Assembly (NCBI RefSeq): GCF_036017915.1 | Contig: NZ_CP107929.1 | Location: 4,964,001-5,028,000 of the forward strand | Origin: Micromonospora sp. NBC_00421 | GTDB lineage: Bacteria; Actinomycetota; Actinomycetes; Mycobacteriales; Micromonosporaceae | Direction of reading: 5' to 3' | Length of the DNA stretch: 64,000 nucleotides | Shown here: in pieces, positions 1-64,000 of the stretch | How positions within the stretch are numbered: the first letter of the stretch is position 1 | How the letters are laid out: every line of letters begins with the position of its first letter | Translations under genes and position numbers: made by a program | The notes under the pieces: model-generated | What the model saw: only the letters and a program-made list of their open reading frames with translations | The model's database searches: none | Told to the model about the DNA's origin: nothing

Positions 1-95
1 GCCCCCGGCACCACCCGCCTCCCCTGACCCACCCGCCCCACCCCACCCCTGGTCCCGCCCCACCCCGGTCCCGGTCCCGGTCCCGGTCCCGCCCC

Positions 96-155
96 GGTGA
101 TCAAGAGGTTTACGTCAACCCGCCAGCGAAATCTGACCCGAACCTCTTGATCACC
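96..155. repeat. Dispersed intergenic palindrome, copy 1
   Basis: Perfect 15-bp inverted repeat GGTGATCAAGAGGTT (96-110) / AACCTCTTGATCACC (141-155) around a 30-base spacer that contains a small GTCA...TGAC pair. Related elements lie at 197-262 and 38078-38135. The surrounding 1-323 stretch holds no gene: it has a CCCGGT hexamer run at about 62-90 and a G-rich purine tract at about 290-325 just beyond the cysN stop. The element resembles a REP-like intergenic palindrome. A role in termination or as a miniature mobile repeat is inference. Confidence 0.8.
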
Positions 156-196
156 AAGCCACAGCCGGGCCTGGGGCGCGGTAGGGGCCGCTGGGG

Positions 197-262
197 CGCG
201 GTGATCAAGAGGTTTGCGGCATCTGCCGGGCGGAATTTGACGCAAAGCTCTTGATCACCGCG
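197..262. repeat. Dispersed intergenic palindrome, copy 2
   Basis: A 22-bp inverted repeat: the left arm at 197-218 begins CGCGGTGATCAAGAG and the right arm at 241-262 is its reverse complement with one mismatch. The loop is 22 bases. It shares the GTGATCAAGAGNTTT core with the copies at 96-155 and 38078-38135. It lies 62 bases beyond the cysN stop, so it could form a strong hairpin in the 3' region of the cys transcript. Confidence 0.8.
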
Positions 263-323
263 AGCCGACGGGGCGGGGCTGGGGCGGCGGGGAGGCGGGG
301 AGGGGAGGGGGAGGGGGAGGGGG

Positions 324-1619
324 TTAGGCGGTGTCGACGATCATGCCGGCGGCTACTGTGCGGTTGGTGGCCTCGTCGATGACGATGAAGCCGCCGGTGG
401 TGCGGTTACGGCGGTACTCGTCGGCGAGGAGCGGGATGGTGGTGCGCAGCCGGACCCGGCCGATCTCGTTGAGGCGCAGCTCGCTGGCGGTCTCGTCGCG
501 GTGCAGGGTGTTGACGTCGAGGCGGTAGTACAGGCCACGCACGATCGCCCGCGCCGTCCGGGTGGTGTGCTTGATGGTGTATTTGCCGCCGACCTGGAGG
601 GGGCGGGTCTCGTCCATCCAGCAGACCATCGCCTCGATGTCCTGGGAGACGGTGGGGGCGTTGTTGGGTCGGCAGATCATGTCGCCGCGGGAGATGTCGA
701 TCTCGTCGGCGAGGCGGACGGTGACCGACATCGGGGGGAACGCCTCGTCGACCGGCCCGTCGGCGGTCTCGACCGCGCTGATCCGGCTGGTGAAGCCGGA
801 CGGCAGCACCATCACCTCGTCGCCGGGCTTGAGCACCCCGGAGGCGACCTGACCGGCGTAGCCCCGGTAGTCGGTCACTGTGGTCGACTGCGGCCGGATC
901 ACGTACTGCACCGGGAACCGCACGTCGACCAGGTTCCGGTCCGAGGCGATGTGCACGTGCTCCAGGTGGTGCAGCAGCGACGGCCCCTCGTACCAGGGCA
1001 TGTTCTCCGACCGGGTGGCGATGTTGTCCCCGCGGAGCGCCGAGATCGGCACCACCGTCAGGTCCGGCGCGTCGAGTTTCGCCGCGAAGGCGGTGAACTC
1101 GTCGGCGATCCGCTCGAACACCTCCTGGGAGAAGTCCACCAGGTCCATCTTGTTGACGCACAGCACCAGGTGCGGCACCCGCAGCAGCGAACACAGGAAC
1201 GCGTGCCGCCGCGACTGCTCCACCAGCCCCTTGCGCGCGTCCACCAGGATCAACGCCAGATCCGCCGTCGACGCCCCGGTGACCATGTTCCTGGTGTACT
1301 GGGTGTGCCCGGGGGTGTCGGCGATGATGAACTTCCGCCGGGGGGTGGCGAAGTACCGGTACGCCACGTCGATGGTGATGCCCTGCTCCCGCTCGGCCCG
1401 CAGACCGTCGGTGAGCAACGCCAGGTTGGTGTACTCGTCACCCCGCGCCGCGCTGACCGCCTCCACCGCGGCCAACTGGTCGGTGAACAACGACTTCGTG
1501 TCGTAGAGCAACCGGCCGATCAACGTCGACTTGCCGTCGTCGACACTCCCGGCCGTGGCGAACCGAAGCAGGTCCATCGGCCGGGCCTCGACCTCGGGCG
1601 ACACCGTCTCGGTGCTCAT
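324..1619 (-). CDS. cysN: Sulfate adenylyltransferase subunit 1 (GTPase), CysN
   Basis: Large GTP-hydrolysing subunit of ATP sulfurylase. With CysD it makes adenosine 5'-phosphosulfate (APS) from ATP and sulfate, the first step of assimilatory sulfate reduction in the cytoplasm. At 431 aa it has the elongation-factor-like G domain: GSVDDGKST at about residues 24-32, DTPGH at 101-105 and NKMD at 156-159, followed by beta-barrel domains. The length fits CysN alone. No C-terminal APS kinase (CysC) domain is fused, unlike many mycobacterial CysNC proteins. The ATG overlaps the cysD stop by one base (TGATG), so translation is probably coupled. Confidence 0.97.
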   Translation of the reverse strand: MSTETVSPEVEARPMDLLRFATAGSVDDGKSTLIGRLLYDTKSLFTDQLAAVEAVSAARGDEYTNLALLTDGLRAEREQGITIDVAYRYFATPRRKFIIADTPGHTQYTRNMVTGASTADLALILVDARKGLVEQSRRHAFLCSLLRVPHLVLCVNKMDLVDFSQEVFERIADEFTAFAAKLDAPDLTVVPISALRGDNIATRSENMPWYEGPSLLHHLEHVHIASDRNLVDVRFPVQYVIRPQSTTVTDYRGYAGQVASGVLKPGDEVMVLPSGFTSRISAVETADGPVDEAFPPMSVTVRLADEIDISRGDMICRPNNAPTVSQDIEAMVCWMDETRPLQVGGKYTIKHTTRTARAIVRGLYYRLDVNTLHRDETASELRLNEIGRVRLRTTIPLLADEYRRNRTTGGFIVIDEATNRTVAAGMIVDTA

Positions 1620-2533
1620 CAGAAGTACCCCTCCCGCTTACGGTCCTCCATGGCGGCCTCGCTGACCCGGTCGTCACCCCGGGTCGCGCCCCGCTCGGTG
1701 ATCCGCGTCGCGGCCACCTCCTCGATCACCCGCTCCACCGTGTCCGCGTCCGACCGCACCGCCGCCGTACAGGAGGCGTCTCCCACCGTGCGGTACCGCA
1801 CCCGGGCGGTGAACGGCTCCTCACCCGCGCGGGGCGAGAAGAACTCGTTCACCGCGTAGAACATGCCGTCACGCTCCACCACCTCGCGGTCGTGCGCGTA
1901 GTAGATCGACGGCAACGGCACCCGCTCCCGCGCGATGTAGTGCCAAATGTCCAACTCGGTCCAGTTCGACAACGGGAACACCCGGATCGACTCACCCGGA
2001 TGACGCCGCCCGTTGTACAACGACCACAACTCCGGCCGCTGGTTCTTCGGATCCCACTGCCCGAACTCGTCCCGGAACGAGAACACCCGCTCCTTCGCCC
2101 GCGCCTTCTCCTCGTCCCGCCGCGCCCCACCGAACAACGCGTCGAACCGGTGCTTCTCCACCGCGTCCAACAACACAGGCGTCTGGATCCGGTTGCGCAT
2201 CCCGTCGGCCGACTCGCGGACCGTCCCGGCCGCCAGGGCGTCGGGCACGCTCGCCACGATCAGGTGCAGGCCCAGCTCGGTGACCCGTTGGTCGCGGTAG
2301 GCGAGCACCTCGGGGAAGTTGTGCCCGGTGTCCACGTGCATCACCGGGAACGGCACGTTGGCCGGCGCGAACGCCTTCTGCGCCAACCGCAACATCACGA
2401 TCGAGTCCTTGCCACCGGAGAAGAGCAGGACCGGCCGCTCCATCTCGGCGACCACCTCACGCATCACGAAGATGCTCTCCGCCTCCAACTCGTCGAGGTG
2501 GGAGACCTGGTAGAAGCGGCCGGGGGCGGTCAT
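1619..2533 (-). CDS. cysD: Sulfate adenylyltransferase subunit 2, CysD
   Basis: Catalytic adenylyltransferase subunit of ATP sulfurylase, 304 aa. It carries the PP-loop pyrophosphatase signature FSGGKDS at about residues 38-44, which binds ATP, and the conserved C-terminal region ending in DRKREGYF typical of CysD. It partners with CysN, encoded immediately downstream with a one-base overlap. The ATG at 2533 is 78 bases after the cysQ stop, so cysQ-cysD-cysN probably form one leftward sulfur-assimilation operon. No riboswitch is evident in the 78-base gap. Confidence 0.97.
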   Translation of the reverse strand: MTAPGRFYQVSHLDELEAESIFVMREVVAEMERPVLLFSGGKDSIVMLRLAQKAFAPANVPFPVMHVDTGHNFPEVLAYRDQRVTELGLHLIVASVPDALAAGTVRESADGMRNRIQTPVLLDAVEKHRFDALFGGARRDEEKARAKERVFSFRDEFGQWDPKNQRPELWSLYNGRRHPGESIRVFPLSNWTELDIWHYIARERVPLPSIYYAHDREVVERDGMFYAVNEFFSPRAGEEPFTARVRYRTVGDASCTAAVRSDADTVERVIEEVAATRITERGATRGDDRVSEAAMEDRKREGYF

Positions 2534-2611
2534 GCCACGGGCTCGATCGGCGCGGATCCGTTCATGGATTCCAGACCTTTCCGGTCGGACAAATCAAAAA
2601 CAGCGCTCAGG

Positions 2612-3430
2612 TTACCCGGAATGCCTCTGCAGCGCTGCAAGCAACCGGCTGGCGAGATCCTTGCGGCAGACCAGCAGGTCCGGCAGGCGCGGATCCGCCT
2701 CGTTGTATCTCAGCGCAGAACCGTCGATTCGGGAAGCGTGCAGCCCGGTGGCCGTCGCCACAGCGATCGGGGCCGCCGAGTCCCACTCGTACTGGCCGCC
2801 CGCGTGGATGTACGCGTCCACGTCACCGGTCACCACCGCCGCGATCTTCGCCCCGGCCGAACCCATCGGCACCAGTTGGGCCCCCACGTCCTCGGCCAGG
2901 TCGGTGAGGAAGGCCGGCGGCCGGCTCCGACTCGCCGCCAACCGCAGCGTACGGTCGCCCGAGGTGGCCGCCTCCACAGTCATCGGCGGGTACGCCGGCG
3001 GATAGTCCGTACCCAGCACCCGGTGCTGCGCCGGCAGACCCACCGCGCCCGCCACCAACCCGTGCGGCGACGGCGCGTTGCGGGCCCAGAGCGCCACGTG
3101 CACCGCCCAGTCGGAGCGCCCCTCCTCGGAGAACTCCCGGGTGCCGTCCAGCGGGTCGATGATCCACACCCGGTCGGCGGTCCGTCGGGAGACCCCGCCG
3201 GCGGTGTCCACCGACCGCGACCCCTCGTCCTCCTCGGAGAGGACGGCGTCACCCGGCCGCCACTTCGCCAACTCGCTGCGGATCAGGTCGTGCGAGACCT
3301 TGTCCCCGGCCGACTTCAACGCCCCGGCGTCGGCGAACCCCAGCTCGGCGCGAAGCTCCACCAGGGCCTGCCCGGCCCGGTCCGCCAGCCATCGGGCGAA
3401 CGCGCCGTCGATCATCGGAGGACTGCCCAC
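2612..3430 (-). CDS. cysQ: 3'(2'),5'-bisphosphate nucleotidase, CysQ family
   Basis: Mg2+-dependent phosphatase of the inositol monophosphatase superfamily, 272 aa. CysQ removes the 3'-phosphate from PAP/PAPS and so recycles the by-product of sulfate activation. The metal-binding motif WIIDPLDGT is at about residues 89-97 and the second motif EWDSAA at 215-220. An acidic SEEDEG at about 65-70 supplies the upstream metal ligand. Position directly upstream of cysD-cysN supports the CysQ role over a general inositol phosphatase, although substrate overlap in this family is common. Confidence 0.92.
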   Translation of the reverse strand: MGSPPMIDGAFARWLADRAGQALVELRAELGFADAGALKSAGDKVSHDLIRSELAKWRPGDAVLSEEDEGSRSVDTAGGVSRRTADRVWIIDPLDGTREFSEEGRSDWAVHVALWARNAPSPHGLVAGAVGLPAQHRVLGTDYPPAYPPMTVEAATSGDRTLRLAASRSRPPAFLTDLAEDVGAQLVPMGSAGAKIAAVVTGDVDAYIHAGGQYEWDSAAPIAVATATGLHASRIDGSALRYNEADPRLPDLLVCRKDLASRLLAALQRHSG

Positions 3431-3534
3431 GAACTCGCTCCCGTCGCCTCACCACGGCCCACGCGCGGAGTCGGGCCACGTCAGAAGGCGCAGACTACCG
3501 GCACCCCGGCCCGCTCCGAGTACGCCCCCGTGCC

Positions 3535-4125
3535 TCAGGCCCCGTGATACGCGTTCTGGGTCGGCTCGACACCCTTGGTGACCACCGACTCCACCATGTC
3601 GGCGGCCCGGTCCACCAGGAACTCCAGCTCCTTGCGCTCCGCCGTGCCGAAGTCGGACAGCACGTAGTCCGCCGGATCCTGCCGCCCCGGCGGCCGACCG
3701 ATGCCGAACCGCACCCGGACGTACTCCTTCGTCCCCAACGACTTGGACATCGACCGCAGACCGTTGTGCCCGCCCTCGCCACCGCCCAGCTTCACCCGAA
3801 GCTGCCCGTACGGGATGTCCAACTCGTCGTGGACCGCGATCACCCGGTCGGCCGGGATCTTGTGGAACTGCGCCAGCGCGGCCACCGGCCCGCCTGACAG
3901 GTTCATGTACGTCTGCGGCTTGAGCAGCACCAACTTCGGCCCACCGAAGCCGATCCGCCCCTCGGCGACGTCCGCCACCACCCGCTTGTACCGGCCGAAC
4001 CGCCCGCCCAGCCGTACGGCGAGCAACTCGGCGACCATGAAACCGACGTTGTGCCGGTTCCCGGCGTACTCCCGACCCGGGTTGCCCAGCCCGACCACCA
4101 GCCACGGTCCCGTCTCGTCCGTCAC
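3535..4125 (-). CDS. pth: Peptidyl-tRNA hydrolase
   Basis: Releases peptides from prematurely dissociated peptidyl-tRNA, an essential recycling step in translation. The protein is 196 aa, the usual bacterial Pth length. The N-terminal signature GLGNPGREY is followed by NRHNVGFM, where His25 is the expected catalytic residue. The Pth motif HDELDIPYGQLRVKLGGG is also intact. The start is GTG at 4125. rplY and pth lie in the same orientation, as in many actinobacteria, but a hairpin at 4168-4194 lies between them. Confidence 0.97.
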   Translation of the reverse strand: MTDETGPWLVVGLGNPGREYAGNRHNVGFMVAELLAVRLGGRFGRYKRVVADVAEGRIGFGGPKLVLLKPQTYMNLSGGPVAALAQFHKIPADRVIAVHDELDIPYGQLRVKLGGGEGGHNGLRSMSKSLGTKEYVRVRFGIGRPPGRQDPADYVLSDFGTAERKELEFLVDRAADMVESVVTKGVEPTQNAYHGA

Positions 4126-4167
4126 TTCCTCGCATCTCCCCTCACCGTCGGTGCCCCGATACGCCGA

Positions 4168-4194
4168 CAGGCGCCCCCGCGACGGGAGCGCCTG
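4168..4194 (-). terminator. Hairpin after rplY
   Basis: On the minus strand CAGGCGCTCCCG (4194-4183) pairs with CGGGGGCGCCTG (4179-4168) over 12 bp, one pair being a U-G wobble, with a 3-base loop. It begins 20 bases beyond the rplY stop and ends 43 bases before the pth start. There is no U-tract, as is usual for actinobacterial terminators. It may attenuate rather than fully stop readthrough into pth. Confidence 0.6.
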
Positions 4195-4214
4195 CCGTGA
4201 AACGATGCGACCGA

Positions 4215-4895
4215 TCAGGCCTCGGTCTTCGCCTCGGTGTTCTCGGCACCCTCGGCGGTCGGAGCCTCGCCACCCTCGGCGGCCTCCGCACCCTCGGCCT
4301 CCGTCTCCGGGGTCTCGATCTCCGGCAGGGTCGCCTCGAGCTGCTCGGCGGTCGGAGCGGCGGTCACCGAGGCGACCGTCTGGTCCGCGTCGGCGGCCAG
4401 CTCGACACCCGAGGGCAGCTCGACGTCGGCGGCGGTGACCTGGCTACCGGCCTCCAGGCCCTCGATCGAGGCCTCCAGGTGGTCCGGCACCTTGGTGGCG
4501 TCGGCGGTCACCGAGAGGGTGTCGTGGTCGTGCACGATCAGGGTGTCCCGCGCGGCCTCACCGGTCAGCTGGACCGGGACCTCGACGGTGACCTTCTCGC
4601 CCCGGCGGACCAGCAGCAGGTCCACGTGCTCGAAGCTGTCCCGGATCGGGTCACGCTGGATCGCCTTCGGCAGCGCCAGCACCTGGGTGCCGTCACTGAC
4701 CTCGATCGCGAAGAGCTGGTTGGCGCCGCCCTTGCGGATGGCGGCGGCGAACTCCCGCGCCGGCAGCGCGATGTGCTTGGGCTTCTCGCCGTGGCCGTAC
4801 AGCACAGCGGGCACCTTGCCGGCTCGGCGGGTACGACGGGCACCACCCTTGCCGAACTCCGTACGGGGCTCGGCGCTGATCTTTACCTCGGACAC
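4215..4895 (-). CDS. rplY: 50S ribosomal protein L25 / general stress protein Ctc
   Basis: Binds 5S rRNA in the large ribosomal subunit. The long (Ctc/TL5) form has an N-terminal L25 domain (SEVKISAEPRTEFGKGGARR, about 2-95) and a C-terminal beta domain. Here it ends in a low-complexity Ala/Glu/Thr-rich acidic tail from about residue 185. I chose GTG at 4895 because AGGAG lies 7 bases upstream and the family consensus begins at this SEVK. The longer frame to 5051 adds a non-conserved 52-residue extension. Length 226 aa. Confidence 0.95.
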   Translation of the reverse strand: MSEVKISAEPRTEFGKGGARRTRRAGKVPAVLYGHGEKPKHIALPAREFAAAIRKGGANQLFAIEVSDGTQVLALPKAIQRDPIRDSFEHVDLLLVRRGEKVTVEVPVQLTGEAARDTLIVHDHDTLSVTADATKVPDHLEASIEGLEAGSQVTAADVELPSGVELAADADQTVASVTAAPTAEQLEATLPEIETPETEAEGAEAAEGGEAPTAEGAENTEAKTEA

Positions 4896-5122
4896 GGGAA
4901 AACTCCTGATGCTAACGCTACGGCGGCTTGTCGTCTGGCGGTGCTGGGGCGAGGGGCTCGCTTGGGGCTCATGCGTCATGAACGACTGCCCGGAGCACCG
5001 CGTCGATGACGGTGCCTCCGTGCGGCGCTCTGTCAGCGACCCGCCGGGCACCCTCGCCGTGGCAACCGCACCAGTCTACCCGAGGTCTTTCCGCGCCTTG
5101 CGGCAGTCCCCCGGTCCGCGGG

Positions 5123-6103
5123 TCAGCTGAGTCCGCCGAAGAGGGTGGTCACCGAACCGTCGTCGAAGACCTCCCGGATCGCCCGCGCCAGCAGCGGCGC
5201 GATCGACAGCACGGTGAGCTTGTCCAGCTGCTTCTCCGGCGGCAGCGGCAGCGTGTTGGTCACCACCACCTCGGTGATCGGGCTGTTCTTCAGCCGCTCG
5301 GTCGCCGGGTCCGACAGCAGGGCGTGGGTGGAGGCCACCACGATCTCCGCCGCACCGGACTCCTTGAGGATGTCCGCCGCCTTGCTGATCGTCCCACCCG
5401 TGTCGATCATGTCGTCGACGATCAGGCAGACCCGACCCTCGACCTCACCGACCACCCGGTTCGCCACCACCTGGTTCGGCTTCAACGGATCCCGGGTCTT
5501 GTGGATGAACGCCAACGGGCAACCACCGAGCCGGTCGGTCCACCGCTCGGCCACCCGCACCCGGCCCGAGTCCGGCGCCACCACCGTCATCGGGCGGCCG
5601 GCGAACTTGCGCTCCACGTACTCGGCGAGGATGTCCATCGCGAACAGGTGGTCCACCGGGCCGTCGAAGAAGCCCTGGATCTGCGCGGTGTGCAGGTCGA
5701 CTGTGAGAATCCGGTTCGCCCCGGCCGTCTTGAGCAGGTCGGCCACCAGCCGGGCCGAGATCGGCTCCCGGCCGCGGTGCTTCTTGTCCTGCCGGGAGTA
5801 CGGGTAGAACGGCAGCACCACGGTGATCCGCTTCGCCGAGCCCCGCTTCAACGCGTCGATCATGATCAGGGTCTCCATGACCCAGGTGTTGACCCCGTGC
5901 GTGACGGACTGCACCACGAAGGCGTCCGAACCACGTACCGAGTCCCGGAACCGTACGAAGATCTCACCGTTGGCGAACTCGTACGCGTCGGAAGGGGTCG
6001 GCGCCACGCCGAGCACCTCACCGATCTGGTTGGCCAACTCCGGAAAGCCACGTCCGGAGAAGAGCATCAGGCTCTTGCGGTTTTCGGCCACGATGCTGCC
6101 CAT
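5123..6103 (-). CDS. prs: Ribose-phosphate pyrophosphokinase (PRPP synthase)
   Basis: Makes 5-phosphoribosyl 1-pyrophosphate from ribose 5-phosphate and ATP, feeding purine, pyrimidine, histidine and tryptophan pathways and NAD synthesis. It is 326 aa. Visible motifs are the PRPP-binding loop CLIVDDMIDTGGT, the DLHTAQIQGFFD segment and the flexible-loop region PYSRQDKKHRGREPISA. The start is ATG at 6103. glmU lies 87 bases upstream in the same direction, the conserved actinobacterial glmU-prs pair. Confidence 0.97.
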   Translation of the reverse strand: MGSIVAENRKSLMLFSGRGFPELANQIGEVLGVAPTPSDAYEFANGEIFVRFRDSVRGSDAFVVQSVTHGVNTWVMETLIMIDALKRGSAKRITVVLPFYPYSRQDKKHRGREPISARLVADLLKTAGANRILTVDLHTAQIQGFFDGPVDHLFAMDILAEYVERKFAGRPMTVVAPDSGRVRVAERWTDRLGGCPLAFIHKTRDPLKPNQVVANRVVGEVEGRVCLIVDDMIDTGGTISKAADILKESGAAEIVVASTHALLSDPATERLKNSPITEVVVTNTLPLPPEKQLDKLTVLSIAPLLARAIREVFDDGSVTTLFGGLS

Positions 6104-6190
6104 GGGCTCGTCTGCTCCCGTTGGTCGGTGGTGCCCGGCGGCGGTGGGCCGGGGCTAGTCGGTTGCAGTATGCCCGGACCCCGGCGACCC

Positions 6191-7690
6191 TCACACCGTC
6201 TCGGCGCCCCCGTGCATTGCCTCACCTTCGCTTGCCGGCGACGAAGCGTCCGACGCGCCCTCGGCAGCCGCCCGGGCCTGCTCGGCGGCCCGCGCGGAGA
6301 CCGTGCCCGGCCGGTTACGCAGCACCCAGCCCTCGATGTTGCGCTGCGGTGCGCGGGTCACCCCCAACGCCCCCGGCGGCACGTCCTGGCTGAGCGCGCT
6401 GCCCGCCGCCACGTACGCCCCCGCGCCCACCTCGACCGGCGCGATCAGGTTGGTGTCGCAGCCGACGAACGCACCGTCACCGACCACCGTGCGGTGCTTG
6501 TTCACCCCGTCGTAGTTCACGAAGATCGTCGCCGCGCCGATGTTCGCCTTCGCCCCGATCGTCGCGTCCCCCACGTACGACAGGTGCGGCACCTTCGCGC
6601 CCGGCCCGACGTCGGAGTTCTTCACCTCGACGAAGGTGCCCACCTTCGCCTTCCCGGCCAGCCGCGCCGCCGGCCGCAGGTAGGCGTACGGGCCCACGCT
6701 CGCCCCCGGGCCCACCTCGGCGCCCACCGCGTGGCTGCGCAGCACGGTCGCCGTCGGACCCACCACCGTGTCGATCAGCGTCACGTCCGGCCCGACCACC
6801 GCCCCGGCACCCACCGTCGTGGCCCCCCGCAGCTGGGTGTTCTGGTCGAGCACCGCGTCCCGCTCGACGGTGACGGTGACGTCGATCCAGGTGGTCGCCG
6901 GGTCCAGGATCGTCACCCCGGACCGCATCCACGCCTCGTTCACCCGGTCCCGCAGCAACTGGCGCAGCCCGGCCAGCTCCACCCGGTCGTTGCAGCCCAG
7001 CGTCTCGACGTGGTCGGCGGCCACGTGCACGCCGACCGGCTCACCGGCCGAGAAGAGCAGCCCGAAGACGTCGGTGAGGTACTCCTCGCCCTGGTCGTTG
7101 TCGGTGGAGAGCTTGCCCAGCGCGGCCCGCAGCCGGGCCAGGTCGAAGGCGTAGATGCCGGCGTTGATCTCCCGCAGCGCCCGCTGGGCCGGGGTCGCGT
7201 CGCGCTCCTCGACGATCTGCTCCAGCCGGCCGGCGACGTCCCGGACGATCCGCCCCAGGCCGGTCGGGTCGGGCACCTCGGCGGCGAGCACGGTGGCCGC
7301 CGCCCCCTCACCCTCGTGCGCCGCGACCAGTGCCTCCACCGTCCCGGCCCGCAGCAGCGGCACGTCCCCGTTGATCACCACGACGGTGCCGGTGGCCTCC
7401 GGTACGGCGTCCAGCGCGATCCGCACGGCGTGCCCGGTGCCGAGCTGCTCGGCCTGCAGGACCGCGGTGGCGTCCGGGGCGACCTCGGTCAACTGGGCGC
7501 GCACCTGCTCGGCCCCGTGCCCTACCACCACCACGGTGCGGTCCGCGCGCAGCGGCCCGGCCGCGGCCAGCACGTGACCGAGCAGCGTACGGCCGAGCAG
7601 CGGGTGCAGCACCTTGGGCAGCGCCGACTTCATCCGCTTACCCTCCCCGGCGGCGAGCACGACGACGGTACGGCGGTGGGGCTGGGACAC
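6191..7690 (-). CDS. glmU: Bifunctional GlmU: GlcN-1-P acetyltransferase / GlcNAc-1-P uridylyltransferase
   Basis: Makes UDP-GlcNAc, the precursor of peptidoglycan. The N-terminal nucleotidyltransferase domain begins with LAAGEGKRMKSALPKVLHPL (about 12-31). The C-terminal half (about 255-460) is a left-handed beta-helix built from hexapeptide repeats and includes the acetyltransferase segment around PHLSYVGDATIG. At 499 aa it has a 30-40 residue disordered Ala/Ser/Glu-rich tail longer than the E. coli protein, as in other actinobacteria. The tRNA-Gln gene is 74 bases upstream on the same strand. Confidence 0.97.
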   Translation of the reverse strand: MSQPHRRTVVVLAAGEGKRMKSALPKVLHPLLGRTLLGHVLAAAGPLRADRTVVVVGHGAEQVRAQLTEVAPDATAVLQAEQLGTGHAVRIALDAVPEATGTVVVINGDVPLLRAGTVEALVAAHEGEGAAATVLAAEVPDPTGLGRIVRDVAGRLEQIVEERDATPAQRALREINAGIYAFDLARLRAALGKLSTDNDQGEEYLTDVFGLLFSAGEPVGVHVAADHVETLGCNDRVELAGLRQLLRDRVNEAWMRSGVTILDPATTWIDVTVTVERDAVLDQNTQLRGATTVGAGAVVGPDVTLIDTVVGPTATVLRSHAVGAEVGPGASVGPYAYLRPAARLAGKAKVGTFVEVKNSDVGPGAKVPHLSYVGDATIGAKANIGAATIFVNYDGVNKHRTVVGDGAFVGCDTNLIAPVEVGAGAYVAAGSALSQDVPPGALGVTRAPQRNIEGWVLRNRPGTVSARAAEQARAAAEGASDASSPASEGEAMHGGAETV

Positions 7691-7764
7691 GGGTGGGCTC
7701 CCGTCAGGGAAGGCGACAGTCTCGCCGCCATGCTAACCAGACTTCAAGGGCGGATCAGCAGAAG

Positions 7765-7835
7765 CTCCCGGGAGAGGATTCGAACCCCTACAATCAGGAC
7801 CAAAACCTGACGTCCTGCCATTAGACGACCCGGGA
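7765..7835 (-). tRNA. tRNA-Gln (anticodon TTG)
   Basis: On the minus strand the acceptor arms TCCCGGG and CCCGGGA pair perfectly, and the D arm contains CGTCTAATGGCAGGACG. The anticodon stem TCAGG/CCTGA encloses loop TTTTGGT with anticodon TTG, and the T arm carries GGTTCGAAT. CCA is not encoded. This reads glutamine CAA codons, rare in such a high-GC genome. The gene sits between glmU and the HTH/LAGLIDADG-like gene. Confidence 0.95.
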
Positions 7836-7883
7836 CGGTCTAAAACGGGCAAAACCCAACTGGCTTCGCCGGTCCCCTACACC

Positions 7884-8735
7884 TTAGCGCCCCGCGTCGT
7901 CCTCGCCATCGCTCATTCCCCTCATGATCCCTTCGATCCGCCAGTACAGCTGACGCGACCTGGGTACTTCGACGATCAGACAACCTCGATAGTCCTCACC
8001 GGTGTTGCGCCGAACCGTAGTCGGCCGATGACGCTTGAGCGACGTGGGGCGGAATGCCTCGATCGGGACCGCCACCCGCTCGGCCCACCACCGGACTGCC
8101 GCCTCGGAGTCGGCGGTCTCGTGGATGCTCACCCGAAAGCGCAGGGTCTCCCGTGGTGCACCCATCACCTCGACGAAGCGGATGAAGACGTCGACCAGCC
8201 CGGGATCGCTGTTGATGAACCTGACCCGACACTCGTGGGGCCGCCAGGGCTTGGCCTTCTCCCCCTCCGCCCAGTAGAGCGCCGCGCCGACCAGGATCAG
8301 CTCACGGTGCTGCATCGACCCGACCCAGGCCGAGGCGTCCGACACGACCGCTGTCCGCGCTGCGTCCCGTGCCTGTCGATGGGCCACCCACCGGGCGTCC
8401 GTCATCACCTTCGAGTGCGCCCGTCGACGTTCCCGGGCGGCCTCCTCGTCGGGATCGAGGGGCAGGTGGCGCACCCAGAGGTAGGCGGTCGACTTCGCCA
8501 CCTCCACCCGGGCCGCGATGTCGTCGACCGAACAACCCTCGCCGCGCAGCGCCACCGCCGCCGCACGCAGCCCGTCCTTCGCGGTCGGCCGCCGGGTCCA
8601 CGCCGGCGGCGGTACGCCGCGCAGCAGCGCGTACACCCGGTTGCGGCCGAGACCGGTGCGGGCCTGGATCTGCCGGACGGAGAGCCCCTCCTCGGCGCGC
8701 AGCCGGCGCACCTCGGCAGCCGTCGGATCGGTCAT
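7884..8735 (-). CDS. Helix-turn-helix protein with LAGLIDADG-endonuclease-like C-terminal domain
   Basis: 283 aa from ATG 8735; the longer open frame to 9548 is antisense shadow over the tetR gene. Residues about 1-45 and 50-95 each read as a homeodomain-like HTH (LSVRQIQARTGLGRNRVYAL and CSVDDIAARVEVAKSTAYLW). After a basic linker, residues about 145-275 begin with LVGAALYWAEGEK, then VRFINSDPGLVDVFIRF, VSIHETADSEAAVRWW and LYWRIEGI. This resembles the one-motif LAGLIDADG-fold family seen in some bacteria and archaea. The acidic EG of the motif is retained. It could be a domesticated DNA-binding regulator, by analogy with WhiA, or a free-standing nuclease. Its 3' end lies 48 bases from tRNA-Gln. 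Confidence 0.7.
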   Translation of the reverse strand: MTDPTAAEVRRLRAEEGLSVRQIQARTGLGRNRVYALLRGVPPPAWTRRPTAKDGLRAAAVALRGEGCSVDDIAARVEVAKSTAYLWVRHLPLDPDEEAARERRRAHSKVMTDARWVAHRQARDAARTAVVSDASAWVGSMQHRELILVGAALYWAEGEKAKPWRPHECRVRFINSDPGLVDVFIRFVEVMGAPRETLRFRVSIHETADSEAAVRWWAERVAVPIEAFRPTSLKRHRPTTVRRNTGEDYRGCLIVEVPRSRQLYWRIEGIMRGMSDGEDDAGR

Positions 8736-8900
8736 GAGCGGCAGATTAGAACAGGCGTATGACAGTCGAGCCGTCCGGCCACGCGGAACCCGGCGGTGCC
8801 CGGACGGGTCACCTGGCAGGATGACCGGGTGACCGAGACAGGCGGGCACGACCGGAGCATTCCACGACAGGGCGTCACCGAGCGCCGGCGAGGTGACGAG

Positions 8901-9593
8901 ATGGCGCAGGCCCCGGGCGGGGAGAACACCGGTGCGCGACGACGGGCGGCACCGACGACAGGTGCGAAACCGACGTCCCGGGTACGGATGTCGGCCGCCC
9001 AGCGGCGCGAGCAACTGATCGCGATCGGTCGGCAGGTCTTCGCCGAGAAGGGCTTCGACGCGACCTCGATCGAGGAGGTGGCGGCGCGGGCCCGGGTCTC
9101 CAAGCCGGTGGTATACGAACACTTCGGCGGCAAGGAGGGCCTGTACGCGGTGGTCGTCGACCGCGAGGTGCGGGCCCTGCTGGACAGGCTCAGCACGGCG
9201 TTGACCGCCGGTCATCCCCGGGAGCTGCTGGAGCAGGCGGCGCTGGCGCTGTTGGGCTACATCGAGGAGGAGACCAGCGGGTTCCGGGTGCTGGTGCGGG
9301 AGTCGCCGCTGATGTCGGCGACCGGCAACTTCAGCAGCGTGATGAACGACGTGGGACACCAGGTGGAACACATCCTGGGCGCCGAGTTCTCCAGCCGGGG
9401 CTACGACCCGAAGCTGGCCGAGCTGTACTCGCAGGCGCTGGTGGGGATGGTGGCGTTGACCGGCCGCTGGTGGCTGGAGGTCCGCAAGCCGCGCAAGGAG
9501 ACGGTGGCGGCGCACCTGGTGAACCTGGCCTGGAACGGACTGTCCCACCTGGAGGCCAGGCCGGGGTTGGTCACCGTACGCAAACGCGGTTGA
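8901..9593 (+). CDS. TetR/AcrR-family transcriptional regulator
   Basis: 230 aa from ATG 8901, chosen because GAGG lies 7 bases upstream; an in-frame GTG at 8829 would add 24 residues. A disordered leader is followed by the TetR HTH: RREQLIAIGRQVFAEKGFDA, then TSIEEVAARARVSKPVVYEHFGGKEGLY. The C-terminal ligand and dimerisation domain has a TetR_C-like helical pattern. It is divergent from the HTH/LAGLIDADG gene (start to start 165 bases), where an operator could lie. The ligand and target are not deducible. Confidence 0.9.
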   Translation: MAQAPGGENTGARRRAAPTTGAKPTSRVRMSAAQRREQLIAIGRQVFAEKGFDATSIEEVAARARVSKPVVYEHFGGKEGLYAVVVDREVRALLDRLSTALTAGHPRELLEQAALALLGYIEEETSGFRVLVRESPLMSATGNFSSVMNDVGHQVEHILGAEFSSRGYDPKLAELYSQALVGMVALTGRWWLEVRKPRKETVAAHLVNLAWNGLSHLEARPGLVTVRKRG

Positions 9594-9630
9594 GCGGCGG
9601 GCCGGACCGGCGGGCAGCGGGCGCCCGGGG

Positions 9631-10107
9631 TCAGCGGGCGCCGGCCTCGCGGGCCGGATGGAGCCGGCCGGCCCGTTCCTGTTCGGCGTGCTCGTCGGTG
9701 CCGATCTTGTCGTACAGGCCGGTGGCGAGCAGCAGCAGCCCGAACAGCAGCGAGACGATCACCGTCGACATCGAGAAGTTGAGGACGTTGGCGCGGGTCT
9801 GGAGCACGCTCATCATGGCGATGCCGGTGACCATGAAGACCACCCCGGCGGTGAGGTTCATGACGTGACCGAGGTTGCCGCGCCGGGACGCCCCGACGAT
9901 CAGGACGACCCCGAAGGCCACCGAGACCAACGAGAACGCCAGGTTGGTACGCAGGCCCAGGGCCCAGTGGCTGCCCCTGTCGAACAGTGGTTCGCCCCAG
10001 GTCTGCACGACGCCGAGTGCGCCGAAGACCAGGATGTAGAGCCCGACGAGCCCGGCGAAGACCCGGTACAGCGGGCGGGCCGGGTGGTTGACCGGAAAGT
10101 GCGCCAT
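9631..10107 (-). CDS. DUF4383 membrane protein, copy 1
   Basis: 158 aa, start ATG 10107 with GGAGG 5 bases upstream. Four hydrophobic spans are visible (about 17-36, 52-72, 80-100 and 108-128), and the conserved N-terminal HPARPLYR motif identifies the actinobacterial DUF4383 family. The C-terminal tail is polar (GTDEHAEQERAGRLHPAREA). No function is known. A paralogue lies directly upstream at 10215-10670 in the same direction with the same opening sequence, indicating tandem duplication. Confidence 0.88.
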   Translation of the reverse strand: MAHFPVNHPARPLYRVFAGLVGLYILVFGALGVVQTWGEPLFDRGSHWALGLRTNLAFSLVSVAFGVVLIVGASRRGNLGHVMNLTAGVVFMVTGIAMMSVLQTRANVLNFSMSTVIVSLLFGLLLLATGLYDKIGTDEHAEQERAGRLHPAREAGAR

Positions 10108-10214
10108 GGCCCCTCCTCCGCGGACGACATGCCGGGACGATTGTCTCCCGTCATGCCGTCCGGCGTCGGCGAAACGCCAGGTCACCACCGCACCCGGCCC
10201 GCGTCGGAGCGGCG

Positions 10215-10670
10215 TCAGAGCACCAGGCGGGCCTTCTGCCAGGCTTCCTGCTCGTCGTCGGTGCCGACCTTGCCGTACATGCCGACCATCAGCAGGACGA
10301 GGCTGAGGGTCATCAGCACGATCACCGTGAGGATGCTGAAGTTGACCACGTTGGCGTCGGTCTGGATGAAGGCCAGACCGGCCAGGCTGATCACCATCAG
10401 GAGGTAGGACAGCCACTGGTTGATCGCCACGTCGAGGTTGCGGCCGATCACCGTGCCGACCAGGATGACCACCCCCAGCAGGGCGGACAGCACGGAGAAC
10501 CCGAGGTTCGTGCCCTGACCGAGGACCTTGGTGTCGTCCTGGGCGAAGAAGTCGTTACCGGCGCTGGCGATGACGCCGAGCACGCCGAAGACCACGAAGT
10601 AGAGACCGATGAGCCCGCCGATCGCCCGGTAGACCGGCCGCGCGGGGTGGTTGACGGGGGTATGGGCCAT
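10215..10670 (-). CDS. DUF4383 membrane protein, copy 2
   Basis: 151 aa, start ATG 10670 with GGAG 7 bases upstream. It opens MAHTPVNHPARPVYRAIGGL, near-identical to the neighbouring copy, and has the same four membrane spans followed by a short tail KIGTD/KVGTD-type motif (GKVGTDDEQEAW). The loop between spans 1 and 2 differs (AQDDTKVLGQGTN against DRGSHWALGLRTN), so the two have diverged outside the membrane. Function unknown. Confidence 0.88.
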   Translation of the reverse strand: MAHTPVNHPARPVYRAIGGLIGLYFVVFGVLGVIASAGNDFFAQDDTKVLGQGTNLGFSVLSALLGVVILVGTVIGRNLDVAINQWLSYLLMVISLAGLAFIQTDANVVNFSILTVIVLMTLSLVLLMVGMYGKVGTDDEQEAWQKARLVL

Positions 10671-10759
10671 GACTGTGTCTCCAACGCCGTTCGGGTGAGG
10701 GTCGCCGACGATTGTCCCGCACCCCGGGGTGTGACGCCGCACACGGGGGCGGTCCGGGT

Positions 10760-12562
10760 CTACAACGGCGGGATGTCGTCGGCCAGGGTCAGCCAGGTCT
10801 CCTCGGTCCGCTCCCGTTCGGCGCGTACCTCCTTGAGCTGCGTGTCGAGCTCGGCGACCTTGGCGTAGTCGGTGGCGTGCGCGGCGAGCTGGCCGAGGAG
10901 GGTGGCCTCCTTCTGGTCGAGCTTGCCGATCTGCCGTTCCAGCCGGGTCAGCTCCTTGCGGGCCTGCCGGGCGTCGGCGGCGGACATCCCGCCACCGGCC
11001 GGGGCGACCGGTGCGGCGGCGGGGCCGGTCGCGGTCCGGGCCGGGCCGGGTCCGGCGGCGCGGGTCAGGTACTCGTCGACCCCGCCGGGCAGGTGCACCA
11101 GCCGCCCGTCGCCGAACATCCCGTACGCGGTGTCGGTGACCCGTTCGATCAGGTACCGGTCGTGACTGGCCACGATGATCGTGCCGGGCCAGGAGTCGAG
11201 CAGGTCCTCCAACGCGGCGAGGGTGTCGGTGTCCAGGTCGTTGGTGGGCTCGTCGAAGAGGAGCACGTTGGGTTCCCCGGCGAGCAGCCGGAGCATCTGG
11301 AGCCGGCGACGTTCCCCACCGGAGAGGTCGCTGACCGGGGTCCAGAGCCGCCGGTCGTCGAAGCCGAACACCTCGGCGAGCTGGGCGGCGGAGATCTCCC
11401 GGTCGCCGAGCTGCACCCGGCGGGCGACCTCCTCGACGGCCTCCAGGACGCGCAGGTGGCCGGGGAGTTCGGCGAGTTCCTGGGAGAGGAACGCCGGCTT
11501 GACGGTGGACCCGGTGTGGAACCGGCCGCCGTCGGCGCGGGTGATCCCGGCCAGCAGCCGCAGCAGGGTGGTCTTGCCGGCGCCGTTGCGGCCGAGGATG
11601 GCGATCCGGTCGCCGGGGCCGACCTGCCAGGTGGTGTCGTGCAGGATCTCCTTCGGCCCGGCGTGCAGCCGGACGTGCTCCAGGTCGTACACCTGCTTGC
11701 CGAGCCGGGCGGTCGCCATCCGCTGCAACGACATGGTGTCGCGCGGCGGCGGCACGTCGTCGATGAGCGCGTTGGCCGCGTCGATCCGGAACTTCGGCTT
11801 GGAGGTCCGGGCGGGTGGGCCGCGCCGCAGCCAGGCGATCTCCTTGCGGAGCAGGTTCTGCCGGCGGGCCTCGGTGGCGGCGGCGACCCGTTCCCGCTCG
11901 GCGCGGGCCAGGATCCAGGCGGCGAAGCCGCCCTCGTAGGCCCGGACGGCCCGGTCGGCGACCTCCCAGGTGGCGGTGCAGACCGCGTCGAGGAACCACC
12001 GGTCGTGGGTGACCACGACGAGCGCACCCCGGCGGCCGACCAGGTGTTTCGCCAGCCAGTCGACGCCACCGACGTCGAGATGGTTGGTGGGCTCGTCGAG
12101 GATGAGCAGGTCCGACTCGCGAACCAGCAGGGCGGCCAGCGCCACCCGGCGGCGCTCGCCACCGGACATCGGGCCGACCGGCTGGTCGAGGCCGAGGTGG
12201 GGCATGCCGAGGCCGTCGAGGATGGCCCGCACCCCGGCGTCGCCGGCCCACTCGTGTTCGGCGCCCATGCTCTCACCGAGCCAGGCGGTGCCGAGCACCA
12301 CGTCCCTGACGGTGGCCTCGGGGGTCAGGGTGAGGGCCTGCGGCAGCCAGAGCACCCGCAGGTCGCGGCGGTGGGTGACCCGGCCGTCGTCGGGGTCCTC
12401 CTGCTTGGTGAGCATCCGCAGCAGGGTGGACTTGCCGGCGCCGTTGAGGCCGACCACACCGATCCGGTCGGCGTCGTCGAGGCCGAGCGAGACGTCGGTG
12501 AGCAGCGGCCCGGCGGCGCCGTACCCCTTGGACACCCGGTCCAGGTTGACGATGTTGGCCAC
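10760..12562 (-). CDS. ABC-F family ATP-binding protein (Uup/EttA-like)
   Basis: 600 aa soluble protein with two ABC ATPase domains and no membrane domain, the ABC-F pattern of ribosome-associated translation factors and antibiotic-resistance proteins. Walker A sites are GLNGAGKST (about 40-48) and GRNGAGKTT (about 330). ABC signatures are MSGGERRRVALA and LSGGERRRLQML. The C-terminus has a coiled coil (LTRLERQIGKLDQKEATLLG). I chose GTG 12562 (VANIVNLDRVSKGYG) because GGAGGTGAG precedes it; the open frame continues to 12625. Uup-like DNA or ribosome binding is likely, but the subtype cannot be fixed by eye. Confidence 0.92.
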   Translation of the reverse strand: MANIVNLDRVSKGYGAAGPLLTDVSLGLDDADRIGVVGLNGAGKSTLLRMLTKQEDPDDGRVTHRRDLRVLWLPQALTLTPEATVRDVVLGTAWLGESMGAEHEWAGDAGVRAILDGLGMPHLGLDQPVGPMSGGERRRVALAALLVRESDLLILDEPTNHLDVGGVDWLAKHLVGRRGALVVVTHDRWFLDAVCTATWEVADRAVRAYEGGFAAWILARAERERVAAATEARRQNLLRKEIAWLRRGPPARTSKPKFRIDAANALIDDVPPPRDTMSLQRMATARLGKQVYDLEHVRLHAGPKEILHDTTWQVGPGDRIAILGRNGAGKTTLLRLLAGITRADGGRFHTGSTVKPAFLSQELAELPGHLRVLEAVEEVARRVQLGDREISAAQLAEVFGFDDRRLWTPVSDLSGGERRRLQMLRLLAGEPNVLLFDEPTNDLDTDTLAALEDLLDSWPGTIIVASHDRYLIERVTDTAYGMFGDGRLVHLPGGVDEYLTRAAGPGPARTATGPAAAPVAPAGGGMSAADARQARKELTRLERQIGKLDQKEATLLGQLAAHATDYAKVAELDTQLKEVRAERERTEETWLTLADDIPPL

Positions 12563-12665
12563 GACCTCACCTCCCATGATCAAGGCGTCCCGGTGCCGGC
12601 GGGCACCTCGGGACGCCTGGGGCAAGGGTACGCGGAGGCCCGAGGGCGCCGGTGGGGGGCGCGGG

Positions 12666-13619
12666 TCAGCCGATCCGGGCGCCGACGACCGGGCCGTGGG
12701 CCACCCGGGTCTCCCGGCAGACCCCGGCGGCCGTCACCTCGGCCCCGATCCGCTCCGCGTCGGCGGCGTCCCGGGCCAGGAATACGCAGGTCGGGCCGGA
12801 GCCGGAGACGATGCCGGCGAGCGCCCCGGCGGCCTCTCCCGCCTTCAGGGTGTCGGCCAGGGCCGGACGCATCGACAGCGCGGCGTCCTGGAGGTCGTTG
12901 CCGAGGCAGCCGGCCAGCACCCGGGGGTCGCGTTGGCGCAGCGCGCCGAGCAGGCCGTCGGTGCTGCCCAGCGGCGTACCCGCGGTGCCGGCGTCGCGCA
13001 GCCGGTCCAGCTCCCGGTAGGCCGCGGGGGTGGACAGCCCGCCGTCGGCGACGGCCACCACCCAGTGCCAGGAGGTGGGGCGGGCCAGCACCGGGCTGAC
13101 CGCCTCGCCCCGGCCGGTGCCCAGCGCGGTGCCCCCGTGGATCAGGAACGGCACGTCGGAACCGAGGTCGGCGGCGATCCCGGCCAACTCGTCGCGGGAC
13201 AGGCCGGTGCCCCACAGGGCGTCGCAGGCGACGAGCGCGGCGGCGGCGTCGGCGCTGCCGCCGGCCAGCCCACCGGCGAGCGGGATCTGCTTGCGCAGGT
13301 GCAGCCGGGCGTGCGGCGGCACACCGGCGTAGCCGGCGAGGGCGTGGGCAGCCCGGATGGCCAGGTTGGAGTCGTCCAGGGCCAGCTCGCCGGTGCCCTC
13401 GCCCTCCATGGTCAGGGTGAGCGTGTCGCCGCGTCGGGCGGTCAGCTCGTCGTAGATCGAGATCGCGTGGTAGACGGTGTTCAGCTCGTGGTAGCCGTCC
13501 CTGCGCAGCGGTCCCACCCCGAGGTGCAGGTTGACCTTCGCGGGGACCCGGACCCGGACCGGCCCGCTGCTGCCCCGCCGATGGTGGTCGTCGTCCTCCG
13601 GTCGCCAGGCCTCGGTCAC
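12666..13619 (-). CDS. ispE: 4-diphosphocytidyl-2-C-methyl-D-erythritol kinase, IspE
   Basis: Phosphorylates CDP-methylerythritol in the MEP isoprenoid pathway. 317 aa with the GHMP-kinase layout: VRVPAKVNLHLGVGPLRRDG near the N-terminus, the ATP-binding glycine loop PLAGGLAGGSADAAAAL at about 115-131, and the C-terminal SGSGPTCVFLA motif. The start is GTG 13619 (VTEAWRPEDD). The longer frame to 13742 lacks homology. It follows rsmA in the same direction, the usual actinobacterial rsmA-ispE order, with a small possible ORF bridging the gap. Confidence 0.96.
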   Translation of the reverse strand: MTEAWRPEDDDHHRRGSSGPVRVRVPAKVNLHLGVGPLRRDGYHELNTVYHAISIYDELTARRGDTLTLTMEGEGTGELALDDSNLAIRAAHALAGYAGVPPHARLHLRKQIPLAGGLAGGSADAAAALVACDALWGTGLSRDELAGIAADLGSDVPFLIHGGTALGTGRGEAVSPVLARPTSWHWVVAVADGGLSTPAAYRELDRLRDAGTAGTPLGSTDGLLGALRQRDPRVLAGCLGNDLQDAALSMRPALADTLKAGEAAGALAGIVSGSGPTCVFLARDAADAERIGAEVTAAGVCRETRVAHGPVVGARIG

Positions 13620-13756
13620 CGGGTGACGCCCCGCGGGCAGGTGCGGGTGTCGGACGGCATCTCCACGATCAGCTCCTCGGCGGAGTCGGCGGCCGGCGAC
13701 GTGCCGGCCGGCAACCAGGTCGTACGCGCGGCTGCGGCGCACCCCTCGGCGGGCAC
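13616..13756 (-). CDS. Possible small coupling ORF between rsmA and ispE
   Basis: A 46-codon frame starting GTG 13756, ten bases after the rsmA stop, and ending TGA at 13616, which overlaps the ispE GTG start (GTGA). It would encode a hydrophilic peptide beginning VPAEGCAAAARTTWLPAG and ending DTRTCPRGVTR. It has no recognisable domain. The stop/start overlap is the signature of translational coupling, but chance is possible in this GC-rich sequence. Ribosome-binding sequence before it is weak (TAGG). Confidence 0.35.
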   Translation of the reverse strand: MPAEGCAAAARTTWLPAGTSPAADSAEELIVEMPSDTRTCPRGVTR

Positions 13757-13765
13757 GGCGTCAGC

Positions 13766-14638
13766 CTACTGTGCGTCGGGCGTCGCCGTCGGGGCCGACG
13801 CGGCGATCGCGGCGAACTGCTCCACGGTGAGTGACTCCCCCCGTGCACCGGGATCCACCCCGGCGGCGGTGAGCGCCGCGGCGGCCCGGTCCGGGCCACC
13901 CGCCCAGCCGGCCAGCGCGGCCCGCAACGTCTTGCGCCGCTGGGCGAACGCCGCGTCGACCACGGCGAAGACGGCCCGCCGGGGTACGTCGTCGCGGGGT
14001 GGTTCGCGGCGGGTGAAGGCGACCAGGCCGGAGTCGACGTTCGGCACCGGCCAGAACACGTTCGGTGGCACCCGGCCGGCGGCCCGGGACCGGGCGTACC
14101 AGGCGAGCTTGACCGACGGGATGCCGTACACCTTGGAGCCGGGGCCGGCGACCAACCGGTCGGCGACCTCCTTCTGCACCATCACCAGGCCGTGCCGCAG
14201 GCTGGGCAGCTCGGCGAGCAGGTGCAGCACCACCGGGACGGCGACGTTGTAGGGCAGGTTCGCCACCAGCGCGGTGGGCGGCGGGTCGGCCAGTTCGGCC
14301 GCGGTGATCCGCAGCGCGTCGGCCCGGTGCACGGTGAGCCGGGCGGCGGCGTCCGGGCCGGCGTGCGCGGCGGCGGTCCGCGGCAGCGCGCCGGCCAGCA
14401 CCGGGTCGATCTCCACCGCGTGCAGGTGGGCGGCGGCCGGCAGCAGGGCCAGGGTGAGCGAGCCGAGGCCGGGGCCGACCTCCAGTGCCACGTCGTCGGG
14501 GGTGAGCCCGGCGGCGGTGACGATCCGGCGGACGGTGTTCGGGTCGTGCACGAAGTTCTGGCCGAGCTTCTTGGTCGGGTTGACGTCGAGGCGCGCGGCG
14601 AGTTCCCGGATCTCCGCCGGGCCGAGCAGGCCGGTCAC
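13766..14638 (-). CDS. rsmA: 16S rRNA (adenine1518-N6/1519-N6)-dimethyltransferase, KsgA/RsmA
   Basis: Dimethylates two adjacent adenines in the 3' terminal helix of 16S rRNA late in 30S assembly; loss gives kasugamycin resistance. 290 aa from GTG 14638. SAM-binding motifs are [18 protein letters not shown] (about 24-41), [15 protein letters not shown], and catalytic [11 protein letters not shown]. The frame open to 14947 overlaps tatD and is not the gene start. In mycobacteria rpfB lies between tatD and this gene; here the gap is 32 bases and holds nothing. Confidence 0.95.
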
Positions 14639-14670
14639 GCCCCGAAGCGTAGTCGCGGGTGCCGGGGCGT

Positions 14671-15558
14671 TCACCACGGGCCGAAGGCCCGGTCCCCGGT
14701 GGCGGAGATGGCCGCGCACAGCTCGTCGAGGTCGGCCCCGGTGGTCTCGGCGAGTGACCGCACCGTCAGCGGGATCAGGTACGACGCGTTGGGCCGGCCC
14801 CGGTGCGGCATCGGGGTCAGGTACGGCGCGTCGGTCTCCACCAGGAGCTGGTCGATCGGGGTGAGCGCGGCGGCCTCCCGCAGCCCGGTGGCGCTGCCGA
14901 AGGTGACCGTGCCGGCGAAGCTGAGCAGGTGGCCCCGGCGGACGCACTCGCGGGCGAAGTCGGCGTCGCCGGAGAAGCAGTGCAGCACCACCGTGTCCGG
15001 GGCGCCCTCGTCGTCGAGGATCCGCAGCACGTCGGCGTGGGCGTCCCGGTCGTGGATGACCAGGGCCTTGCCGTACCGCTTGGCGATGGCGATGTGGGCC
15101 CGGAAGCTCTCCTCCTGGGCGGCCCGGCCGTCGTCGCCGGTGCGGAAGAAGTCCATGCCGGTCTCACCGACGCCCCGGACCCGGTCCCGGGCGGCAAGCG
15201 TCTCGATCTCGCGCAGCGCGGCGTCCAGGTCGGTCAGCCGGGGGGCCTCGTTGGGGTGCAGCGCCACGGTGGCGAGCACCGCCGGATACCGGTCGGCGAC
15301 GTCGGCCCCCCAGCGGGACGATTCGACGTCCACCCCGACCTGCACCAGCCGGTCCACGCCGACGGCGGCGGCCACCTCGACCGCGGCGGCCACCGGGTCG
15401 GCGGGGTCGCCCCCGCCGGGCGCCCCGGCCTCGGCGACGGTGATGTCGAGGTGGGTGTGGCTGTCCAGCACGGGACGGGGCAGCGGCGGCGGGGCGGGCG
15501 GGAACTCGCCGGCCCGGCGGGCGGCGCGCTGCTTGCGGGTTTCGGTCGGCTCGGTCAT
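14671..15558 (-). CDS. tatD: TatD family metal-dependent deoxyribonuclease
   Basis: Amidohydrolase-fold nuclease, 295 aa from ATG 15558. Metal ligands visible are LDSHTHLD (about 32-39), GETGMDFF (Glu), VIHDRDAH and VLHCFSGD (His residues), and the terminal [17 protein letters not shown] (Asp). The N-terminus carries a 30-residue Arg/Pro-rich leader before the catalytic domain. It lies between metG and rsmA-ispE as in other actinobacteria. Substrate may be DNA or another phosphoester; the family assignment is firm. Confidence 0.94.
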
Positions 15559-15652
15559 CGCGGCCAGCATCACACACCCGGGCTGCGGCGCGTCCCCCGG
15601 ACGCCACCGGCTGTTCACCGGGCCGGCACCTGGCCGGCTTACCCTCGCCGGG

Positions 15653-16897
15653 ATGAGTGTCACCGACCGGGCCAGCGACGCCGCCTCCGCGCGGACCGGG
15701 TTGCGTGTGACGTACGGCGGGGTGGTCCATCCGGCGGAGGAGTTGGCCCGGGGCGCGGCCTACGAGCTGTTCAGTGCCGAGGCGGCGACCGGTTTCGAGT
15801 GGGCGCCCCGACCGGGCTCGGCCTGGCCGTGGCGGCGGTTCGTGCACGTGACCGAGGTCACCGAGGTCCGGGGGGCCGGCGAGCCGGTGGAGGAGCCGGA
15901 GGCGGCGCTGCTGATGCCGGTGCACCGCGACCGGGGCTGGTCGTACGTGCACCGGCTCAGCCAGCAGCCGACGGCGGCCGGCGACCCGACGCTGGCCGCC
16001 GTGCGCGGGTCGGCGGTGCTGCGCCGCGGCACCCGGATGGTCAAGGTGCTCTCCGCCCGGCAGCTCGCCGGGTACGTGCGGGGTTGGTTGCCGCACGGTT
16101 TCTGCTACCGCGAGCACGACGTGGCACACCTGCGGACACCTGCCGCGCTGGCGGTGCTGCGCGGCGACGGCACCAGCGGCGACGGCAGCGAGATCGGGTA
16201 CGCGCTGCGCTGGCGGGCCGCCGACCCGGGCGACTACGACGTCCCGGTCGGCGAGGCACACCGTGGCCTGCTGGGGTTGCCGCCGCACGACCGGCTCGGT
16301 CCACCGGTGCTGGGCACCGGGTTCGTGCCGAGCTCGGCGCAGCTGATCCCCGAGTTCGTCACCCGGGACTTCGCCGACCTGCCGATGCCGGCCAACGCCA
16401 GCCTGCTGGCGTACACCGCCGAGGGTGCCGAGGTGGTGCTCTACAGCTACCAGGCGGAGCAGCGTGGCTGGCTGCGGATGGTGGGGCCGCAGTGGCGGCA
16501 CCTGCTGGCCGCGGTGCCGGGGCTCTCCCCCGACCAGGAGTACGTGCCGACCGGCGAGGTGCCGCGCTCCACCCAGCTCGTCGGCGGGTACGCGGGCGAC
16601 GAGTACGAGGCGGTGGCGGACCTGCCGGGCGGGTTCCGGGTGCTGGCGATGACCCGGGCGGCCCGGTATCCGGTGGACCAGGTGGCCCGGCGGCTGCGGT
16701 ACGCCCGGTGGCGGGGCGTGCCCTGCCTGGTGCTCCGGGAGGAGGGTGGCTGGTTGCGGCTGCGGCTGTGTCGCCCCGATCCGGACGCGGTGCGCGACAC
16801 CGGGGCGCAGTGCCACGAACGGGGCGTGTACGAGACGTGGGCGCCGGCCGTCGAGGTGACCGACGACCGGGTGGTGGATCTGCCGTACGCGCACTGA
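15653..16897 (+). CDS. Hypothetical protein, 414 aa
   Basis: Not recognised. Soluble, Arg-, Trp- and Tyr-rich, with no membrane span or signal peptide. It opens MSVTDRASDAASARTGLRVT. A central part (about 120-220) contains the phrase LSARQLAGYVRGWLPHGFCY. The C-terminal third has two similar segments, VVLYSYQAEQRGWLRMVG (about 265) and CLVLREEGGWLRLRLCRP (about 365), suggesting an internal duplication of a small beta-rich unit. A TACCCT box at 15640-15645 is 7 bases before the ATG, so the mRNA is probably leaderless. It is divergent from tatD (95 bases). Confidence 0.8.
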   Translation: MSVTDRASDAASARTGLRVTYGGVVHPAEELARGAAYELFSAEAATGFEWAPRPGSAWPWRRFVHVTEVTEVRGAGEPVEEPEAALLMPVHRDRGWSYVHRLSQQPTAAGDPTLAAVRGSAVLRRGTRMVKVLSARQLAGYVRGWLPHGFCYREHDVAHLRTPAALAVLRGDGTSGDGSEIGYALRWRAADPGDYDVPVGEAHRGLLGLPPHDRLGPPVLGTGFVPSSAQLIPEFVTRDFADLPMPANASLLAYTAEGAEVVLYSYQAEQRGWLRMVGPQWRHLLAAVPGLSPDQEYVPTGEVPRSTQLVGGYAGDEYEAVADLPGGFRVLAMTRAARYPVDQVARRLRYARWRGVPCLVLREEGGWLRLRLCRPDPDAVRDTGAQCHERGVYETWAPAVEVTDDRVVDLPYAH

Positions 16898-16962
16898 GGG
16901 CATAACGGTGGTCGGCCGGGGAAAGCGCGGCGGGTCCGACACCGACGGATCAGGAGAAGATC

Positions 16963-17814
16963 ATGCCCTTCATCACCGTGGGTACGGAGAATTCCGCCCC
17001 TATCGACCTTTACTACGAGGATCACGGGCAGGGTCAGCCGATCGTGCTGATCCACGGCTTCCCGTTCAACGGGGCGACCTGGGAGAAGATGTCCGGTCCG
17101 CTGCTCGCGGCCGGGTACCGGGTGATCACTTACGACCGGCGGGGCTTCGGCAGCTCGGCCCAGCCGGCGATGGGGTACGACTACGACACCTTCGCCGCCG
17201 ACCTCGACGTGCTGATGACCGAGTTGGACCTGCGCAACGCGATCCTGGTGGGCCACTCGATGGGCACCGGCGAGGTGACCCGCTACCTCGGCGCGTACGG
17301 GTCGAACCGGGTGGACCGGGCGGTGCTGATGGCGCCGCTGGCGCCGTACCTGTTGCAGACGAAGGACAACCCGGAGGGCGTCGAGAAGAGCCTCTTCGAC
17401 GGGTTCCAGCAGGCGATCGTCGCGGACCGGTTCGCCTACCTGACCCAGTTCTGCGACACGTTCTTCAACTACAGCGAGAACAAGGGCAAATGGGTCAGCG
17501 AGGAGGCGTACCGGGCGCACTGGCAGATCGGCGCGCAGGCGTCGGCCAAGGGCACCCACGACTCGGTGGACGCCTGGCAGACCGATTTCCGGGGCGACGT
17601 GCCGAACATCGACGTCCCGGTGCTGATCATCCAGGGCGACAAGGACAACGTGCTGCCGTACCCGAAGACGGGTCAGCGGTTGGCGCCGATGCTGCCCAAC
17701 GGCAAGCTGGTCACCCTGAAGGGTGCGCCGCACGGCATTCCGTGGACCCACCCGGCCGAGGTGAACAAGGCGCTCATGGAGTTCATCGGCGCACCGTCGA
17801 TGGCCCGCGCCTGA
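16963..17814 (+). CDS. Alpha/beta hydrolase, chloroperoxidase/esterase-like
   Basis: 283 aa, ATG 16963 with AGGAG 7 bases upstream. Visible features of the fold: oxyanion-hole motif LIHGFPFNGATWEKM (about 26-40), nucleophile elbow VGHSMGTGE (Ser about 99), acid in VLIIQGDKDNVLPYP, and catalytic His in GAPHGIPWTH near residue 260. The sequence type resembles non-haem chloroperoxidases and aryl esterases. The physiological substrate is unknown. It converges on metG across a strong terminator hairpin. Confidence 0.93.
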   Translation: MPFITVGTENSAPIDLYYEDHGQGQPIVLIHGFPFNGATWEKMSGPLLAAGYRVITYDRRGFGSSAQPAMGYDYDTFAADLDVLMTELDLRNAILVGHSMGTGEVTRYLGAYGSNRVDRAVLMAPLAPYLLQTKDNPEGVEKSLFDGFQQAIVADRFAYLTQFCDTFFNYSENKGKWVSEEAYRAHWQIGAQASAKGTHDSVDAWQTDFRGDVPNIDVPVLIIQGDKDNVLPYPKTGQRLAPMLPNGKLVTLKGAPHGIPWTHPAEVNKALMEFIGAPSMARA

Positions 17815-17827
17815 CGTACCGCCGACC

Positions 17828-17853
17828 CGGCCCCGGGGGAACCCCCGGGGCCG
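17828..17853. terminator. Bidirectional terminator between hydrolase and metG
   Basis: Perfect 12-bp stem CGGCCCCGGGGG / CCCCCGGGGCCG with a 2-base AA apex. It sits in the 50-base gap between the convergent hydrolase (ends 17814) and metG (ends 17865), so it can serve both. Confidence 0.75.
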
Positions 17854-17864
17854 TCGCGGGCCGG

Positions 17865-19667
17865 TCAGCCTTCCAGCCGGGCCAGTTCCTCGTCGACGAT
17901 CGACGGGTCGAGCTTGCGGAAGACCGGCTTGGGCGCGGCCAGCGGCCGACCGGCCTGCAACGGTACGGACTCCCAGCGCGCGCCGACCGTGTAGTCCCCG
18001 GTGAGCACCGGGTAGCCGGGCCCGCCGTCGAGGTCGTCGACCTCTTCGAGCACCGGCATCGGGGCGTGCACCCCGGTGCCGCCGAGCAACTCGTGGATCT
18101 GCTGGGCGGAGTGCGGCAGGAACGGGGTGAGCAGGGTGTTGGCGTCGCTGATCACCTGGAGGGCGACGTGCAGGATGGTGCCCATCCGGGGCTTGTCGGC
18201 CTCGGACTTGAGCTTCCAGGGGGCCTGCTCGGACAGGTACCGGTTGGCCTCGGCGACGACCTTCATCGCCTCGCCGATGGCCTGCTTCTGCCGGTGCCGG
18301 GCGATCAGGTCGCCGACCGTGGCGAACCCGGCGCGGGCCACCGCGAGCAGCGCCTCGTCGGCCTCGGTGAGCCCGGCCGGGTCGACCGGCGGGATCGCGC
18401 CGAAGTTCTTGGCCGCCATGGAGACCGAGCGGTTGACCAGGTTGCCCCAGCCGGCGACGAGTTCGTCGTTGTTGCGGCGGAGGAACTCGGCCCAGGTGAA
18501 GTCGGTGTCGTTGCTCTCCGGCCCGGCGACGGCGATGAAGTAGCGCAGCGCGTCGGCGTCGTAGCGGGCCAGGAAGTCGCGGACGTAGATGACGACCTTG
18601 CGGGACGAGGAGAACTTGCGCCCCTCCATGGTCAGGTACTCGCTGGAGACCACCTCGGTGGGGAGGTTGAGCCGGCCCAGCTCGCCGGGCTGACCGTCGC
18701 GGCTGCCCGCCCCGGAGTAGCCGCCGAGCAGCGCCGGCCAGATCACCGAGTGGAAGACGATGTTGTCCTTGCCCATGAAGTAGTAGGCCGGGGCGTCCTT
18801 GCCCTCCCCGTCGGCCGACCACCACCTGCGCCACGCCTCCGGGTCGCCGGTGCGCCGGGCCCACTCGATGGACGCGGACAGGTAGCCGATCACCGCGTCG
18901 AACCAGACGTAGATCCGCTTGTCGCCCCGGTCCTGCCAGCCCTCCAGCGGGATCGGCACACCCCATTCCAGGTCCCGGGTGATGGCCCGGGGCTGGAGGT
19001 CGTCGAGCAGGTTGCGGGAGAAACGCAGCACGTTGGGCCGCCAGCCCTCCCGGGTGTCCAGCCACTGGCGCAGCGCGTCGGCGAGGGCGGGGAGGTCGAG
19101 GAAGAAGTGCTCGGTCTCCACGAACTCCGGCGTCTCACCGTTGATCTTGGACTTCGGGTCGATCAGGTCGATCGGGTCGAGCTGGTTGCCGCAGTTGTCG
19201 CACTGGTCGCCCCGGGCACTGTCGTAGCCGCAGATCGGGCAGGTGCCCTCGATGTAGCGGTCGGGCAGGGTCCGCCCGGTGGACGGTGAGATCGCCCCGG
19301 TGGTGACCTTCGGGACGATGTAGCCGTTGCGGTGCAGCCCGGTGAACAGCTCCTGCACCACCGCGTAGTGGTTGCGGGTGGTGGTCCGGGTGAACAGGTC
19401 GTAGGACAGGCCCAGCGCCAACAGGTCCTCGGCGATCACCCGGTTGTACCGGTCGGCCAGCTCGCGCGGGGTGACCCCCTCGGCGTCGGCCTGCACCTGG
19501 ATCGGGGTGCCGTGCTCGTCGGTGCCGGAGACCATGAGCACGTCGTGGCCGGCCATCCGCATGTACCGGGCGAAGACGTCGGAGGGAACGCCGAAGCCGG
19601 ACACGTGGCCGATGTGGCGCGGACCGTTGGCGTAGGGCCAGGCGACCGCGGCGAGAACGTGACTCAT
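17865..19667 (-). CDS. metG: Methionyl-tRNA synthetase
   Basis: Charges tRNA-Met. 600 aa from ATG 19667. Class I signature HIGH appears as HIGHVSGFG (about 18-26). A zinc knuckle [18 protein letters not shown] is present, and the KMSKS loop is replaced by GRKFSSSRK, the form common in actinobacterial MetG. There is no C-terminal EMAP/tRNA-binding domain. The start is fixed by the conserved [16 protein letters not shown]; the frame to 19751 adds an unrelated leader. Confidence 0.97.
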
Positions 19668-19811
19668 GACCAGCAAGCCTAGTGACCCGCGCGGGGTGCC
19701 CGCGAACCAATAGGGGGGAGCACACCGCGCCGACGGAAATCCGCCGTACACCCGAATTGTCGGCCGACACGCGGAGTCAGCTCACCGGCACCGAGGGCGA
19801 CCCGGTGTCCA

Positions 19812-20678
19812 ATGGCTGTCGTGACGGGCGGACGATCGGGGCACGACGAGTCGGCGGCGGGCACCCGGCGACCGCGCCCGGGTCCCGGGGACGGCCCGGG
19901 GCCGCGCGGGGCCGCCGTCGCCCCGCAGCGACGACCCGGCCCCGGGCCCGCCGAGGCGACAGTCGAGGTCGAGCCGACCACCGGGGCACCGGTCGACGCG
20001 GTGCCACAGCGGGTTCCGGTACGCCAGCCGCGCAGCCACCGCCCGCCCGGGGGTACCCCGCAGGACGACGACGCCTTCTTCTGGGCACCGATCGAGCAGG
20101 TGCACTGGGACGGCACCCCGTTGCGCAAGGAGCCGAAGCAGCGGCTCCGCGTACCGCGCCGACGTCGTCCGGCCCGCGTCGCCCATCCGCCGGACCCGGT
20201 CCGGGGACTCGCCGTGCTGCTGACGTTGAGCCTGGTGGCGACGTTCTTCGCCTGGGTGAGCGCGGGGCCGCTCTGGCTGGCGGTCGGGCACTCCACGGCG
20301 GGGACGGTGATGATCACCGACTGTTCGGGTGGCGGGCTCACCCAGCGCTGCCGGGGTATCTTCGCCGCCGACGGCGACCGGTTCCTGACCCACGGGGTAC
20401 GGGTCAGCGGAGTGCCGGCCGAACGCACCGCCACCGGCACGGTGCTGCCGGCGCGGGTGACCGGAGCGCGCGCGGAGACCGCGTACGTGGACACCGGGGT
20501 GGGCCGGCATCTGCGCTGGCTGCTCGGCCTGCTGGCGGTGGCCGGCTGCGGGGCGGGGATCGTCCGGTGGACCGGGGCGACCCTGCTGGCCGACCCCAGA
20601 CAGCGCCGCTGGGCGACCGGCGGCGGGTACGCCGGGCCGGCGCTGATCACCCTGGGCTTCCTCGTCGCCGCCTGGTGA
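19812..20678 (+). CDS. Hypothetical membrane protein with two spans
   Basis: 288 aa. Residues 1-120 are disordered and rich in Arg, Pro and Gly, followed by a basic stretch (LRVPRRRRPARVAH). Then come a span at about 135-155 (LAVLLTLSLVATFFAWV), an extracellular segment of about 75 residues with cysteines (TDCSGGGLTQRCRG), and two closely spaced C-terminal spans (LRWLLGLLAVAGCGAGIV and ALITLGFLVAAW). Function unknown. ATG at 19812 or GTG shortly after could start it. It is divergent from metG and ends 78 bases from the convergent rsmI. Confidence 0.75.
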   Translation: MAVVTGGRSGHDESAAGTRRPRPGPGDGPGPRGAAVAPQRRPGPGPAEATVEVEPTTGAPVDAVPQRVPVRQPRSHRPPGGTPQDDDAFFWAPIEQVHWDGTPLRKEPKQRLRVPRRRRPARVAHPPDPVRGLAVLLTLSLVATFFAWVSAGPLWLAVGHSTAGTVMITDCSGGGLTQRCRGIFAADGDRFLTHGVRVSGVPAERTATGTVLPARVTGARAETAYVDTGVGRHLRWLLGLLAVAGCGAGIVRWTGATLLADPRQRRWATGGGYAGPALITLGFLVAAW

Positions 20679-20755
20679 GCCGGGGCCGACCGACGCGCTT
20701 CGCGGTCCACCGGCACGGGCCGCACGCGCGGCCATGCCACCGCGCGTACCACGGC

Positions 20756-21604
20756 TCAGCGGTGCACGACGGTGTAGACGTCCCGGCGGCGCAGCCCGTA
20801 CCCGGTGGCCACCTCGCTGATAGCGTCCCGGCGGGACATCCCGGCGGCCTCCCGGTCGGCCACCTGGGCCCGCAGCGTGTCGTCGTCGGGACGCTCGGCG
20901 GGTGCCTCCGGCGCCCCCGCGACGACCAGGGTGATCTCGCCGCGCGGTTCGCCCCGGGCCGCCCAGTCGGCCAGTTCGCCGAGCGGTCGACGGACGACCT
21001 CCTCGTACGTCTTGGTCAGTTCCCGGCAGAGCGCGGCGGGCCGGTCGGCACCGAACGCGGCGGCCAGGTCGGCCAGTGCGGCGGCGATCCGGTGCGGGGC
21101 CTCGAAGAGGACCAGGGTGCGCGGTTCGTCGGCCAGCGCCCGGAGCCGGGCCCGCCGGCCGCCGGGCGAACGGGGCAGGAAGCCCTCGAAGCAGAACCGG
21201 TCGCAGGGCAGCCCGGACAGGGCCAGGGCGGTGGTGACGGCGCTCGGGCCGGGTGCGGCGGTGACCGGCACGCCGGCGTCGAGCGCGGCGGTGACCAGCC
21301 GGTATCCCGGGTCGGAGACGCTGGGCATACCGCCGTCGGTGACCAGCGCGACCAGGTAGCCCTCGCGGAGCACGTCGACCAGTTCGGGGGTACGCCGTTC
21401 CTCGTTGCCCTCGAAGTAGGACACGATCCGCCCGCCGACGGTGACGTCGAGGTCGCGGGCGAGCCGGGCGAGCCGGCGGGTGTCCTCGGCGGCGACCACG
21501 TCGGCGGTGGCGAGGGCCTCGCGGAGCCGGGTGGACGCGTCGGCCGGGTTGCCCAGCGGCGCACCGAGCAGAATCAGGCGTCCAACTTCGGACATTTCGC
21601 CCAC
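20756..21604 (-). CDS. rsmI: 16S rRNA (cytidine1402-2'-O)-methyltransferase, RsmI
   Basis: Tetrapyrrole-methylase-fold enzyme that 2'-O-methylates C1402 in the 16S decoding centre. 282 aa. It has the N-terminal LILLGAPLGNPADAS (about 9-23), AAEDTRRLARLA, and LVTDGGMPSVSDPGYRLV. I chose GTG 21604 because AAGGAG lies 8 bases upstream; ATG 21595 would be three residues shorter but lies too far from that site. The frame open to 21745 runs into pmt. Divergent to pmt, as in M. tuberculosis Rv1003/Rv1002c. Confidence 0.94.
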   Translation of the reverse strand: MGEMSEVGRLILLGAPLGNPADASTRLREALATADVVAAEDTRRLARLARDLDVTVGGRIVSYFEGNEERRTPELVDVLREGYLVALVTDGGMPSVSDPGYRLVTAALDAGVPVTAAPGPSAVTTALALSGLPCDRFCFEGFLPRSPGGRRARLRALADEPRTLVLFEAPHRIAAALADLAAAFGADRPAALCRELTKTYEEVVRRPLGELADWAARGEPRGEITLVVAGAPEAPAERPDDDTLRAQVADREAAGMSRRDAISEVATGYGLRRRDVYTVVHR

Positions 21605-21687
21605 GAGGCGTGCTCCTTCATCGATAGTCGTACCAATCTCGGGGACGACGGGCGCCACCGGGCACCTCCGCAGCCTACGATCGCCGG

Positions 21688-23565
21688 GTGACGAGTGCGT
21701 CGACAGCACAGAGTGCGAGCGCGGACCGGACCGACCCGGAGGCACCCCCTCCCGAGGGCGGCGGAGGTGGCGTGCCGGCGATCGTCCGTCGCCGGCTCGC
21801 CACCGTCGAGACCCGGCTGGACGTGAACTCGTGGATCGCCACCGCCGTGGTGGTGGCGATCGCCGCCGTCCTGCGCCTGCTCGGGCTGAGTAGCCCGAAG
21901 GGCAAGATCTTCGACGAGATCTACTACGCCCGGGACGGCTACGGCCTGATCGACAAGGGCGTCGAGTGGAACTACAAGGACAACGGTCCGTCGTACGTGG
22001 TCCACCCGCCGCTGGGCAAGTGGCTGATCGGGCTCGGCGAGTGGGCCTTCGGCTACCAGGACGCGGAGACCAACATCTCCGTGCCGGGCCACCTGATGAC
22101 CACCGCCCCGGAGTTCGGCTGGCGGATCAGCTCGGCGGTGGCCGGCATCCTCACGGTGCTGATGCTGACCCGGATCGCCCGCCGGATGTTCCGCTCCACC
22201 ACGCTCGGCTGCGCCGCCGGCCTGTTGCTCGCCCTGGACGGCTTCCACCTGGTGCTCTCCCGCACCGCGCTGCTCGACATCTTCCTGCCGCTGTTCATAC
22301 TGGCCGCCTTCGGCGCGCTGGTGCTCGACCGGGACGCCCGCCGCCGACGCTGGGCCCGCGCCCTCGACGAGGGCCTCGACCCGACCGTCGCCGGCCGGGC
22401 CGGTCGCCCCGCCGGTGGCTGGCGGAACTGGCCCTGGTGGCGGCTGCTCGCCGGGGTGCTGCTCGGCTGCGCGTGCGCCGTGAAATGGAGCGGGATCTAC
22501 TTCGTGCCGGCCTTCGGGCTGCTGGCCCTGCTCTGGGAGGTCGGTCTGCGCCGGTCGGTCGGGGTCCGCCGACCGTGGCGCGACGCGCTCCTCGACGAGC
22601 TGCCCTGGCTGGTGCTCGCCGGGCTGCTGGTGGTCGGGACCTACCTGCTGACCTGGTCGGGTTGGCTGCTCTCCGACGACGGCTACTACCGGCTCGCGGC
22701 CCGGTACCCGAACCTCCCGGGGCTCAGTGACACCCCGGTCATCGGCGCGCTGACCAACCTGTTCCAGTACCACAAGGCGGCGTTCGAGTTCCATACCGGC
22801 CTGGAGACCGCGCACAAGTACCAGTCGTGGCCCTGGCAGTGGTTGCTGCTGGGCCGGCCGGTGGCGTTCCACTGGTCCGGCGACGGCGCGTGCGGCGCAC
22901 CGACCTGCGCGTCGGAGATCCTGCTGCTGGGCACGCCGCTGCTCTGGTGGTCGTTCCTGCCGGCCCTGGCCGCCACCCTCTGGCTCGGCATAGCGCGGCG
23001 GGACTGGCGGGCCGGGGCGTTCCTGGTGGCCGTTGCCGCCGGTCTCCTGCCCTGGTTCTGGTACGCCCTCGACGGCCGGACGATGTTCTCCTTCTACGCC
23101 GCCCCGGCGCTGCCGTTCCTGGTGTTGGCGGTGGTCTACGTGCTCGGTGCGATCGCCACCCCCACCACCACCGCCCGAGCCACCCCGGCCAACTCCGGCC
23201 CCGGCGACCCCGCCCTCGGCAGCCCTGCCCCCGGCAACCCTGCCCCCGGCAACCCTGCGTCGGACAACCCTGCGTCGGAGAGTCCCGCGTCGGGCAGTCC
23301 TGCAGCGGACGACCCCAGGCCGGACGACCCGACGTCGGGCAGCCGCGAACCGGTCGAGCCGAACATCACGGTCATGGTCGCGGAGGCCGACGCGGCGACC
23401 GCCGAGGAGATCGCCGACCGGCGACTGATCGGCGGGGTCATCGTCGGGGCCTACGTGCTGCTGGTGGCGCTCTGTTTCGCGTACTTCTATCCGATCTTCG
23501 TGGGCAATCTCCTGCCGTACGACGACTGGTCGGCCCGGATGTGGCTGGACGGCCGCTGGATCTGA
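21688..23565 (+). CDS. pmt: Protein O-mannosyltransferase (GT39, Pmt)
   Basis: Polytopic enzyme that transfers mannose from polyprenyl-phosphate-mannose to Ser/Thr of exported proteins during Sec export. 625 aa with about 10-12 spans. The first extracytoplasmic loop has the catalytic IFDEIYYARDGYG and then YVVHPPLGKWLIGLGE. A cytoplasmic insert at about 485-560 is a run of 5-residue Gly/Asn-Pro-Ala-like repeats (SPAPGNPAPGNPASDNPASE), unusual for the family. GTG 21688 follows a TACGAT box by 6 bases, so the mRNA is probably leaderless. Confidence 0.95.
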   Translation: MTSASTAQSASADRTDPEAPPPEGGGGGVPAIVRRRLATVETRLDVNSWIATAVVVAIAAVLRLLGLSSPKGKIFDEIYYARDGYGLIDKGVEWNYKDNGPSYVVHPPLGKWLIGLGEWAFGYQDAETNISVPGHLMTTAPEFGWRISSAVAGILTVLMLTRIARRMFRSTTLGCAAGLLLALDGFHLVLSRTALLDIFLPLFILAAFGALVLDRDARRRRWARALDEGLDPTVAGRAGRPAGGWRNWPWWRLLAGVLLGCACAVKWSGIYFVPAFGLLALLWEVGLRRSVGVRRPWRDALLDELPWLVLAGLLVVGTYLLTWSGWLLSDDGYYRLAARYPNLPGLSDTPVIGALTNLFQYHKAAFEFHTGLETAHKYQSWPWQWLLLGRPVAFHWSGDGACGAPTCASEILLLGTPLLWWSFLPALAATLWLGIARRDWRAGAFLVAVAAGLLPWFWYALDGRTMFSFYAAPALPFLVLAVVYVLGAIATPTTTARATPANSGPGDPALGSPAPGNPAPGNPASDNPASESPASGSPAADDPRPDDPTSGSREPVEPNITVMVAEADAATAEEIADRRLIGGVIVGAYVLLVALCFAYFYPIFVGNLLPYDDWSARMWLDGRWI

Positions 23566-23572
23566 CCGACTT

Positions 23573-23655
23573 CGCCCCACCGCCTCACCGCCTCACCGCC
23601 CCACCGCCTCACCGCCTCACCGCCTCACCGCCTCACCGCCCTACCGCCCACCGCC
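23573..23655. repeat. 8-bp tandem repeat array (CGCCTCAC)n
   Basis: Nine contiguous 8-base units at 23573-23644: six are CGCCTCAC and three are variants (CGCCCCAC twice, CGCCCTAC once), followed by a degenerate tail to about 23655. It starts 8 bases after the pmt stop. It has no coding sense and no spacers, so it is a microsatellite-like array and not a CRISPR. Confidence 0.9.
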
Positions 23656-23965
23656 TTATCGCCGCGAACCGTCAGCCTGACCCGCCCACCACCGTCCGTC
23701 GCGTCCGCCCCGCCGGGATGCAGCCCGGTACCACCGGGATGCCAGAAGAGAGCTGTCGAACCGGATCGGAAGCCGGCCAACCCTCACCGGTCTCGTCGCA
23801 GGTCGCCCGCCAGCGAACGCACGCGACCGTTCCCCCATGCACTCGCTACAGAGCTGATGACGTCAACGAATCACCCCCCAGTCATCGCACCCGGAGCGCC
23901 CGACCCCCTGCCGCATCGAACAACCACGCCACCCAGACCCCATATCCGCCGAACCACCAGCGGCC

Positions 23966-24039
23966 GTCGATCATGGAGTAGTGGTGGTCGTTCAGCACCT
24001 TTTCAGACCCTTTGGAAGCACCACAACTCCATGATCGAC
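23966..24039. repeat. Long inverted repeat with GATC core
   Basis: Arms 23966-23986 and 24019-24039 (GTCGATCATGGAGTWGTGGTG on the left reading) pair at 20 of 21 positions around a 32-base loop. It is unlike the GTGATCAAGAGG family in sequence but shares the GATC core and the intergenic setting. It probably represents a second family of dispersed palindromes; this window has only one copy. Confidence 0.75.
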
Positions 24040-24138
24040 CATGGGGAACGCCCGGCACGAGGTGGAACCACGTCGTCGGGTGGGTGGGGGCGGCAGAGGA
24101 ACGGGCGAGGCGGGCGAGGCGGGGAGCCTGCGGCGGAT

Positions 24139-24229
24139 ACCGGCGACACGGGTCGGCCCGGCCGGGGCACGGGGAACCGGGATCGGACCGGCGACACGGG
24201 TCGACCCGGTCGGGGCACGGGGAACCGGG
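24139..24229. repeat. 43-bp direct repeat, two copies
   Basis: Two 43-base copies at 24139-24181 and 24187-24229, each beginning ACCGGCGACACGGGTCG and ending GGGGAACCGGG, differ at two positions and are separated by five bases. No convincing gene covers them. Together with the neighbouring array and inverted repeat they make 23566-24764 a repeat-dense gap. Confidence 0.8.
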
Positions 24230-24519
24230 GAGGTGGGGGGACGAGGGGCTCGCTGTCGGCCGCACGGAGGCGGGATGGCTGATTCGTTTTCGTCATCAGC
24301 TCTACAGGAGCACTCCGGACATCACCGCCGCCACATCACCGCCGCCAGCGAGGATCGATCGTTGTCGCGGCCCAATCCGCACGGGCACGGGCAGCCGAGA
24401 TCGGAAGCGCGGGAGATGTTCCACGAGTGGATCCGGCAGAATCACGGCAGAAGGGCGCGCCCCGATCGCCTGCCACGGGGGAAGCGGGCGATTGGGGCGC
24501 GCAAGTTAGAGCTTAACCA

Positions 24520-24540
24520 CGTTGCGCCAAGGGCACAACG
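24520..24540. promoter_or_regulatory. 21-bp palindrome, candidate operator
   Basis: CGTTGCGCC-AAG-GGCACAACG: the 9-base arms match at 8 of 9 positions. It lies in the lower-GC part (about 24500-24610) of the gap upstream of the von Willebrand A gene, about 225 bases before its start. The size and symmetry fit a repressor site, but no regulator can be named. Confidence 0.4.
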
Positions 24541-24738
24541 GGTCGACTTGAGTCAGATTTCCGACCGATGCATCGTGCGGCAAATGCTTTACATATAGCA
24601 TCTAACGGACAGTCATCCACCTTCGACCGAGCGCCCCACATCGACCGCTCGGCCGGGGCGGCTGCCCGGAATCCTGCCCACCCCGACTGCCCGGCGATCC
24701 GGCATCTCGCACCCGTGGCGATCCCGGGCGGACCTCCA

Positions 24739-24753
24739 TAGTGGATCTCACTA
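24739..24753. promoter_or_regulatory. TAGTG-GATCT-CACTA palindrome before the vWA gene
   Basis: Perfect 5-base arms around GATCT, 12 to 26 bases upstream of GTG 24765 and overlapping an alternative GTG start at 24741. It could be an operator for the secreted von Willebrand A gene. If so, the 24765 start is preferred. Confidence 0.35.
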
Positions 24754-24764
24754 CACTTCGCCCG

Positions 24765-26045
24765 GTGATCAACACGAGACGACGATCGACGGCCGTCCTG
24801 ATCGGAGTGTTGGCGGCGACGGCGCTGACCGGCCCCGCACCGGCCCACGCCGATGACGAGGAGCCCGCCGAGCCGCCCAAGGTCGAGCTGGTGCTCGACG
24901 TGAGCGGCTCGATGCGGGCCAACGACATCGACGGACGCAGCCGGATCTCGGTCGCCCAGCAGGCGTTCAACGAGGTGGTCGACGCGCTGCCCCAGGAGAC
25001 CCAGCTCGGCATCCGGGTGCTCGGCGCGACCTATCGGGGCAAGGACAAGAAACAGGGCTGCCTGGACACCCAGCAGATCGTGCCGGTCGGGCCGGTGGAC
25101 CGTACCGCGGCCAAGGCGGCGGTGGCGACGCTGCGGCCGACCGGCTTCACCCCGGTCGGACTGGCCCTGCGCTCCGCCGCCCGGGATCTCGGCACCGGCA
25201 CGACCGCCCGCCGGATCGTGCTGATCACCGACGGCGAGGACACCTGCGCCCCGCCCGACCCGTGCGAGGTGGCCCGCGAGCTGGCCGCCCAGGGCACCAA
25301 GCTGGTGGTCGACACGCTCGGCCTGGCCCCGGACGCCAAGGTCCGCAGGCAGCTGCTCTGCATCGCCACCGCGACCGGCGGCACCTACACGGCGGCACAG
25401 AGCGCCGACGAACTGACCGGCCGGATCAAGCAGCTCGTCGACCGGGCCAAGGAGACCTACACCGCCGCCCCGACCGTGGTGACCGGCCGGACGGACTGCG
25501 CAGGCGCGCCGTTGCTCGCCCCCGGTGTCTACGCCGACCGGGAGGCGTTCTCCGAGCACCGCTGGTACCGGGTGCCCGTCCGGCCGGGGCAGGAGTTGCG
25601 GGCCTCGGTCAGCGTGGCGTTGGACCGGCCGGTGAACCCCGACCACGCGGTACTGCTGCGGGCCACCGCCACCGACGGCCGGGAACTCGTCCGGGGTGTC
25701 GACGCCGGCAGCGGTCGTACCGACGTGGTGTCGGCGGGGTTGCGCTGGTCGGGGACGGCGGACGGTGCGACACCCACTCCGTCGGCCACCGACGCGCCGG
25801 TGCCGGCCACCACGGTCTGCCTGGTGGTCAGCAACGCCTTCGCCCCCCGTCCGGGGACCCGGGCCGAGCCGGGCATGCCGGTCGAGCTGACCATCGACGT
25901 GGTCGACTCCTCACCCGCCCCGGCCGCGCCGGACCTGGGCCGCGGCTGGGTGCTGCTGCTCCTGCTCACCCTGGCCGGGCTGCTCACGGGTCTGGTCGTC
26001 GGGCTGCTCACCCGCTGGTGGGTGGCGACGTGGAGGACGAACTGA
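24765..26045 (+). CDS. Secreted von Willebrand factor A-domain membrane protein
   Basis: 426 aa from GTG 24765; an in-frame GTG at 24741 would add 8 residues. A signal peptide (RRRSTAVLIGVLAATALTGP, then AHA) precedes a vWA domain with the MIDAS motif LDVSGSMRAND (DxSxS), the downstream Thr in PTGFTPVG, and the Asp in LITDGEDTC. Four or more cysteines suggest disulfides. A beta-rich region of about 150 residues follows, then a C-terminal span (GWVLLLLLTLAGLLTGLVVGLL). It is probably a cell-surface metal-dependent binding protein. The next gene begins 2 bases after the stop, so they form an operon. Confidence 0.88.
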   Translation: MINTRRRSTAVLIGVLAATALTGPAPAHADDEEPAEPPKVELVLDVSGSMRANDIDGRSRISVAQQAFNEVVDALPQETQLGIRVLGATYRGKDKKQGCLDTQQIVPVGPVDRTAAKAAVATLRPTGFTPVGLALRSAARDLGTGTTARRIVLITDGEDTCAPPDPCEVARELAAQGTKLVVDTLGLAPDAKVRRQLLCIATATGGTYTAAQSADELTGRIKQLVDRAKETYTAAPTVVTGRTDCAGAPLLAPGVYADREAFSEHRWYRVPVRPGQELRASVSVALDRPVNPDHAVLLRATATDGRELVRGVDAGSGRTDVVSAGLRWSGTADGATPTPSATDAPVPATTVCLVVSNAFAPRPGTRAEPGMPVELTIDVVDSSPAPAAPDLGRGWVLLLLLTLAGLLTGLVVGLLTRWWVATWRTN

Positions 26046-26047
26046 CG

Positions 26048-26827
26048 ATGCGTACCCCGATCATCCGGACCGGTGCGGCCCTGGCCGCCGCCGGGCTGAC
26101 CCTGCTCGCCGCCCCGGCTGCGGCCACCGCCGCACCCACCCCCTCCCCCGGCGCCACCCCGGTCACCCGGGCCGGGACGTCCTTCCTCACCGCCACCGGC
26201 ATCGCGGCCGGTCAACCGGTCCGGGTGGACGCCTCCACCGGCGACTTCCTGTACTGGTCGTTCCCGGCCTCGGCGGGGCAACGCCACGAGATCACCGCGA
26301 CGGTGTCCCTGCCGAAGGCCCGCACCGGGGCGTCCACCTGGACGGTGGAGGTCTTCGACGGCCTGCGCCGCCGGCAGGCGTGCACGGCCGGGGCACAGAC
26401 CCCGACGGTTGCCGCCTCCGCGGGCAGCGTGGCGCTGGGCTGCACGCTGCGCCAGGTGCGGTCCTGGGCGGAGCCGTGGTCGGCCGACCCGCTGCCCGGC
26501 ACCTACTTCGTCCGGTTGTCCGTGACCGACCTCCCCGAGGCCGACCTGGGGCAGCCGATCGACGTGGAACTGCTGGTCTCCGCCGAGGGTGAGGGCTCGC
26601 GCGACGACGGCGAGCTGAAGGCGCCGCTGGTGCCGAACACCAGGGCCGGCACGGTGCTGACCGGCGAGCCGGCGGCGACCCCCGCCGAGTCCGACGACGA
26701 CTGGTTCGACGGCGACTGGCTGCCCGCGCTCGGCTCGCGCTGGGCGTGGAGCGCCGTCGGCGGCGCGCTCGCCGCCGTCGCCGGGGTGGTCGGCTTCGCG
26801 CTGACCCGCCGCCCGCGCCGCCCCTGA
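26048..26827 (+). CDS. Secreted, membrane-anchored hypothetical protein, partner of vWA gene
   Basis: 259 aa. An N-terminal signal peptide (RTGAALAAAGLTLLAAPAAA), a beta-rich extracytoplasmic region (FLYWSFPASAGQRHEITATV) that resembles the corresponding region after the vWA domain upstream, a Pro/Asp-rich stretch (ESDDDWFDGDW), then one C-terminal span and a basic tail (FALTRRPRRP). The ATG at 26048 follows the vWA stop by two bases, so the pair is co-translated. The likely role is a cell-envelope complex with the vWA protein; the function is unknown. Confidence 0.82.
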   Translation: MRTPIIRTGAALAAAGLTLLAAPAAATAAPTPSPGATPVTRAGTSFLTATGIAAGQPVRVDASTGDFLYWSFPASAGQRHEITATVSLPKARTGASTWTVEVFDGLRRRQACTAGAQTPTVAASAGSVALGCTLRQVRSWAEPWSADPLPGTYFVRLSVTDLPEADLGQPIDVELLVSAEGEGSRDDGELKAPLVPNTRAGTVLTGEPAATPAESDDDWFDGDWLPALGSRWAWSAVGGALAAVAGVVGFALTRRPRRP

Positions 26828-27058
26828 TCCCGGCGGTGGCCGTCCCGGGATCGGGGCGGCCACCGCCCGCCGGCACCACCGCCCGCCCGGGACAGCCCGG
26901 CGCGAGTGCCCACCCACCGCCGCCACGCAGCCACCACCCTCGCGCCGGCGGCACGGGACCCTCCGGTGTCGTCCGGTTGCGGTACGTTCACCAGCCATGG
27001 ACGGTGTTCCGCTCACCGAGCGGGGCCGGCGGTGGTCGTACCGGAATGGGGTGGGTTG

Positions 27059-27715
27059 ATGCGTGACCTGCTGCCGGCGGCGGTCTCGGTGGCGGTGGCC
27101 GAGACAGCCGACTGGGTGGGTGAGCTGCTGCCGGCGGAACGGGCCGGGCTGGGCGAGCGGGCGGTGGAGAGCCGGCGGCGGGACTTCACCGCCGGCCGGG
27201 TCTGCGCCCGGCGGGCGATGACCGCCCTCGGCCTGCCGGCCACGCCGGTCCCGGCCGCGCCGAACCGCGCACCGGTCTGGCCGGTCGGGCTGGTCGGCAC
27301 CATCACCCACACCCGTGGCTACTGTGCCGCCGCGGTCGCCCGCCGCACCGACCTGCGCGCAGTCGGCATGGACGCCGAGCGGCACAAGGAACTCAACCCT
27401 GGGGTACGCCGGCTGATCCTGCGCCCCGAGGAGGAGGACCGGCTGGCCCGGCTGCCGGCCGGGGTGAACTGGCCGGTGGTGGTGTTCAGCGCCAAGGAGA
27501 CCATCTACAAGGTGTGGCACCCCGTGGTCGGCTCCTGGTTGGACTTCCTCGACGCCACCGTCGAACTCGACCCGGACACCGGCGTCTTCACCGCCCGGAT
27601 CAACGAGGCGCGGGTGTCGGCAGCCACCGTGGCGGACCCGCCCTCGCTGGTCACCGGCCGGTTCGTGGTCGAGGGCGACCTGGTCCGCACCGCCGCCGTG
27701 CTGCCCCTGCGCTGA
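27059..27715 (+). CDS. 4'-phosphopantetheinyl transferase (EntD/Sfp type)
   Basis: Loads phosphopantetheine from CoA onto carrier-protein domains, so it activates polyketide, non-ribosomal peptide or siderophore synthases. 218 aa. Conserved signatures: GTITHTRGYCAAAV (about 79-92), VGMDAER for Mg2+/CoA binding, and FSAKETIYKVW. These are the EntD-type motifs, distinct from the small AcpS. Start is ATG 27059. No carrier-protein cluster lies in the window, so it may act in trans. Confidence 0.93.
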   Translation: MRDLLPAAVSVAVAETADWVGELLPAERAGLGERAVESRRRDFTAGRVCARRAMTALGLPATPVPAAPNRAPVWPVGLVGTITHTRGYCAAAVARRTDLRAVGMDAERHKELNPGVRRLILRPEEEDRLARLPAGVNWPVVVFSAKETIYKVWHPVVGSWLDFLDATVELDPDTGVFTARINEARVSAATVADPPSLVTGRFVVEGDLVRTAAVLPLR

Positions 27716-27778
27716 GCCCTTGCCGCCACCCACTAGCGTCCAAGAGTTACGACAGTCGAAACGCGTGCGAGGAGTACG

Positions 27779-28789
27779 GTGAGCCAGCCTCAACCCCCTT
27801 ACGGGCCGCAGGACCCCCACCAGCCGCCCCTCGGGGCGGCGCAGCCGTTCCCGTCGGCACCCGGCCAGCAGCACCCGGTCGACCCGACCGCCGCCCTGCC
27901 CCCGGTCCCCGAGCCGCCGCAACCGTCCTACTCCGACCCGTACGCGCCGCCGTCGCCGTACGCGCCGCCGCCGGGCTCCGGAGCCCCGCAGCCCTACCCG
28001 TCGTACGAGCCGGGGGCGGCGCCGCCGCCGGTCTCCGGTGCCGGCTTCACGCCGATGTCGGGCGCGGGATACCCGCCGCCCGCCCCGGGCTACCCCCCGG
28101 TCTCCGGTGCCGGATATCCGCCGCCCGGCGGTCCGGGTGGGCCCGGTTATCCGTTCCCGCCGCCGCCGGCCGCCTCGTCCGGCCGGAAGGTCTGGGTCGT
28201 CATCGGCATCGTGGTCGCCGTGGTGCTGCTGCTCTGCTGTGGTGGCATCGTCGCCGCCGTGGTCGCCGGGGGCAAGAAGGCCGACGAGGCGGCCGAGGAG
28301 TTCGAGCGCTCGTTGCCGACCCCCGACGTCACCAGGGCACCGGCGCTGCCGGGCGACCGACCCTCGGCGGCACCGTCGTCCACCGACGAGACGTTCAACC
28401 TGAAGGCCGGCGAGACGCTGGTGATCAGCGACGACGACGGGACCATCGAGATCACCGTCCGGAGCTTCACCACCTCGTCCAAGGGCTGCCGCTCGTTCGC
28501 CCCGCCACCGGACAAGGGCATGTACCTGATCGCCGACGTCACCGCCACGGTGACCAAGGGCACGGCGTCGATCAACCCGTTCTACTTCCAGTGGGTCGCG
28601 GACGACGGCACCACGGTCAACGGGCTGGCCGGCGCGCTCTCCGGCTGCGGCGGCGACATGCTCGACTCGGGCAGCAACATCCGGGCCGGCAGCAAGCGTT
28701 CCGGCGCGGTGGTGTTCGACGTGGCCGACAAGTCGGGGGCGGTCGAATACCAGCACAAGTTCGAGGCGGCCGGCTCCTGGAAGCCCTGA
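27779..28789 (+). CDS. Proline-rich single-span protein with DUF4352-like domain
   Basis: 336 aa, GTG 27779. Residues 1-130 are a disordered, Pro/Tyr/Gly-rich cytoplasmic stretch with repeats such as PVSGAGYPPP. A hydrophobic span follows at about 141-162 (VWVVIGIVVAVVLLLCCGGI). The extracellular domain is beta-rich (ETLVISDDDGTIEITV, then PPDKGMYLIADVTATV) and resembles DUF4352, an immunoglobulin-like domain. Probably a surface protein of unknown function. A strong hairpin terminator follows. Confidence 0.83.
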   Translation: MSQPQPPYGPQDPHQPPLGAAQPFPSAPGQQHPVDPTAALPPVPEPPQPSYSDPYAPPSPYAPPPGSGAPQPYPSYEPGAAPPPVSGAGFTPMSGAGYPPPAPGYPPVSGAGYPPPGGPGGPGYPFPPPPAASSGRKVWVVIGIVVAVVLLLCCGGIVAAVVAGGKKADEAAEEFERSLPTPDVTRAPALPGDRPSAAPSSTDETFNLKAGETLVISDDDGTIEITVRSFTTSSKGCRSFAPPPDKGMYLIADVTATVTKGTASINPFYFQWVADDGTTVNGLAGALSGCGGDMLDSGSNIRAGSKRSGAVVFDVADKSGAVEYQHKFEAAGSWKP

Positions 28790-28805
28790 CCTCCCTGGTT
28801 CCGTG

Positions 28806-28838
28806 ACGGGCCGGTTCCCCTGGCGGGAGCCGGCCCGT
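28806..28838 (+). terminator. Terminator after the DUF4352-like gene
   Basis: 14-bp stem: left arm 28806-28819 ACGGGCCGGTTCCC, right arm 28825-28838 GGGAGCCGGCCCGT, one G-T wobble, loop CTGGC. It begins 17 bases after the stop at 28789. Confidence 0.75.
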
Positions 28839-28959
28839 TCCCGCCGCTGCGCCACCCCGAACCGGTCACCGGCCGGGATCGCTGCCGGGCCTTGAAACGG
28901 AGCCGGCACCGGCGGATGCTTGATGCATCGACCTTCACCGATCGACTTGGAGGTGGGAG

Positions 28960-29865
28960 ATGCGCCGTCTCTCGCTCGCCGCCCTGACCCTGGCCGTCGT
29001 CCTGCTGCCGGCGACCCCGGCCGCCGCGCACGCCGGCGCCCCCGCACCGGCCGATGTGCACGCCAACGCCACCGAACCAGTGGCCGCGCACCTCCGGGCC
29101 ACCGGACCGGCCGCCGCGCCCGCACTGCCGGACGTGCGGACGGTCGGCACCACCTGGGGCCCGGATCCGACGACCGGCCGGCTGACGGTCACCGTCGACG
29201 ACACCGTCCCACCCGAGCAGGTACGCGCACTGCGTGCCGCCGCCGTCCGAGCCGGCGGGGAGCTGCGCCACGAGCCCGGCCGGTTGCGCATCCTCATCGC
29301 CGGTGGGCAGGCCGTCTACGGTGGGGGCGCCCGCTGCACGCTGGGCGCGAACGTGCACAGCGGCAGCACCTACTACTTCCTCACCGCCGGACACTGCACC
29401 GCCGGCGCGACGACCTGGTACGCCGACGGCGGTCAGAGCAGCGTGCTGGGCAGCCGCGTCGGCAGCAGTTTCCCCACCAACGACTACGGCCTGGTGCGCT
29501 ACACCGGGACGGTCAGCCACCCGAGCGCCGTCTACACCTATCCCGGCCTGCTCACCGTCAACGGCGTCGGCACCGCGTACGTCGGGCAGGCCGTCTGCCG
29601 CAGCGGCTCCACCACCGGCGTCCGGTGCGGCACGGTGACCGGTCTCAACCAGACGGTCAACTATGCCGAGGGCAGCGTGTCCGGGCTGATCCGGACCAAC
29701 ATCTGCGCGGAGCCCGGCGACAGCGGCGGTCCGCTCTACGTCGCCGGGACCGGGCTGATCCTCGGCATCCTCTCCGGTGGCAGCGGCAACTGCACAAGCG
29801 GTGGCACCACCTACTACCAGCCGATCGCCGAGATCCTCGCCGCCTACGGCCTCACCCTCCCCTGA
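28960..29865 (+). CDS. Secreted S1-family serine protease (streptogrisin/alpha-lytic type)
   Basis: Extracellular protease, 301 aa, ATG 28960 with a strong GGAGGTGGGAG site upstream. A signal peptide ([20 protein letters not shown], cleavage near AAA-H) is followed by a short pro-region of about 100 residues with one partial prodomain unit ([20 protein letters not shown]). The mature part begins near [14 protein letters not shown]. The catalytic triad is visible: His in [10 protein letters not shown], Asp in NDYGLVRY and Ser in GDSGGPLYV. Cysteines pair in the family pattern. The pro-region is shorter than that of classical streptogrisins. Confidence 0.92.
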
Positions 29866-29976
29866 ACACCACGTCGACCGTGACCCGTGGCCGACCCTGG
29901 CACGGGTGGTGCGGTGCCGTCCTTACCCCGTCCGGGGGCCGGAACGCGGGGGCTGGTGACCGCATAGCCGAAAGAC

Positions 29977-30012
29977 AAGGCCCTGACCAGCAGGAAAGCT
30001 GGTCAGGGCCTT
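29977..30012 (-). terminator. Terminator of tRNA-Ala
   Basis: Perfect 15-bp stem AAGGCCCTGACCAGC / GCTGGTCAGGGCCTT with loop AGGAAA. Reading leftward it begins 8 bases after the tRNA 3' end and is followed by GTCTTTC, a short T-rich run. It therefore terminates the minus-strand tRNA transcript. Confidence 0.85.
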
Positions 30013-30019
30013 GATTATG

Positions 30020-30093
30020 TGGAGCTGTGGGGATTCGAACCCCAGACCCCCTCGATGCGAACGAGGTGCGCTACCAGACTGCGCCACAGCCCC
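30020..30093 (-). tRNA. tRNA-Ala (anticodon CGC)
   Basis: On the minus strand GGGGCTG pairs with CAGCTCC (one G-T). The D arm is GGCGCAGTCTGGTAGCGC. The anticodon stem CCTCG/CGAGG encloses loop TTCGCAT, anticodon CGC, which reads GCG (alanine). The T arm is GGGGTTCGAATCCCC. CCA is not encoded. A strong terminator follows. GCG is a frequent codon in this genome. Confidence 0.95.
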
Positions 30094-30319
30094 TCCGCCG
30101 GCATGCCGGCTTCGGTCCCACCCGGCTTTCACCGGGCGGGCCGGCGCCAAGACTAACAGCCCACCCACCCCCCGGGCGAATCACCCCTCCCACCGCACGG
30201 GCCGGGTGGTGCGCCGCACCGGTGGGCCGAAGAAGCGCCACCCGGCCCGCCCCGATACCGCCGCTTCGGCCCACATGAGTCGATCAAGGGCGCAGCCCGC
30301 CCCGAGGGCAAGCGAGGGG

Positions 30320-31162
30320 TCAGCGGGGGTCGCGGCCGGACTGGTAGGGGCGTCCGCGCAGGCCACCGGAGCGGCGGTAGGACACCGAGCCGCCCCCGCT
30401 GGCCGCCGCCGGCAGGTCGGTCGGTCGGTCGAGACCCATCGCCGTGCGGCGTACCGCCTCGCGCTGGGCGGCCAGTCGATGCTGCGCCTCCCGACGGGCC
30501 GCCGCCCGACGGGCCTGTTCGCGGCGCACCTCGGCCTGCCGGACGGCCAGCCAGGCCGCCTCCCGGGCCCGCAGCCGCCGCCGGCGGCGCTCGGTCAGCG
30601 CCCGTCGTCGCAGGTGTACGACGTACACGGCGAGCAGGGTGGCGGTGACCGAGAAGCTGATCCAGAACCCGGGGCTGACCAGGATCACGCCGACCAACTC
30701 GACGAAGTTGAGCAGCAGCAGCGCGGCGAGCACCCGGCGTCGCCGGTAGACGGCCGGGGTGTGGTGCCGACGCGGGGGCGGCCGGCGACGGGCCTGCCGG
30801 GAGGCGGGCGGCACGGCGCGCAGCCGACCGGACCGGCGGGTGGAGGCGGCCGACCGGGCAGCCTGGCGGTCGGAGACCGGCGGGGCGGCACCACGGGCGG
30901 AGGCCGGTGGCGCGGAGACCGGTGCGCCGAGTTCCCCGGTGGCGGCGTCCTCGGTCAGCGTGACCACGAGCGCCCTGGGCTGGTTGACGGGTCGCCGACC
31001 GGGGACAGTACGACGCCGCCGGCGGCGCTGGAGCACCCGCGCCGTCGACTGCGCCCGCTCCGCCACCAGCCGCTCGGTGGCGTCGTACCGACGAACCAGC
31101 GCCGGGGCGAGGGCGAGCAGACCGGCGGCGGCGAGGACGGCGAGGAGCACCGAGGTCGGCAC
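30320..31162 (-). CDS. sepX: Divisome membrane protein SepX/GlpR
   Basis: 280 aa from GTG 31162, chosen because GGGAGGGG precedes it; the frame extends to 31195. The order is the family's: an N-terminal span (VPTSVLLAVLAAAGLLALAP), a long basic, disordered linker with Arg-rich runs (about 40-150), two adjacent spans (VLAALLLLNFVELVGVILVS, then ISFSVTATLLAVYVVHL), and a basic coiled C-terminus. In Corynebacterium and Streptomyces SepX/GlpR binds the gephyrin-like protein Glp and FtsZ-associated division proteins. Synteny with galU-glp-rimJ upstream identifies it more strongly than sequence alone. Confidence 0.88.
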   Translation of the reverse strand: MPTSVLLAVLAAAGLLALAPALVRRYDATERLVAERAQSTARVLQRRRRRRTVPGRRPVNQPRALVVTLTEDAATGELGAPVSAPPASARGAAPPVSDRQAARSAASTRRSGRLRAVPPASRQARRRPPPRRHHTPAVYRRRRVLAALLLLNFVELVGVILVSPGFWISFSVTATLLAVYVVHLRRRALTERRRRRLRAREAAWLAVRQAEVRREQARRAAARREAQHRLAAQREAVRRTAMGLDRPTDLPAAASGGGSVSYRRSGGLRGRPYQSGRDPR

Positions 31163-31347
31163 CCTCACCCCTCCCGTCACCGAAATTCGGGGCAACCGCC
31201 GAGAAGCAGCAAGATCTTTCCCGAAATCTCACTCTCGGCGCAGATCCTGCGGCCGGCAGCGCTTGCCGCAGCTTGCAGTTACTTGAGGTTACGGGCCACC
31301 GACCGGGGATGCCGGCACGCCGCGCCGAATCCCGTCCGTGGGACGAC

Positions 31348-31992
31348 TCACCCGACGTCGTGGCGCTGCCGGTGCCAGCGGGCCAGCAGACCGCCGTCGG
31401 CAGCCGCCTCCTCGCTGGTCATCGCGTATCCGATGTGGTCTCGCCAGGCCCCGTCGATGTGCATGTAGCGCACGTGGTACGCCTCCTCGCGGAAGCCCAG
31501 CTTCTCCACCACCCGGCGGGACGGCTTGTTCTCCGGGCGGATGTTCACCTCTACCCGGTGCAGACCGCCCGGACCGAACGCGTGGTCCACGGCGAGCGCC
31601 ATCGCGGTGGGGATCACCCCGCGACCGGCCACCCGGGAGTCCACCCAGTAGCCCACGTATCCGGAGCAGAACGCCCGGCGGACGATGCTGCCCACGTTGA
31701 GGTGCCCGACCAGCCGCTCCTGCCCGTCCTCGCGCAGGCAGACCGCGAACGGCATCCCCTCGCCGGTACGCGCGGAGCGCCGCTGGTCGGCGTGCACGTA
31801 ACGGAACGCGGCGGGCGAGTTGGCCTGGTCCCAGCCGCCGGGCAGGTGCGACTCCCAGGGGGCCAGCCACGCCCGGTTCGCCCGGCGTACGGCGGACCAG
31901 GCGGTGGCGTCGGACCGCCGGTACGGTCGCAGCACCACCGGACCGTCCATCAGCACCACCGGCCACCCCGGCGTCCGCCCGAACCAGCTCAC
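31348..31992 (-). CDS. GNAT family acetyltransferase, RimJ-like
   Basis: 214 aa from GTG 31992 (VSWFGRTPGWPVVL), with GGGAGGT 7-8 bases upstream. Acetyl-CoA-binding core GYWVDSRVAGRGVIPTAMAL (about 118-137) and the RimJ/RimL pattern NKPSRRVVEKLGFREE are visible. Family members acetylate N-termini of ribosomal or other proteins. Located between glp and sepX, as in other actinobacteria (rimJ, Rv0995). Its substrate here is unproven. Confidence 0.9.
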   Translation of the reverse strand: MSWFGRTPGWPVVLMDGPVVLRPYRRSDATAWSAVRRANRAWLAPWESHLPGGWDQANSPAAFRYVHADQRRSARTGEGMPFAVCLREDGQERLVGHLNVGSIVRRAFCSGYVGYWVDSRVAGRGVIPTAMALAVDHAFGPGGLHRVEVNIRPENKPSRRVVEKLGFREEAYHVRYMHIDGAWRDHIGYAMTSEEAAADGGLLARWHRQRHDVG

Positions 31993-32041
31993 CGCGCCGA
32001 CCTCCCGTCTGCGACCGGGACGCCGACCGCACCGACCCGGC

Positions 32042-33334
32042 TCACCGTCGCCGGTCCAGGAGCAGCACGTCGACGGTGGAACCGGCCGCCGCAGTGGTGA
32101 CCCGCTCACCGAGCACCATCAGGCCGTTCGCCTCGGCCAGCCCGGAGAGGGTGTACGGCCCACCGCTGAGCGGCTGCACCGTGTAGCCCCCGCCGCGCCG
32201 CTCGGCCACGTGCGCGGGCCGGAACTCGCGCAGCCCACCGGGGGACGAGATGGTCTCCAACAGGTGCGCCCGTACGCTCGGCCGGAACACCGGCTCCGCG
32301 CCGGCCAGCAGCTGGATCGCCGGCCGGGCCAGCACCTCGAAGCCGATCAACGCCGCACCGGGCTCACCGGGAAGACACACCACCGGCACCTCCTCGGCGC
32401 CGACGGTACCGAACCCGAGCGCCGTGCCGGGGTACAGCGCCACGTCGGTGAAGGTCACCGGACCGGCCCGGCCACCCTCGCGGCGGGACAGGATCCGCCT
32501 GACCATGTCGCCGGGGCCGGTCCCGGTGCCGCCGGTGGTGATGATCAGGTCGGCCCGCAGGGTCTGGTCCTCCAGCAGGCCGCGCAGCCCCTCCGGGTCG
32601 TCGTCGCAGATCCCCACCCGGTACGCCAGCGCGCCCACCTCGGCGGCGGCGGCGGTCAACGCGTGCGAGTTGGCGTCCACCACCTGACCGGGCTGGCTGC
32701 CCCGGCCCACGTCTACCAGCTCGTCCCCGGTCGCCACGATGACCACCCGGGGGCTGGGCCGTACCACCACGTGCCCGATCCCGGTGGCGGCGAAGACGGC
32801 CACCAGCGCCGGGGCGACGTACGTGCCGGCGCGGGCGAGTACGGTGCCGGCGGGCAACTCCTCACCGGCGCGGCGGACGCCGTACCCGCGCTTGGGGGTG
32901 CGGAAGATCTCCACCGCCGCCATGCCCTGATCGGTCCACTCCACCGGCACCACCACGTCGGCGGCGATCGGCATCGGCGCACCGGCCGCCACCGAGAAGC
33001 ACGAACCGGGGGTGAGCCGCACCGGACGCCAGCTCGCCGCCCCGAGGTCACCGACCACGTTGAGCCGGACCGGGCGGCCCGGCCCCTGCGAGGGGACCGG
33101 GCCGTAACCGACGAGGTCCTCCCAGCGCGCGGCGTACCCGTCCACCGCCGCCTGGTCGAAGGCGGGGAACGAGTGCGGGGCGACCACGTCCGAGGCGAGG
33201 ACGTTGCCGTACGCCTGGGTGAGGTCGAGGTCGAGCGGAGGCAGCGCGCGTAACCTGCGCAGCACGCTGCCCAGGTAGTCGGCGAGCGGCGTCAACTCGT
33301 TCGCGGCCGCCTCGGCGTCGGCCGTCGAGGTCAT
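32042..33334 (-). CDS. glp: Gephyrin-like Glp (MoeA-family molybdotransferase-like)
   Basis: 430 aa MoeA/gephyrin-fold protein. Motifs: the substrate-site ATGDELVDVG (about 220), ITTGGTGTGPGDMV (MPT-binding loop), and LPGEPGAALIGFEVLARP. It starts within the galU stop (4-base overlap ATGA) and so is translationally coupled. In actinobacteria this locus is not with other molybdenum cofactor genes, and the protein is known in corynebacteria as Glp, which binds FtsZ and the receptor GlpR/SepX to coordinate cell division. I infer that role from synteny; a moonlighting MoeA activity is not excluded. Confidence 0.92.
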   Translation of the reverse strand: MTSTADAEAAANELTPLADYLGSVLRRLRALPPLDLDLTQAYGNVLASDVVAPHSFPAFDQAAVDGYAARWEDLVGYGPVPSQGPGRPVRLNVVGDLGAASWRPVRLTPGSCFSVAAGAPMPIAADVVVPVEWTDQGMAAVEIFRTPKRGYGVRRAGEELPAGTVLARAGTYVAPALVAVFAATGIGHVVVRPSPRVVIVATGDELVDVGRGSQPGQVVDANSHALTAAAAEVGALAYRVGICDDDPEGLRGLLEDQTLRADLIITTGGTGTGPGDMVRRILSRREGGRAGPVTFTDVALYPGTALGFGTVGAEEVPVVCLPGEPGAALIGFEVLARPAIQLLAGAEPVFRPSVRAHLLETISSPGGLREFRPAHVAERRGGGYTVQPLSGGPYTLSGLAEANGLMVLGERVTTAAAGSTVDVLLLDRRR

Positions 33335-34332
33335 GTACCGGAGCCGCCCGCCGCGTCACGTACCCCGTCGAGGACCGCCGCCGTGACCGTCTGGTCGCCG
33401 TTGTTGACGAACTCGGTCAGCCACGCCCGGAACTCGGCACCGAGGTCCTCCCGTTCGACGGCGATCTGCACGACTGTCTGGAGGTAGCCCAGCGGCATGC
33501 CGGTGTCGTAGCGGGTGCCCCGGTAGACGATCGCGTGCACCGGTACGCCCTCGCCGCGCAGCAGCTCCATCGCATCGGTCAGCTGGATCTCGCCGCCACT
33601 TCCCGGCTCGGTACGCCGGATCGCGTCGAAGATCCGCCCCGGCAGGACGTACCTGCCGAGGACGGCCAGGTTGCTCGGGGCGTCCTCCGGCTGGGGCTTC
33701 TCCACCATGCCGGTGACCTTCACGACCTCGCCGAGGTCGGTCAGCTCGGCCTCGGCCGGCTCGACCGAGGCGATCCCGTACCGCCTGGTCTCGGCCGGGT
33801 CGACCTCGAAGAACGCCAGCACCACGCCACCGGTGCGGGCCTGCAGCTCCAACATGGCCGGCAGCAGCGGCTCGGACGGCTTGACGAACTCGTCGCCGAG
33901 GAGCACCGCGAAGGGCTGGTCGCCGACGTGCGACTCGGCGTACCCGACGGCGTGGCCGAGACCGAGCTGCTCCGGCTGCCGGCAGGTGTAGATCTCGGCC
34001 AGTTCGCTGGGGCGCTTCACCGCGGCCAGCCGCTCGGCGTCACCCTTGGCCTCCAGCCGGGCCTCCAGGTCGGGGCGGCGGTCGAAGTGGTCCACCATCG
34101 ACGTCTTGCCCCGACCCGTGATCAGCAGCACGTCACCGATACCGGCCTGGGCGGCCTCCTCGACGATGTACTGGAGCACCGGCCGGTCGATCACCGGCAG
34201 CAGCTCCTTGGGCACCGCCTTCGTGGCCGGCAGGAACCGGGTGGCGAGGCCGGCGGCCGGGATCACGGCCTTGACCGCACGGGCGCGACCGGTCGCGGCG
34301 GTCGTTGAGGGGTTCGCTGAGTGCTCCGACAT
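33331..34332 (-). CDS. galU: UTP-glucose-1-phosphate uridylyltransferase
   Basis: Makes UDP-glucose for glycans and trehalose. 333 aa, ATG 34332. N-terminal nucleotide-binding motif AVIPAAGLATRFLPATK (about 23-39), KELLPVIDRPVLQYIVEEA, and the sugar-binding segment GDEFVKPSEPLLPAML. It ends overlapping glp by four bases and is first in the galU-glp-rimJ-sepX set, which matches M. tuberculosis Rv0993-Rv0996. Confidence 0.96.
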   Translation of the reverse strand: MSEHSANPSTTAATGRARAVKAVIPAAGLATRFLPATKAVPKELLPVIDRPVLQYIVEEAAQAGIGDVLLITGRGKTSMVDHFDRRPDLEARLEAKGDAERLAAVKRPSELAEIYTCRQPEQLGLGHAVGYAESHVGDQPFAVLLGDEFVKPSEPLLPAMLELQARTGGVVLAFFEVDPAETRRYGIASVEPAEAELTDLGEVVKVTGMVEKPQPEDAPSNLAVLGRYVLPGRIFDAIRRTEPGSGGEIQLTDAMELLRGEGVPVHAIVYRGTRYDTGMPLGYLQTVVQIAVEREDLGAEFRAWLTEFVNNGDQTVTAAVLDGVRDAAGGSGT

Positions 34333-34341
34333 GCCGCGAGA

Positions 34342-36624
34342 CTATCGGCCACGGCTCTGCCGCGGCGGGTGAGGACCGCAAGACGCGCCGCCCGGCTGCG
34401 TCACACCGGGAGCGCCGACGGCGTGCCGACCGGCCGGCTCGCCGGGCGGCAGGTCGGTCGGCAGGTCGTCGACGGGAGCCCGATCGGTCGGCGGCCGGTG
34501 GGCGGGTGGCTGGTCGGCACAGGTCGGCTCGACGGGTGGTCCGGCCCGGGGCAGGCCGTCGTCCGGGCTGGTCGCCCCCGCCGGTACGGCGATCTCCTCG
34601 ACCGCACCGTCCGCTGCCGGCGTCGGTCGGGGCCGCGCGGTCGCCACCCGGTAACCGTCGCGGCCGGCCCCCTTGGCCGCGTACAACGCCTCGTCGGCGG
34701 CGTCCAGCACCTCCGCGCCGGTGCTGGCGTGGTCGGGATAGACGGCGATGCCGATGGAGACCGACACCGTGATCGTGGTCGGGGTGCCCGCATGGCCGGT
34801 TACCACGACCGGGGTGTCCCGCACGGCCGCGCCCAGCCGCTCGGCGACCGTCGCCGCACCCGGGGCGTCGGTCTCCGGCAGCAGCACCACGAACTCCTCA
34901 CCACCCTGCCGGAAGGCCAGGTCCACCTCACGGATCTCGGCCCGGACCCGGCGGGCGAACTCGACGAGCACCGCGTCCCCGGCGGCATGCCCGTAGCTGT
35001 CGTTGACGATCTTGAAGCGGTCCAGGTCGAGGACGAGGATGCTGAGCATCCGGCCGAACCGGCTGGCCCGCTCGACCTCCCGACGCAACGACTCGCGCAG
35101 GTAGCGGTAGTTCCACAGCCCGGTCAACGGGTCGGTCAGCGACAACCGCTGCGCCTCCTCGTGCACCCGGACGTTCTCCACCGCCACCGCGGCGTGCCCG
35201 GCGAAGGTCCGCAGGGTGGCCAGGTCGTCGTCGTCGAACTCGGCAGCGCCGGGCCGGTCGTAGAGGACCAGCACGCCGACCGCCGGGGCCCGGCCGGCGG
35301 CGTCCCCGCCGGGCACGGTGAACGGCACCGCCACGTACGTCTCGCACCACGGCTCGCCGGGTGGCGTCGGGCCGGCCGGGAGCCGACCGCGCTGCGGCTC
35401 GCCGGTGGCGGCGACCGCGCCCACCACGCCCGCGCCGACCGGCACCCGCAACTCCTCCGGCTCGGTGCCCGGCGGGCAACGCCCGGCCAGCCCTTCGGCG
35501 CACTGCCCGACGAGCATTCCGGTGTCGTCGAGCAGCAGCACCGCCCCGGCCCGCGCCCCGGTCGCCGCTATCGCGCTGTGCAGGATCACCCGCAGGATGC
35601 GTTGCAGGTCGTGGGTGCTGGCCAGGGTGTCCCCGAGCACCCCGAGATGGCCGCGCAGCTGGTCCCGGCTGCTGGTCAACGCGGTCACGTACCCGGCGGT
35701 CTCCCGGATCATCCGGTTGAACGCGGCGGCGAGCCGGCCGATCTCGTCCCGGCTGCGCACCGGCACCCGGGTGGTCAGATCACCCCGGGCCACCCGGTCC
35801 ACCGCCCCGGCCAACTCCACAAGTGGCCGGGTGGTGACCCGGGCCAGCCGCCACGCGGTCAGCACGGCCAGCGCGGCGGCCAGCAGCACCGCCCCGACCA
35901 GCACGACCGGCAGACCCGACGGCTGTTCTCCGTCCACCGAGAGGATCAGCGGCAGCGGCTGCCCGGGGGTCGGCCCGAGCCGCCGGACGTACCGGCCGCC
36001 GGGGGTCGCGCTGACCCGGTCGCCGTCCACCGTGCCGGCGGCGGCGAGCACCGCCTCGCGTACCCCGTCGGCTTCGGTGGTGTGGGTGATCCGGCCGGGG
36101 CCGGCGGTGTCGTCGAGGAGGGTGACCGCGACGCCGGTCGCGGCGGCCAACCGGGCCACGAACGCCGGGTCGACCACCTCGGCGGCGGCCACCGCGCCGA
36201 GCGGCGTGCCGGCCGGATCCCGCAGGTCCACCCGGGCGCTGAGGGCCAGGACCGGTCCGCCGACCGGGACGCCCGCGCAGTCCTGCCAGGGTGGCGGGGG
36301 TCCACCCGGGGTGGCGTACGCGATGCCGCCGGTCCCGTCGGTGACCAGCACGGCGGCGGCCAACCCCCGGCTGACCACCTGGCCGGCCGCGCCCGCCCGG
36401 CTGGCCGGGTCGGAGCGCAGGGCGACCGCGTCGGCGGCGGCCCGCAACTGCTGGCAGAGCGCGTCGATCGAGGTACGGACGGCGGACGCGGCCAGGCCCA
36501 GCCGTTCGGTGGACCGGCTGCGGTCCACCGTCGACAGCGTGGTGCCGACGAAGGCAGCGCCGAGCAGCACCGGGCCGAGCACCACCGTGAGAAAGGCCGC
36601 CGTCAACCGCCCGCGTAGCGTCAA
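34342..36624 (-). CDS. Membrane diguanylate cyclase (HAMP-GAF-GGDEF)
   Basis: 760 aa signalling enzyme making cyclic di-GMP from two GTP. N-terminal span (LTAAFLTVVLGPVLLGAAFV), an extracytoplasmic sensor of about 250 residues, a second span near 290, a HAMP domain (RVTTRPLVELAGAVDRVARG), a GAF domain (about 370-530), and a C-terminal GGDEF domain. The active site reads GGEEF, with an intact RxxD inhibitory site (REVD) five residues upstream, so product inhibition is likely. A Pro/Asp-rich tail follows. The ligand of the sensor is unknown. It ends 10 bases upstream of galU in the same direction. Confidence 0.93.
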   Translation of the reverse strand: MTLRGRLTAAFLTVVLGPVLLGAAFVGTTLSTVDRSRSTERLGLAASAVRTSIDALCQQLRAAADAVALRSDPASRAGAAGQVVSRGLAAAVLVTDGTGGIAYATPGGPPPPWQDCAGVPVGGPVLALSARVDLRDPAGTPLGAVAAAEVVDPAFVARLAAATGVAVTLLDDTAGPGRITHTTEADGVREAVLAAAGTVDGDRVSATPGGRYVRRLGPTPGQPLPLILSVDGEQPSGLPVVLVGAVLLAAALAVLTAWRLARVTTRPLVELAGAVDRVARGDLTTRVPVRSRDEIGRLAAAFNRMIRETAGYVTALTSSRDQLRGHLGVLGDTLASTHDLQRILRVILHSAIAATGARAGAVLLLDDTGMLVGQCAEGLAGRCPPGTEPEELRVPVGAGVVGAVAATGEPQRGRLPAGPTPPGEPWCETYVAVPFTVPGGDAAGRAPAVGVLVLYDRPGAAEFDDDDLATLRTFAGHAAVAVENVRVHEEAQRLSLTDPLTGLWNYRYLRESLRREVERASRFGRMLSILVLDLDRFKIVNDSYGHAAGDAVLVEFARRVRAEIREVDLAFRQGGEEFVVLLPETDAPGAATVAERLGAAVRDTPVVVTGHAGTPTTITVSVSIGIAVYPDHASTGAEVLDAADEALYAAKGAGRDGYRVATARPRPTPAADGAVEEIAVPAGATSPDDGLPRAGPPVEPTCADQPPAHRPPTDRAPVDDLPTDLPPGEPAGRHAVGAPGVTQPGGASCGPHPPRQSRGR

Positions 36625-36709
36625 CGCTGTCCCCCCGGAAGTCCCAGGCCCGTTCCTGCGATGCTGACACAGAGCGACCGATTTGACAGCGTTGCGTCAG
36701 GAGTGTTGC

Positions 36710-37345
36710 GTGCCCGATTTTTCTGCCGAAGCGGAAGTCGTCCATGCGGCGAAACGCGAGACGCGCGCCGCGTTGCTCGCCCACCGCCGGGCGCTCACCG
36801 CGCCGCAGCGGGCCACCGCCGCGATGCGCGTCCAGGCCGAGCTGACCGAGTTGGTACGCCGCCTGCGCCCGACCAGGATGACCGGGTACGTGCCGGTCGG
36901 CTCGGAACCGGGCGGCCCCGACCTGCCCGAGGTGCTCCGCACCGCGCTACCGGCCGGGGCGGAACTGCTGCTGCCGGTGCTTTGCGACGATCTCGACCTG
37001 GACTGGGCGTCGTACGCCGGGCCGGGCACCCTGGTCGCCGCCGGTCGGGGCATGCGCGAGCCGGACGGTCCCCGCCTGGGCCGGACGGCGATCACCGGGG
37101 CGACCCTGGTGGTGGTGCCCGCGCTGGCGGTCGATCGACGCGGGATGCGGTTGGGTCGGGGCGGCGGCTCCTACGACCGGGCCCTGGCCCGGGTGCCGGC
37201 GACCACCCTGACCGTGGCGCTGCTGCACGACGGCGAGCTCCTTTCCTCGCTACCCGCCCAGCCGCACGACCGGCCGGTGCGGGCGGCCCTCACCCCGTCC
37301 GACGGCCTGCGCCCACTCACTACGACCCCCTCCGCCACACCCTGA
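36710..37345 (+). CDS. 5-formyltetrahydrofolate cyclo-ligase
   Basis: Converts 5-formyl-THF to 5,10-methenyl-THF with ATP, clearing an inhibitory folate. 211 aa from GTG 36710, with AGGAG 6 bases upstream (36699-36703). The ATP-binding motif LGRGGGSYDRAL lies at about 149-160. The N-terminal basic patch (KRETRAALLAHRRAL) is typical of the family. It precedes the ruc gene as in M. tuberculosis Rv0992c-Rv0991c. Confidence 0.93.
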   Translation: MPDFSAEAEVVHAAKRETRAALLAHRRALTAPQRATAAMRVQAELTELVRRLRPTRMTGYVPVGSEPGGPDLPEVLRTALPAGAELLLPVLCDDLDLDWASYAGPGTLVAAGRGMREPDGPRLGRTAITGATLVVVPALAVDRRGMRLGRGGGSYDRALARVPATTLTVALLHDGELLSSLPAQPHDRPVRAALTPSDGLRPLTTTPSATP

Positions 37346-37499
37346 GCGCCCCCGCCTCCGTCGACCGGCGGTCCTCCTGCCCGCTCTCCCGACGGCGGGG
37401 CGGTGCTCCGACACCCGCGTCCGCTCCGCCGGGTGTGGGGTGCCGGGGGGTGACGATCGTCCCCGTCCGCTGGACGAACCCGGGTCGCATGACGCACCA

Positions 37500-37526
37500 T
37501 TGGCACTCGAATACGCCGAGTGCCAA
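37500..37526 (+). promoter_or_regulatory. CIRCE operator (HrcA site) before ruc
   Basis: TTGGCACTC-N9-GAGTGCCAA: two perfect 9-base inverted arms with the canonical 9-base spacer. The classical CIRCE element is TTAGCACTC-N9-GAGTGCTAA, and actinobacterial versions often have GGCACTC arms. It lies 27 bases upstream of the ruc-type GTG start, where HrcA would repress the gene and heat shock would release it. No other CIRCE was noticed in the window. Confidence 0.85.
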
Positions 37527-37553
37527 TCGGCCGTGCCAGATCCGGAGGAGAAC

Positions 37554-37970
37554 GTGCCCACGTACCAGTACGCCTGCACCGCGTGCGGCCACCAGCTCGA
37601 GGCGGTGCAGTCGTTTTCCGACGAGCCGCTGACCGAGTGCCCCGCCTGCGAGGGGCGGCTGCGCAAGGTCTTCAACTCGGTCGGTGTCGTGTTCAAGGGT
37701 TCCGGCTTCTATCGCACCGACTCCCGGGCCTCGGGCGCCGAGGGCAAGAGCGGCGCCGCGAAGTCGGAGAGCACCTCCTCCGGTTCCGGCACGGACTCCT
37801 CGGGCTCGGGCAAGTCCTCCTCGGGCACGTCTTCCTCGGGCTCGTCCTCCTCCTCGGGCACGGGTTCGGGATCCTCAGGCTCGGGATCCGCCCCAGGATC
37901 GGGTTCGGGTACTTCGACGAGCGGTGGTTCCGGCTCGACCAAATCCCCCACCGCCAGCACTCCCGCCTGA
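37554..37970 (+). CDS. ruc: FmdB-family zinc-ribbon protein, Ruc-like redox chaperone
   Basis: 138 aa from GTG 37554, GGAGGAG 4 bases upstream. The N-terminal zinc ribbon has four cysteines: CTACGH (about 7-12) and CPACEG (about 29-34). The C-terminal half is low complexity and Ser/Gly-rich (SGSGTDSSGSGKSSSG and similar). Rv0991c of M. tuberculosis (Ruc), a redox-regulated chaperone working with Hsp70, has this zinc-ribbon plus disordered tail, lies next to a 5-FTHF cyclo-ligase gene and belongs to the HrcA regulon. The CIRCE upstream strongly supports orthology. Activity in this organism is inference. Confidence 0.9.
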   Translation: MPTYQYACTACGHQLEAVQSFSDEPLTECPACEGRLRKVFNSVGVVFKGSGFYRTDSRASGAEGKSGAAKSESTSSGSGTDSSGSGKSSSGTSSSGSSSSSGTGSGSSGSGSAPGSGSGTSTSGGSGSTKSPTASTPA

Positions 37971-38077
37971 CCCCGCACACCCCCGACGTCCCTGCCGCCC
38001 CCGGGCCGCAGGAACGTTCGACACCCTCCCCCTCCCTCCCTCCCCCTCCTCCCTCCCCCTCCTCCCCTCCCTCAGCG

Positions 38078-38135
38078 TTGATCAAGAGGTTTCGGTCAAG
38101 AATCGGCCTTCTGGTGACCTAAATCTCTTGATCAC
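38078..38135. repeat. Dispersed intergenic palindrome, copy 3, beside a pyrimidine tract
   Basis: Arms 38078-38098 and 38115-38135 (right arm TGACCTAAATCTCTTGATCAC) pair at 18 of 21 positions around a 16-base loop and share the TTGATCAAGAGGTTT core with the elements at 96-155 and 197-262. The preceding 38020-38073 is an almost pure CT tract. The 347-base gap 37971-38317 between ruc and the SAF gene otherwise shows no gene. Confidence 0.8.
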
Positions 38136-38317
38136 TCCCGGCTCGTAGCTCCGTCTGGGTGGGGGACGGGAGCGGGGGGTGGGGGGGTGGGGGGTTTTCC
38201 ACAGGTTCGTTTGTTGTCCACAGGCTGCGGACGACGGCTCGTGGGTTGGTGGTCCCGCGCCTAGCCTGCTGAAGCGGGATGCCGGCAGGGCGCCCGGTGA
38301 GCGGCGGAGGTGTGGTC

Positions 38318-38977
38318 ATGACGGCCGGTGGCATGGATGGTGAGGGCTCGCTGCGGCCGTTCCGTTGGCCGCGCCGCCCCGGCGGGGGAGCCCTGCTGCG
38401 GGCGGCACTGGTGGCCGCCCTGCTCGGATTGGCGGTGCTCGTCCTGGACACCCCGACCGGCTGTCCCACCAGCGCTGCACCACCCACCGTCTCCCTCGCC
38501 GCCGCAGGCTCCTCCACCCCGACGACCGACCCGGGCGGATGTCCCGCTCCGCCGACCGGGGCGACGGACGGGGCTGCCGCCGCGAGCCAACCCGGCCACG
38601 CTCGCATCGCACCCACCCCGGGTACCGGCGGGACCGTTGTCCCCGGTGGGGCGGACGGGAGCCGGTCCGCCGACGGGGACACCCCGGCCGCGCTGCCGCT
38701 GCCGAGAGGCTTCGTGGGGGTGCCGGTACGTCTGGCCGAACCGGCCGCCCTCGCGGTCCTCCGCCCCGGCGCGCGGGTCGACCTGCTCGTGGTGCCGGGT
38801 GGTCGGACGGCCGGTGAGACCATCCTGCTGGCGGCCGACGCGCTGGTGCTCGACGTGGTGGGTGGAGGTGCCGCCGACGGCTCGTCCGCGCTCTACCTGG
38901 CGGTCCGGCCCGATCAGGCGCAGCGCTCCGTCGGCCAGCCGGAGGGCAGCCGGTTCAGCGTCGTGGTCCGGGGCTGA
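38318..38977 (+). CDS. SAF/RcpC-like domain membrane protein
   Basis: 219 aa from ATG 38318, with GGAGG 7 bases upstream. One N-terminal span (LLRAALVAALLGLAVLVLDT, about 29-48), a Pro/Gly/Ala-rich linker (about 55-125), and a C-terminal domain with the SAF/RcpC pattern (VPVRLAEPAALAVLRPGARV, then ETILLAADALVLDVV and FSVVVRG). RcpC/CpaB proteins organise Flp-type pili, but many actinobacterial genomes have one such gene beside fmdB without pilus genes. Function unknown. Confidence 0.8.
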   Translation: MTAGGMDGEGSLRPFRWPRRPGGGALLRAALVAALLGLAVLVLDTPTGCPTSAAPPTVSLAAAGSSTPTTDPGGCPAPPTGATDGAAAASQPGHARIAPTPGTGGTVVPGGADGSRSADGDTPAALPLPRGFVGVPVRLAEPAALAVLRPGARVDLLVVPGGRTAGETILLAADALVLDVVGGGAADGSSALYLAVRPDQAQRSVGQPEGSRFSVVVRG

Positions 38978-39098
38978 GCCACTCACGTGTCGACACAGCG
39001 GTATCGCACCCGCCCGGGTGCGCCACCGGAAGTGGATCCCGCCGGCCCCACGTCAGGACGATATTGATCGTGCGGGCCCGCACGATGGCCGGCGACGC

Positions 39099-39281
39099 TC
39101 AGTCCCAGTGCGGAGGACGCTCGGCGAGCAACCAGTCGTCGTTGCCACCACGGCGCTCACCCCAGCCGAAGTCGGTGTCGTCGGCGGTCTGCTCGGGCAA
39201 CACCACGAAGTCGTCGCTGAGGTCGACCGCGCGGTCGTCGTCGCCGGGCACGCCGCGCCCGGCCGGGTCCTCGGTGATCAC
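39099..39281 (-). CDS. Small conserved actinobacterial protein (60 aa)
   Basis: GTG 39281 to the stop at 39099. Very acidic, with a conserved-looking C-terminus ending DDWLLAERPPHWD and a central stretch DRAVDLSDDFVVLPEQTADD. The ending (xxRPPHWx) recurs in small hypothetical proteins of streptomycetes. No membrane span. It is divergent from the next gene (39378), 96 bases away. Function unknown. Confidence 0.65.
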   Translation of the reverse strand: MITEDPAGRGVPGDDDRAVDLSDDFVVLPEQTADDTDFGWGERRGGNDDWLLAERPPHWD

Positions 39282-39377
39282 AACCGGCAAGACTACCCGG
39301 AGGACCGGCCCGATCGACCATCCTGCGGAATGGCGGGTCGACCCGTTCCGCGGGCCTGGTTGGTAGCGTCGGACGGC

Positions 39378-39746
39378 GTGACGACGCCCAGCGGTGCCAG
39401 CCCCGAGGACGACTACTGGCGACGCCCGCCCGCGCAGCAACCCACCCCCGCACCCACCGAGCCGACGCCCCCGACGAACGCAGCCGAGCCGAAAGCCGAA
39501 GCCGGATCGGGGTGGCCTGCGGCGGGGGGTTACACCGGGCCGCCGCCGACCATGCCGCCGCCGCCGGGCTGGCGTCCACCGGTACACCTGGAGGCGACAC
39601 CGGCCCGCGCCCTGCCCGGTCAGGACATGGCGGCGATGGACACGGCGGAGCAACGGGCGCAGCGGGTCACCTGGAGCGTCGGCGCAGTGGTAGGCGTCGT
39701 GTTGCTGGTGCTGCTCTGCCTGCTCTGCTCCCGCGCGCTGCGCTGA
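39378..39746 (+). CDS. Small single-span membrane protein
   Basis: 122 aa from GTG 39378. Proline-rich cytoplasmic N-terminus (PPAQQPTPAPTEPTPPTNAA, PPPTMPPPPGWRPP), then one C-terminal span (VTWSVGAVVGVVLLVLLCLL) and a short tail. A TAGCGT box ends 8 bases before the start, so the mRNA is probably leaderless. The frame continuing upstream to 38328 belongs to the antisense and SAF-gene region. Function unknown. Confidence 0.7.
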   Translation: MTTPSGASPEDDYWRRPPAQQPTPAPTEPTPPTNAAEPKAEAGSGWPAAGGYTGPPPTMPPPPGWRPPVHLEATPARALPGQDMAAMDTAEQRAQRVTWSVGAVVGVVLLVLLCLLCSRALR

Positions 39747-39874
39747 CCACCGCCAGCCACCCCCGCCTGGACACCCGCCGGACGCCCACCTGCGGACCGG
39801 CCGGCCGCGCACCCTCGCCCGAGCGGCGGTGGTGCGCGGCCGGCCGTGGTCGGCCTACCGCCCGGGGTGACCGG

Positions 39875-40357
39875 TCAGAACGTGTTGCTCCACACCGAGG
39901 CGGCGCCGCTGTCCCCGGTGAGATAGGCGGAGATGGTGGTGAGCACCGCCAGCACCACGACGATCGCGGTCAGTACCCAGATCGCCCAGGTGGGCAGGTC
40001 CGGGGTACGCACCCGGTCGCTGGTCACCGCCAGCAACAGCAGCGCCGCCACGGCCAGCCCGAGGGTGAACCAGAGCAGAATGTCGCCGAACTCGGAATGC
40101 TCGTGGATCTTGGCAAGCAGTTCGGGTGAGTAGCCCTTCTCCTCCAGCGCCTCCTCGAACGCCTCCCCCGACTCGGTCGCCACCCAGGCGAGGACCGGGG
40201 TGACCACGGCCAGGATGGCCACCGCCCAGTCGAGGCGGGGCCGCCAGCGCGGCATCAACCCGTACGCGCTGGCCAGCAGGGCGAGCAGCGGTACGAAGAC
40301 CACCACGGCATGGACCACCAGGACGTGACCTGGCAGACCGTTGATCTCTTTGAACAC
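39875..40357 (-). CDS. DUF2231 membrane protein
   Basis: 160 aa from GTG 40357, where GGAGG lies 5 bases upstream. Four hydrophobic spans (HVLVVHAVVVFVPLLALLAS, LDWAVAILAVVTPVLAWVA, ILLWFTLGLAVAALLLLAV, WAIWVLTAIVVVLAVLTT). The first contains the conserved GHVLVVHAVV of DUF2231. It has a glutamate-rich loop (GEAFEEALEEKGYSPE). DUF2231 proteins are of unknown function; some are linked to haem or redox. Divergent from the MpaB gene. Confidence 0.85.
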   Translation of the reverse strand: MFKEINGLPGHVLVVHAVVVFVPLLALLASAYGLMPRWRPRLDWAVAILAVVTPVLAWVATESGEAFEEALEEKGYSPELLAKIHEHSEFGDILLWFTLGLAVAALLLLAVTSDRVRTPDLPTWAIWVLTAIVVVLAVLTTISAYLTGDSGAASVWSNTF

Positions 40358-40500
40358 CGACACCTCCGGCAGTGGAATGCGGTTGCGGCAGACAGCGTAC
40401 GACGGGCCGGTCGGCGCGATGTCCCCCATCCGCGTACACGTGGTCGCGAGCGCCCCGGTTCACCCGGCGTCGTCCCGACCCCGCAGCCCCGCAGCCCCGC

Positions 40501-40548
40501 CGGCCCGCCGGCCCGCCGGCCCGCCGGCCCGCCGGCCCGCCGGCCCGC
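40501..40548. repeat. 8-bp tandem repeat (CGGCCCGC)6
   Basis: Six perfect copies of CGGCCCGC at 40501-40548, preceded by two degenerate CCCCGCAG units. It occupies the 245-base space between the divergent DUF2231 and MpaB genes, close to where both promoters must lie, and ends 54 bases before the MpaB start. Slippage could change promoter spacing. Confidence 0.9.
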
Positions 40549-40602
40549 AGTGGAGTATCCCGGCACCGGGCGGTACGCCGTCCGGCGTGGCACTGTTGAC
40601 GG

Positions 40603-41454
40603 GTGGACAGCGACGATCTCGGCCTCTTCGGTCCCGGTTCGGTCACCTGGAAGGTGCACGACGAACCGATCCTGATCGTCGCCGGCCTGCGTTCCCTCTA
40701 CCTGCAGGCCCTGCACCCCCGGGCGATGGCCGGGGTGGCCCAGAACAGCAACTTCCGGTCGGACGCCTGGGGCCGGCTTACCCGCACCGGCACGTACATC
40801 GGGACGGTCGCCTACGGCACCACCGCCGAGGCCGAGACGGCCGGTCGGAGGTTGCGGGCCCTGCACGCCCGGTTACGCGCCACCGACCCGTTCACCGGGG
40901 AACAGTTCCGGATCGACGAGCCGGACCTGCTGCGCTGGGTGCACGTCACCGGGGCCGAGTCGTTCGTCGGTACCGCCCGACGGGCCGGTCTGTCGCTGAC
41001 CGGGGCCGAGGTGGACCAGTACTACACGGAGCAGCGGCGGGCCGCCGCACTGGTCGGGCTGGATCCGGCCGAGGTGCCCGGCAGCGCCGCCGAGGTGGCC
41101 GACTACTACCGGGCGGTCCGGCCCGAACTGCGGATGACGAAGGCGGCGGCGGAGACCGCTTTGTTCCTGACCGCACCGCCGATCCCGTGGAAGCTCAGCC
41201 GACCGGCCCGGCTCGGGCTGAGCCTCGGGCCACCGCGCTGGGCGTACTTCGGGGTGGCCGGCACCGCGCTCGGGTTGCTGCCGCCGTGGGCGCTCCGGCT
41301 GTACGGCGGTCTGGGGCTGCCCACCACCGCACTCTCCGCGGATCTGAGCGTACGGGCGCTGCGGCTGGCCCTGTCGGCGCTGCCCCGCACCTGGCGGGAG
41401 GACCCGATCCAGCAGGCGGCGAAGGAGCGCGCCGCCCGCCTCACCGCCGCCTGA
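40603..41454 (+). CDS. MpaB-family oxygenase (DUF2236)
   Basis: 283 aa, GTG 40603. DUF2236/rubber-oxygenase-like helical b-type-haem protein. Motifs: LQALHPRAMAGVAQN (His, haem ligand candidate, about 36-50), RLTRTGTYIGTVAYG, and WVHVTGAESFVG. These match latex-clearing-protein/MpaB domains. In this family substrates range from polyisoprene to mycophenolate intermediates. There is no Tat or Sec signal, so it is cytoplasmic. The substrate is unknown. Confidence 0.88.
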   Translation: MDSDDLGLFGPGSVTWKVHDEPILIVAGLRSLYLQALHPRAMAGVAQNSNFRSDAWGRLTRTGTYIGTVAYGTTAEAETAGRRLRALHARLRATDPFTGEQFRIDEPDLLRWVHVTGAESFVGTARRAGLSLTGAEVDQYYTEQRRAAALVGLDPAEVPGSAAEVADYYRAVRPELRMTKAAAETALFLTAPPIPWKLSRPARLGLSLGPPRWAYFGVAGTALGLLPPWALRLYGGLGLPTTALSADLSVRALRLALSALPRTWREDPIQQAAKERAARLTAA

Positions 41455-41543
41455 ACCGGGCAACTCCCCGCCCCGGCCCGGTACCCCGCACCGCCCCCGC
41501 ACCGTGGGCTCGACCCGGCTCGACAGCGGCACCGGAACCGGCG

Positions 41544-42452
41544 TCAGTCGGCCGCCGGGGTGGTGGGGCGGTCGATCGCCGACCACGGTTCCCGGCCGGG
41601 CGTCTGCGCGCCCACCGGGCAGGTGCGCCGGTAGTCGCACCAGCCGCAGCGCGGCCCGGCCACGGTGGGGAACGCCTCGTCCGGGTCGACGCCGTCGGTG
41701 ACCGACCGCTCGGCGGCCATGATGTCCCGGGCGGTGTCCTCGGCCCGGGTGAGCTGGCGGGTCAGCGACTCGACGCTGTGGTCGTGCCCGGCGACGGTGC
41801 CGGTCGGCAGGTGGTGCAGCTCGACCCGGCGGCACGGCCGACGGAACGTCCGCTCGGCCGCGTACGCGTAGAGGGCCAGCGCCTGCGAGCCGCGCGCGTC
41901 GTCGGCGTCCAGCCCGGTGCGGCCTGTCTTGTAGTCGACGATGACAAGCTCGGGGCCGTCCGGGCCGGGGCGGGAGTCGATCCGGTCGGCCCGCCCGTTG
42001 AAGGCCAGCACGGCGGTCTTGACGGCGACCACCCGTTCCACGCCCAACGGGTCGTCGCCGGGGTCGAGGGTCGAGACGTACCCCTCCAGCCAGCCCAGCG
42101 CCCGCTGGTAGGCCGCCCGTTCCTGCTCGTCGTCGCGGTAGCCCTCCCGAACCCAGGTGCCCTTGAGCAGGGCGGGCAGCGCCTCGGGACGACGCCGGTC
42201 GGCGGGCAGCGCATACCAGTTCTTCAGGGCGGTGTGCACGCTGGCGCCGAGCGAGTTGTGCGCCCACGGCGGCCCCTTCGGCGGGGCGGGCCGGTCCAGA
42301 TAGGCGTAGCGGTAGCGCCGGGGGCAGTCGGCGTACGCCCCGAGCTTGCTGGGTGTGCAGGTGAAGAGCCGTTCGGGCATGCCGGCGAAGCCGAGCTGTT
42401 CGGACTGGCCGGAGCGGGGCCGGGGGGCACCGGCGGAGGAGGCTCGTCGCAC
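41544..42452 (-). CDS. RecB-like PD-(D/E)XK nuclease with Fe-S cluster motif
   Basis: 302 aa, GTG 42452. Nuclease core: FTCTPSKLGAYADCPRRYRY (first Cys), LGASVHTALKNWY, GRADRIDSRPG, and VIVDYKTGR (Asp, then Lys). C-terminal cysteines CGWCDYRRTCPVG complete a four-cysteine pattern, as in AddB-type or Cas4-like Fe-S exonucleases. No helicase domain, so it is a stand-alone member. In actinobacteria such proteins may act in DNA repair. Not near CRISPR. Confidence 0.88.
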   Translation of the reverse strand: MRRASSAGAPRPRSGQSEQLGFAGMPERLFTCTPSKLGAYADCPRRYRYAYLDRPAPPKGPPWAHNSLGASVHTALKNWYALPADRRRPEALPALLKGTWVREGYRDDEQERAAYQRALGWLEGYVSTLDPGDDPLGVERVVAVKTAVLAFNGRADRIDSRPGPDGPELVIVDYKTGRTGLDADDARGSQALALYAYAAERTFRRPCRRVELHHLPTGTVAGHDHSVESLTRQLTRAEDTARDIMAAERSVTDGVDPDEAFPTVAGPRCGWCDYRRTCPVGAQTPGREPWSAIDRPTTPAAD

Positions 42453-42505
42453 ACCCGTGATCCTGCCAGCCCGGTACGACAGCCCGGCACCGGCACGACG
42501 GTGGC

Positions 42506-43120
42506 TCAGCTCATGTTCACGTACTGGGTGACGAAGGCGGCCACCGCGTCGGCGATGAGCTGCACCGCGATGGCGGCCAGCAGCAGGCCGGCGATCCGGG
42601 TCAGCACCTCGATGCCGCCCGGCCGGAGGATCTTCACGATCCCGCCGGAGAACCGCAGCACGATCCAGACCGCCAGCATCACCGCGACGATCGCGGCGGC
42701 GATCGCGGACACCTGTCCCACCCCGTCGGCCTGCTGCACGAAGAGCATGGTCGCCACGATCGCGCCGGGGCCGGCCAGCAGCGGGGTGCCCAGCGGCACC
42801 AGGGCGATGTTGGAGGTGACCTGCTGGCTGGGGTCGTCGGCCTTGCCGGTGAGCAGTTCCAGCGCGACCAGGATCAGCAGCAGCCCGCCGGCGGCCTGCA
42901 ACGCCGGCAGGTCGACGTGCAGGTAGGCGAGGAGGGTCTGGCCGGCGACGGCGAAGACCACTATGACGCCGAGCGCCAGCGCGACCGCCTGCCAGGCGGC
43001 CCGGTTCCGGTCACGGGCCGCCAGCGGGCCGGTCAGGGCGAGGAAGATCGGCATCATGCCCGGCGGGTCGACGATGACCAGCAGGGTCACGAAGACCTCG
43101 CCGAAGAGCTTGAGATCCAC
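42506..43120 (-). CDS. MarC family integral membrane protein
   Basis: 204 aa. Six predicted spans, the first opening FGEVFVTLLVIVDPPGMMPI, a MarC/UPF0056 signature, followed by FLALTGPL. The C-terminus contains GIEVLTRIAGLLLAAIAVQL. The family's function is unproven; an earlier link to multiple antibiotic resistance has not held. ATG 43120. It lies downstream of the PHP gene in the same direction, an association seen in other actinobacteria. Confidence 0.93.
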   Translation of the reverse strand: MDLKLFGEVFVTLLVIVDPPGMMPIFLALTGPLAARDRNRAAWQAVALALGVIVVFAVAGQTLLAYLHVDLPALQAAGGLLLILVALELLTGKADDPSQQVTSNIALVPLGTPLLAGPGAIVATMLFVQQADGVGQVSAIAAAIVAVMLAVWIVLRFSGGIVKILRPGGIEVLTRIAGLLLAAIAVQLIADAVAAFVTQYVNMS

Positions 43121-43160
43121 CGGACGAGGGTAGCGGTGCCGCTGTCAGGCCGAACGCGGA

Positions 43161-44027
43161 TCAGCCGGAAGCGACGCCGGTCACCCCCGAGGACGCCGCG
43201 ACGATCCGCTCGTACGCCTCCGGCGCGGTGGTGTGCGCGCCCAGCCGGACGGTCTTGTGGCTGCCGTGGAAGTCCGACGAGCCGGTGACCAGCAGACCCA
43301 GTTCGGTGGCGAGCCGTCGGACGTGGGCCGCCTCGGCGGGCGTGTGGTCCTCGTGGTCGGCCTCCAACCCGGCCAACCCCACCCCGGCCAACTCGGCGAT
43401 CAGCTCGTCCGGGACGATCCGCCCCCGCCGGCTGGCCCGGGGGTGGGCGAAGACCGGTACGCCCCCGGCCGCCCGGACCAGGGCGACGGCCCGGAACACG
43501 TCGATGTCCTCCTTGGGCAGCCGGTACCGCTCGCCCAGCCAGTCCCGGCCGAACGCCTCGGTGGTGGTGGCGACCAGACCCGCCCGGATCAGCGCGGCGG
43601 CGATGTGCGGGCGGCCGACCGTCCCACCGTCGGCGGCGGCCATGATCTCCGACCAGCTGACGTCGACGCCGTCGGCCCGCAGCAGCGCCACGATCCGTTC
43701 GCCGCGTACCTCCCGGGCCTGCCGTACCCGGGCCAGCTCGGCGACCAGCCCTGGGTGCGCCGGGTCGAACAGGTACGCCAGCAGGTGCAGCGGGACGGCC
43801 GGTGCGACGCCGTGCCAGCGGCAGGAGATCTCCGCGCCCCGGACCAGGCTCAACCCGGGCGGCAACGCGTCGACCGCCGGCCCCCACCCGGCGGTGGTGT
43901 CGTGGTCGGTGATCGCCACGACGGCCAACCCGGCCTCGGCGGCGGCCCGGACCAGTTCGGCCGGGCCGAGCGTGCCGTCGCTGGCGGTGGAGTGGGCGTG
44001 CAGGTCGATCATCGGGCGCGCGGGCAT
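43161..44027 (-). CDS. PHP-domain phosphoesterase (RNase AM / YciV type)
   Basis: 288 aa, ATG 44027. Metal-binding residues: MIDLHAHSTASDGT (HxH, about 6-19), AITDHDTTAGW (DHD), the DGTVGRPH region, PVFAHPRASRRG, and SSDFHGSHK. The family cleaves 3',5'-bisphosphonucleosides or trims RNA 5' ends. The protein is cytoplasmic. It lies upstream of marC and downstream of the sigma-factor unit. Confidence 0.93.
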   Translation of the reverse strand: MPARPMIDLHAHSTASDGTLGPAELVRAAAEAGLAVVAITDHDTTAGWGPAVDALPPGLSLVRGAEISCRWHGVAPAVPLHLLAYLFDPAHPGLVAELARVRQAREVRGERIVALLRADGVDVSWSEIMAAADGGTVGRPHIAAALIRAGLVATTTEAFGRDWLGERYRLPKEDIDVFRAVALVRAAGGVPVFAHPRASRRGRIVPDELIAELAGVGLAGLEADHEDHTPAEAAHVRRLATELGLLVTGSSDFHGSHKTVRLGAHTTAPEAYERIVAASSGVTGVASG

Positions 44028-44074
44028 GGTCCCGACGCTACCGGGCGGGTCAGCCGCCGCCGGTCAGCGCGAGG

Positions 44075-45322
44075 TCACCCCGGGCCTGCCACCACTACCG
44101 GTCGGACGTCGGCGTTGGCCCCGGCAACCGGGGTAGAGACAGCCCGCTCCCCCGCCAGCACGTCGTCGGCGCGTAGCCGGGCCAGGGTGCCGTCCCGGTC
44201 GACGTACGCCGCGTGGCGGGTGTCCGTCCAGGCCACCTCGTCGCCGATCACCGGTCCGGCGGTCCGCTGGGGCGCGGCGGTGCCGGTCAGGTCGACCAGG
44301 ATCGCGCCGTCCGATCCGGCGAGTCGACCGTTGACCAGCAGCCACCGCCCGTCGGGGGAGACGGCGCCCCGACCGTCGGCGGCGGGCGTCGGCTCGCAGC
44401 GGGTGCTGCCCGGGCTCAGGTCGGGGCCGAGCAGGGCCAGGCAGCTCCGGGTGCCGACGCGCACCCGGGCGACCAGCCGGCCGTCCGCCCTGCTCCCGTA
44501 GACGTCGAGGACGTCCGGTGCGACGGTGCCGGGCGGCGTGCCCGGGGACGGCCGCCACAGCAGGTGACCGCCCTGGGAACCGGCCCGGAGCACGACCTGG
44601 CTGCCGACGAACCGGACCGGGACCACACCGGCGGGAGCCGGCTCGGCCACCGTCGCGAGGAGCTGACCGGCGACGATCCCGGCCGCGAAGACCCGGCCTT
44701 CGTCGCGCCAGGCCACCTGCCGACCATCCGGCGACAGGACGATCTCCTCCGCCCCGGCGAGCAGCGCCCGCGGTTCACCGCCCGCGGGCACCATCCAGAG
44801 GGTACGGCCGGCAGCGGTGACCGCCCCGGTCAGCAGCCAGCCACCACGATCGGGCAGCCGTTGCGCGCGGTCGACCGGCCCGACGCCCAGGTCGTACCGC
44901 TGACCGGTGGCGGTGACCAGGACACCGGCCATGATCAGCTCGACCTCGCCGTCGGTCGGTTCGTCTGGTGGGACGGGCGCGACCGGGTCGGCGGACCGGG
45001 TGGCCACCCTGCTCGGGTCGCCGAGCACCACGGTCGGGGTGGTGGGCCGCTCCGCCTGCCCGCCGAGCTGGGTCATCCCACCGGTGGCCAGGGCCGTCAC
45101 GACGCCGGCCAGCGCGAACCCGGCGACCGTACGCCGTCGGCGCATCCGCCGGGCCCGACCCAGCGCCGTCCCGGCCGGGTCTACCGGTAGCCGGTGCGGT
45201 ACGGCGACCCGCTGGGAGAGGGTCTCCCGCAGGGCCCGCTCCAGCCGCTCGTCGTGCGTCACGGCGAATGGACGCTCGGGGCGGCCGGTCTGGTTGCCCG
45301 GCCGGGGTGACGGGGAGTTCAT
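44075..45322 (-). CDS. Membrane protein with extracytoplasmic propeller-like domain, sigma partner
   Basis: 415 aa. Cytoplasmic N-terminus of about 60 residues with a histidine near the start (TLSQRVAVPHRLPVD), one span (TVAGFALAGVVTALATGGM, about 65-85), then about 330 residues of repeated beta-like units (EEIVLSPDGRQVAWRDEG, RGAVSPDGRWLLVNGRL) resembling a TolB/WD-type propeller. It overlaps the sigma-factor stop by four bases (ATGA), so it is translationally coupled and is probably its regulator. It lacks the canonical zinc-binding anti-sigma motif (HxxxCxxC), so the mechanism is uncertain. Confidence 0.8.
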   Translation of the reverse strand: MNSPSPRPGNQTGRPERPFAVTHDERLERALRETLSQRVAVPHRLPVDPAGTALGRARRMRRRRTVAGFALAGVVTALATGGMTQLGGQAERPTTPTVVLGDPSRVATRSADPVAPVPPDEPTDGEVELIMAGVLVTATGQRYDLGVGPVDRAQRLPDRGGWLLTGAVTAAGRTLWMVPAGGEPRALLAGAEEIVLSPDGRQVAWRDEGRVFAAGIVAGQLLATVAEPAPAGVVPVRFVGSQVVLRAGSQGGHLLWRPSPGTPPGTVAPDVLDVYGSRADGRLVARVRVGTRSCLALLGPDLSPGSTRCEPTPAADGRGAVSPDGRWLLVNGRLAGSDGAILVDLTGTAAPQRTAGPVIGDEVAWTDTRHAAYVDRDGTLARLRADDVLAGERAVSTPVAGANADVRPVVVAGPG

Positions 45323-46005
45323 CGGGTCTCCGCGGCGACCGGTGTGGCCCGCGTCGGTGTCCGGGCCCGGTCGGTGACCAGGCCGGGCGAGGCCGGTCGG
45401 GGGGTACGCACCGGACGGGCGGACGCCACCACCGGACGGGGGCCGGCATCCGCCGGGAGCGGTGCCGGCTCGACCGGGCGGGGGACGGGATCGGTCGTAA
45501 GGTCGAGCTGTGCCTCGGCCCCGAGCCTGCGGCGCAGGGTGGCCAGGGCACGGGACGTCTGGCTCTTCACCGTGCCGGGCGAGATCTCCAGCAGGGCCGC
45601 CGTCTGGGCTTCCGACAGATCCTCGTAGTAGCGCAGCACCAGCACCGCGCGCTGTCGGGCGGGCAACGCCCGCAGGTGCTGCCAGAGCGCGTCCCGGTCG
45701 AGGTGCTGGGCGATCTCGTCCACGCCGGCCCGTTCGGGCAGCACCTCGGTGGGGCGCTCACCGTGCCACCGTCGCCGCCACCAACTGGTGGACGTGTTGA
45801 CCAGCACCCGCCGGGCGTACGGCTCGACCGCCTCGATCCCACCCAGCCGTCGCCAGGCCAGGTACGTCTTGGTCAGCGCGGTCTGGAGCAGGTCCTCGGC
45901 GGTGGCCCAGTCCCCGGCGAGCAGGTACGCGGTGCGCAGCAGGGCACCGGAGCGCGCCGCGACGAAGTCGCGGAACTCGTCCTCCAGCGGATCCCGGTCG
46001 ACCAC
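45319..46005 (-). CDS. ECF RNA polymerase sigma factor, SigE (actinobacterial SigE) family
   Basis: 228 aa, GTG 46005. Region 2: FRDFVAARSGALLRTAYLLA and DWATAEDLLQTALTKTYLAW. Region 4 HTH: LSEAQTAALLEISPGTVKSQ, RALATLRRRL. The pattern matches the SigE-family ECF group (SACE/SCO-type, about 170 aa) with an extra C-terminal Pro/Thr/Arg-rich tail of about 60 residues. The following gene is co-translated. Target promoters are not deducible. Confidence 0.92.
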   Translation of the reverse strand: MVDRDPLEDEFRDFVAARSGALLRTAYLLAGDWATAEDLLQTALTKTYLAWRRLGGIEAVEPYARRVLVNTSTSWWRRRWHGERPTEVLPERAGVDEIAQHLDRDALWQHLRALPARQRAVLVLRYYEDLSEAQTAALLEISPGTVKSQTSRALATLRRRLGAEAQLDLTTDPVPRPVEPAPLPADAGPRPVVASARPVRTPRPASPGLVTDRARTPTRATPVAAETR

Positions 46006-46108
46006 CGCTCACCTCCGCACCCCGTCCTGCCAGGCAGGCTGCCATGCCGGGCGGCACCCGGTCGACGGCGAAAGGTGTGTAGTTCGCCCGACGGACGGAC
46101 GAAAACCT

Positions 46109-46975
46109 TCAGGCGCCGTCGTCGGCCTTGGCCTCGTCGGCCTCCTTGCCCAACCGGGCCTCGACCGCCTGTGGCTCGTACATCTCCTCGACCACCCGCA
46201 GGTAGAGCTCGTTCGGGTTGGGCAGATTCTTGATCTCCCGCAGCGCCTGCTCCTGGCCGGCGGACTCCAGCACGAAGGTGCCGTAGTTGAGGGCCCGGCC
46301 GGTCGGGGTCTGCTCGTACTTCATGTCGGTGACCCGGGCCAGTGGCATCATGGCGACCTTGCGCGTGACGATGCCGTTGACCACCATGACCCGTTTGTTG
46401 GTCAGGATGAAGCGGTCGTACCACCAGTCGGCGACCTTCCAGGCGACCCAGCCCATCACCGCGAACCAGAGCAGCACCGCGATGGTGGTGAGGGCGCCGA
46501 CGTCCTGCCCGGCGAGGAAGCCGGAGAGGTAGCCGAGGACGAAGGTGGCCGCCACGCCGACGATGATCGGGGTGGTGAGGTGGATCCAGTGCCGTTTCCA
46601 CTCGCCCCGGTAGCGCTCGGTGGGGAAGAGGTAGCGGGCGACAAGCGAACTGGGCTCGTCCTCCAGCGGGAGTACCCGGCGGGGGGCCATGCCCTGGGAG
46701 TCGGACCGCAGGCCGGCCAACTCCTCCTCGGAGATGACCGGCTGCTGGTAGTCCGCCTCCGGATCACGGACCCAGGGGCGCCCCTCACCGCCGTATCCCG
46801 GGCCGTCGCCGTAGCCGGCGTCGTCCGAGAAGGACGGTCCGCCGGGGAACCCCGCACCGGACCCGTAGCCCGGCCCGTCGTCGGGCCGGTACCTCGGGAT
46901 CGGTTCGGTGTCCTGTTCCCGGCGGTCCCGGCCGGGATCGTCCGGGTCGAACGGGGGTCCGGAGGGGCTGCCCAT
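46109..46975 (-). CDS. PH-domain (DUF304-type) membrane protein
   Basis: 288 aa, ATG 46975. A disordered N-terminus rich in Gly, Tyr and Asp (DDAGYGDGPGYGGEGRPWVR), followed by a basic arginine-containing segment and two spans (LTTPIIVGVAATFVLGYLSG and ALTTIAVLLWFAVMGWVAWK). A bacterial PH-like domain follows: WWYDRFILTNKRVMVVNGIV, MPLARVTDMKYEQTPTGRAL, then LESAGQEQALREIKNLPNPN. The DUF304 pattern is clear. Upstream lies a small membrane protein in the same direction, 6 bases away. Confidence 0.9.
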   Translation of the reverse strand: MGSPSGPPFDPDDPGRDRREQDTEPIPRYRPDDGPGYGSGAGFPGGPSFSDDAGYGDGPGYGGEGRPWVRDPEADYQQPVISEEELAGLRSDSQGMAPRRVLPLEDEPSSLVARYLFPTERYRGEWKRHWIHLTTPIIVGVAATFVLGYLSGFLAGQDVGALTTIAVLLWFAVMGWVAWKVADWWYDRFILTNKRVMVVNGIVTRKVAMMPLARVTDMKYEQTPTGRALNYGTFVLESAGQEQALREIKNLPNPNELYLRVVEEMYEPQAVEARLGKEADEAKADDGA

Positions 46976-46981
46976 CGGCGG

Positions 46982-47140
46982 CTAGGCGACGAGGCTCGTG
47001 AAGAAGTCACCAAAGCCCTGGGCGATGTCCACGATGCCACCGCCGAGCGACTTGAAGACGTCCGCTGCCGAATTTGGCCGGTAGGCAACGAAGAAGATCA
47101 AGAATGCGATACCGGCCCAGGTGAGGACCTTCTTGACCAT
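46982..47140 (-). CDS. Small single-span membrane protein (52 aa)
   Basis: ATG 47140 to the TAG at 46982, below the usual length limit for gene callers. It begins MVKKVLTWAGIAFLIFFVAY (a basic start and one span) and ends GIVDIAQGFGDFFTSLVA, with a Gly-rich middle. Ribosome-binding sequence GAGAGG lies about 10 bases upstream. The downstream PH-domain protein begins 6 bases after its stop, so the pair likely act together. Similar small proteins beside PH-domain genes occur in other actinobacteria. Function unknown. Confidence 0.75.
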   Translation of the reverse strand: MVKKVLTWAGIAFLIFFVAYRPNSAADVFKSLGGGIVDIAQGFGDFFTSLVA

Positions 47141-47256
47141 AGCGGGCCATCCTCTCGCGCGGCGCCGGGTCCATTTACCGCAGCGGCACCCACAGTATCA
47201 GCATGGTGCCGCAGCGTGAATATCTGCGTCCCATCTCCGACTCACCCGGAGGGCCG

Positions 47257-47958
47257 TCAGGCCCTGCCGTGCAGGTACGGGGACGGTGCGCCGTACACGA
47301 GCTCGGGCGGAGTCCACTCGGTGAGGTCGTGCAGGACGACATCTTCCGCGAGGAGGTGACCCGCGCTCGCCGGCCAGGCTATCGCATGGAGCCACATTCC
47401 CCGAGCCTCACCGGCGTACGCGCTTCGATCCGTTGCGGAATTGACCAACCACAGTGGAGTCGGATGGCCGCCGGCCCGGATCCTCGCCGGCTCGACGTGT
47501 TCGGGATGACCAGGGCCGGGACCCGGCCCTGCCAGCACCTCCGTCAACTCTGGACCGGGGTCCGGGCCGGCCACCCCGGCGAACCGGGTGCCCAGTCCGA
47601 CCCCGGGCTCCTCCGCCACCAGCACCAGCTCGGCCGGTCCGCCACCGAGCGGCGCCGGCCCGGCGCACGCGACGGCCGTGGCCCGGACGCCACCGGCCTC
47701 GTCACCGGCCCAGGCCACCCCGGTCACGGTCCAGCCGGACGGCAGCGGCCACGGGCACCACAGCGGCAGCGCGGGCCGCTCCGGGTCGCCCTCGGCGGCG
47801 ACCCGGTCCACCACGCTCGCCACGATCTCGGCATCGATGTGCTCAGGCACGTGCAGCGGAGCGACCGGCCCGCACCGGACGCAGCGCGACGCACCGTTCA
47901 TCAGGTCGGGCGGGCGCACCTGACCCGCACACCTCGGACAACTCACCACGACACTCAC
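47257..47958 (-). CDS. DUF6758 zinc-ribbon protein
   Basis: 233 aa from GTG 47958 (VSVVVSCPRCAGQVRPPDLM). The start carries a zinc-ribbon half CPRC, with a second half RCVRCG about 25 residues later. A domain of the DUF6758 family follows, with ALPLWCPWPLPSGWTVTGVA, RATAVACAGPAPLGGGPAEL, and GVGLGTRFAGVAGPDPG. The family is actinobacteria-specific and unstudied. The start could be a few codons later. Confidence 0.85.
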   Translation of the reverse strand: MSVVVSCPRCAGQVRPPDLMNGASRCVRCGPVAPLHVPEHIDAEIVASVVDRVAAEGDPERPALPLWCPWPLPSGWTVTGVAWAGDEAGGVRATAVACAGPAPLGGGPAELVLVAEEPGVGLGTRFAGVAGPDPGPELTEVLAGPGPGPGHPEHVEPARIRAGGHPTPLWLVNSATDRSAYAGEARGMWLHAIAWPASAGHLLAEDVVLHDLTEWTPPELVYGAPSPYLHGRA

Positions 47959-48129
47959 ATCCCCACCGTGGCCCCACGAGGCGGGTCCGTCAAGCCGACC
48001 CCGCCGACGCGCTGCCCCTTCCTCGTCCCGCCTGCCGCCGGCCGCCCCGAGAGCCTGGGAAGGCGCGCGCCGACCCGACGGGCCCGGGATCGGCCGGCAT
48101 CCGGGGAGCACCCGCGAGCGGGCGGCGGG

Positions 48130-48753
48130 TCAGGCCGGCGGGGCGGCAGCGTACGCGCGAATCCAGGCGTGCATGGCGATGCCGCTGGCCACTCCGGCGT
48201 TGATCGACCGGGTCGAGCCGTACTGGGCGATCGAGAAGAGCTGTTCACAGGCGGTCCGGGCGGCATCGGAGAGACCGGGGCCCTCCTGGCCGAAGAGCAG
48301 CACGCAGCGCCGGGGCAGGGTGGTGGTCTCCAGCGGTCGGGAGCCGGGCAGGTTGTCGATGCCGACCACGGGCAGATCGTGGCCGGCGGCCCATCCGACG
48401 AATTCCTCGATCGTCGGGTGGTGTCGGACGTGCTGGTACCGGTCGGTGACCATCGCGCCCCGCCGGTTCCACCGACGCAGCCCGACGATGTGCACCTCGG
48501 CGGCGAGGAAGGCGTTGGCGTTGCGGACCACCGTGCCGATGTTGAAGTCGTGCTGCCAGTTCTCGATGGCCACGTGGAAGTCGTGTCGACGCTCGTCCAG
48601 GTCGGCCACGACGGCCTCCCGCCGCCAGTAGCGGTAGCGGTCCACCACGTTGCGCCGATCGCCCGCGGCGAGCAGCTCCGGGTCGTAGCGGGGGTCGTCC
48701 GGCGGATCGCCGGGCCACGGTCCGACACCCACGTCGAGCTGGTCCTCGGTCAC
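48130..48753 (-). CDS. SpoU/TrmH family RNA 2'-O-methyltransferase
   Basis: 207 aa, from GTG 48753 (VTEDQLDVGVGPWPG). Knotted SPOUT fold: motif 1 NIGTVVRNANAFLAAEVHIV (about 78-97), motif 2 LLFGQEGPGLSDAA, motif 3 SINAGVASGIAMHAW. Modifies a tRNA or rRNA ribose; target unknown. The weak ribosome-binding site (TGGGATC) makes the exact start uncertain; the frame extends to 48798. Confidence 0.92.
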   Translation of the reverse strand: MTEDQLDVGVGPWPGDPPDDPRYDPELLAAGDRRNVVDRYRYWRREAVVADLDERRHDFHVAIENWQHDFNIGTVVRNANAFLAAEVHIVGLRRWNRRGAMVTDRYQHVRHHPTIEEFVGWAAGHDLPVVGIDNLPGSRPLETTTLPRRCVLLFGQEGPGLSDAARTACEQLFSIAQYGSTRSINAGVASGIAMHAWIRAYAAAPPA

Positions 48754-48851
48754 GATCCCAGGAGGGTACGGCCCTCGACCGCTGCCGTCGTGACCCACCC
48801 CGGTCGGCCCTGGTTCTCGTGGGTGCCGTAGCCGCCCATGCCCGCCCGGTG

Positions 48852-49361
48852 TCAGCGCAGCCCCAGGGCGTCGCCCAGGCGGTCCAGGAACCGCCGGTCG
48901 GCCAGGTCCGGATCACCGGCCCGGCACACCCGGACCGCCACCGACTCGACCCACTGCCGGTACGCGGCGGAGTCGGCCGGGTCGGCCCTGCGCCGCAGCA
49001 CCCGCACGGCGGCCCGGCAGACCGGTGGCAGATCCGCCGGGCCGGCCAGTTCACCGGTCGCCAGGGCGGCCGGGCTGTCGTGCCGGGCGTAGATCGTGGC
49101 GACCACGGCGCGGACCAGGTCGCTGTCGGAGGCCCGGCCGGCGGCGACCGCGTCCAAGCCGACGAGGCCGGCGGCGACCGCGTCCAGCCCGACGGCGACC
49201 TCCCGGACCGGTCGACCCGGGCCGGGCGTGGCGGCGGCAACCAGCACCCGACCGGGCAGCGTGGTGAGCAGATCCCACTCGGCGGCGGAATAGACGGCGG
49301 TGGTCAACGGTGCGGCACGCCGTCCGGCAGAGGGCGGCTCTCCGGCGAGGGAGTGGCTCAT
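48852..49361 (-). CDS. Hypothetical protein, 169 aa
   Basis: ATG 49361 with GGAGG 5 bases upstream. A helical, Arg/Ala-rich soluble protein beginning MSHSLAGEPPSAGRR, no membrane span and no recognised domain. Residues about 60-82 contain a near-perfect 11-residue duplication (VGLDAVAAGLVGLDAVAAG), encoded by a near-perfect direct repeat at about 49140-49200, so the gene has recently grown by duplication. It probably covers most of its length: AVVATIYARHDSPAALATGE and later CRAGDPDLADRRFLDRLG look conserved. Function unknown. Confidence 0.6.
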   Translation of the reverse strand: MSHSLAGEPPSAGRRAAPLTTAVYSAAEWDLLTTLPGRVLVAAATPGPGRPVREVAVGLDAVAAGLVGLDAVAAGRASDSDLVRAVVATIYARHDSPAALATGELAGPADLPPVCRAAVRVLRRRADPADSAAYRQWVESVAVRVCRAGDPDLADRRFLDRLGDALGLR

Positions 49362-49658
49362 CAGGACCTCCGCCGTCAGCATAGGCCGACCGAAGAGGTG
49401 ACGGGCACGTCCCACCCCGATTCGCGCCGCTCGCCGCCCACCGCCCGGGTGTTCGCCGACACCCCGCCGCCGACCAGGGCGAATCGCCATCGGCAGGGGC
49501 GGCACCGCACCAGCCGGTGGCGGCACGGGGCGAGACGGCATCGGCTGGTGCGACGTGGCGCAGCGTCCCGATCACCGCGGCGCAGCGGCCTCCCCCTCGG
49601 TGGGCGGCGACGGAGTGCGGCCCAGGCGCCTTACCGCTGGTTAAGGAGATACCGGGGA

Positions 49659-49777
49659 CGCGGGTGACAGGTAAATGCCACACCGGGGCTCACCCGGGGG
49701 GAGACGCAATGAGCGGCGGGGCCCTCCCCGGCACCCGCCGCCCACGCTCTGATGCCCAAGATTCTGCCCCATCCGCG
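49659..49777 (+). ncRNA. Candidate cyclic di-GMP-I-like riboswitch, no clear downstream gene
   Basis: A closing helix pairs 49659-49666 (CGCGGGTG) with 49770-49777 (CATCCGCG), 8 bp with one wobble, enclosing two hairpins. After the 5' strand come ACAGGTAAATGCC, a hairpin CCGGG/CCCGG (49683-49697) and then GACGCAAT (49703-49710). These align with the conserved ACAGG, AAA, CC and GACGCAA of the c-di-GMP-I (GEMM) core. A second hairpin GAGCGGCGGG...CCCGCCGCCCACGCTC follows. Differences from consensus are several, so this is a candidate. What follows is not a convincing gene; see findings. Confidence 0.45.
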
Positions 49778-49810
49778 CGATGAACGAACAGAGACGGAGG
49801 TCACATTTAT

Positions 49811-49832
49811 CTTTTCGTAACAATACGAAGAG
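49811..49832. repeat. AT-rich hairpin in the gap before trxA
   Basis: CTTTTCGTA (49811-49819) and TACGAAGAG (49824-49832) pair across loop ACAA at 8 of 9 positions. The local base composition (49795-49840) is strikingly AT-rich compared with the GC-rich surroundings. No gene is evident here. The whole 49362-50131 gap, apart from the riboswitch candidate, this hairpin and the trxA promoter, shows no gene. Confidence 0.55.
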
Positions 49833-50064
49833 TCACTAATGATCAACGAGAGAGCGATCTCCGCAGGTGAAGTAGGCCCTTGTCAGGCGGCAAGTTCGGG
49901 CATGATGGCTGCTCCGGGCTGCGATCTCCCTGGAAACGCTCCCATCACGGCCGGTCACGCAAATGCGTCATGCAAGTGCAGTCCGCACGCGCGCATCGAC
50001 AGACACGGCTCGATGGGCAGGATCGGGCCGTCCGGGCCGCGCCGGTTTCGGTGCCCGCAACCCG

Positions 50065-50090
50065 GGAATTTGCCGGGGTACCGCCTGGTT
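50065..50090 (+). promoter_or_regulatory. SigR-type (thiol-stress ECF) promoter of trxA
   Basis: GGAAT (50065-50069), an 18-base spacer, then GTT (50088-50090). This is exactly the SigR/SigH consensus GGAAT-N18-GTT known to drive thioredoxin genes in streptomycetes and mycobacteria. It predicts a start near 50097, about 35 bases upstream of the trxA ATG. Confidence 0.8.
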
Positions 50091-50131
50091 CTACCGGACG
50101 AAAAAGCAATCCGCGCTGATCGGAGAGTCCA

Positions 50132-50494
50132 ATGGCAACCGTTGAGCTGACCACGGCCAACTTCGACGAGGTGACCGGAAGCAGCGGCATCGTGCTGGTC
50201 GACTTCTGGGCCGAGTGGTGCGGCCCGTGCAAGCGGTTCGCCCCGGTCTACGAGCGATCGTCGGAGAAGCACCCGGAGATCACCTTCGGCAAGGTCGACA
50301 CCGAGGCCCAGCAGGAGCTCGGCGCCAAGTTCGACATCCGCTCGATCCCGACGATCATGGCGGTCCGGGACGGTGTCATCGTCTTCGCCCAGCCCGGCGC
50401 CCTGCCCGAGTCGGCCCTGGAGAACCTGATCGAGCAGGTCCAGGCCCTCGACATGGACGACGTACGCAAGCAGCTGGCCAACCACCAGCACTGA
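50132..50494 (+). CDS. trxA: Thioredoxin
   Basis: Small cytoplasmic thiol-disulfide reductase. 120 aa, ATG 50132. Active site WCGPC (in VDFWAEWCGPCKRF, about 31-35), cis-Pro in RSIPTIMAVRDG. Its length fits a single-domain thioredoxin. A perfect SigR-type promoter upstream suggests induction by disulfide stress. No thioredoxin reductase gene is adjacent; a terminator hairpin follows. Confidence 0.97.
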   Translation: MATVELTTANFDEVTGSSGIVLVDFWAEWCGPCKRFAPVYERSSEKHPEITFGKVDTEAQQELGAKFDIRSIPTIMAVRDGVIVFAQPGALPESALENLIEQVQALDMDDVRKQLANHQH

Positions 50495-50504
50495 ACGCCA
50501 CAGG

Positions 50505-50535
50505 CGGCGGCCGGGTCCACGGGACCGGGCCGCCG
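50505..50535 (+). terminator. Terminator after trxA
   Basis: CGGCGGCC-G-GGTCC / GGACC-G-GGCCGCCG with loop ACG (8 bp plus 5 bp with one central mismatch). Starts 11 bases after the trxA stop. Confidence 0.6.
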
Positions 50536-50554
50536 TCGCGCACTTGCACCGCAA

Positions 50555-50570
50555 TCGCACACGTGTTCGA
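50555..50570 (+). promoter_or_regulatory. LexA (SOS) box and candidate promoter
   Basis: TCGCAC-ACGT-GTTCGA matches the actinobacterial LexA operator TCGAAC-N4-GTTCGA at 11 of 12 arm positions. A TTGCAC at 50544-50549 lies 17 bases upstream of TCGAAT (50567-50572), which is 7 bases before ATG 50580. The box therefore overlaps the predicted promoter of the small ORF that follows. Confidence 0.55.
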
Positions 50571-50579
50571 ATGAGCGGC

Positions 50580-50747
50580 ATGCGCTGGAAGCGCCTCTCC
50601 GCTCCCCCGGACGAGGCGCATCCCGACCGGGCAGCGCCAGCGACGCCACCCCTGCCGCTGGCGCTGCCCGGGGCGGGCCCGGCGACACCCGCAGCCTGCC
50701 GGCTCCGTCACCCGCACCCCGCTCCCGGACAACTCGCCCTGCTGTGA
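50580..50747 (+). CDS. Possible small SOS-regulated protein with C-terminal QLALL
   Basis: 55-codon frame starting at ATG 50580 (or ATG 50571, three residues longer). It begins MRWKRLSAPPDEA and has a Pro/Ala-rich low-complexity middle. It ends PAPGQLALL, where QLALL resembles the bacterial sliding-clamp-binding pentapeptide (QL[S/D]LF type; MutS has QMSLL). No Shine-Dalgarno sequence is visible; with a LexA box and promoter directly upstream it would be leaderless. Coding status is unproven, and only sequence position and ending support it. Confidence 0.4.
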   Translation: MRWKRLSAPPDEAHPDRAAPATPPLPLALPGAGPATPAACRLRHPHPAPGQLALL

Positions 50748-50884
50748 CCGCGACCGCTGCCGACCTCGCCGTCCGATAGAGCCGGTCCGCTGCCGGCCCA
50801 CTGCCCGGAGAACCGGGCCGCCGATGATTCGGCCTGCCACCCACAACTGCGGGAGTTCCCGACCGGCGGGGCTAGGCTCGGCGG

Positions 50885-51307
50885 ATGCGGACCGCACAGC
50901 AACTCCTCGCCGACTCCGCCGTGATCGCCGTCGTGGGCGCGTCCCGCGACCCGGGCAAGGCCGCGCACCGGGTACCGGCGCAGATGCAGCGGTACGGCTG
51001 GCGGATCATCCCGGTCAACCCGACTGTGGACGAGTTGTTCGGTGAGCGGGCGTACGCCTCGCTTGCCGACATCCCGCACCCGGTGGACCTGGTGGACGTC
51101 TTCCGGCCGGCCCGGGACGCGATCGAGGTGGTGCGTCAGGCGGCGGCGATCGGCGCCCCGGCGGTCTGGCTCCAGCTCGGCATCGTCTCGCCGGAGGCAC
51201 GGCGGATCGCCGAGGAGGCCGGCATGGACTACGTCGAGGACCGGTGCCTGATCGTCGAACGGGCCGCCGCCGGCCTCACCCGGCTCGACCCGGAGCAGCG
51301 CGGCTGA
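50885..51307 (+). CDS. CoA-binding domain protein (YccU family)
   Basis: 140 aa, ATG 50885. Rossmann-like CoA-binding domain: AVVGASRDPGKAAHRVPAQM (about 17-36), RIIPVNPTVDELFGERAYAS, VDLVDVFRPARDAIEV, APAVWLQLGIVSPEARRIAE. Small family of unknown function related to the succinyl-CoA synthetase CoA-binding fold. TAGGCT lies 6 bases before the ATG, so a leaderless mRNA is likely. Confidence 0.9.
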   Translation: MRTAQQLLADSAVIAVVGASRDPGKAAHRVPAQMQRYGWRIIPVNPTVDELFGERAYASLADIPHPVDLVDVFRPARDAIEVVRQAAAIGAPAVWLQLGIVSPEARRIAEEAGMDYVEDRCLIVERAAAGLTRLDPEQRG

Positions 51308-51308
51308 G

Positions 51309-51425
51309 ACCAGCTCGGCTTGACCAGCTCGGCTTGACCACCTCGACCGGGACCAGCTCGGCTTGACCAGCGCGACCGGGACCAGCTCGGCTTGACCAGC
51401 GCGACCGAGACCACCTCGACCGAGG
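51309..51425. repeat. Imperfect 14-15-bp tandem repeats (ACCAGCTCGGCTTG)
   Basis: About eight units of 14-15 bases between 51309 and 51425, alternating ACCAGCTCGGCTTG (four copies) with variants such as ACCAGCGCGACCGGG and ACCACCTCGACCGGG. They begin immediately after the stop of the CoA-binding gene. Part of the 265-base gap before the DUF4190 gene; otherwise nothing is seen. Confidence 0.8.
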
Positions 51426-51572
51426 CCGGCGCGGGTTCGGCTGCATCAGCCTTCGGGGCGTCCCGGCCTACCCGCCAAGGTGACCAGTCCCCTCAACCAC
51501 GGTGAAAGGTGCACCGTTGCCGGTAGCGTCCGCCGGAGGAAGGGCACTGACCTGCGGCGGAGGGTGGACACC

Positions 51573-52259
51573 GTGAGTACCCCAGCGGGGGAGCCGGAGC
51601 AGCCACCGTCACCGTACGAGCCACCCCACCTCCCGCCCGACGGTCCGGCGGCCCCACCCGGGCCCGGCTCGACGGGCGGAGAGCGGGGACCTATGCAGCC
51701 CGCCCGGTCACCCTGGGAACAACCCGCCGGGCCATCGCCCTGGGAACAACCCGCCGAGCCGGCACCGTGGGGACAGCCCGCCGAGCCCCCGCCTGGGCAG
51801 CCGACCGAGCCGCCACCGTGGAGCCAGCCGACCGAGCCGCCGCAGTGGGGGCAGCAGCCACCGGGCGAGCAGCCATGGGGGCAGCAGCAACCGTGGGGGC
51901 AGCAGCCAGGGGACCAGGGCCAGCAGCAGGCCTGGGGGGAGCAACCGGGCTACCCGGCCCCCGGGCAGTACGGGCAGTACGGGCAGTACGGGCAGTACGG
52001 GCCGCCGGGCGGCGGCGGGACCAACGTACTGGCGGTCCTGTGCCTGGTCCTCGCCTTCGTCTTCGCCCCGGCCGGCATCGTCCTGGGTCACCTGGCGAAG
52101 CGGCAGATCAAGCGCACCGGAGAGGCAGGCGACCAGCTCGCCACCTGGGGACTGGTCCTCAGCTACGCGTTCACCGTGATCGGGGTGCTCGCCTGCTGCG
52201 GCTGGCTGGCCGTCGTGGTGTGGGCCGGTGCCGGCAGCAACAGCGGCACCGGTTACTGA
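51573..52259 (+). CDS. DUF4190 proline-rich membrane protein, copy 1
   Basis: 228 aa from GTG 51573 with GGAGGG 8 bases upstream. The N-terminal 145 residues are disordered with repeats (SPWEQPAGPSPWEQPAEPAP; a run of GQY units from a 9-base repeat). Then come two spans of the DUF4190 domain: TNVLAVLCLVLAFVFAPAGI and the LGHLAKRQIKRTGEAGDQLA loop, then WGLVLSYAFTVIGVLACCGW. A paralogue lies at 53366. Function unknown. Confidence 0.85.
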   Translation: MSTPAGEPEQPPSPYEPPHLPPDGPAAPPGPGSTGGERGPMQPARSPWEQPAGPSPWEQPAEPAPWGQPAEPPPGQPTEPPPWSQPTEPPQWGQQPPGEQPWGQQQPWGQQPGDQGQQQAWGEQPGYPAPGQYGQYGQYGQYGPPGGGGTNVLAVLCLVLAFVFAPAGIVLGHLAKRQIKRTGEAGDQLATWGLVLSYAFTVIGVLACCGWLAVVVWAGAGSNSGTGY

Positions 52260-52305
52260 GACGGCATCGTGCTGCCGGTCCGGCCGGTACGACAGTGGGC
52301 GCCGC

Positions 52306-53085
52306 TCAGCGGAACTGTGACTCCCGGACGCTGTTGCCGCCGTCCACCACCAGCATCTGCCCGGTGATGTACGACGCCGCCGGGGAGCAGAGGAAACTGA
52401 TCGCGGCGGCCACCTCGTCGGGGGTGCCGGGGCGTCCGACCGGGGTACCCAGCCCCTGTTTGATCTCCGCCATCGTGGAGGCCGCCGTGTAGATCGTGCC
52501 GGGGGCCACCGCGTTCACCGTCACCCCGTCGGCGATCATCTCCATCGCCAGCGCCCGGGTGAGCCCGACCACGCCCGCCTTGGCCGCCGCGTACGCCGCC
52601 TCGGTGGGCAGGGCGTTCACCGGGCCGGCGGTCGCCGACAGGTTGACGATCCGTCCCCAGCCCCGCTCGGCCATCCCGCTGATGAACGCCCGGCTGCACA
52701 GGAACGCGGTGGTCAGGTTCCGGTCGATCTCGCCACGCCACTCGTCGTAGCTGAGCTGGGCCACCGGGCGGAGCACCTCGGGGCTGGCCCGGCTGGCCAG
52801 GCCGGCGTTGTTCACCAGCACCTCGACGTCACCGAGCTGCTCGGCGACCGCGTCGGCCAGTGCGCCGACCTCGGACTCGTCGGTCAGGTCGGCGACGAAG
52901 CCGGTCACGCCCAGCTCGCCGGCCCGCTCGTGGATCCGCCTGGTCGTGGAGACGATCGCCACCCGGGCCCCCAGGTCGGCCAGCCGACGGGCGGTCGCGT
53001 ACCCGATGCCGTCCGGGCTTCCCGCGCCGGTGACCAGGGCGACCCGGCCGTCCAGGCGCATGGTCACCGGGTCGGCCACCGGCAT
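52306..53085 (-). CDS. SDR-family NAD(P)-dependent oxidoreductase
   Basis: 259 aa from ATG 53085, weakly chosen; ATG 53061 ([14 protein letters not shown]) would also fit. Classical short-chain dehydrogenase: cofactor motif [33 protein letters not shown], catalytic Ser in [10 protein letters not shown], and YAAAK. Resembles FabG-like 3-oxoacyl reductases and secondary-alcohol dehydrogenases. Substrate unknown. Flanked by two DUF4190 genes. Confidence 0.9.
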
Positions 53086-53365
53086 CGGCTCGTCCTGCCC
53101 GGGCTGGCTGCCCCCGCCGCCGGCGCGGGTGCGCCGGGCCAAGCCGGGACGGCTCACGTCCCGCCTCGGTCGGCTGCCGGATCGGTCGGCCCCACGCGCG
53201 TCGATAGCCATGCCGGGCATCCTGCCCGGTCGGCGCGGCCCGGGCAACGAGCCACCACGGGCGGACCCCGGCGCGCCTCGGGCAGCGAGCAAACATGGGC
53301 GGACCTCGGTACTGTCCGGCGCTGGCTACCCTGACGGCGCACCTACATGCGACGGAGAAGATCAG

Positions 53366-53926
53366 ATGACCTACCCCCCGCCTTCCGGTTGGCAGGACCC
53401 GGCGTCGTCGAGCCAGCAGCCCGACCCGACCCTGCCGGTCAGCGGCCAGCCGATTTCCACCCAACCGACAGGCAAGGACCCCTACGCCCCGGCCGACCCG
53501 TTCGCGGGTGCGCCGTTCATCCCCGCCCAGGCCGGCCCGGTCGACCCGTACGCCGCCGCAGCCGCCTACCCGCAACCCGGCGGGTACCCGCAACCGGCGG
53601 GGTTCCCCGGCTACGGCGGCTACCAGCCCCCGCCGCCCCAGAACGGCCTCGCCATCGCCTCGATGATCGTCTCGATCATCGGCGCGATCGGCCTCTGCGG
53701 TTACGGGCTCGGCGGCTACATCGGCATCATCGGCGCGATCCTCGGCCACGTGGCCCGCAAGCAGCTCAAGGAGCGGGGGGAGGGTGGTGCGGGCTTCGCC
53801 ACCGCCGGCATCATCGTCGGCTGGATCTCCACCGTCATCGCGGTGCTGGCCACCATCGCGATCGTGGTCTTCTTCGTCTGGCTGGCCAACCAGGAGTCGT
53901 CGACCGGCTACGGCACCGCGTACTGA
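53366..53926 (+). CDS. DUF4190 proline-rich membrane protein, copy 2
   Basis: 186 aa from ATG 53366, GGAGAAG upstream. N-terminal Pro/Gln/Tyr-rich region (TYPPPSGWQDPASSSQQPDP), then a DUF4190 domain: QNGLAIASMIVSIIGAIGLC and the loop GAILGHVARKQLKERGEGGA followed by GFATAGIIVGWISTVIAVLA. The loop LGHVARKQLKE matches LGHLAKRQIKR in copy 1, which indicates duplication. Function unknown. Terminator follows. Confidence 0.88.
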   Translation: MTYPPPSGWQDPASSSQQPDPTLPVSGQPISTQPTGKDPYAPADPFAGAPFIPAQAGPVDPYAAAAAYPQPGGYPQPAGFPGYGGYQPPPPQNGLAIASMIVSIIGAIGLCGYGLGGYIGIIGAILGHVARKQLKERGEGGAGFATAGIIVGWISTVIAVLATIAIVVFFVWLANQESSTGYGTAY

Positions 53927-53933
53927 TCCGGCC

Positions 53934-53960
53934 GGCCGCCCCGGAGAGCCCGGGGCGGCC
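53934..53960 (+). terminator. Terminator after DUF4190 copy 2
   Basis: GGCCGCCCCGG (about 53934-53944) / CCGGGGCGGCC (53950-53960), 11-bp stem with loop AGAGC. Starts 8 bases after the stop. Confidence 0.65.
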
Positions 53961-54007
53961 CGTCCGGTGGCACCGAGGATGTGGTGACGCCACGGTAACC
54001 TCGTGCC

Positions 54008-54853
54008 GTGACCGGGGTGGACGGACCTGAGGAAGATCTCACTGGGCGACGGACCGTGGTGGTGACCGGGGCCAGCTCCGGCATCGGGCTGGCCGCCGCC
54101 GTGGCGCTGGCCCGGCGGGGCGACCGGGTGGTGCTGGTCGGCCGGGACCCGGCCCGACTCCAGGCCGCCGGTGATCGGGTACGCGAGGCGTCCGGCGAGC
54201 GCCCCGAACTGTTCCGCGCCGACTTCGCCGTGCTGGACGACGTACGCGGCCTCGCCGAGCGGTTACGGGCGGCGTACGACCGGATCGACGTGCTGGCGAA
54301 CAACGCCGGGGCGATCGTGTTGGCACCACTCACCACGGTCGACGGGTTCGAGCTGTCGATCCAGGCCAACCACCTGGCCCCGTTCCTGCTGAGCAACCTG
54401 TTGATCGGCCGGGTCGGCCGGCTGGTGGTGACCGCCTCCGGCGCGCACCGCAGCGGCACCCTCGACCCGGACGACCTCAACGCCGCGCTGCGCCGCTACC
54501 GGCCGATGCGCGCGTACGGCACCAGCAAGCAGGCCAACATCCTGTTCGCCGCCGAGGCCGCCCGACGCTGGCCGGACGTGCCGGCGTACTCGTTCCATCC
54601 GGGCGTGGTGCGGACCCGGTTCGGCGCGGACAGCCGGCTGGTCGCCCTCGGCATGCGGGTGATGCCGTTCCGCAGCCCGGAGAAGGGCGCGGAGACCCTG
54701 GTCTGGCTGGCCAACCAGCCCGCCTCCCGGCTGGTCGACGGCGGCTACTACGCCGATCGGCGGCTGCGCCGCCCCTGGCCGAGAGCGGCCGATCCGGCCC
54801 TGGCCGCCCGCCTCTGGACCGCCAGCGCCAAGGCCGTCGGCATCGAACCCTGA
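54008..54853 (+). CDS. SDR-family oxidoreductase, retinol-dehydrogenase-like
   Basis: 281 aa, GTG 54008. TGASSGIGLAAAVALARRGD (cofactor, about 20-39), LANNAGAIVLAP, catalytic Ser region VTASGAHRSG, and YGTSKQANILFA. The order and the long C-terminal extension match the retinol-dehydrogenase/WW-oxidoreductase-like branch. TAACCT lies 6 bases before the GTG, consistent with leaderless expression. Distinct from the FabG-like SDR 1 kb upstream. Confidence 0.9.
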   Translation: MTGVDGPEEDLTGRRTVVVTGASSGIGLAAAVALARRGDRVVLVGRDPARLQAAGDRVREASGERPELFRADFAVLDDVRGLAERLRAAYDRIDVLANNAGAIVLAPLTTVDGFELSIQANHLAPFLLSNLLIGRVGRLVVTASGAHRSGTLDPDDLNAALRRYRPMRAYGTSKQANILFAAEAARRWPDVPAYSFHPGVVRTRFGADSRLVALGMRVMPFRSPEKGAETLVWLANQPASRLVDGGYYADRRLRRPWPRAADPALAARLWTASAKAVGIEP

Positions 54854-54908
54854 CCCGGCCTCGAAGGGAACTACTACTCCTACGCACCACCGTCGCGCAG
54901 GAAGACGG

Positions 54909-55466
54909 TCACAGTTCGTCGTATTCCAGAAGCCCGTTCTCCAGAACATGATGACGGAAACCGCCGACCCCAAAGGGCAGGTAGTACTCGCCTTCCAGAA
55001 GATGGTCGGCCAGGTACTCGACCATCGGCATGGCGAGTCTGTTCGTGCGCACCGCCTCGCACAGCAGCGAAACGGTCGCCGTGACTTGGAGACCTCTTTC
55101 TTCCGCCATCTGACGCGGCACGGCGTCGTCTAACACGATTTCACACTTGTAGACCTGCCCCATGGCGAGCACCCCACATTCACCAACGTTCCTACCACCA
55201 GCCACCAGCCGATCGGCGTAGTGGGCGAACGCCTCGATAAAATCGAGATCAGTTGACCTGTGAACTTGGATCCAATCTGCATCGAGCACCGCACGGGCGG
55301 CCGGCACATGCTCGACAGCACCATTGAGCTCACGCTCCACGCTCTCAGGGATGTAGACAGGTCGGCCCTCAGCCAGAAAATGCAGGACCCTCAGCCATCC
55401 CTGCTTCGCAAAATGGCGCAACGGCCCGGTGTCGAAAACCAGGGCGTTCTCGGGAACCGCCGTCAC
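54909..55466 (-). CDS. PIN-domain protein (DUF3368-like), likely toxin or effector nuclease
   Basis: 185 aa, GTG 55466. Acidic PIN residues: Asp in LVFDTGPLRHF (about 11), Glu in IPESVERELNG, Glu in GRNVGECGVLAMG, Asp in IVLDDAVPRQMA. The pattern GRNxGExxVLA...VLDD is of the DUF3368 class, stand-alone RNases often found in toxin-antitoxin pairs. It overlaps the upstream Xre-ImmA gene by 4 bases (GTGA). Local GC is visibly lower than the flanks. Whether it cleaves RNA is inference. Confidence 0.8.
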   Translation of the reverse strand: MTAVPENALVFDTGPLRHFAKQGWLRVLHFLAEGRPVYIPESVERELNGAVEHVPAARAVLDADWIQVHRSTDLDFIEAFAHYADRLVAGGRNVGECGVLAMGQVYKCEIVLDDAVPRQMAEERGLQVTATVSLLCEAVRTNRLAMPMVEYLADHLLEGEYYLPFGVGGFRHHVLENGLLEYDEL

Positions 55467-56605
55467 GACACGAAACGCCAGATCTCGTCGGCCCGCCGCT
55501 CGCGAATCTGCGGCAGGTCCACCTCGTCGAACGTGCCCTGAAGTAGGTCCAAGGCCCGTTCGCGGCTGATTCGCTCATCCCGCACGAGCCGCAGCACCGC
55601 ACGGGCGAACGATCGAGGAACCGTCGTCCCCGCCAACTCCTCCGGGGGGACGTTGAGACCCATCTCTACGATGTCAGCCTGGGTCGTGCGGTACTTGCGC
55701 ACCGAGGCGACCTGCTCACTGTCTGCTAGACCCAATTCTCTCAGACGCTTTGCGAGGGTGGCCATGTCAACCCGAAACGCACTGGCCAGATAGATCGCCG
55801 CAGCGCGCTCTCCGGACTGGGAGGCCTTTTCCTCCCACTGCCGGGTGACCGAAACCTCGGGCAGCAGAAACGCGCGCGCAAATCGATCGAGGCGTGACTC
55901 CAGGGGGACGACAAGATCGGAGTGGTCAGCCACTCGCCAGTCGATGGTGTACGTGTCCGCGATGAGGTAATGACCGAGTTCGTGCGCTAGGGCGAGTCTC
56001 CTACGGCCGACCTTCATGTGGCTGTTCACGAGACATACACCGCCACGGGGCAATAGGATCGATCCTGCGTCCGCCGTATCTTTGCCGATATCGCGAGAGA
56101 ACGCCAGAAGGCCGACGTCGGCGACCCGTTCGGCGAACTGGCGGATCGGTTCCGCTGCCGAAAAGGCCAACAGGTCGCGCGCCTGCCCCGCAAGCGCCTC
56201 GGCCTCCACGTTGGTTGCAGGCGGCGTGATGCCGGCCCGGACGACCACCTCGGCACCACCGAGCCCCAGTTCGTCGACGCCCAACGAGGCGACGAATTCG
56301 ACCTCGCTGGCGAACTTCGTCAGCAGGGCGTCGACCTGCGAGTCCACGGTGTCCAGCCCTTGGCTGGACCGATGCGCGACAAGCGCGGGAACAGGCTCCT
56401 CGAAGAAAGTCGACATTCGCACACCGATTGCGGAGGCGATGTCCGCCAACTCGAGTGCCGTGACCTTACGTACGCCACTCTCGATCTTGTTCATGACCGT
56501 GCGCTCGATGCCCACCGCCTGTCCGAGGTCCTCTTGGCTAAGGTCTGCACGCTTACGCGCTTCTCGGATGCGCTCCCCCAGCGTCCGCGCGTCGATGTCA
56601 GCCAC
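55463..56605 (-). CDS. Xre-type HTH and ImmA/IrrE metalloprotease fusion
   Basis: 380 aa from GTG 56605; the frame is open to 56644. N-terminal Xre helix-turn-helix: IREARKRADLSQEDLGQAVG, IERTVMNKIESGVRKVTAL. A linker precedes the ImmA/IrrE peptidase domain with the zinc motif LALAHELGHYLIAD (HExxH, about 215). A C-terminal helical region follows. In mobile and toxin-antitoxin loci such proteins act as repressors or as proteases cleaving a repressor. It is coupled to the PIN gene. A palindrome at 56607-56621 abuts the start, so autoregulation is likely. Confidence 0.88.
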   Translation of the reverse strand: MADIDARTLGERIREARKRADLSQEDLGQAVGIERTVMNKIESGVRKVTALELADIASAIGVRMSTFFEEPVPALVAHRSSQGLDTVDSQVDALLTKFASEVEFVASLGVDELGLGGAEVVVRAGITPPATNVEAEALAGQARDLLAFSAAEPIRQFAERVADVGLLAFSRDIGKDTADAGSILLPRGGVCLVNSHMKVGRRRLALAHELGHYLIADTYTIDWRVADHSDLVVPLESRLDRFARAFLLPEVSVTRQWEEKASQSGERAAAIYLASAFRVDMATLAKRLRELGLADSEQVASVRKYRTTQADIVEMGLNVPPEELAGTTVPRSFARAVLRLVRDERISRERALDLLQGTFDEVDLPQIRERRADEIWRFVS

Positions 56606-56606
56606 A

Positions 56607-56621
56607 GTGCGATTCTCGCAC
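56607..56621 (-). promoter_or_regulatory. Palindromic operator candidate of the Xre-ImmA/PIN module
   Basis: GTGCGA-TTC-TCGCAC: perfect 6-base arms with a 3-base centre, ending 1 base upstream of the GTG start at 56605. A typical spot and symmetry for Xre-family autorepression. Confidence 0.5.
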
Positions 56622-56676
56622 ACTATGGCTGTGACGCAGGCCACGAACTCGAGAAATCACCAGTCGGGTAGCCGCT

Positions 56677-58971
56677 CTACTCGACGAGGTGGACCGGGAT
56701 GCTTGTCACCACCACGCCGGGCAGCGCCCGCAACGCCTTGCGCAGCCGTTGCTCGGTACGGCTGTGCAGCAGGCGGTGCCACGGCCGGCGCAGCACCACC
56801 TCCGGCACCACCACGGTCAGCACCAGCTCCGGCGCGGCGGCGTGCAACGCGGCCAGGTAGTGCGCCAACGGCCCGATCACCGCCCGGTACGGCGAGACGA
56901 TCGTCTCCAGCCGGACGTGGTCCCCCCAGGCCCGCCACTGTTCCCGGAACCGGTCCGCCTCGGCGTCCTCCGGGGCGAGGTGCACCGCCAGCGTCGGCCG
57001 GCCCAGCGACACCGCGTACGCCAGGGCACGCATCGACGCCCGGTTGAGCCGTACCACCGGGACCACCACCAGGTGCCGCAGCTCCTGCGGCACCTCCTCC
57101 CCCTCGACGGACCCGGCAGCGCGGTCCGGAGCGGCGGGCGGCGGGCCCGCGCCCGGCCCGCCCGCCACCGACGGCGACCGCGCCCCGGAGGGCCGAGCCC
57201 CGGACGGCCGAGCCCCGGGCTCCCGCCCGGCCGGCGGGGGTCGCAGGGCCAGGGCGGCGTGCAGGGTGCGGTAGTGCCGGTGCACCCGGTGGAAGAGCAG
57301 CACCAGCAGCGGTACGGCGACCACCACCACCCACGCCCCCTCGGTGAACTTCGCCACCGCCGCGGTCAGCAGCACAAGACCGGACAGGACCGCGCCCACC
57401 CCGTTGACAAGCGCCCGACGCCGCCAGCCGGCCTCCCGGTGCCGCCGCCAGTGCACCACCATGCCGCTCTGCGACAGGGTGAAGGCGAGGAACACCCCCA
57501 CCGCGTACAGCGGGATCAGCTTCTCGGTGTGCCCGCCGAACGCGACGAACACCACGATCGCCGTCCCGGCCAGCGCCACCAGCCCGTTGCCGAACGCCAG
57601 CCGGTCGCCCAGGTGCAGGAAACGGCGCGGCGCGTGACCGGCGCGGGCCATGAAGAACAGCAGCCGGGGAAAGTCGTTGAACGCGGTGTTCGCGGCCAGC
57701 AGCAGGATCAGCGCGGTGGTCGCCTGGACGACGGCGTACCAGGGGCCGGTCGGGAAGGTGACCCGGGCCAGTTGGGACAGCAGCGTCTCACCGGGGCGGG
57801 GCACCAGGCCGGTGAGGTGGATCAGCAGGGTCAGCCCGGCGAAGAGGACCACCAGCATCGCCACCATCCAGGCCAGCGTGGTGCGCGCGTTGCGCCACTC
57901 CGTCGGGCGGAACGCCGGGACCGCGTTGGAGACCGCCTCGATGCCGGTCATCGACACCGCCCCGGAGGCGAACGCCCGCAGCACCAGCAGCAGCCCCAGC
58001 CCCTGGGTCGCCGGCACGGCCGGCGGGGCCACCGGCACGAACCCCCGCCCCGCCGCCCGCAGGTAGCCCACCACCAGCAACCCCGACAGGGCTGCCACGA
58101 AGGCGTACGTGGGGAGGACGAAGATGTTGCCGGCGGTGCGTACCCCGCGCAGGTTGCCGGCGAGCAGCAGCAGGATCACCAGTGCCCCGAGCGGCACGGT
58201 GAAGGGCGTCAGCCCCGGCAGCGCCGAGGTGATCGCGTGCATTCCGGCGGCGATCGACACCGACACGGTCAGCACGTAGTCCAGCATCAGCCCGGCGGCG
58301 GCGGTCAGCCCCGCGCCGACGCCCAGGTTGTCCCCCGCCACCAGGTACGACCCGGCCCCGTGCGGGTACGCCGGGATGGTCTGCCGGTACGAGATCCCGA
58401 CGGCGACCATCAGCAGCACCAGCGCGGCCGAGAGCGGCAGGGCCAGGCCCAGTGCGCCACTGCCGGCGAGCACCAGCACTGTCAACAGCGCCTCCGGCCC
58501 GTACGCCACCGAGCTGAGCAGGTCGGAGGAGAGCACCGGCAGGGCCACCAGTTTGCGCATCCGCTCGTGCAGCACCGCCGCGCTGGTCAGCGGCGGGCCG
58601 AGGAGCACCCGTCGGACCCGGGCCAGCCGCCGGCCGAGCCGGGAGTCGGGCGGGCTCGCCGGTGCGGCAGCAACCAACCCGTCCCGCCCATCCCGCCCGG
58701 CCTGCCCGACCCGCCCGGCCTGCCCGGCCCGCTCGGCCTGCTCCGGCCGGAACAGGGCGATCGGGGCCAGCCGGCTGAACCGGCCCGGGGCGGGACTGCT
58801 CCGGTACCGGTCCAGAGTCGGGTCGACCGGCAGGGCGGGCGGCGCCCCGGTCGGCCAGTGCGCGCCGACCCGGCGCAGGGTGTCCACCTCGGCCGGGTCG
58901 AGCGGCGGGAACTCCGCCGACGGGGTGACCACGGTGCCGCCGTGCTCCTCTTCCGCGCTCCGCCCCGACAT
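56677..58971 (-). CDS. APC superfamily permease with C-terminal cytoplasmic domain
   Basis: 764 aa from ATG 58971, GGAGGTG 8 bases upstream; the frame is open to 59049. An N-terminal Pro/Arg/Gly-rich leader of about 120 residues is followed by about 12 spans with the APC start (PVLSSDLLSSVAYGPEALLT, about 145-164) and ISYRQTIPAYPHGAGSYLVA. A soluble domain closes the protein (LVVVPVVRLNRASMRALAYA, SPYRAVIGPLAHYLAALHAA). The arrangement resembles KimA-type potassium importers and amino-acid permeases with a UspA-like tail. No c-di-AMP riboswitch was recognised upstream. Substrate unproven. Confidence 0.88.
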   Translation of the reverse strand: MSGRSAEEEHGGTVVTPSAEFPPLDPAEVDTLRRVGAHWPTGAPPALPVDPTLDRYRSSPAPGRFSRLAPIALFRPEQAERAGQAGRVGQAGRDGRDGLVAAAPASPPDSRLGRRLARVRRVLLGPPLTSAAVLHERMRKLVALPVLSSDLLSSVAYGPEALLTVLVLAGSGALGLALPLSAALVLLMVAVGISYRQTIPAYPHGAGSYLVAGDNLGVGAGLTAAAGLMLDYVLTVSVSIAAGMHAITSALPGLTPFTVPLGALVILLLLAGNLRGVRTAGNIFVLPTYAFVAALSGLLVVGYLRAAGRGFVPVAPPAVPATQGLGLLLVLRAFASGAVSMTGIEAVSNAVPAFRPTEWRNARTTLAWMVAMLVVLFAGLTLLIHLTGLVPRPGETLLSQLARVTFPTGPWYAVVQATTALILLLAANTAFNDFPRLLFFMARAGHAPRRFLHLGDRLAFGNGLVALAGTAIVVFVAFGGHTEKLIPLYAVGVFLAFTLSQSGMVVHWRRHREAGWRRRALVNGVGAVLSGLVLLTAAVAKFTEGAWVVVVAVPLLVLLFHRVHRHYRTLHAALALRPPPAGREPGARPSGARPSGARSPSVAGGPGAGPPPAAPDRAAGSVEGEEVPQELRHLVVVPVVRLNRASMRALAYAVSLGRPTLAVHLAPEDAEADRFREQWRAWGDHVRLETIVSPYRAVIGPLAHYLAALHAAAPELVLTVVVPEVVLRRPWHRLLHSRTEQRLRKALRALPGVVVTSIPVHLVE

Positions 58972-58984
58972 CGCCCCACCTCCC

Positions 58985-59004
58985 CCCGCACTCTCACGTG
59001 CGGG
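58985..59004 (-). promoter_or_regulatory. Leader hairpin before the APC permease
   Basis: CCCGCAC / GTGCGGG, perfect 7-bp stem, loop TCTCAC on the plus strand. It lies immediately upstream of the ribosome-binding site of the permease (AGGTGG at about 58978). It might modulate translation, but it is too simple to be assigned to a riboswitch class. Confidence 0.35.
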
Positions 59005-59143
59005 CGGAACCCGCGTCGGCGATTCGGGTGGAATCGCGACGAACGACATCGCCGCCGACAGACAGACGGACGAACGCGACGTCCGGCAGCGGCCCGGTCA
59101 GGCAGCGGCAGCGGAGGTGGTCGGGCGGGTCGCGGGCAGGCGG

Positions 59144-60103
59144 TCAGGGCGGTGGTGGGGCGACGTCGGCGGGGACCGCCGGGGCGGGGCGGCGGCCGGC
59201 ACGGGATCCGCCGAGCACCACCACGGCCACCCCGGCGAGCAGCAGCGCCAACCCGGGCAGGGCGAGCGGACGCGGTAACTGCCCCAGCCAGGCCCAGGCG
59301 ATCAGCGCCGCCCCGGGCGCCTCCAGCAGGATCAGCACGCTGATCGTGGTCGCCGACACCCGGCGCAGCGCATGGTTGAACATCGAGTGGCCGAGCAGTT
59401 GGGCCCCCGCGACCAGCCCGATGATCGCCAGCCACGTGCTTGACGCGTAGCCGTGCAGCCGTACCCCGCCGACCAGGCAGACGGCGAGCAGGACCGCCGC
59501 GCACACGCCGTAGCAGATGGTGGTGTAGGTGGCGGTGCTGATGGTGGCGCGGGCGCGTTCGCCGAACGCGGTGTAGACGGCGGCGAACATACCGCCGACC
59601 ACCGCGAGCAGGTCACCGGCGAAGGCCCGGCCGGAGACCCCGACGTCCGCACCGGTGGCGAGGACCGCACCGAGCACCGCCAACCCGATGCCGCCCCAGA
59701 CGGCGTACGACAGCCTTCGGCCCTGCCAGCGGGCGATCAGCCCCTGCCAGACCGGCTGGGTGGCGCCCAGCGCGGTGGCAGCCGCGACGGAGGTGAGCTG
59801 GGCGCTCGGCATCCAGGTGGCGAAGTGGGCGGCCAGCGCCACCCCGGACAGCACGCAGTACCAGCCCTCCCGGCGGCCCGCCCCCACGGTCAGCGACCGG
59901 AGCTCGGGCCGGCGGCGGGCCAGCGTGAACGGGGCGAGCACGGCGGTCGAGAGCATCGTCCGCCAGAACGCGACGGCCAGCGCCGGGGCCGCCGCGAAGG
60001 CGATCAGCGGGGCCGACGACGAGACCGAGGAAACGGCGAGCACCAGGACGCCGACGGTCAGCGGATCGACGGTCGGACGGGGGTGGGGTGGGGCAGAGGA
60101 CAC
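59144..60103 (-). CDS. DMT-superfamily (EamA) transporter
   Basis: 319 aa from GTG 60103, with GAGGA about 9 bases upstream. Ten spans in two EamA repeats of five: VGVLVLAVSSVSSSAPLIAF and AFWRTMLSTAVLAPFTLARR in the first, AVLGAVLATGADVGVSGRAF and LLAVVGGMFAAVYTAFGERA in the second half. Likely exporter of amino acids or metabolites. The C-terminus is polar and Pro-rich. A 33-base minisatellite follows upstream of its start. Confidence 0.9.
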   Translation of the reverse strand: MSSAPPHPRPTVDPLTVGVLVLAVSSVSSSAPLIAFAAAPALAVAFWRTMLSTAVLAPFTLARRRPELRSLTVGAGRREGWYCVLSGVALAAHFATWMPSAQLTSVAAATALGATQPVWQGLIARWQGRRLSYAVWGGIGLAVLGAVLATGADVGVSGRAFAGDLLAVVGGMFAAVYTAFGERARATISTATYTTICYGVCAAVLLAVCLVGGVRLHGYASSTWLAIIGLVAGAQLLGHSMFNHALRRVSATTISVLILLEAPGAALIAWAWLGQLPRPLALPGLALLLAGVAVVVLGGSRAGRRPAPAVPADVAPPPP

Positions 60104-60124
60104 GGAGAGCAATCCTCACACGGG

Positions 60125-60256
60125 CGGCGGCGGTGCCGCGGACGCCGGGCGGTGGGGCGGCGGCGGTGCCGCGGACGCCGGACGGTGGGGCGGCGGCGGT
60201 GCCGCGGACGCCGGACGGTGGGGCGGCGGCGGTGCCGCGGACGCCGGACGGTGGGT
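60125..60256. repeat. 33-bp minisatellite, four tandem copies
   Basis: Four copies of a 33-base unit (CGGCGGCGGTGCCGCGGACG then CCGGACGGTGGGG) at 60125-60157, 60158-60190, 60191-60223 and 60224-60256. Only single-base variants differ. The last unit abuts the stop codon of the 60256-60771 gene, and the array lies just before the EamA gene start. The period of 33 equals 11 codons, suggesting origin by in-frame slippage. Confidence 0.92.
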
Positions 60257-60771
60257 CAGCGGCGGCGCACCCGGTGCAGGCGGAACGGCTTGCGGGTGGC
60301 CCGGACCACTGCCGCGCCGCGCGGCTCGGCGGCCAGCGAGGCATCCGGCAGGGCCTCCCCGGCGTCCGGTGGGCCGTCCGGGGCGAGGCGGGTCAGCGCG
60401 CAACCGTCGGCCGCCCAGCGGGCCACCAGGTCGGCGGTCGGGCCGGAGGCGTTCAGCCGCTTCGCCGCCACCAGTGGGGCCGACGTCTCCCACTCCGGCG
60501 TGCCCGGGGCCAGCCTGGTCACCCGGGCCGGCCAGGTCACGATGCGCCCGCCGTGGTCGCCGCGCAGGGTGACCCGGGCGGCAGCGGCGTCGGCCAGCCC
60601 CGGCGCGGTCTGCTCCCCCGGCCCGCTGACCACGAACAACGACCCCTCCAGGGGTACGCACCACAGCGCGACCGCCGGCCGGTCGCCGACGCCCACCCAG
60701 GCCACGGCGGCCTTCTTCATCGCCTCGTCGACCAGGGGCGTCGACCCGGAAGCGTCCACCTCGTCCGTCAC
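60256..60771 (-). CDS. Hypothetical protein, 171 aa
   Basis: GTG 60771, with AGGATG 7 bases upstream. Begins VTDEVDASGSTPLVDEAMKK. A beta-rich soluble protein: PAVALWCVPLEGSLFVVSGP and ARVTLRGDHGGRIVTWPARV resemble half of a flavin-nucleotide-binding split barrel, but catalytic or cofactor residues cannot be recognised. No membrane span. Ends RATRKPFRLHRVRRR directly at the minisatellite. Function unknown. Confidence 0.6.
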   Translation of the reverse strand: MTDEVDASGSTPLVDEAMKKAAVAWVGVGDRPAVALWCVPLEGSLFVVSGPGEQTAPGLADAAAARVTLRGDHGGRIVTWPARVTRLAPGTPEWETSAPLVAAKRLNASGPTADLVARWAADGCALTRLAPDGPPDAGEALPDASLAAEPRGAAVVRATRKPFRLHRVRRR

Positions 60772-60942
60772 ACCGGCATCCTCTCGCAGCTCTGGCCCGA
60801 TCGACACCCGACTCCCGCAGCCGGCGGGGCATCGCCCTGCACACTGGGACGGCACCGCCGCGCGTCCCGCTCGTCGCCGGCCCGCACACAGCACCTGCGG
60901 TGGCGGCCCCGCACGCGCCGTCGGCCGACGCCCGTGGCGCGG

Positions 60943-61812
60943 TCAGCCGACGAACGGCGGGACCAGGATCTCGCCCCGGGCCACCGGCACCACCTGACCG
61001 GCCACGGTCGCCCCGACCGCCATCCCGTCCTCGGCGGTCACCGTGCAGGCCAACTCGGACGGACGACGGAGCTCCGCGCCCTGCCGGACGGCGTACCCGG
61101 AGCGCCCGTCGCCGGGGAGCAGACCGCTGGCGACCAGCCACACCCCCAGCCCCAGGGCGGCCGAGCCGGTGGCCGGGTCCTCGGGCACCCCGAGCCCCGG
61201 CACGAAGACCCGGGCGTGGGCGGTTTGCGCGTCGGCGTCCCAGGAGAAGACGCTGATGTGCTCCACCCCGTACCGCTGGGCTGCCGCCGCGTCGACCCGG
61301 GCGCGGGCCACCGCGTCCGGACGCACCGGGAGGTAGGGGAACTCCAGCCCACAGCCGGCCACCCGGGGCGGCGGGCCGGCGTGGTCGGCGGCGGTGAGAC
61401 CGGCCATCTCCAGCAGCGGCTCGGGGTCGAGTTCCGGCCCGAGGGTGGGGGTGCCGCCGGTCAGGGTGGCGCCGGTCGCGGTCACCTCGACCGGAAGCAC
61501 CCCGGCGTGGCACTCCTGGCTGACCGACCCGGCATCGAACAACCCGCGTCGGCTGGCGGTGACCGCCGCGCCCACGCTGGGATGACCGGCGAAGGGCAGC
61601 TCCCCGGTCGGGGTGAAGATCCGGGCCCGGTAGGTGGCACCCACCTGGGTCGGCGGCAGCACGAACACCGTCTCCGACAGGTTGAACTCCATCGCCAGGG
61701 CCTGCATCTGCTCGGTGGCCAGCGCTTCGGCGCCGAACACGACGGCCAGCGGATTACCGGCGAACGGGCGGTCGGTGAAGACGTCCACGATCTCGTAGGC
61801 CAGGGTCGACAT
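60943..61812 (-). CDS. PhzF-family isomerase/epimerase
   Basis: 289 aa, ATG 61812. PhzF/DapF-like fold: DVFTDRPFAGNPLAVVFG (about 9-26), the catalytic Glu in MEFNLSETVFVLPP, PFAGHPSVGAAV, and the C-terminal half VFVPGLGVPEDPATGSAALG. Most members are of unknown substrate; only one branch makes phenazines. No phenazine genes lie nearby. The start is 33 bases from that of the divergent MgtE-N gene. Confidence 0.93.
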   Translation of the reverse strand: MSTLAYEIVDVFTDRPFAGNPLAVVFGAEALATEQMQALAMEFNLSETVFVLPPTQVGATYRARIFTPTGELPFAGHPSVGAAVTASRRGLFDAGSVSQECHAGVLPVEVTATGATLTGGTPTLGPELDPEPLLEMAGLTAADHAGPPPRVAGCGLEFPYLPVRPDAVARARVDAAAAQRYGVEHISVFSWDADAQTAHARVFVPGLGVPEDPATGSAALGLGVWLVASGLLPGDGRSGYAVRQGAELRRPSELACTVTAEDGMAVGATVAGQVVPVARGEILVPPFVG

Positions 61813-61820
61813 GGTGACAA

Positions 61821-61838
61821 ACACTAGGCGCTTAGGCT
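61821..61838. promoter_or_regulatory. Back-to-back leaderless promoter elements (phzF / MgtE-N)
   Basis: On the plus strand TAGGCT (61833-61838) lies 7 bases before GTG 61846. On the minus strand TAGTGT (complement of 61821-61826) lies 8 bases before ATG 61812. Both fit -10 boxes for leaderless mRNAs, and the two overlap in a 33-base space. Confidence 0.45.
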
Positions 61839-61845
61839 GGTGGCC

Positions 61846-63153
61846 GTGAGCACGCCGAACCGGGTCTACATCGCTCGACTCGCCGGAGTCGCCGTCTTCG
61901 ACCCGAACGGCGACCAGGTGGGGCGGGTCCGCGACGCGGTGGCCCGGATCCGGCCGACCCAGCGTCCGCCCGAGGTGGTGGGGCTGGTGGCCGAGATGCC
62001 GATGCGCCGCCGGATCTTCCTGTCCATCAACCGGATCACCTCCATCGACGCCGACGCGGTCGTCCTCGGCAGCGGCACCCTCAACCTGCGCCGCTTCGAG
62101 AAGCGCCCCAACGAGCTGCTCGTCCTCCAGGAGTTGCTGGACCGGCGGGTGCAGCTCGACCCGGGCGGCCAGCCCGGCGCGGTGGTGGACGTCGCGATGG
62201 AACGCAGCCGGGGCGGCGAGTGGGCGTTGTCCCGGGTCGCCGTCCGCGAGCAGTCCACCCGGTTGACCCGCCGTGGTCACCTGCACCAGGTGGACTGGGA
62301 GCGGGTACGCGGCCTGAGCGGCATAGCCGACAACCGGGGTACGGCCAACCTGCTCGCCGTGCTGGAGGACATGCGCCCGGCCGACCTGGCCAACGCCCTC
62401 CAGGACCTGCCCGACGCCCGGCGCAACGAGGTCGCGGCGGCGCTCGACGACGAACGCCTCGCCGACGTGCTCAGCGAACTGCCCGAGCGCGACCAGGTGG
62501 AGATCCTCGCCGCCCTGGACCGGGAACGGGCCGCCGACGTGCTGGAGGAGATGGACCCCGACGACGCCGCCGACCTGCTCAACGAGCTACCCCCACCGGA
62601 GCAGGACGTGCTGCTCGACCTGATGGAGCCCGACGAGGCCGACCCGGTCCGGCAACTGCTGAAGTACACCTCCGGCACGGCCGGCAGCGTGATGACGTCC
62701 GAGCCGGTGATCCTGCCGCCGGACGCCACCGTCGCCGAGGCGCTGGCCCGGATCCGGGAGGAGCAGCTCTCCCCGGCGATCGCCGCGCAGGTCTTCGTGA
62801 CCCGCGCGCCGATGACCACCCCCACCGGCCGCTACCTGGGCATCGTGCACTTCCAACGGCTGCTGCGCGAGCCGCCTGCCGACCTGCTCGGCGGGGTGGT
62901 GGTCAACGACATCGACCCGCTGCGGCCGACCACCCCGTTGCCGGAGATCACCCGCCGGATGGCCACCTACGACCTGGTGGCGATGCCGGTGGTCGACCGG
63001 AACAACCGGCTGGTCGGCGCGGTCACCGTCGACGACGTGCTCGACCACTCGCTGCCGAGGGACTGGCGGGACCGGGACGCCGTACCCGCCCCGGCCACCG
63101 CCGACGAGACGGACCCGTCCGCCCCGGCGATCGGCGGTGGCACCGATGGCTGA
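61846..63153 (+). CDS. MgtE N-domain/CBS protein with PRC-barrel-like start
   Basis: 435 aa from GTG 61846. Begins with a PRC-barrel-like region (VFDPNGDQVGRVRDAVARIR, about 17-36), then an MgtE N-terminal superhelix (LLAVLEDMRPADLANALQDL, VLSELPERDQVEILAALD, MDPDDAADLLNELPPPEQDV), and a CBS pair (GSVMTSEPVILPPDATVAEA, VAMPVVDRNNRLVGAVTVDD). The MgtE membrane domain is missing, so it is a sensor or regulator rather than a transporter. The stop overlaps the next gene's start by 8 bases. Confidence 0.92.
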   Translation: MSTPNRVYIARLAGVAVFDPNGDQVGRVRDAVARIRPTQRPPEVVGLVAEMPMRRRIFLSINRITSIDADAVVLGSGTLNLRRFEKRPNELLVLQELLDRRVQLDPGGQPGAVVDVAMERSRGGEWALSRVAVREQSTRLTRRGHLHQVDWERVRGLSGIADNRGTANLLAVLEDMRPADLANALQDLPDARRNEVAAALDDERLADVLSELPERDQVEILAALDRERAADVLEEMDPDDAADLLNELPPPEQDVLLDLMEPDEADPVRQLLKYTSGTAGSVMTSEPVILPPDATVAEALARIREEQLSPAIAAQVFVTRAPMTTPTGRYLGIVHFQRLLREPPADLLGGVVVNDIDPLRPTTPLPEITRRMATYDLVAMPVVDRNNRLVGAVTVDDVLDHSLPRDWRDRDAVPAPATADETDPSAPAIGGGTDG

Positions 63154-63799
63154 ACAGCGCCGGGCCGAGCGGTTGGACCAGCCGCGCGAGCCCCGGGGGG
63201 TCAAGCTGCCCCGGTTCGACGCGGAGGCGTTCGGCCGCTGGTCGGAGGGGATCGCCCGGGGGATGGGCACGGCGAACTTCATCGTCTACATGACCGTGGT
63301 GATCGCGCTGTGGTTCGGCTGGAACACCCTGGCCCCGGCGGACCTGCGCTTCGACCCGTACACCTTCACGTTCCTGACCCTGGTGTTGTCGTTGCAGGCG
63401 TCGTACGCGGCACCGCTGATCCTGCTCGCGCAGAACCGGCAGACGGACCGGGACCGGGTGGCACTGGAGGAGGACCGTCGTCGGGCGACCATGCAGAAGG
63501 CGGACACCGAGTACCTGGCCCGGGAGGTCGCCGCGCTGCGGATCGCGCTGGGCGAGGTGGCCACCCGGGACTTCCTCCGCTCGGAGTTGGCCCGGCTGGC
63601 CGAGGAGCTGGACGCGGCCGCCCAACGCCGGCAGAAGCGGGAGCTGCGGCAGTCGAAACGGACCGGCGGGCGGCCCGGGGGCGGCGAGGGGCGGTCGGAG
63701 GCTGGCCAGGGGCGGTCCGGGGGTGGTGAACCGCCGCTCGACGAGCCCCGGGACGAGCTGGACGGCGACTACGCCCGGGACGGCCGCCCGGAGAGCTGA
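63146..63799 (+). CDS. DUF1003 membrane protein
   Basis: 217 aa from ATG 63146, overlapping the previous stop by 8 bases, so they are co-translated. Two spans (IVYMTVVIALWFGWNTLAP and FTFLTLVLSLQASYAAPLIL, the DUF1003 signature FLTLVLSLQASYAAPLI), then a coiled acidic and Gly-rich C-terminus with Arg runs. It is conserved in order MgtE-N, DUF1003, mrp in actinobacteria. Confidence 0.92.
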   Translation: MAEQRRAERLDQPREPRGVKLPRFDAEAFGRWSEGIARGMGTANFIVYMTVVIALWFGWNTLAPADLRFDPYTFTFLTLVLSLQASYAAPLILLAQNRQTDRDRVALEEDRRRATMQKADTEYLAREVAALRIALGEVATRDFLRSELARLAEELDAAAQRRQKRELRQSKRTGGRPGGGEGRSEAGQGRSGGGEPPLDEPRDELDGDYARDGRPES

Positions 63800-63833
63800 G
63801 CGTGGCACTTCGTACCTGATCATCCGGGTTCGT

Positions 63834-63862
63834 CGGCGGGCCGGGACGACCCCGGCCCGCCG
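63834..63862 (+). terminator. Terminator after DUF1003
   Basis: CGGCGGGCCGGG / CCCGGCCCGCCG, perfect 12-bp stem, loop ACGAC. It begins 35 bases after the DUF1003 stop and separates it from mrp. Confidence 0.75.
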
Positions 63863-63929
63863 ATCGATTCGCTCACACCCGGCCCCGCTGCCGGCGGACG
63901 CACCGCACCGCCGACGTAGCATTGCCCGC

Positions 63930-64000
63930 ATGTCAGCTCCCGTCAGCACCATCTCCGACGCGATCCAGGCCGCCCTGGCCACCGTCAACGACCCGGAGAT
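63930..64000 (+). CDS. mrp: Mrp/ApbC-type Fe-S carrier ATPase, start only (runs off the window)
   Basis: ATG 63930 and 23 codons to the end of the window: MSAPVSTISDAIQAALATVN then DPEI. The opening helix and the DPEI phrase match the DUF59 (FeS assembly) N-terminus of Mrp/ApbC. The catalytic P-loop lies beyond the window, so only family and start can be stated. Downstream of MgtE-N and DUF1003 as in M. tuberculosis. Confidence 0.7.
   Translation, partial: MSAPVSTISDAIQAALATVNDPE

Follow-up and report, generated by a model that had tools for sequence, protein, structure and literature searches.

Rv2578c and PA0069 are large radical-SAM families that have no assigned substrate and are named only after a locus tag. 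In a study of Streptomyces venezuelae, LexA ChIP gives a peak at the gene of the radical SAM protein vnz_31145, which belongs to the LexA regulon, carries an SOS box at -61 and rises about 20-fold with mitomycin C (PMC9380542). A Streptomyces gene of the Rv2578c family has also been described as the attachment site of phage Samy; that 2026 paper gives an rmsd of over 4 A between the protein and Bacillus subtilis SplB, and presents its link to DNA repair as speculative (PMC12924846). SplB-like genes have been placed within the SOS networks of other phyla in two papers (PMC8565304, PMC3765255), and a third reports that in some archaea an SplB-like gene adjoins nreB, which encodes a protein with a possible PCNA-binding motif (PMC4929162). 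The terms Rv2578, splB and photoproduct are all absent from the text of PMC8151990. In open-licence PubMed Central we found no paper that joins a radical SAM protein to a clamp-binding motif or that describes a clamp tail in the Rv2578c family. Clamp-binding tails of the QL[S/D]LF type occur on repair proteins and polymerases, for example MutS and ImuB. It is likely that vnz_31145 is SVEN_6313, the S. venezuelae member of the Rv2578c family in the Samy paper.

The locus considered here lies in the window, that is, the whole stretch of 64,000 nucleotides of Micromonospora sp. NBC_00421 DNA that was analysed. From the sequence, an initial annotation had singled out an SOS-type operator, promoter hexamers with a 17-bp spacing and a 55-codon ORF ending in PAPGQLALL, and each of these was recovered in place. 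The features of the locus, with the ORF read as the probable remnant of a longer gene, are as follows.

50132-50494, + strand: thioredoxin-like gene (trxA in the initial annotation), the upstream neighbour; function assigned by resemblance
50544-50549, + strand: -35-like TTGCAC of the ancestral promoter
50555-50570, + strand: LexA-type operator, TCGCACACGTGTTCGA, matching 11 of 12 arm positions
50567-50572, + strand: -10-like TCGAAT, overlapping the box
50580-50667, + strand: surviving 5' coding piece, MRWKRL...PLALP, 86% identical over residues 1-36 to P0001, the closest intact relative
50668-50675, + strand: deletion junction at an imperfect 8-bp repeat, CCGG[A/G]GCG, where 880 bp present in two close relatives (L286, L289) have been lost
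50676-50744, + strand: surviving 3' coding piece, read out of the ancestral frame up to about 50716 and back in it from there (PGQLALL)
50730-50744, + strand: QLALL, the clamp-binding-like C-terminal motif of the ancestral protein, so read from the family statistics below and from P0001, which ends PAPEQLALL
50885-51307, + strand: downstream neighbour of 140 aa, which also adjoins the decayed alleles of genomes G010 and G479

The operator differs from TCGAAC-N4-GTTCGA at a single arm position, and the two hexamers are separated by 17 bp. The 55-codon frame opens at ATG 50580, seven bases downstream of the -10-like hexamer, and its stop occupies 50745-50747. Transcription from this promoter would probably give a leaderless message. 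TTG 50544 and ATG 50571 are alternative starts in the same frame, but ATG 50580 is the likelier one because in the full-length family the NF038135 profile opens with the MRW that follows this third start. If one mismatch to the SOS consensus is allowed, the window has two sites in all, 50555-50570 and 9980-9995. The latter, TCGAACAGTGGTTCGC, has one mismatch and lies within long ORFs, away from any start, and on that position it was set aside as a second SOS site. Relatives of the thioredoxin-like neighbour were present in all 61 genomes searched, and the 140-aa neighbour is presumably CoA-binding-like. By eye, near-identical short direct repeats (ACCAGCTCGGCTTG... units) fill intergenic DNA at 51307-51430, 3' of the 140-aa ORF.

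The small ORF had been proposed as a DNA-damage-induced peptide, and in its place we find the internal-deletion remnant of a radical-SAM gene of about 350 codons. Our analysis makes it very probable that a chromosomal Rv2578c-family gene (NF038135), under a LexA-type operator in its intact parent form, has decayed into this ORF. When a 58-aa form of the ORF was searched against 61 genomes, its first ~36 residues were matched in 36, all of them Micromonospora, and among the matches listed it aligned to the start of frames of ~300 codons or longer, except for the window's own frame and a 95-aa frame in G010. Once translated, the relatives proved to be Rv2578c-family radical-SAM proteins with the same beginning and with EQLALL, EQLTLL or EQLSLL as their ending. 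The closest intact one, P0001 of genome G036, scores 519.3 bits against NF038135 over residues 4-326 (cut-off 430), has a Pfam Radical_SAM domain and carries the cluster motif CxxxCxxC as GCTHACVYC, a motif that is deleted from the window allele. The 58-aa ORF itself matched no NCBIfam or Pfam family, and we therefore regard it as the remnant of an NF038135 member and not as a member.

Compared with genomes G036 and G011, exactly 880 bp are absent between two copies of CCGG[A/G]GCG, which in both genomes stand at distances of 113 and 993 from the box. As 880 leaves a remainder of 1 on division by 3, the deletion shifts the frame, and one extra base near 50716, seen against L286 and L289, returns PGQLALL to the ancestral frame. 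At E up to 10, the window genome yielded no second copy of the gene. The sequence thus shows an 880-bp deletion at the imperfect short repeat that took out the catalytic core; the box and promoter survive, with ~36 codons from the start of the gene and ~20 from its end, and the extra base mends the frame of the tail. LexA may still govern transcription of the remnant, which cannot carry out the parent's chemistry.

The operator, the promoter and the C-terminal ending had been put forward as three independent cues. All three are real, but independent they are not, as box, promoter, N-terminus and tail belong to one ancestral gene. Neither are they a product of chance: in 41 of 46 Micromonospora loci a box of the pattern TCG.AC-N4-GTTCGA stands just 5' of the same N-terminal start (two of the 41 matching rows being the same gene), TCGAAT is present in all 41, and in 40 the distance between TTGC and the box is unchanged. 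Of the five loci that miss the pattern, four are decayed alleles. The parent promoter can be written TTGCRC-N17-TCGAAT, overlapped by the LexA-type box.

To follow the operator and the tail beyond the genus, we assembled 210 loci. When 396 Actinomycetota genomes were searched with NF038135 at E up to 1e-40, 142 gave a match, 52 of them above the cut-off; the ~145 matches were reduced to 130 loci, the remainder being mostly fragments or the weakest matches. The other 80, referred to as named loci, are the best 80 of at least 589 confirmed stretches from a scan with a diverse alignment. Four loci with less than 200 bp of upstream DNA were excluded from the box counts, which leaves 206. The best upstream site departs from the SOS consensus at no more than one position in 86 of these, at no more than two of 12 in 143 and at no more than three in 177, against 0.1, 2.8 and 25.9 expected from shuffles that permute non-overlapping dinucleotides and are thus an approximation. 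At two mismatches, the box was present in 36 of 51 and 53 of 57 loci of two groups, in 4 of 20 loci of a distant group (L172-L191) and in 50 of 78 named loci. With one locus per cluster the count is 43 of 64, and at a stricter threshold, which leaves very divergent clusters, it is 6 of 23. Judged from operator sequence, actinobacterial members near the family are as a rule predicted to be under LexA-type control; the distant ones, to which this consensus may not apply, are not. The window's own site is an actinobacterial LexA-type operator by sequence, by its position in the promoter and by its conservation in relatives.

The tail could be read in 209 proteins, comprising 129 closed frames from the 130 loci (one has an open end) and all 80 named loci; 206 are distinct by their last 200 residues. 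As the motif we accepted Q-x-x-[LMI]-[FLIMV] or Q-[LM]-x-[LM] near the C-terminus. The first form, Q..[LMI][FLIMV], lies within the last 12 residues of 98 of the 129 first-set frames (shuffle mean 1.1, maximum 5), and either form in 110. For the whole family, 176 of 209 proteins carry the motif in their last 12 residues compared with 0 of 370 other ORFs, and 185 carry it in their last 30 compared with 5; this background consists of stop-to-stop frames of at least 150 aa from the same loci and the window, some of which will not be genes. Chance occurrence of the motif was rejected on the comparison in the last 12 residues and on the shuffle maximum. When one protein is taken per cluster, 51 of 65 have the motif, and 18 of 23 at the stricter threshold. 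The motif is absent from the last 12 residues of 33 tails and from the last 30 of 24, of which 17 end LF-like (e.g., APTLF); four proteins (L147, L155, L163 and L190) have no trace of it. Among named-scan proteins the tail reads PEQLSLAV in Rokubacteria, PEQLTLLN in Chloroflexota, RQLALL in Armatimonadota, VQLTLSLF in Alicyclobacillus and PQLPLLF in a polyangial MAG. The M. tuberculosis homologue, tied to the family by its name in NCBIfam, presumably ends in QATLF. An alignment of 22 proteins shows no variation at the Gln and Leu of the tail, and the linker that precedes them is the least conserved part. The family tail is conserved beyond near neighbours and has the form of a candidate sliding-clamp-client motif.

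PA0069-type relatives have a similar ending. In plasmid records, PA0069-type proteins of all five proteobacteria examined end in such a tail (Azospirillum QLTMF, Methylobacterium QYSLF, Sinorhizobium QLSLL, Paracoccus QLSLF and Aeromonas QLRLF), and with a Gemmatirosa relative that ends QLSLGI and an Acetoanaerobium one whose QLSFF misses the pattern, 6 of 7 match. The Sinorhizobium protein scores 584 bits against the PA0069 model (cut-off 360); the assignment to this family is by record name for Paracoccus and by similarity for the remaining relatives. By comparison, 0 of 10 radical-SAM frames of other groups (Runella, Paenibacillus, Nostoc, the B protein of a mobile pair and six haloarchaeal frames) have the motif in the last 12 residues, and 2 of 10, both haloarchaeal, have it further in, within the last 30. 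A search for a PIP-like (PCNA) tail in archaeal relatives, made through haloarchaeal plasmids, led to genes of other radical-SAM groups, several of them beside tcmP. Related radical-SAM genes on haloarchaeal and Nostoc plasmids (L282, L284 and L280) adjoin tcmP, encoding a three-Cys-motif partner, and lack the C-terminal motif. On a conjugative Runella plasmid (L278), the radical-SAM gene is flanked by a HipA-domain gene and a UvrD-helicase gene.

A hydrophobic peptide at the extreme C-terminus could also serve as a degradation signal, or as an element for folding or for binding a partner, and we consider these roles unlikely for the family tail. The invariant Gln three residues before the invariant Leu (22/22), together with the adjoining L or F, suits the clamp consensus better than a degradation signal, and in some groups (for example L110, L111, L119, L129 and L131) up to about 25 residues follow the motif, which would deprive a degradation signal of its free end. 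The structural model, in which the tail has no structure, also speaks against these roles. The preferred reading of the tail is that it likely binds the clamp, a prediction from sequence conservation.

The parent is a protein of ~350 aa that closes with a disordered linker and a Q-L-x-L-L/F-type tail. The AlphaFold2 model of P0001 has a mean pLDDT of 83, with residues 1-29 and 328-351 below 50, and the window allele therefore retains little beyond two disordered ends. The best PDB matches of the model are to spore photoproduct lyase (E 4e-9, TM 0.57-0.59, rmsd 4.6, 16% identity), ranked before SkfB and lipoyl synthase, and the nearest PDB sequences to P0001 are also spore photoproduct lyase, weakly. 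The spore photoproduct lyase model TIGR04070 (cut-off 400) was not among the P0001 matches at E 0.001, and other relatives reach at most 29 bits. We favour a role for the parent in repairing DNA lesions, with somewhat less assurance than its binding to the clamp. In the mechanism that we propose, DNA damage would inactivate LexA and the parent enzyme would be translated from a message with little or no leader; its tail would dock it on the sliding clamp (DnaN), and docking would deliver the photoproduct-lyase-like radical-SAM domain to lesions located at the fork or behind it. The parent is probably an SOS-induced, clamp-tethered repair enzyme, of which we infer the clamp binding and the repair.

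Decay of this gene is not confined to the window. Among 160 Micromonospora genomes, P0001 found matches in 151: contiguous over essentially the whole protein in 86, with the best match starting at residue 86 in 58, and partial in 7 (G000, G010, G479, G498, G516, G531 and G561). Residue 86 is the site of an intein in 11 such genes that we translated (L036, L038, L039, L042, L045, L046, L047, L048, L049, L051 and L054), where the intein lies directly before the third cysteine of CxxxCxxC; the intein form of the Rv2578c family has its own NCBIfam model, NF038136. The remaining 9 genomes gave no P0001 match. At the DNA level, the box and 5' piece are matched strongly in G453, G480 and G526 and marginally in four more, and two have no match. 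In sum, 16 of the 160 genomes have a broken, reduced or missing match. The broken alleles take many forms. Residue ~49 is joined to ~263 in G479, ~56 to ~274 in G498 and 33 to 182 in G516, and the frame changes in all three; in G531 an early frameshift accompanies a join of ~34 to ~269; G526 reads on and its tail is missing; the N-terminus is eroded in G453 and G480; and the frame changes near residue 183 in G561, which may be a sequencing error in a draft of 530 contigs. By eye, the left ends of several lie at codons 33-36. Of the broken alleles read (the window's, G010 and eight more), the window's alone has both ends in one frame, the others being mostly frame-shifted. As the decayed alleles read differ from each other, the window fragment looks decayed and not selected, and the pattern in the genus, as far as these sequences tell, looks like the repeated loss of a dispensable gene.

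Most likely the remnant has no function. Against decay, its promoter and box are undecayed and the frame of QLALL is restored, as selection for the tail would also give; the chance of this is about 1 in 3, and the restored frame is therefore not evidence by itself. A rival reading makes the fused ends a functional SOS-induced micropeptide, which during damage would act as a short decoy on the clamp and so slow replication or keep other clients off. The intact operator and promoter would suit such a product, as would a tail motif in frame despite two frame-changing events and retained pieces that are the parent's disordered ends. We nonetheless find it very improbable, as the same fused piece is absent among the matches listed from the 160 Micromonospora genomes, where the window's own was the sole box-to-tail run-through DNA match, and as other decayed alleles retain different pieces, mostly out of frame. 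By eye, three window-specific changes before the junction, at codons shared with G036 and G011, also all alter the amino acid, with 0 silent. Equally hard to credit is that the leftover LexA promoter is kept as the driver of the downstream gene at 50885-51307: promoter and box are intact and the same gene lies 3' of the decayed piece in G000, G010 and G479, but 135 bp and a stop codon intervene. Least probable of all is a deletion that arose in assembly or culture from an intact gene, which would fit its presence in one genome only, but the window genome is a single contig and 100% complete, the remnant differs from its relatives by substitutions of its own and by an extra base, and independent broken alleles occur in other genomes.

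The window locus itself is thus best described as an ordinary decayed gene of a known family, and what may matter is the parent family to which it leads. What the initial annotation had in view, a LexA-type operator on a probably leaderless promoter together with a clamp-like tail in one DNA-damage-linked gene, stands for that parent; in relatives the box is kept and so is the ending, within a full-length protein, but the small frame is not. For the parent family there is good support, as a prediction, for its step from box and ending to an SOS role at the replication clamp. The LexA-type box in most actinobacterial members and the clamp-like tail across several phyla tie the two families to DNA repair at the replication clamp. 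For the broader proposal, that the Rv2578c and PA0069 families of actinobacteria, proteobacteria, Chloroflexota and others are clamp-tethered, radical-based direct-reversal DNA-repair enzymes, with the actinobacterial ones in the core LexA regulon, we see the prospects as evenly balanced. If it is true, the families gain a function, and clamp clients gain a class for which we found no description. Repeated loss within one genus supplies natural null strains.

Compared with known systems, the locus is closest to NF038135 (the Rv2578c family), the source of its operator, promoter, N-terminus and C-terminus, found in the same kind of place; the difference is that the window allele is without the radical-SAM core. 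The PA0069 family (NF033668) is a sister by profile score, and the proteobacterial members examined share the clamp-like ending, but a curated cut-off keeps it separate from Rv2578c, and in the distant group L172-L191 the actinobacterial LexA-type box is rare (4 of 20). Spore photoproduct lyase (SplB, TIGR04070; PDB 4fhc and others), a radical-SAM DNA-repair enzyme, offers the nearest solved fold to the parent, although at ~16% identity and a TM below 0.6. The tails of MutS and ImuB resemble that of the family in being a short C-terminal Q-x-x-L-L/F peptide behind a disordered linker; here, in contrast, the tail is attached to a radical-SAM enzyme, and its binding to the clamp is putative.
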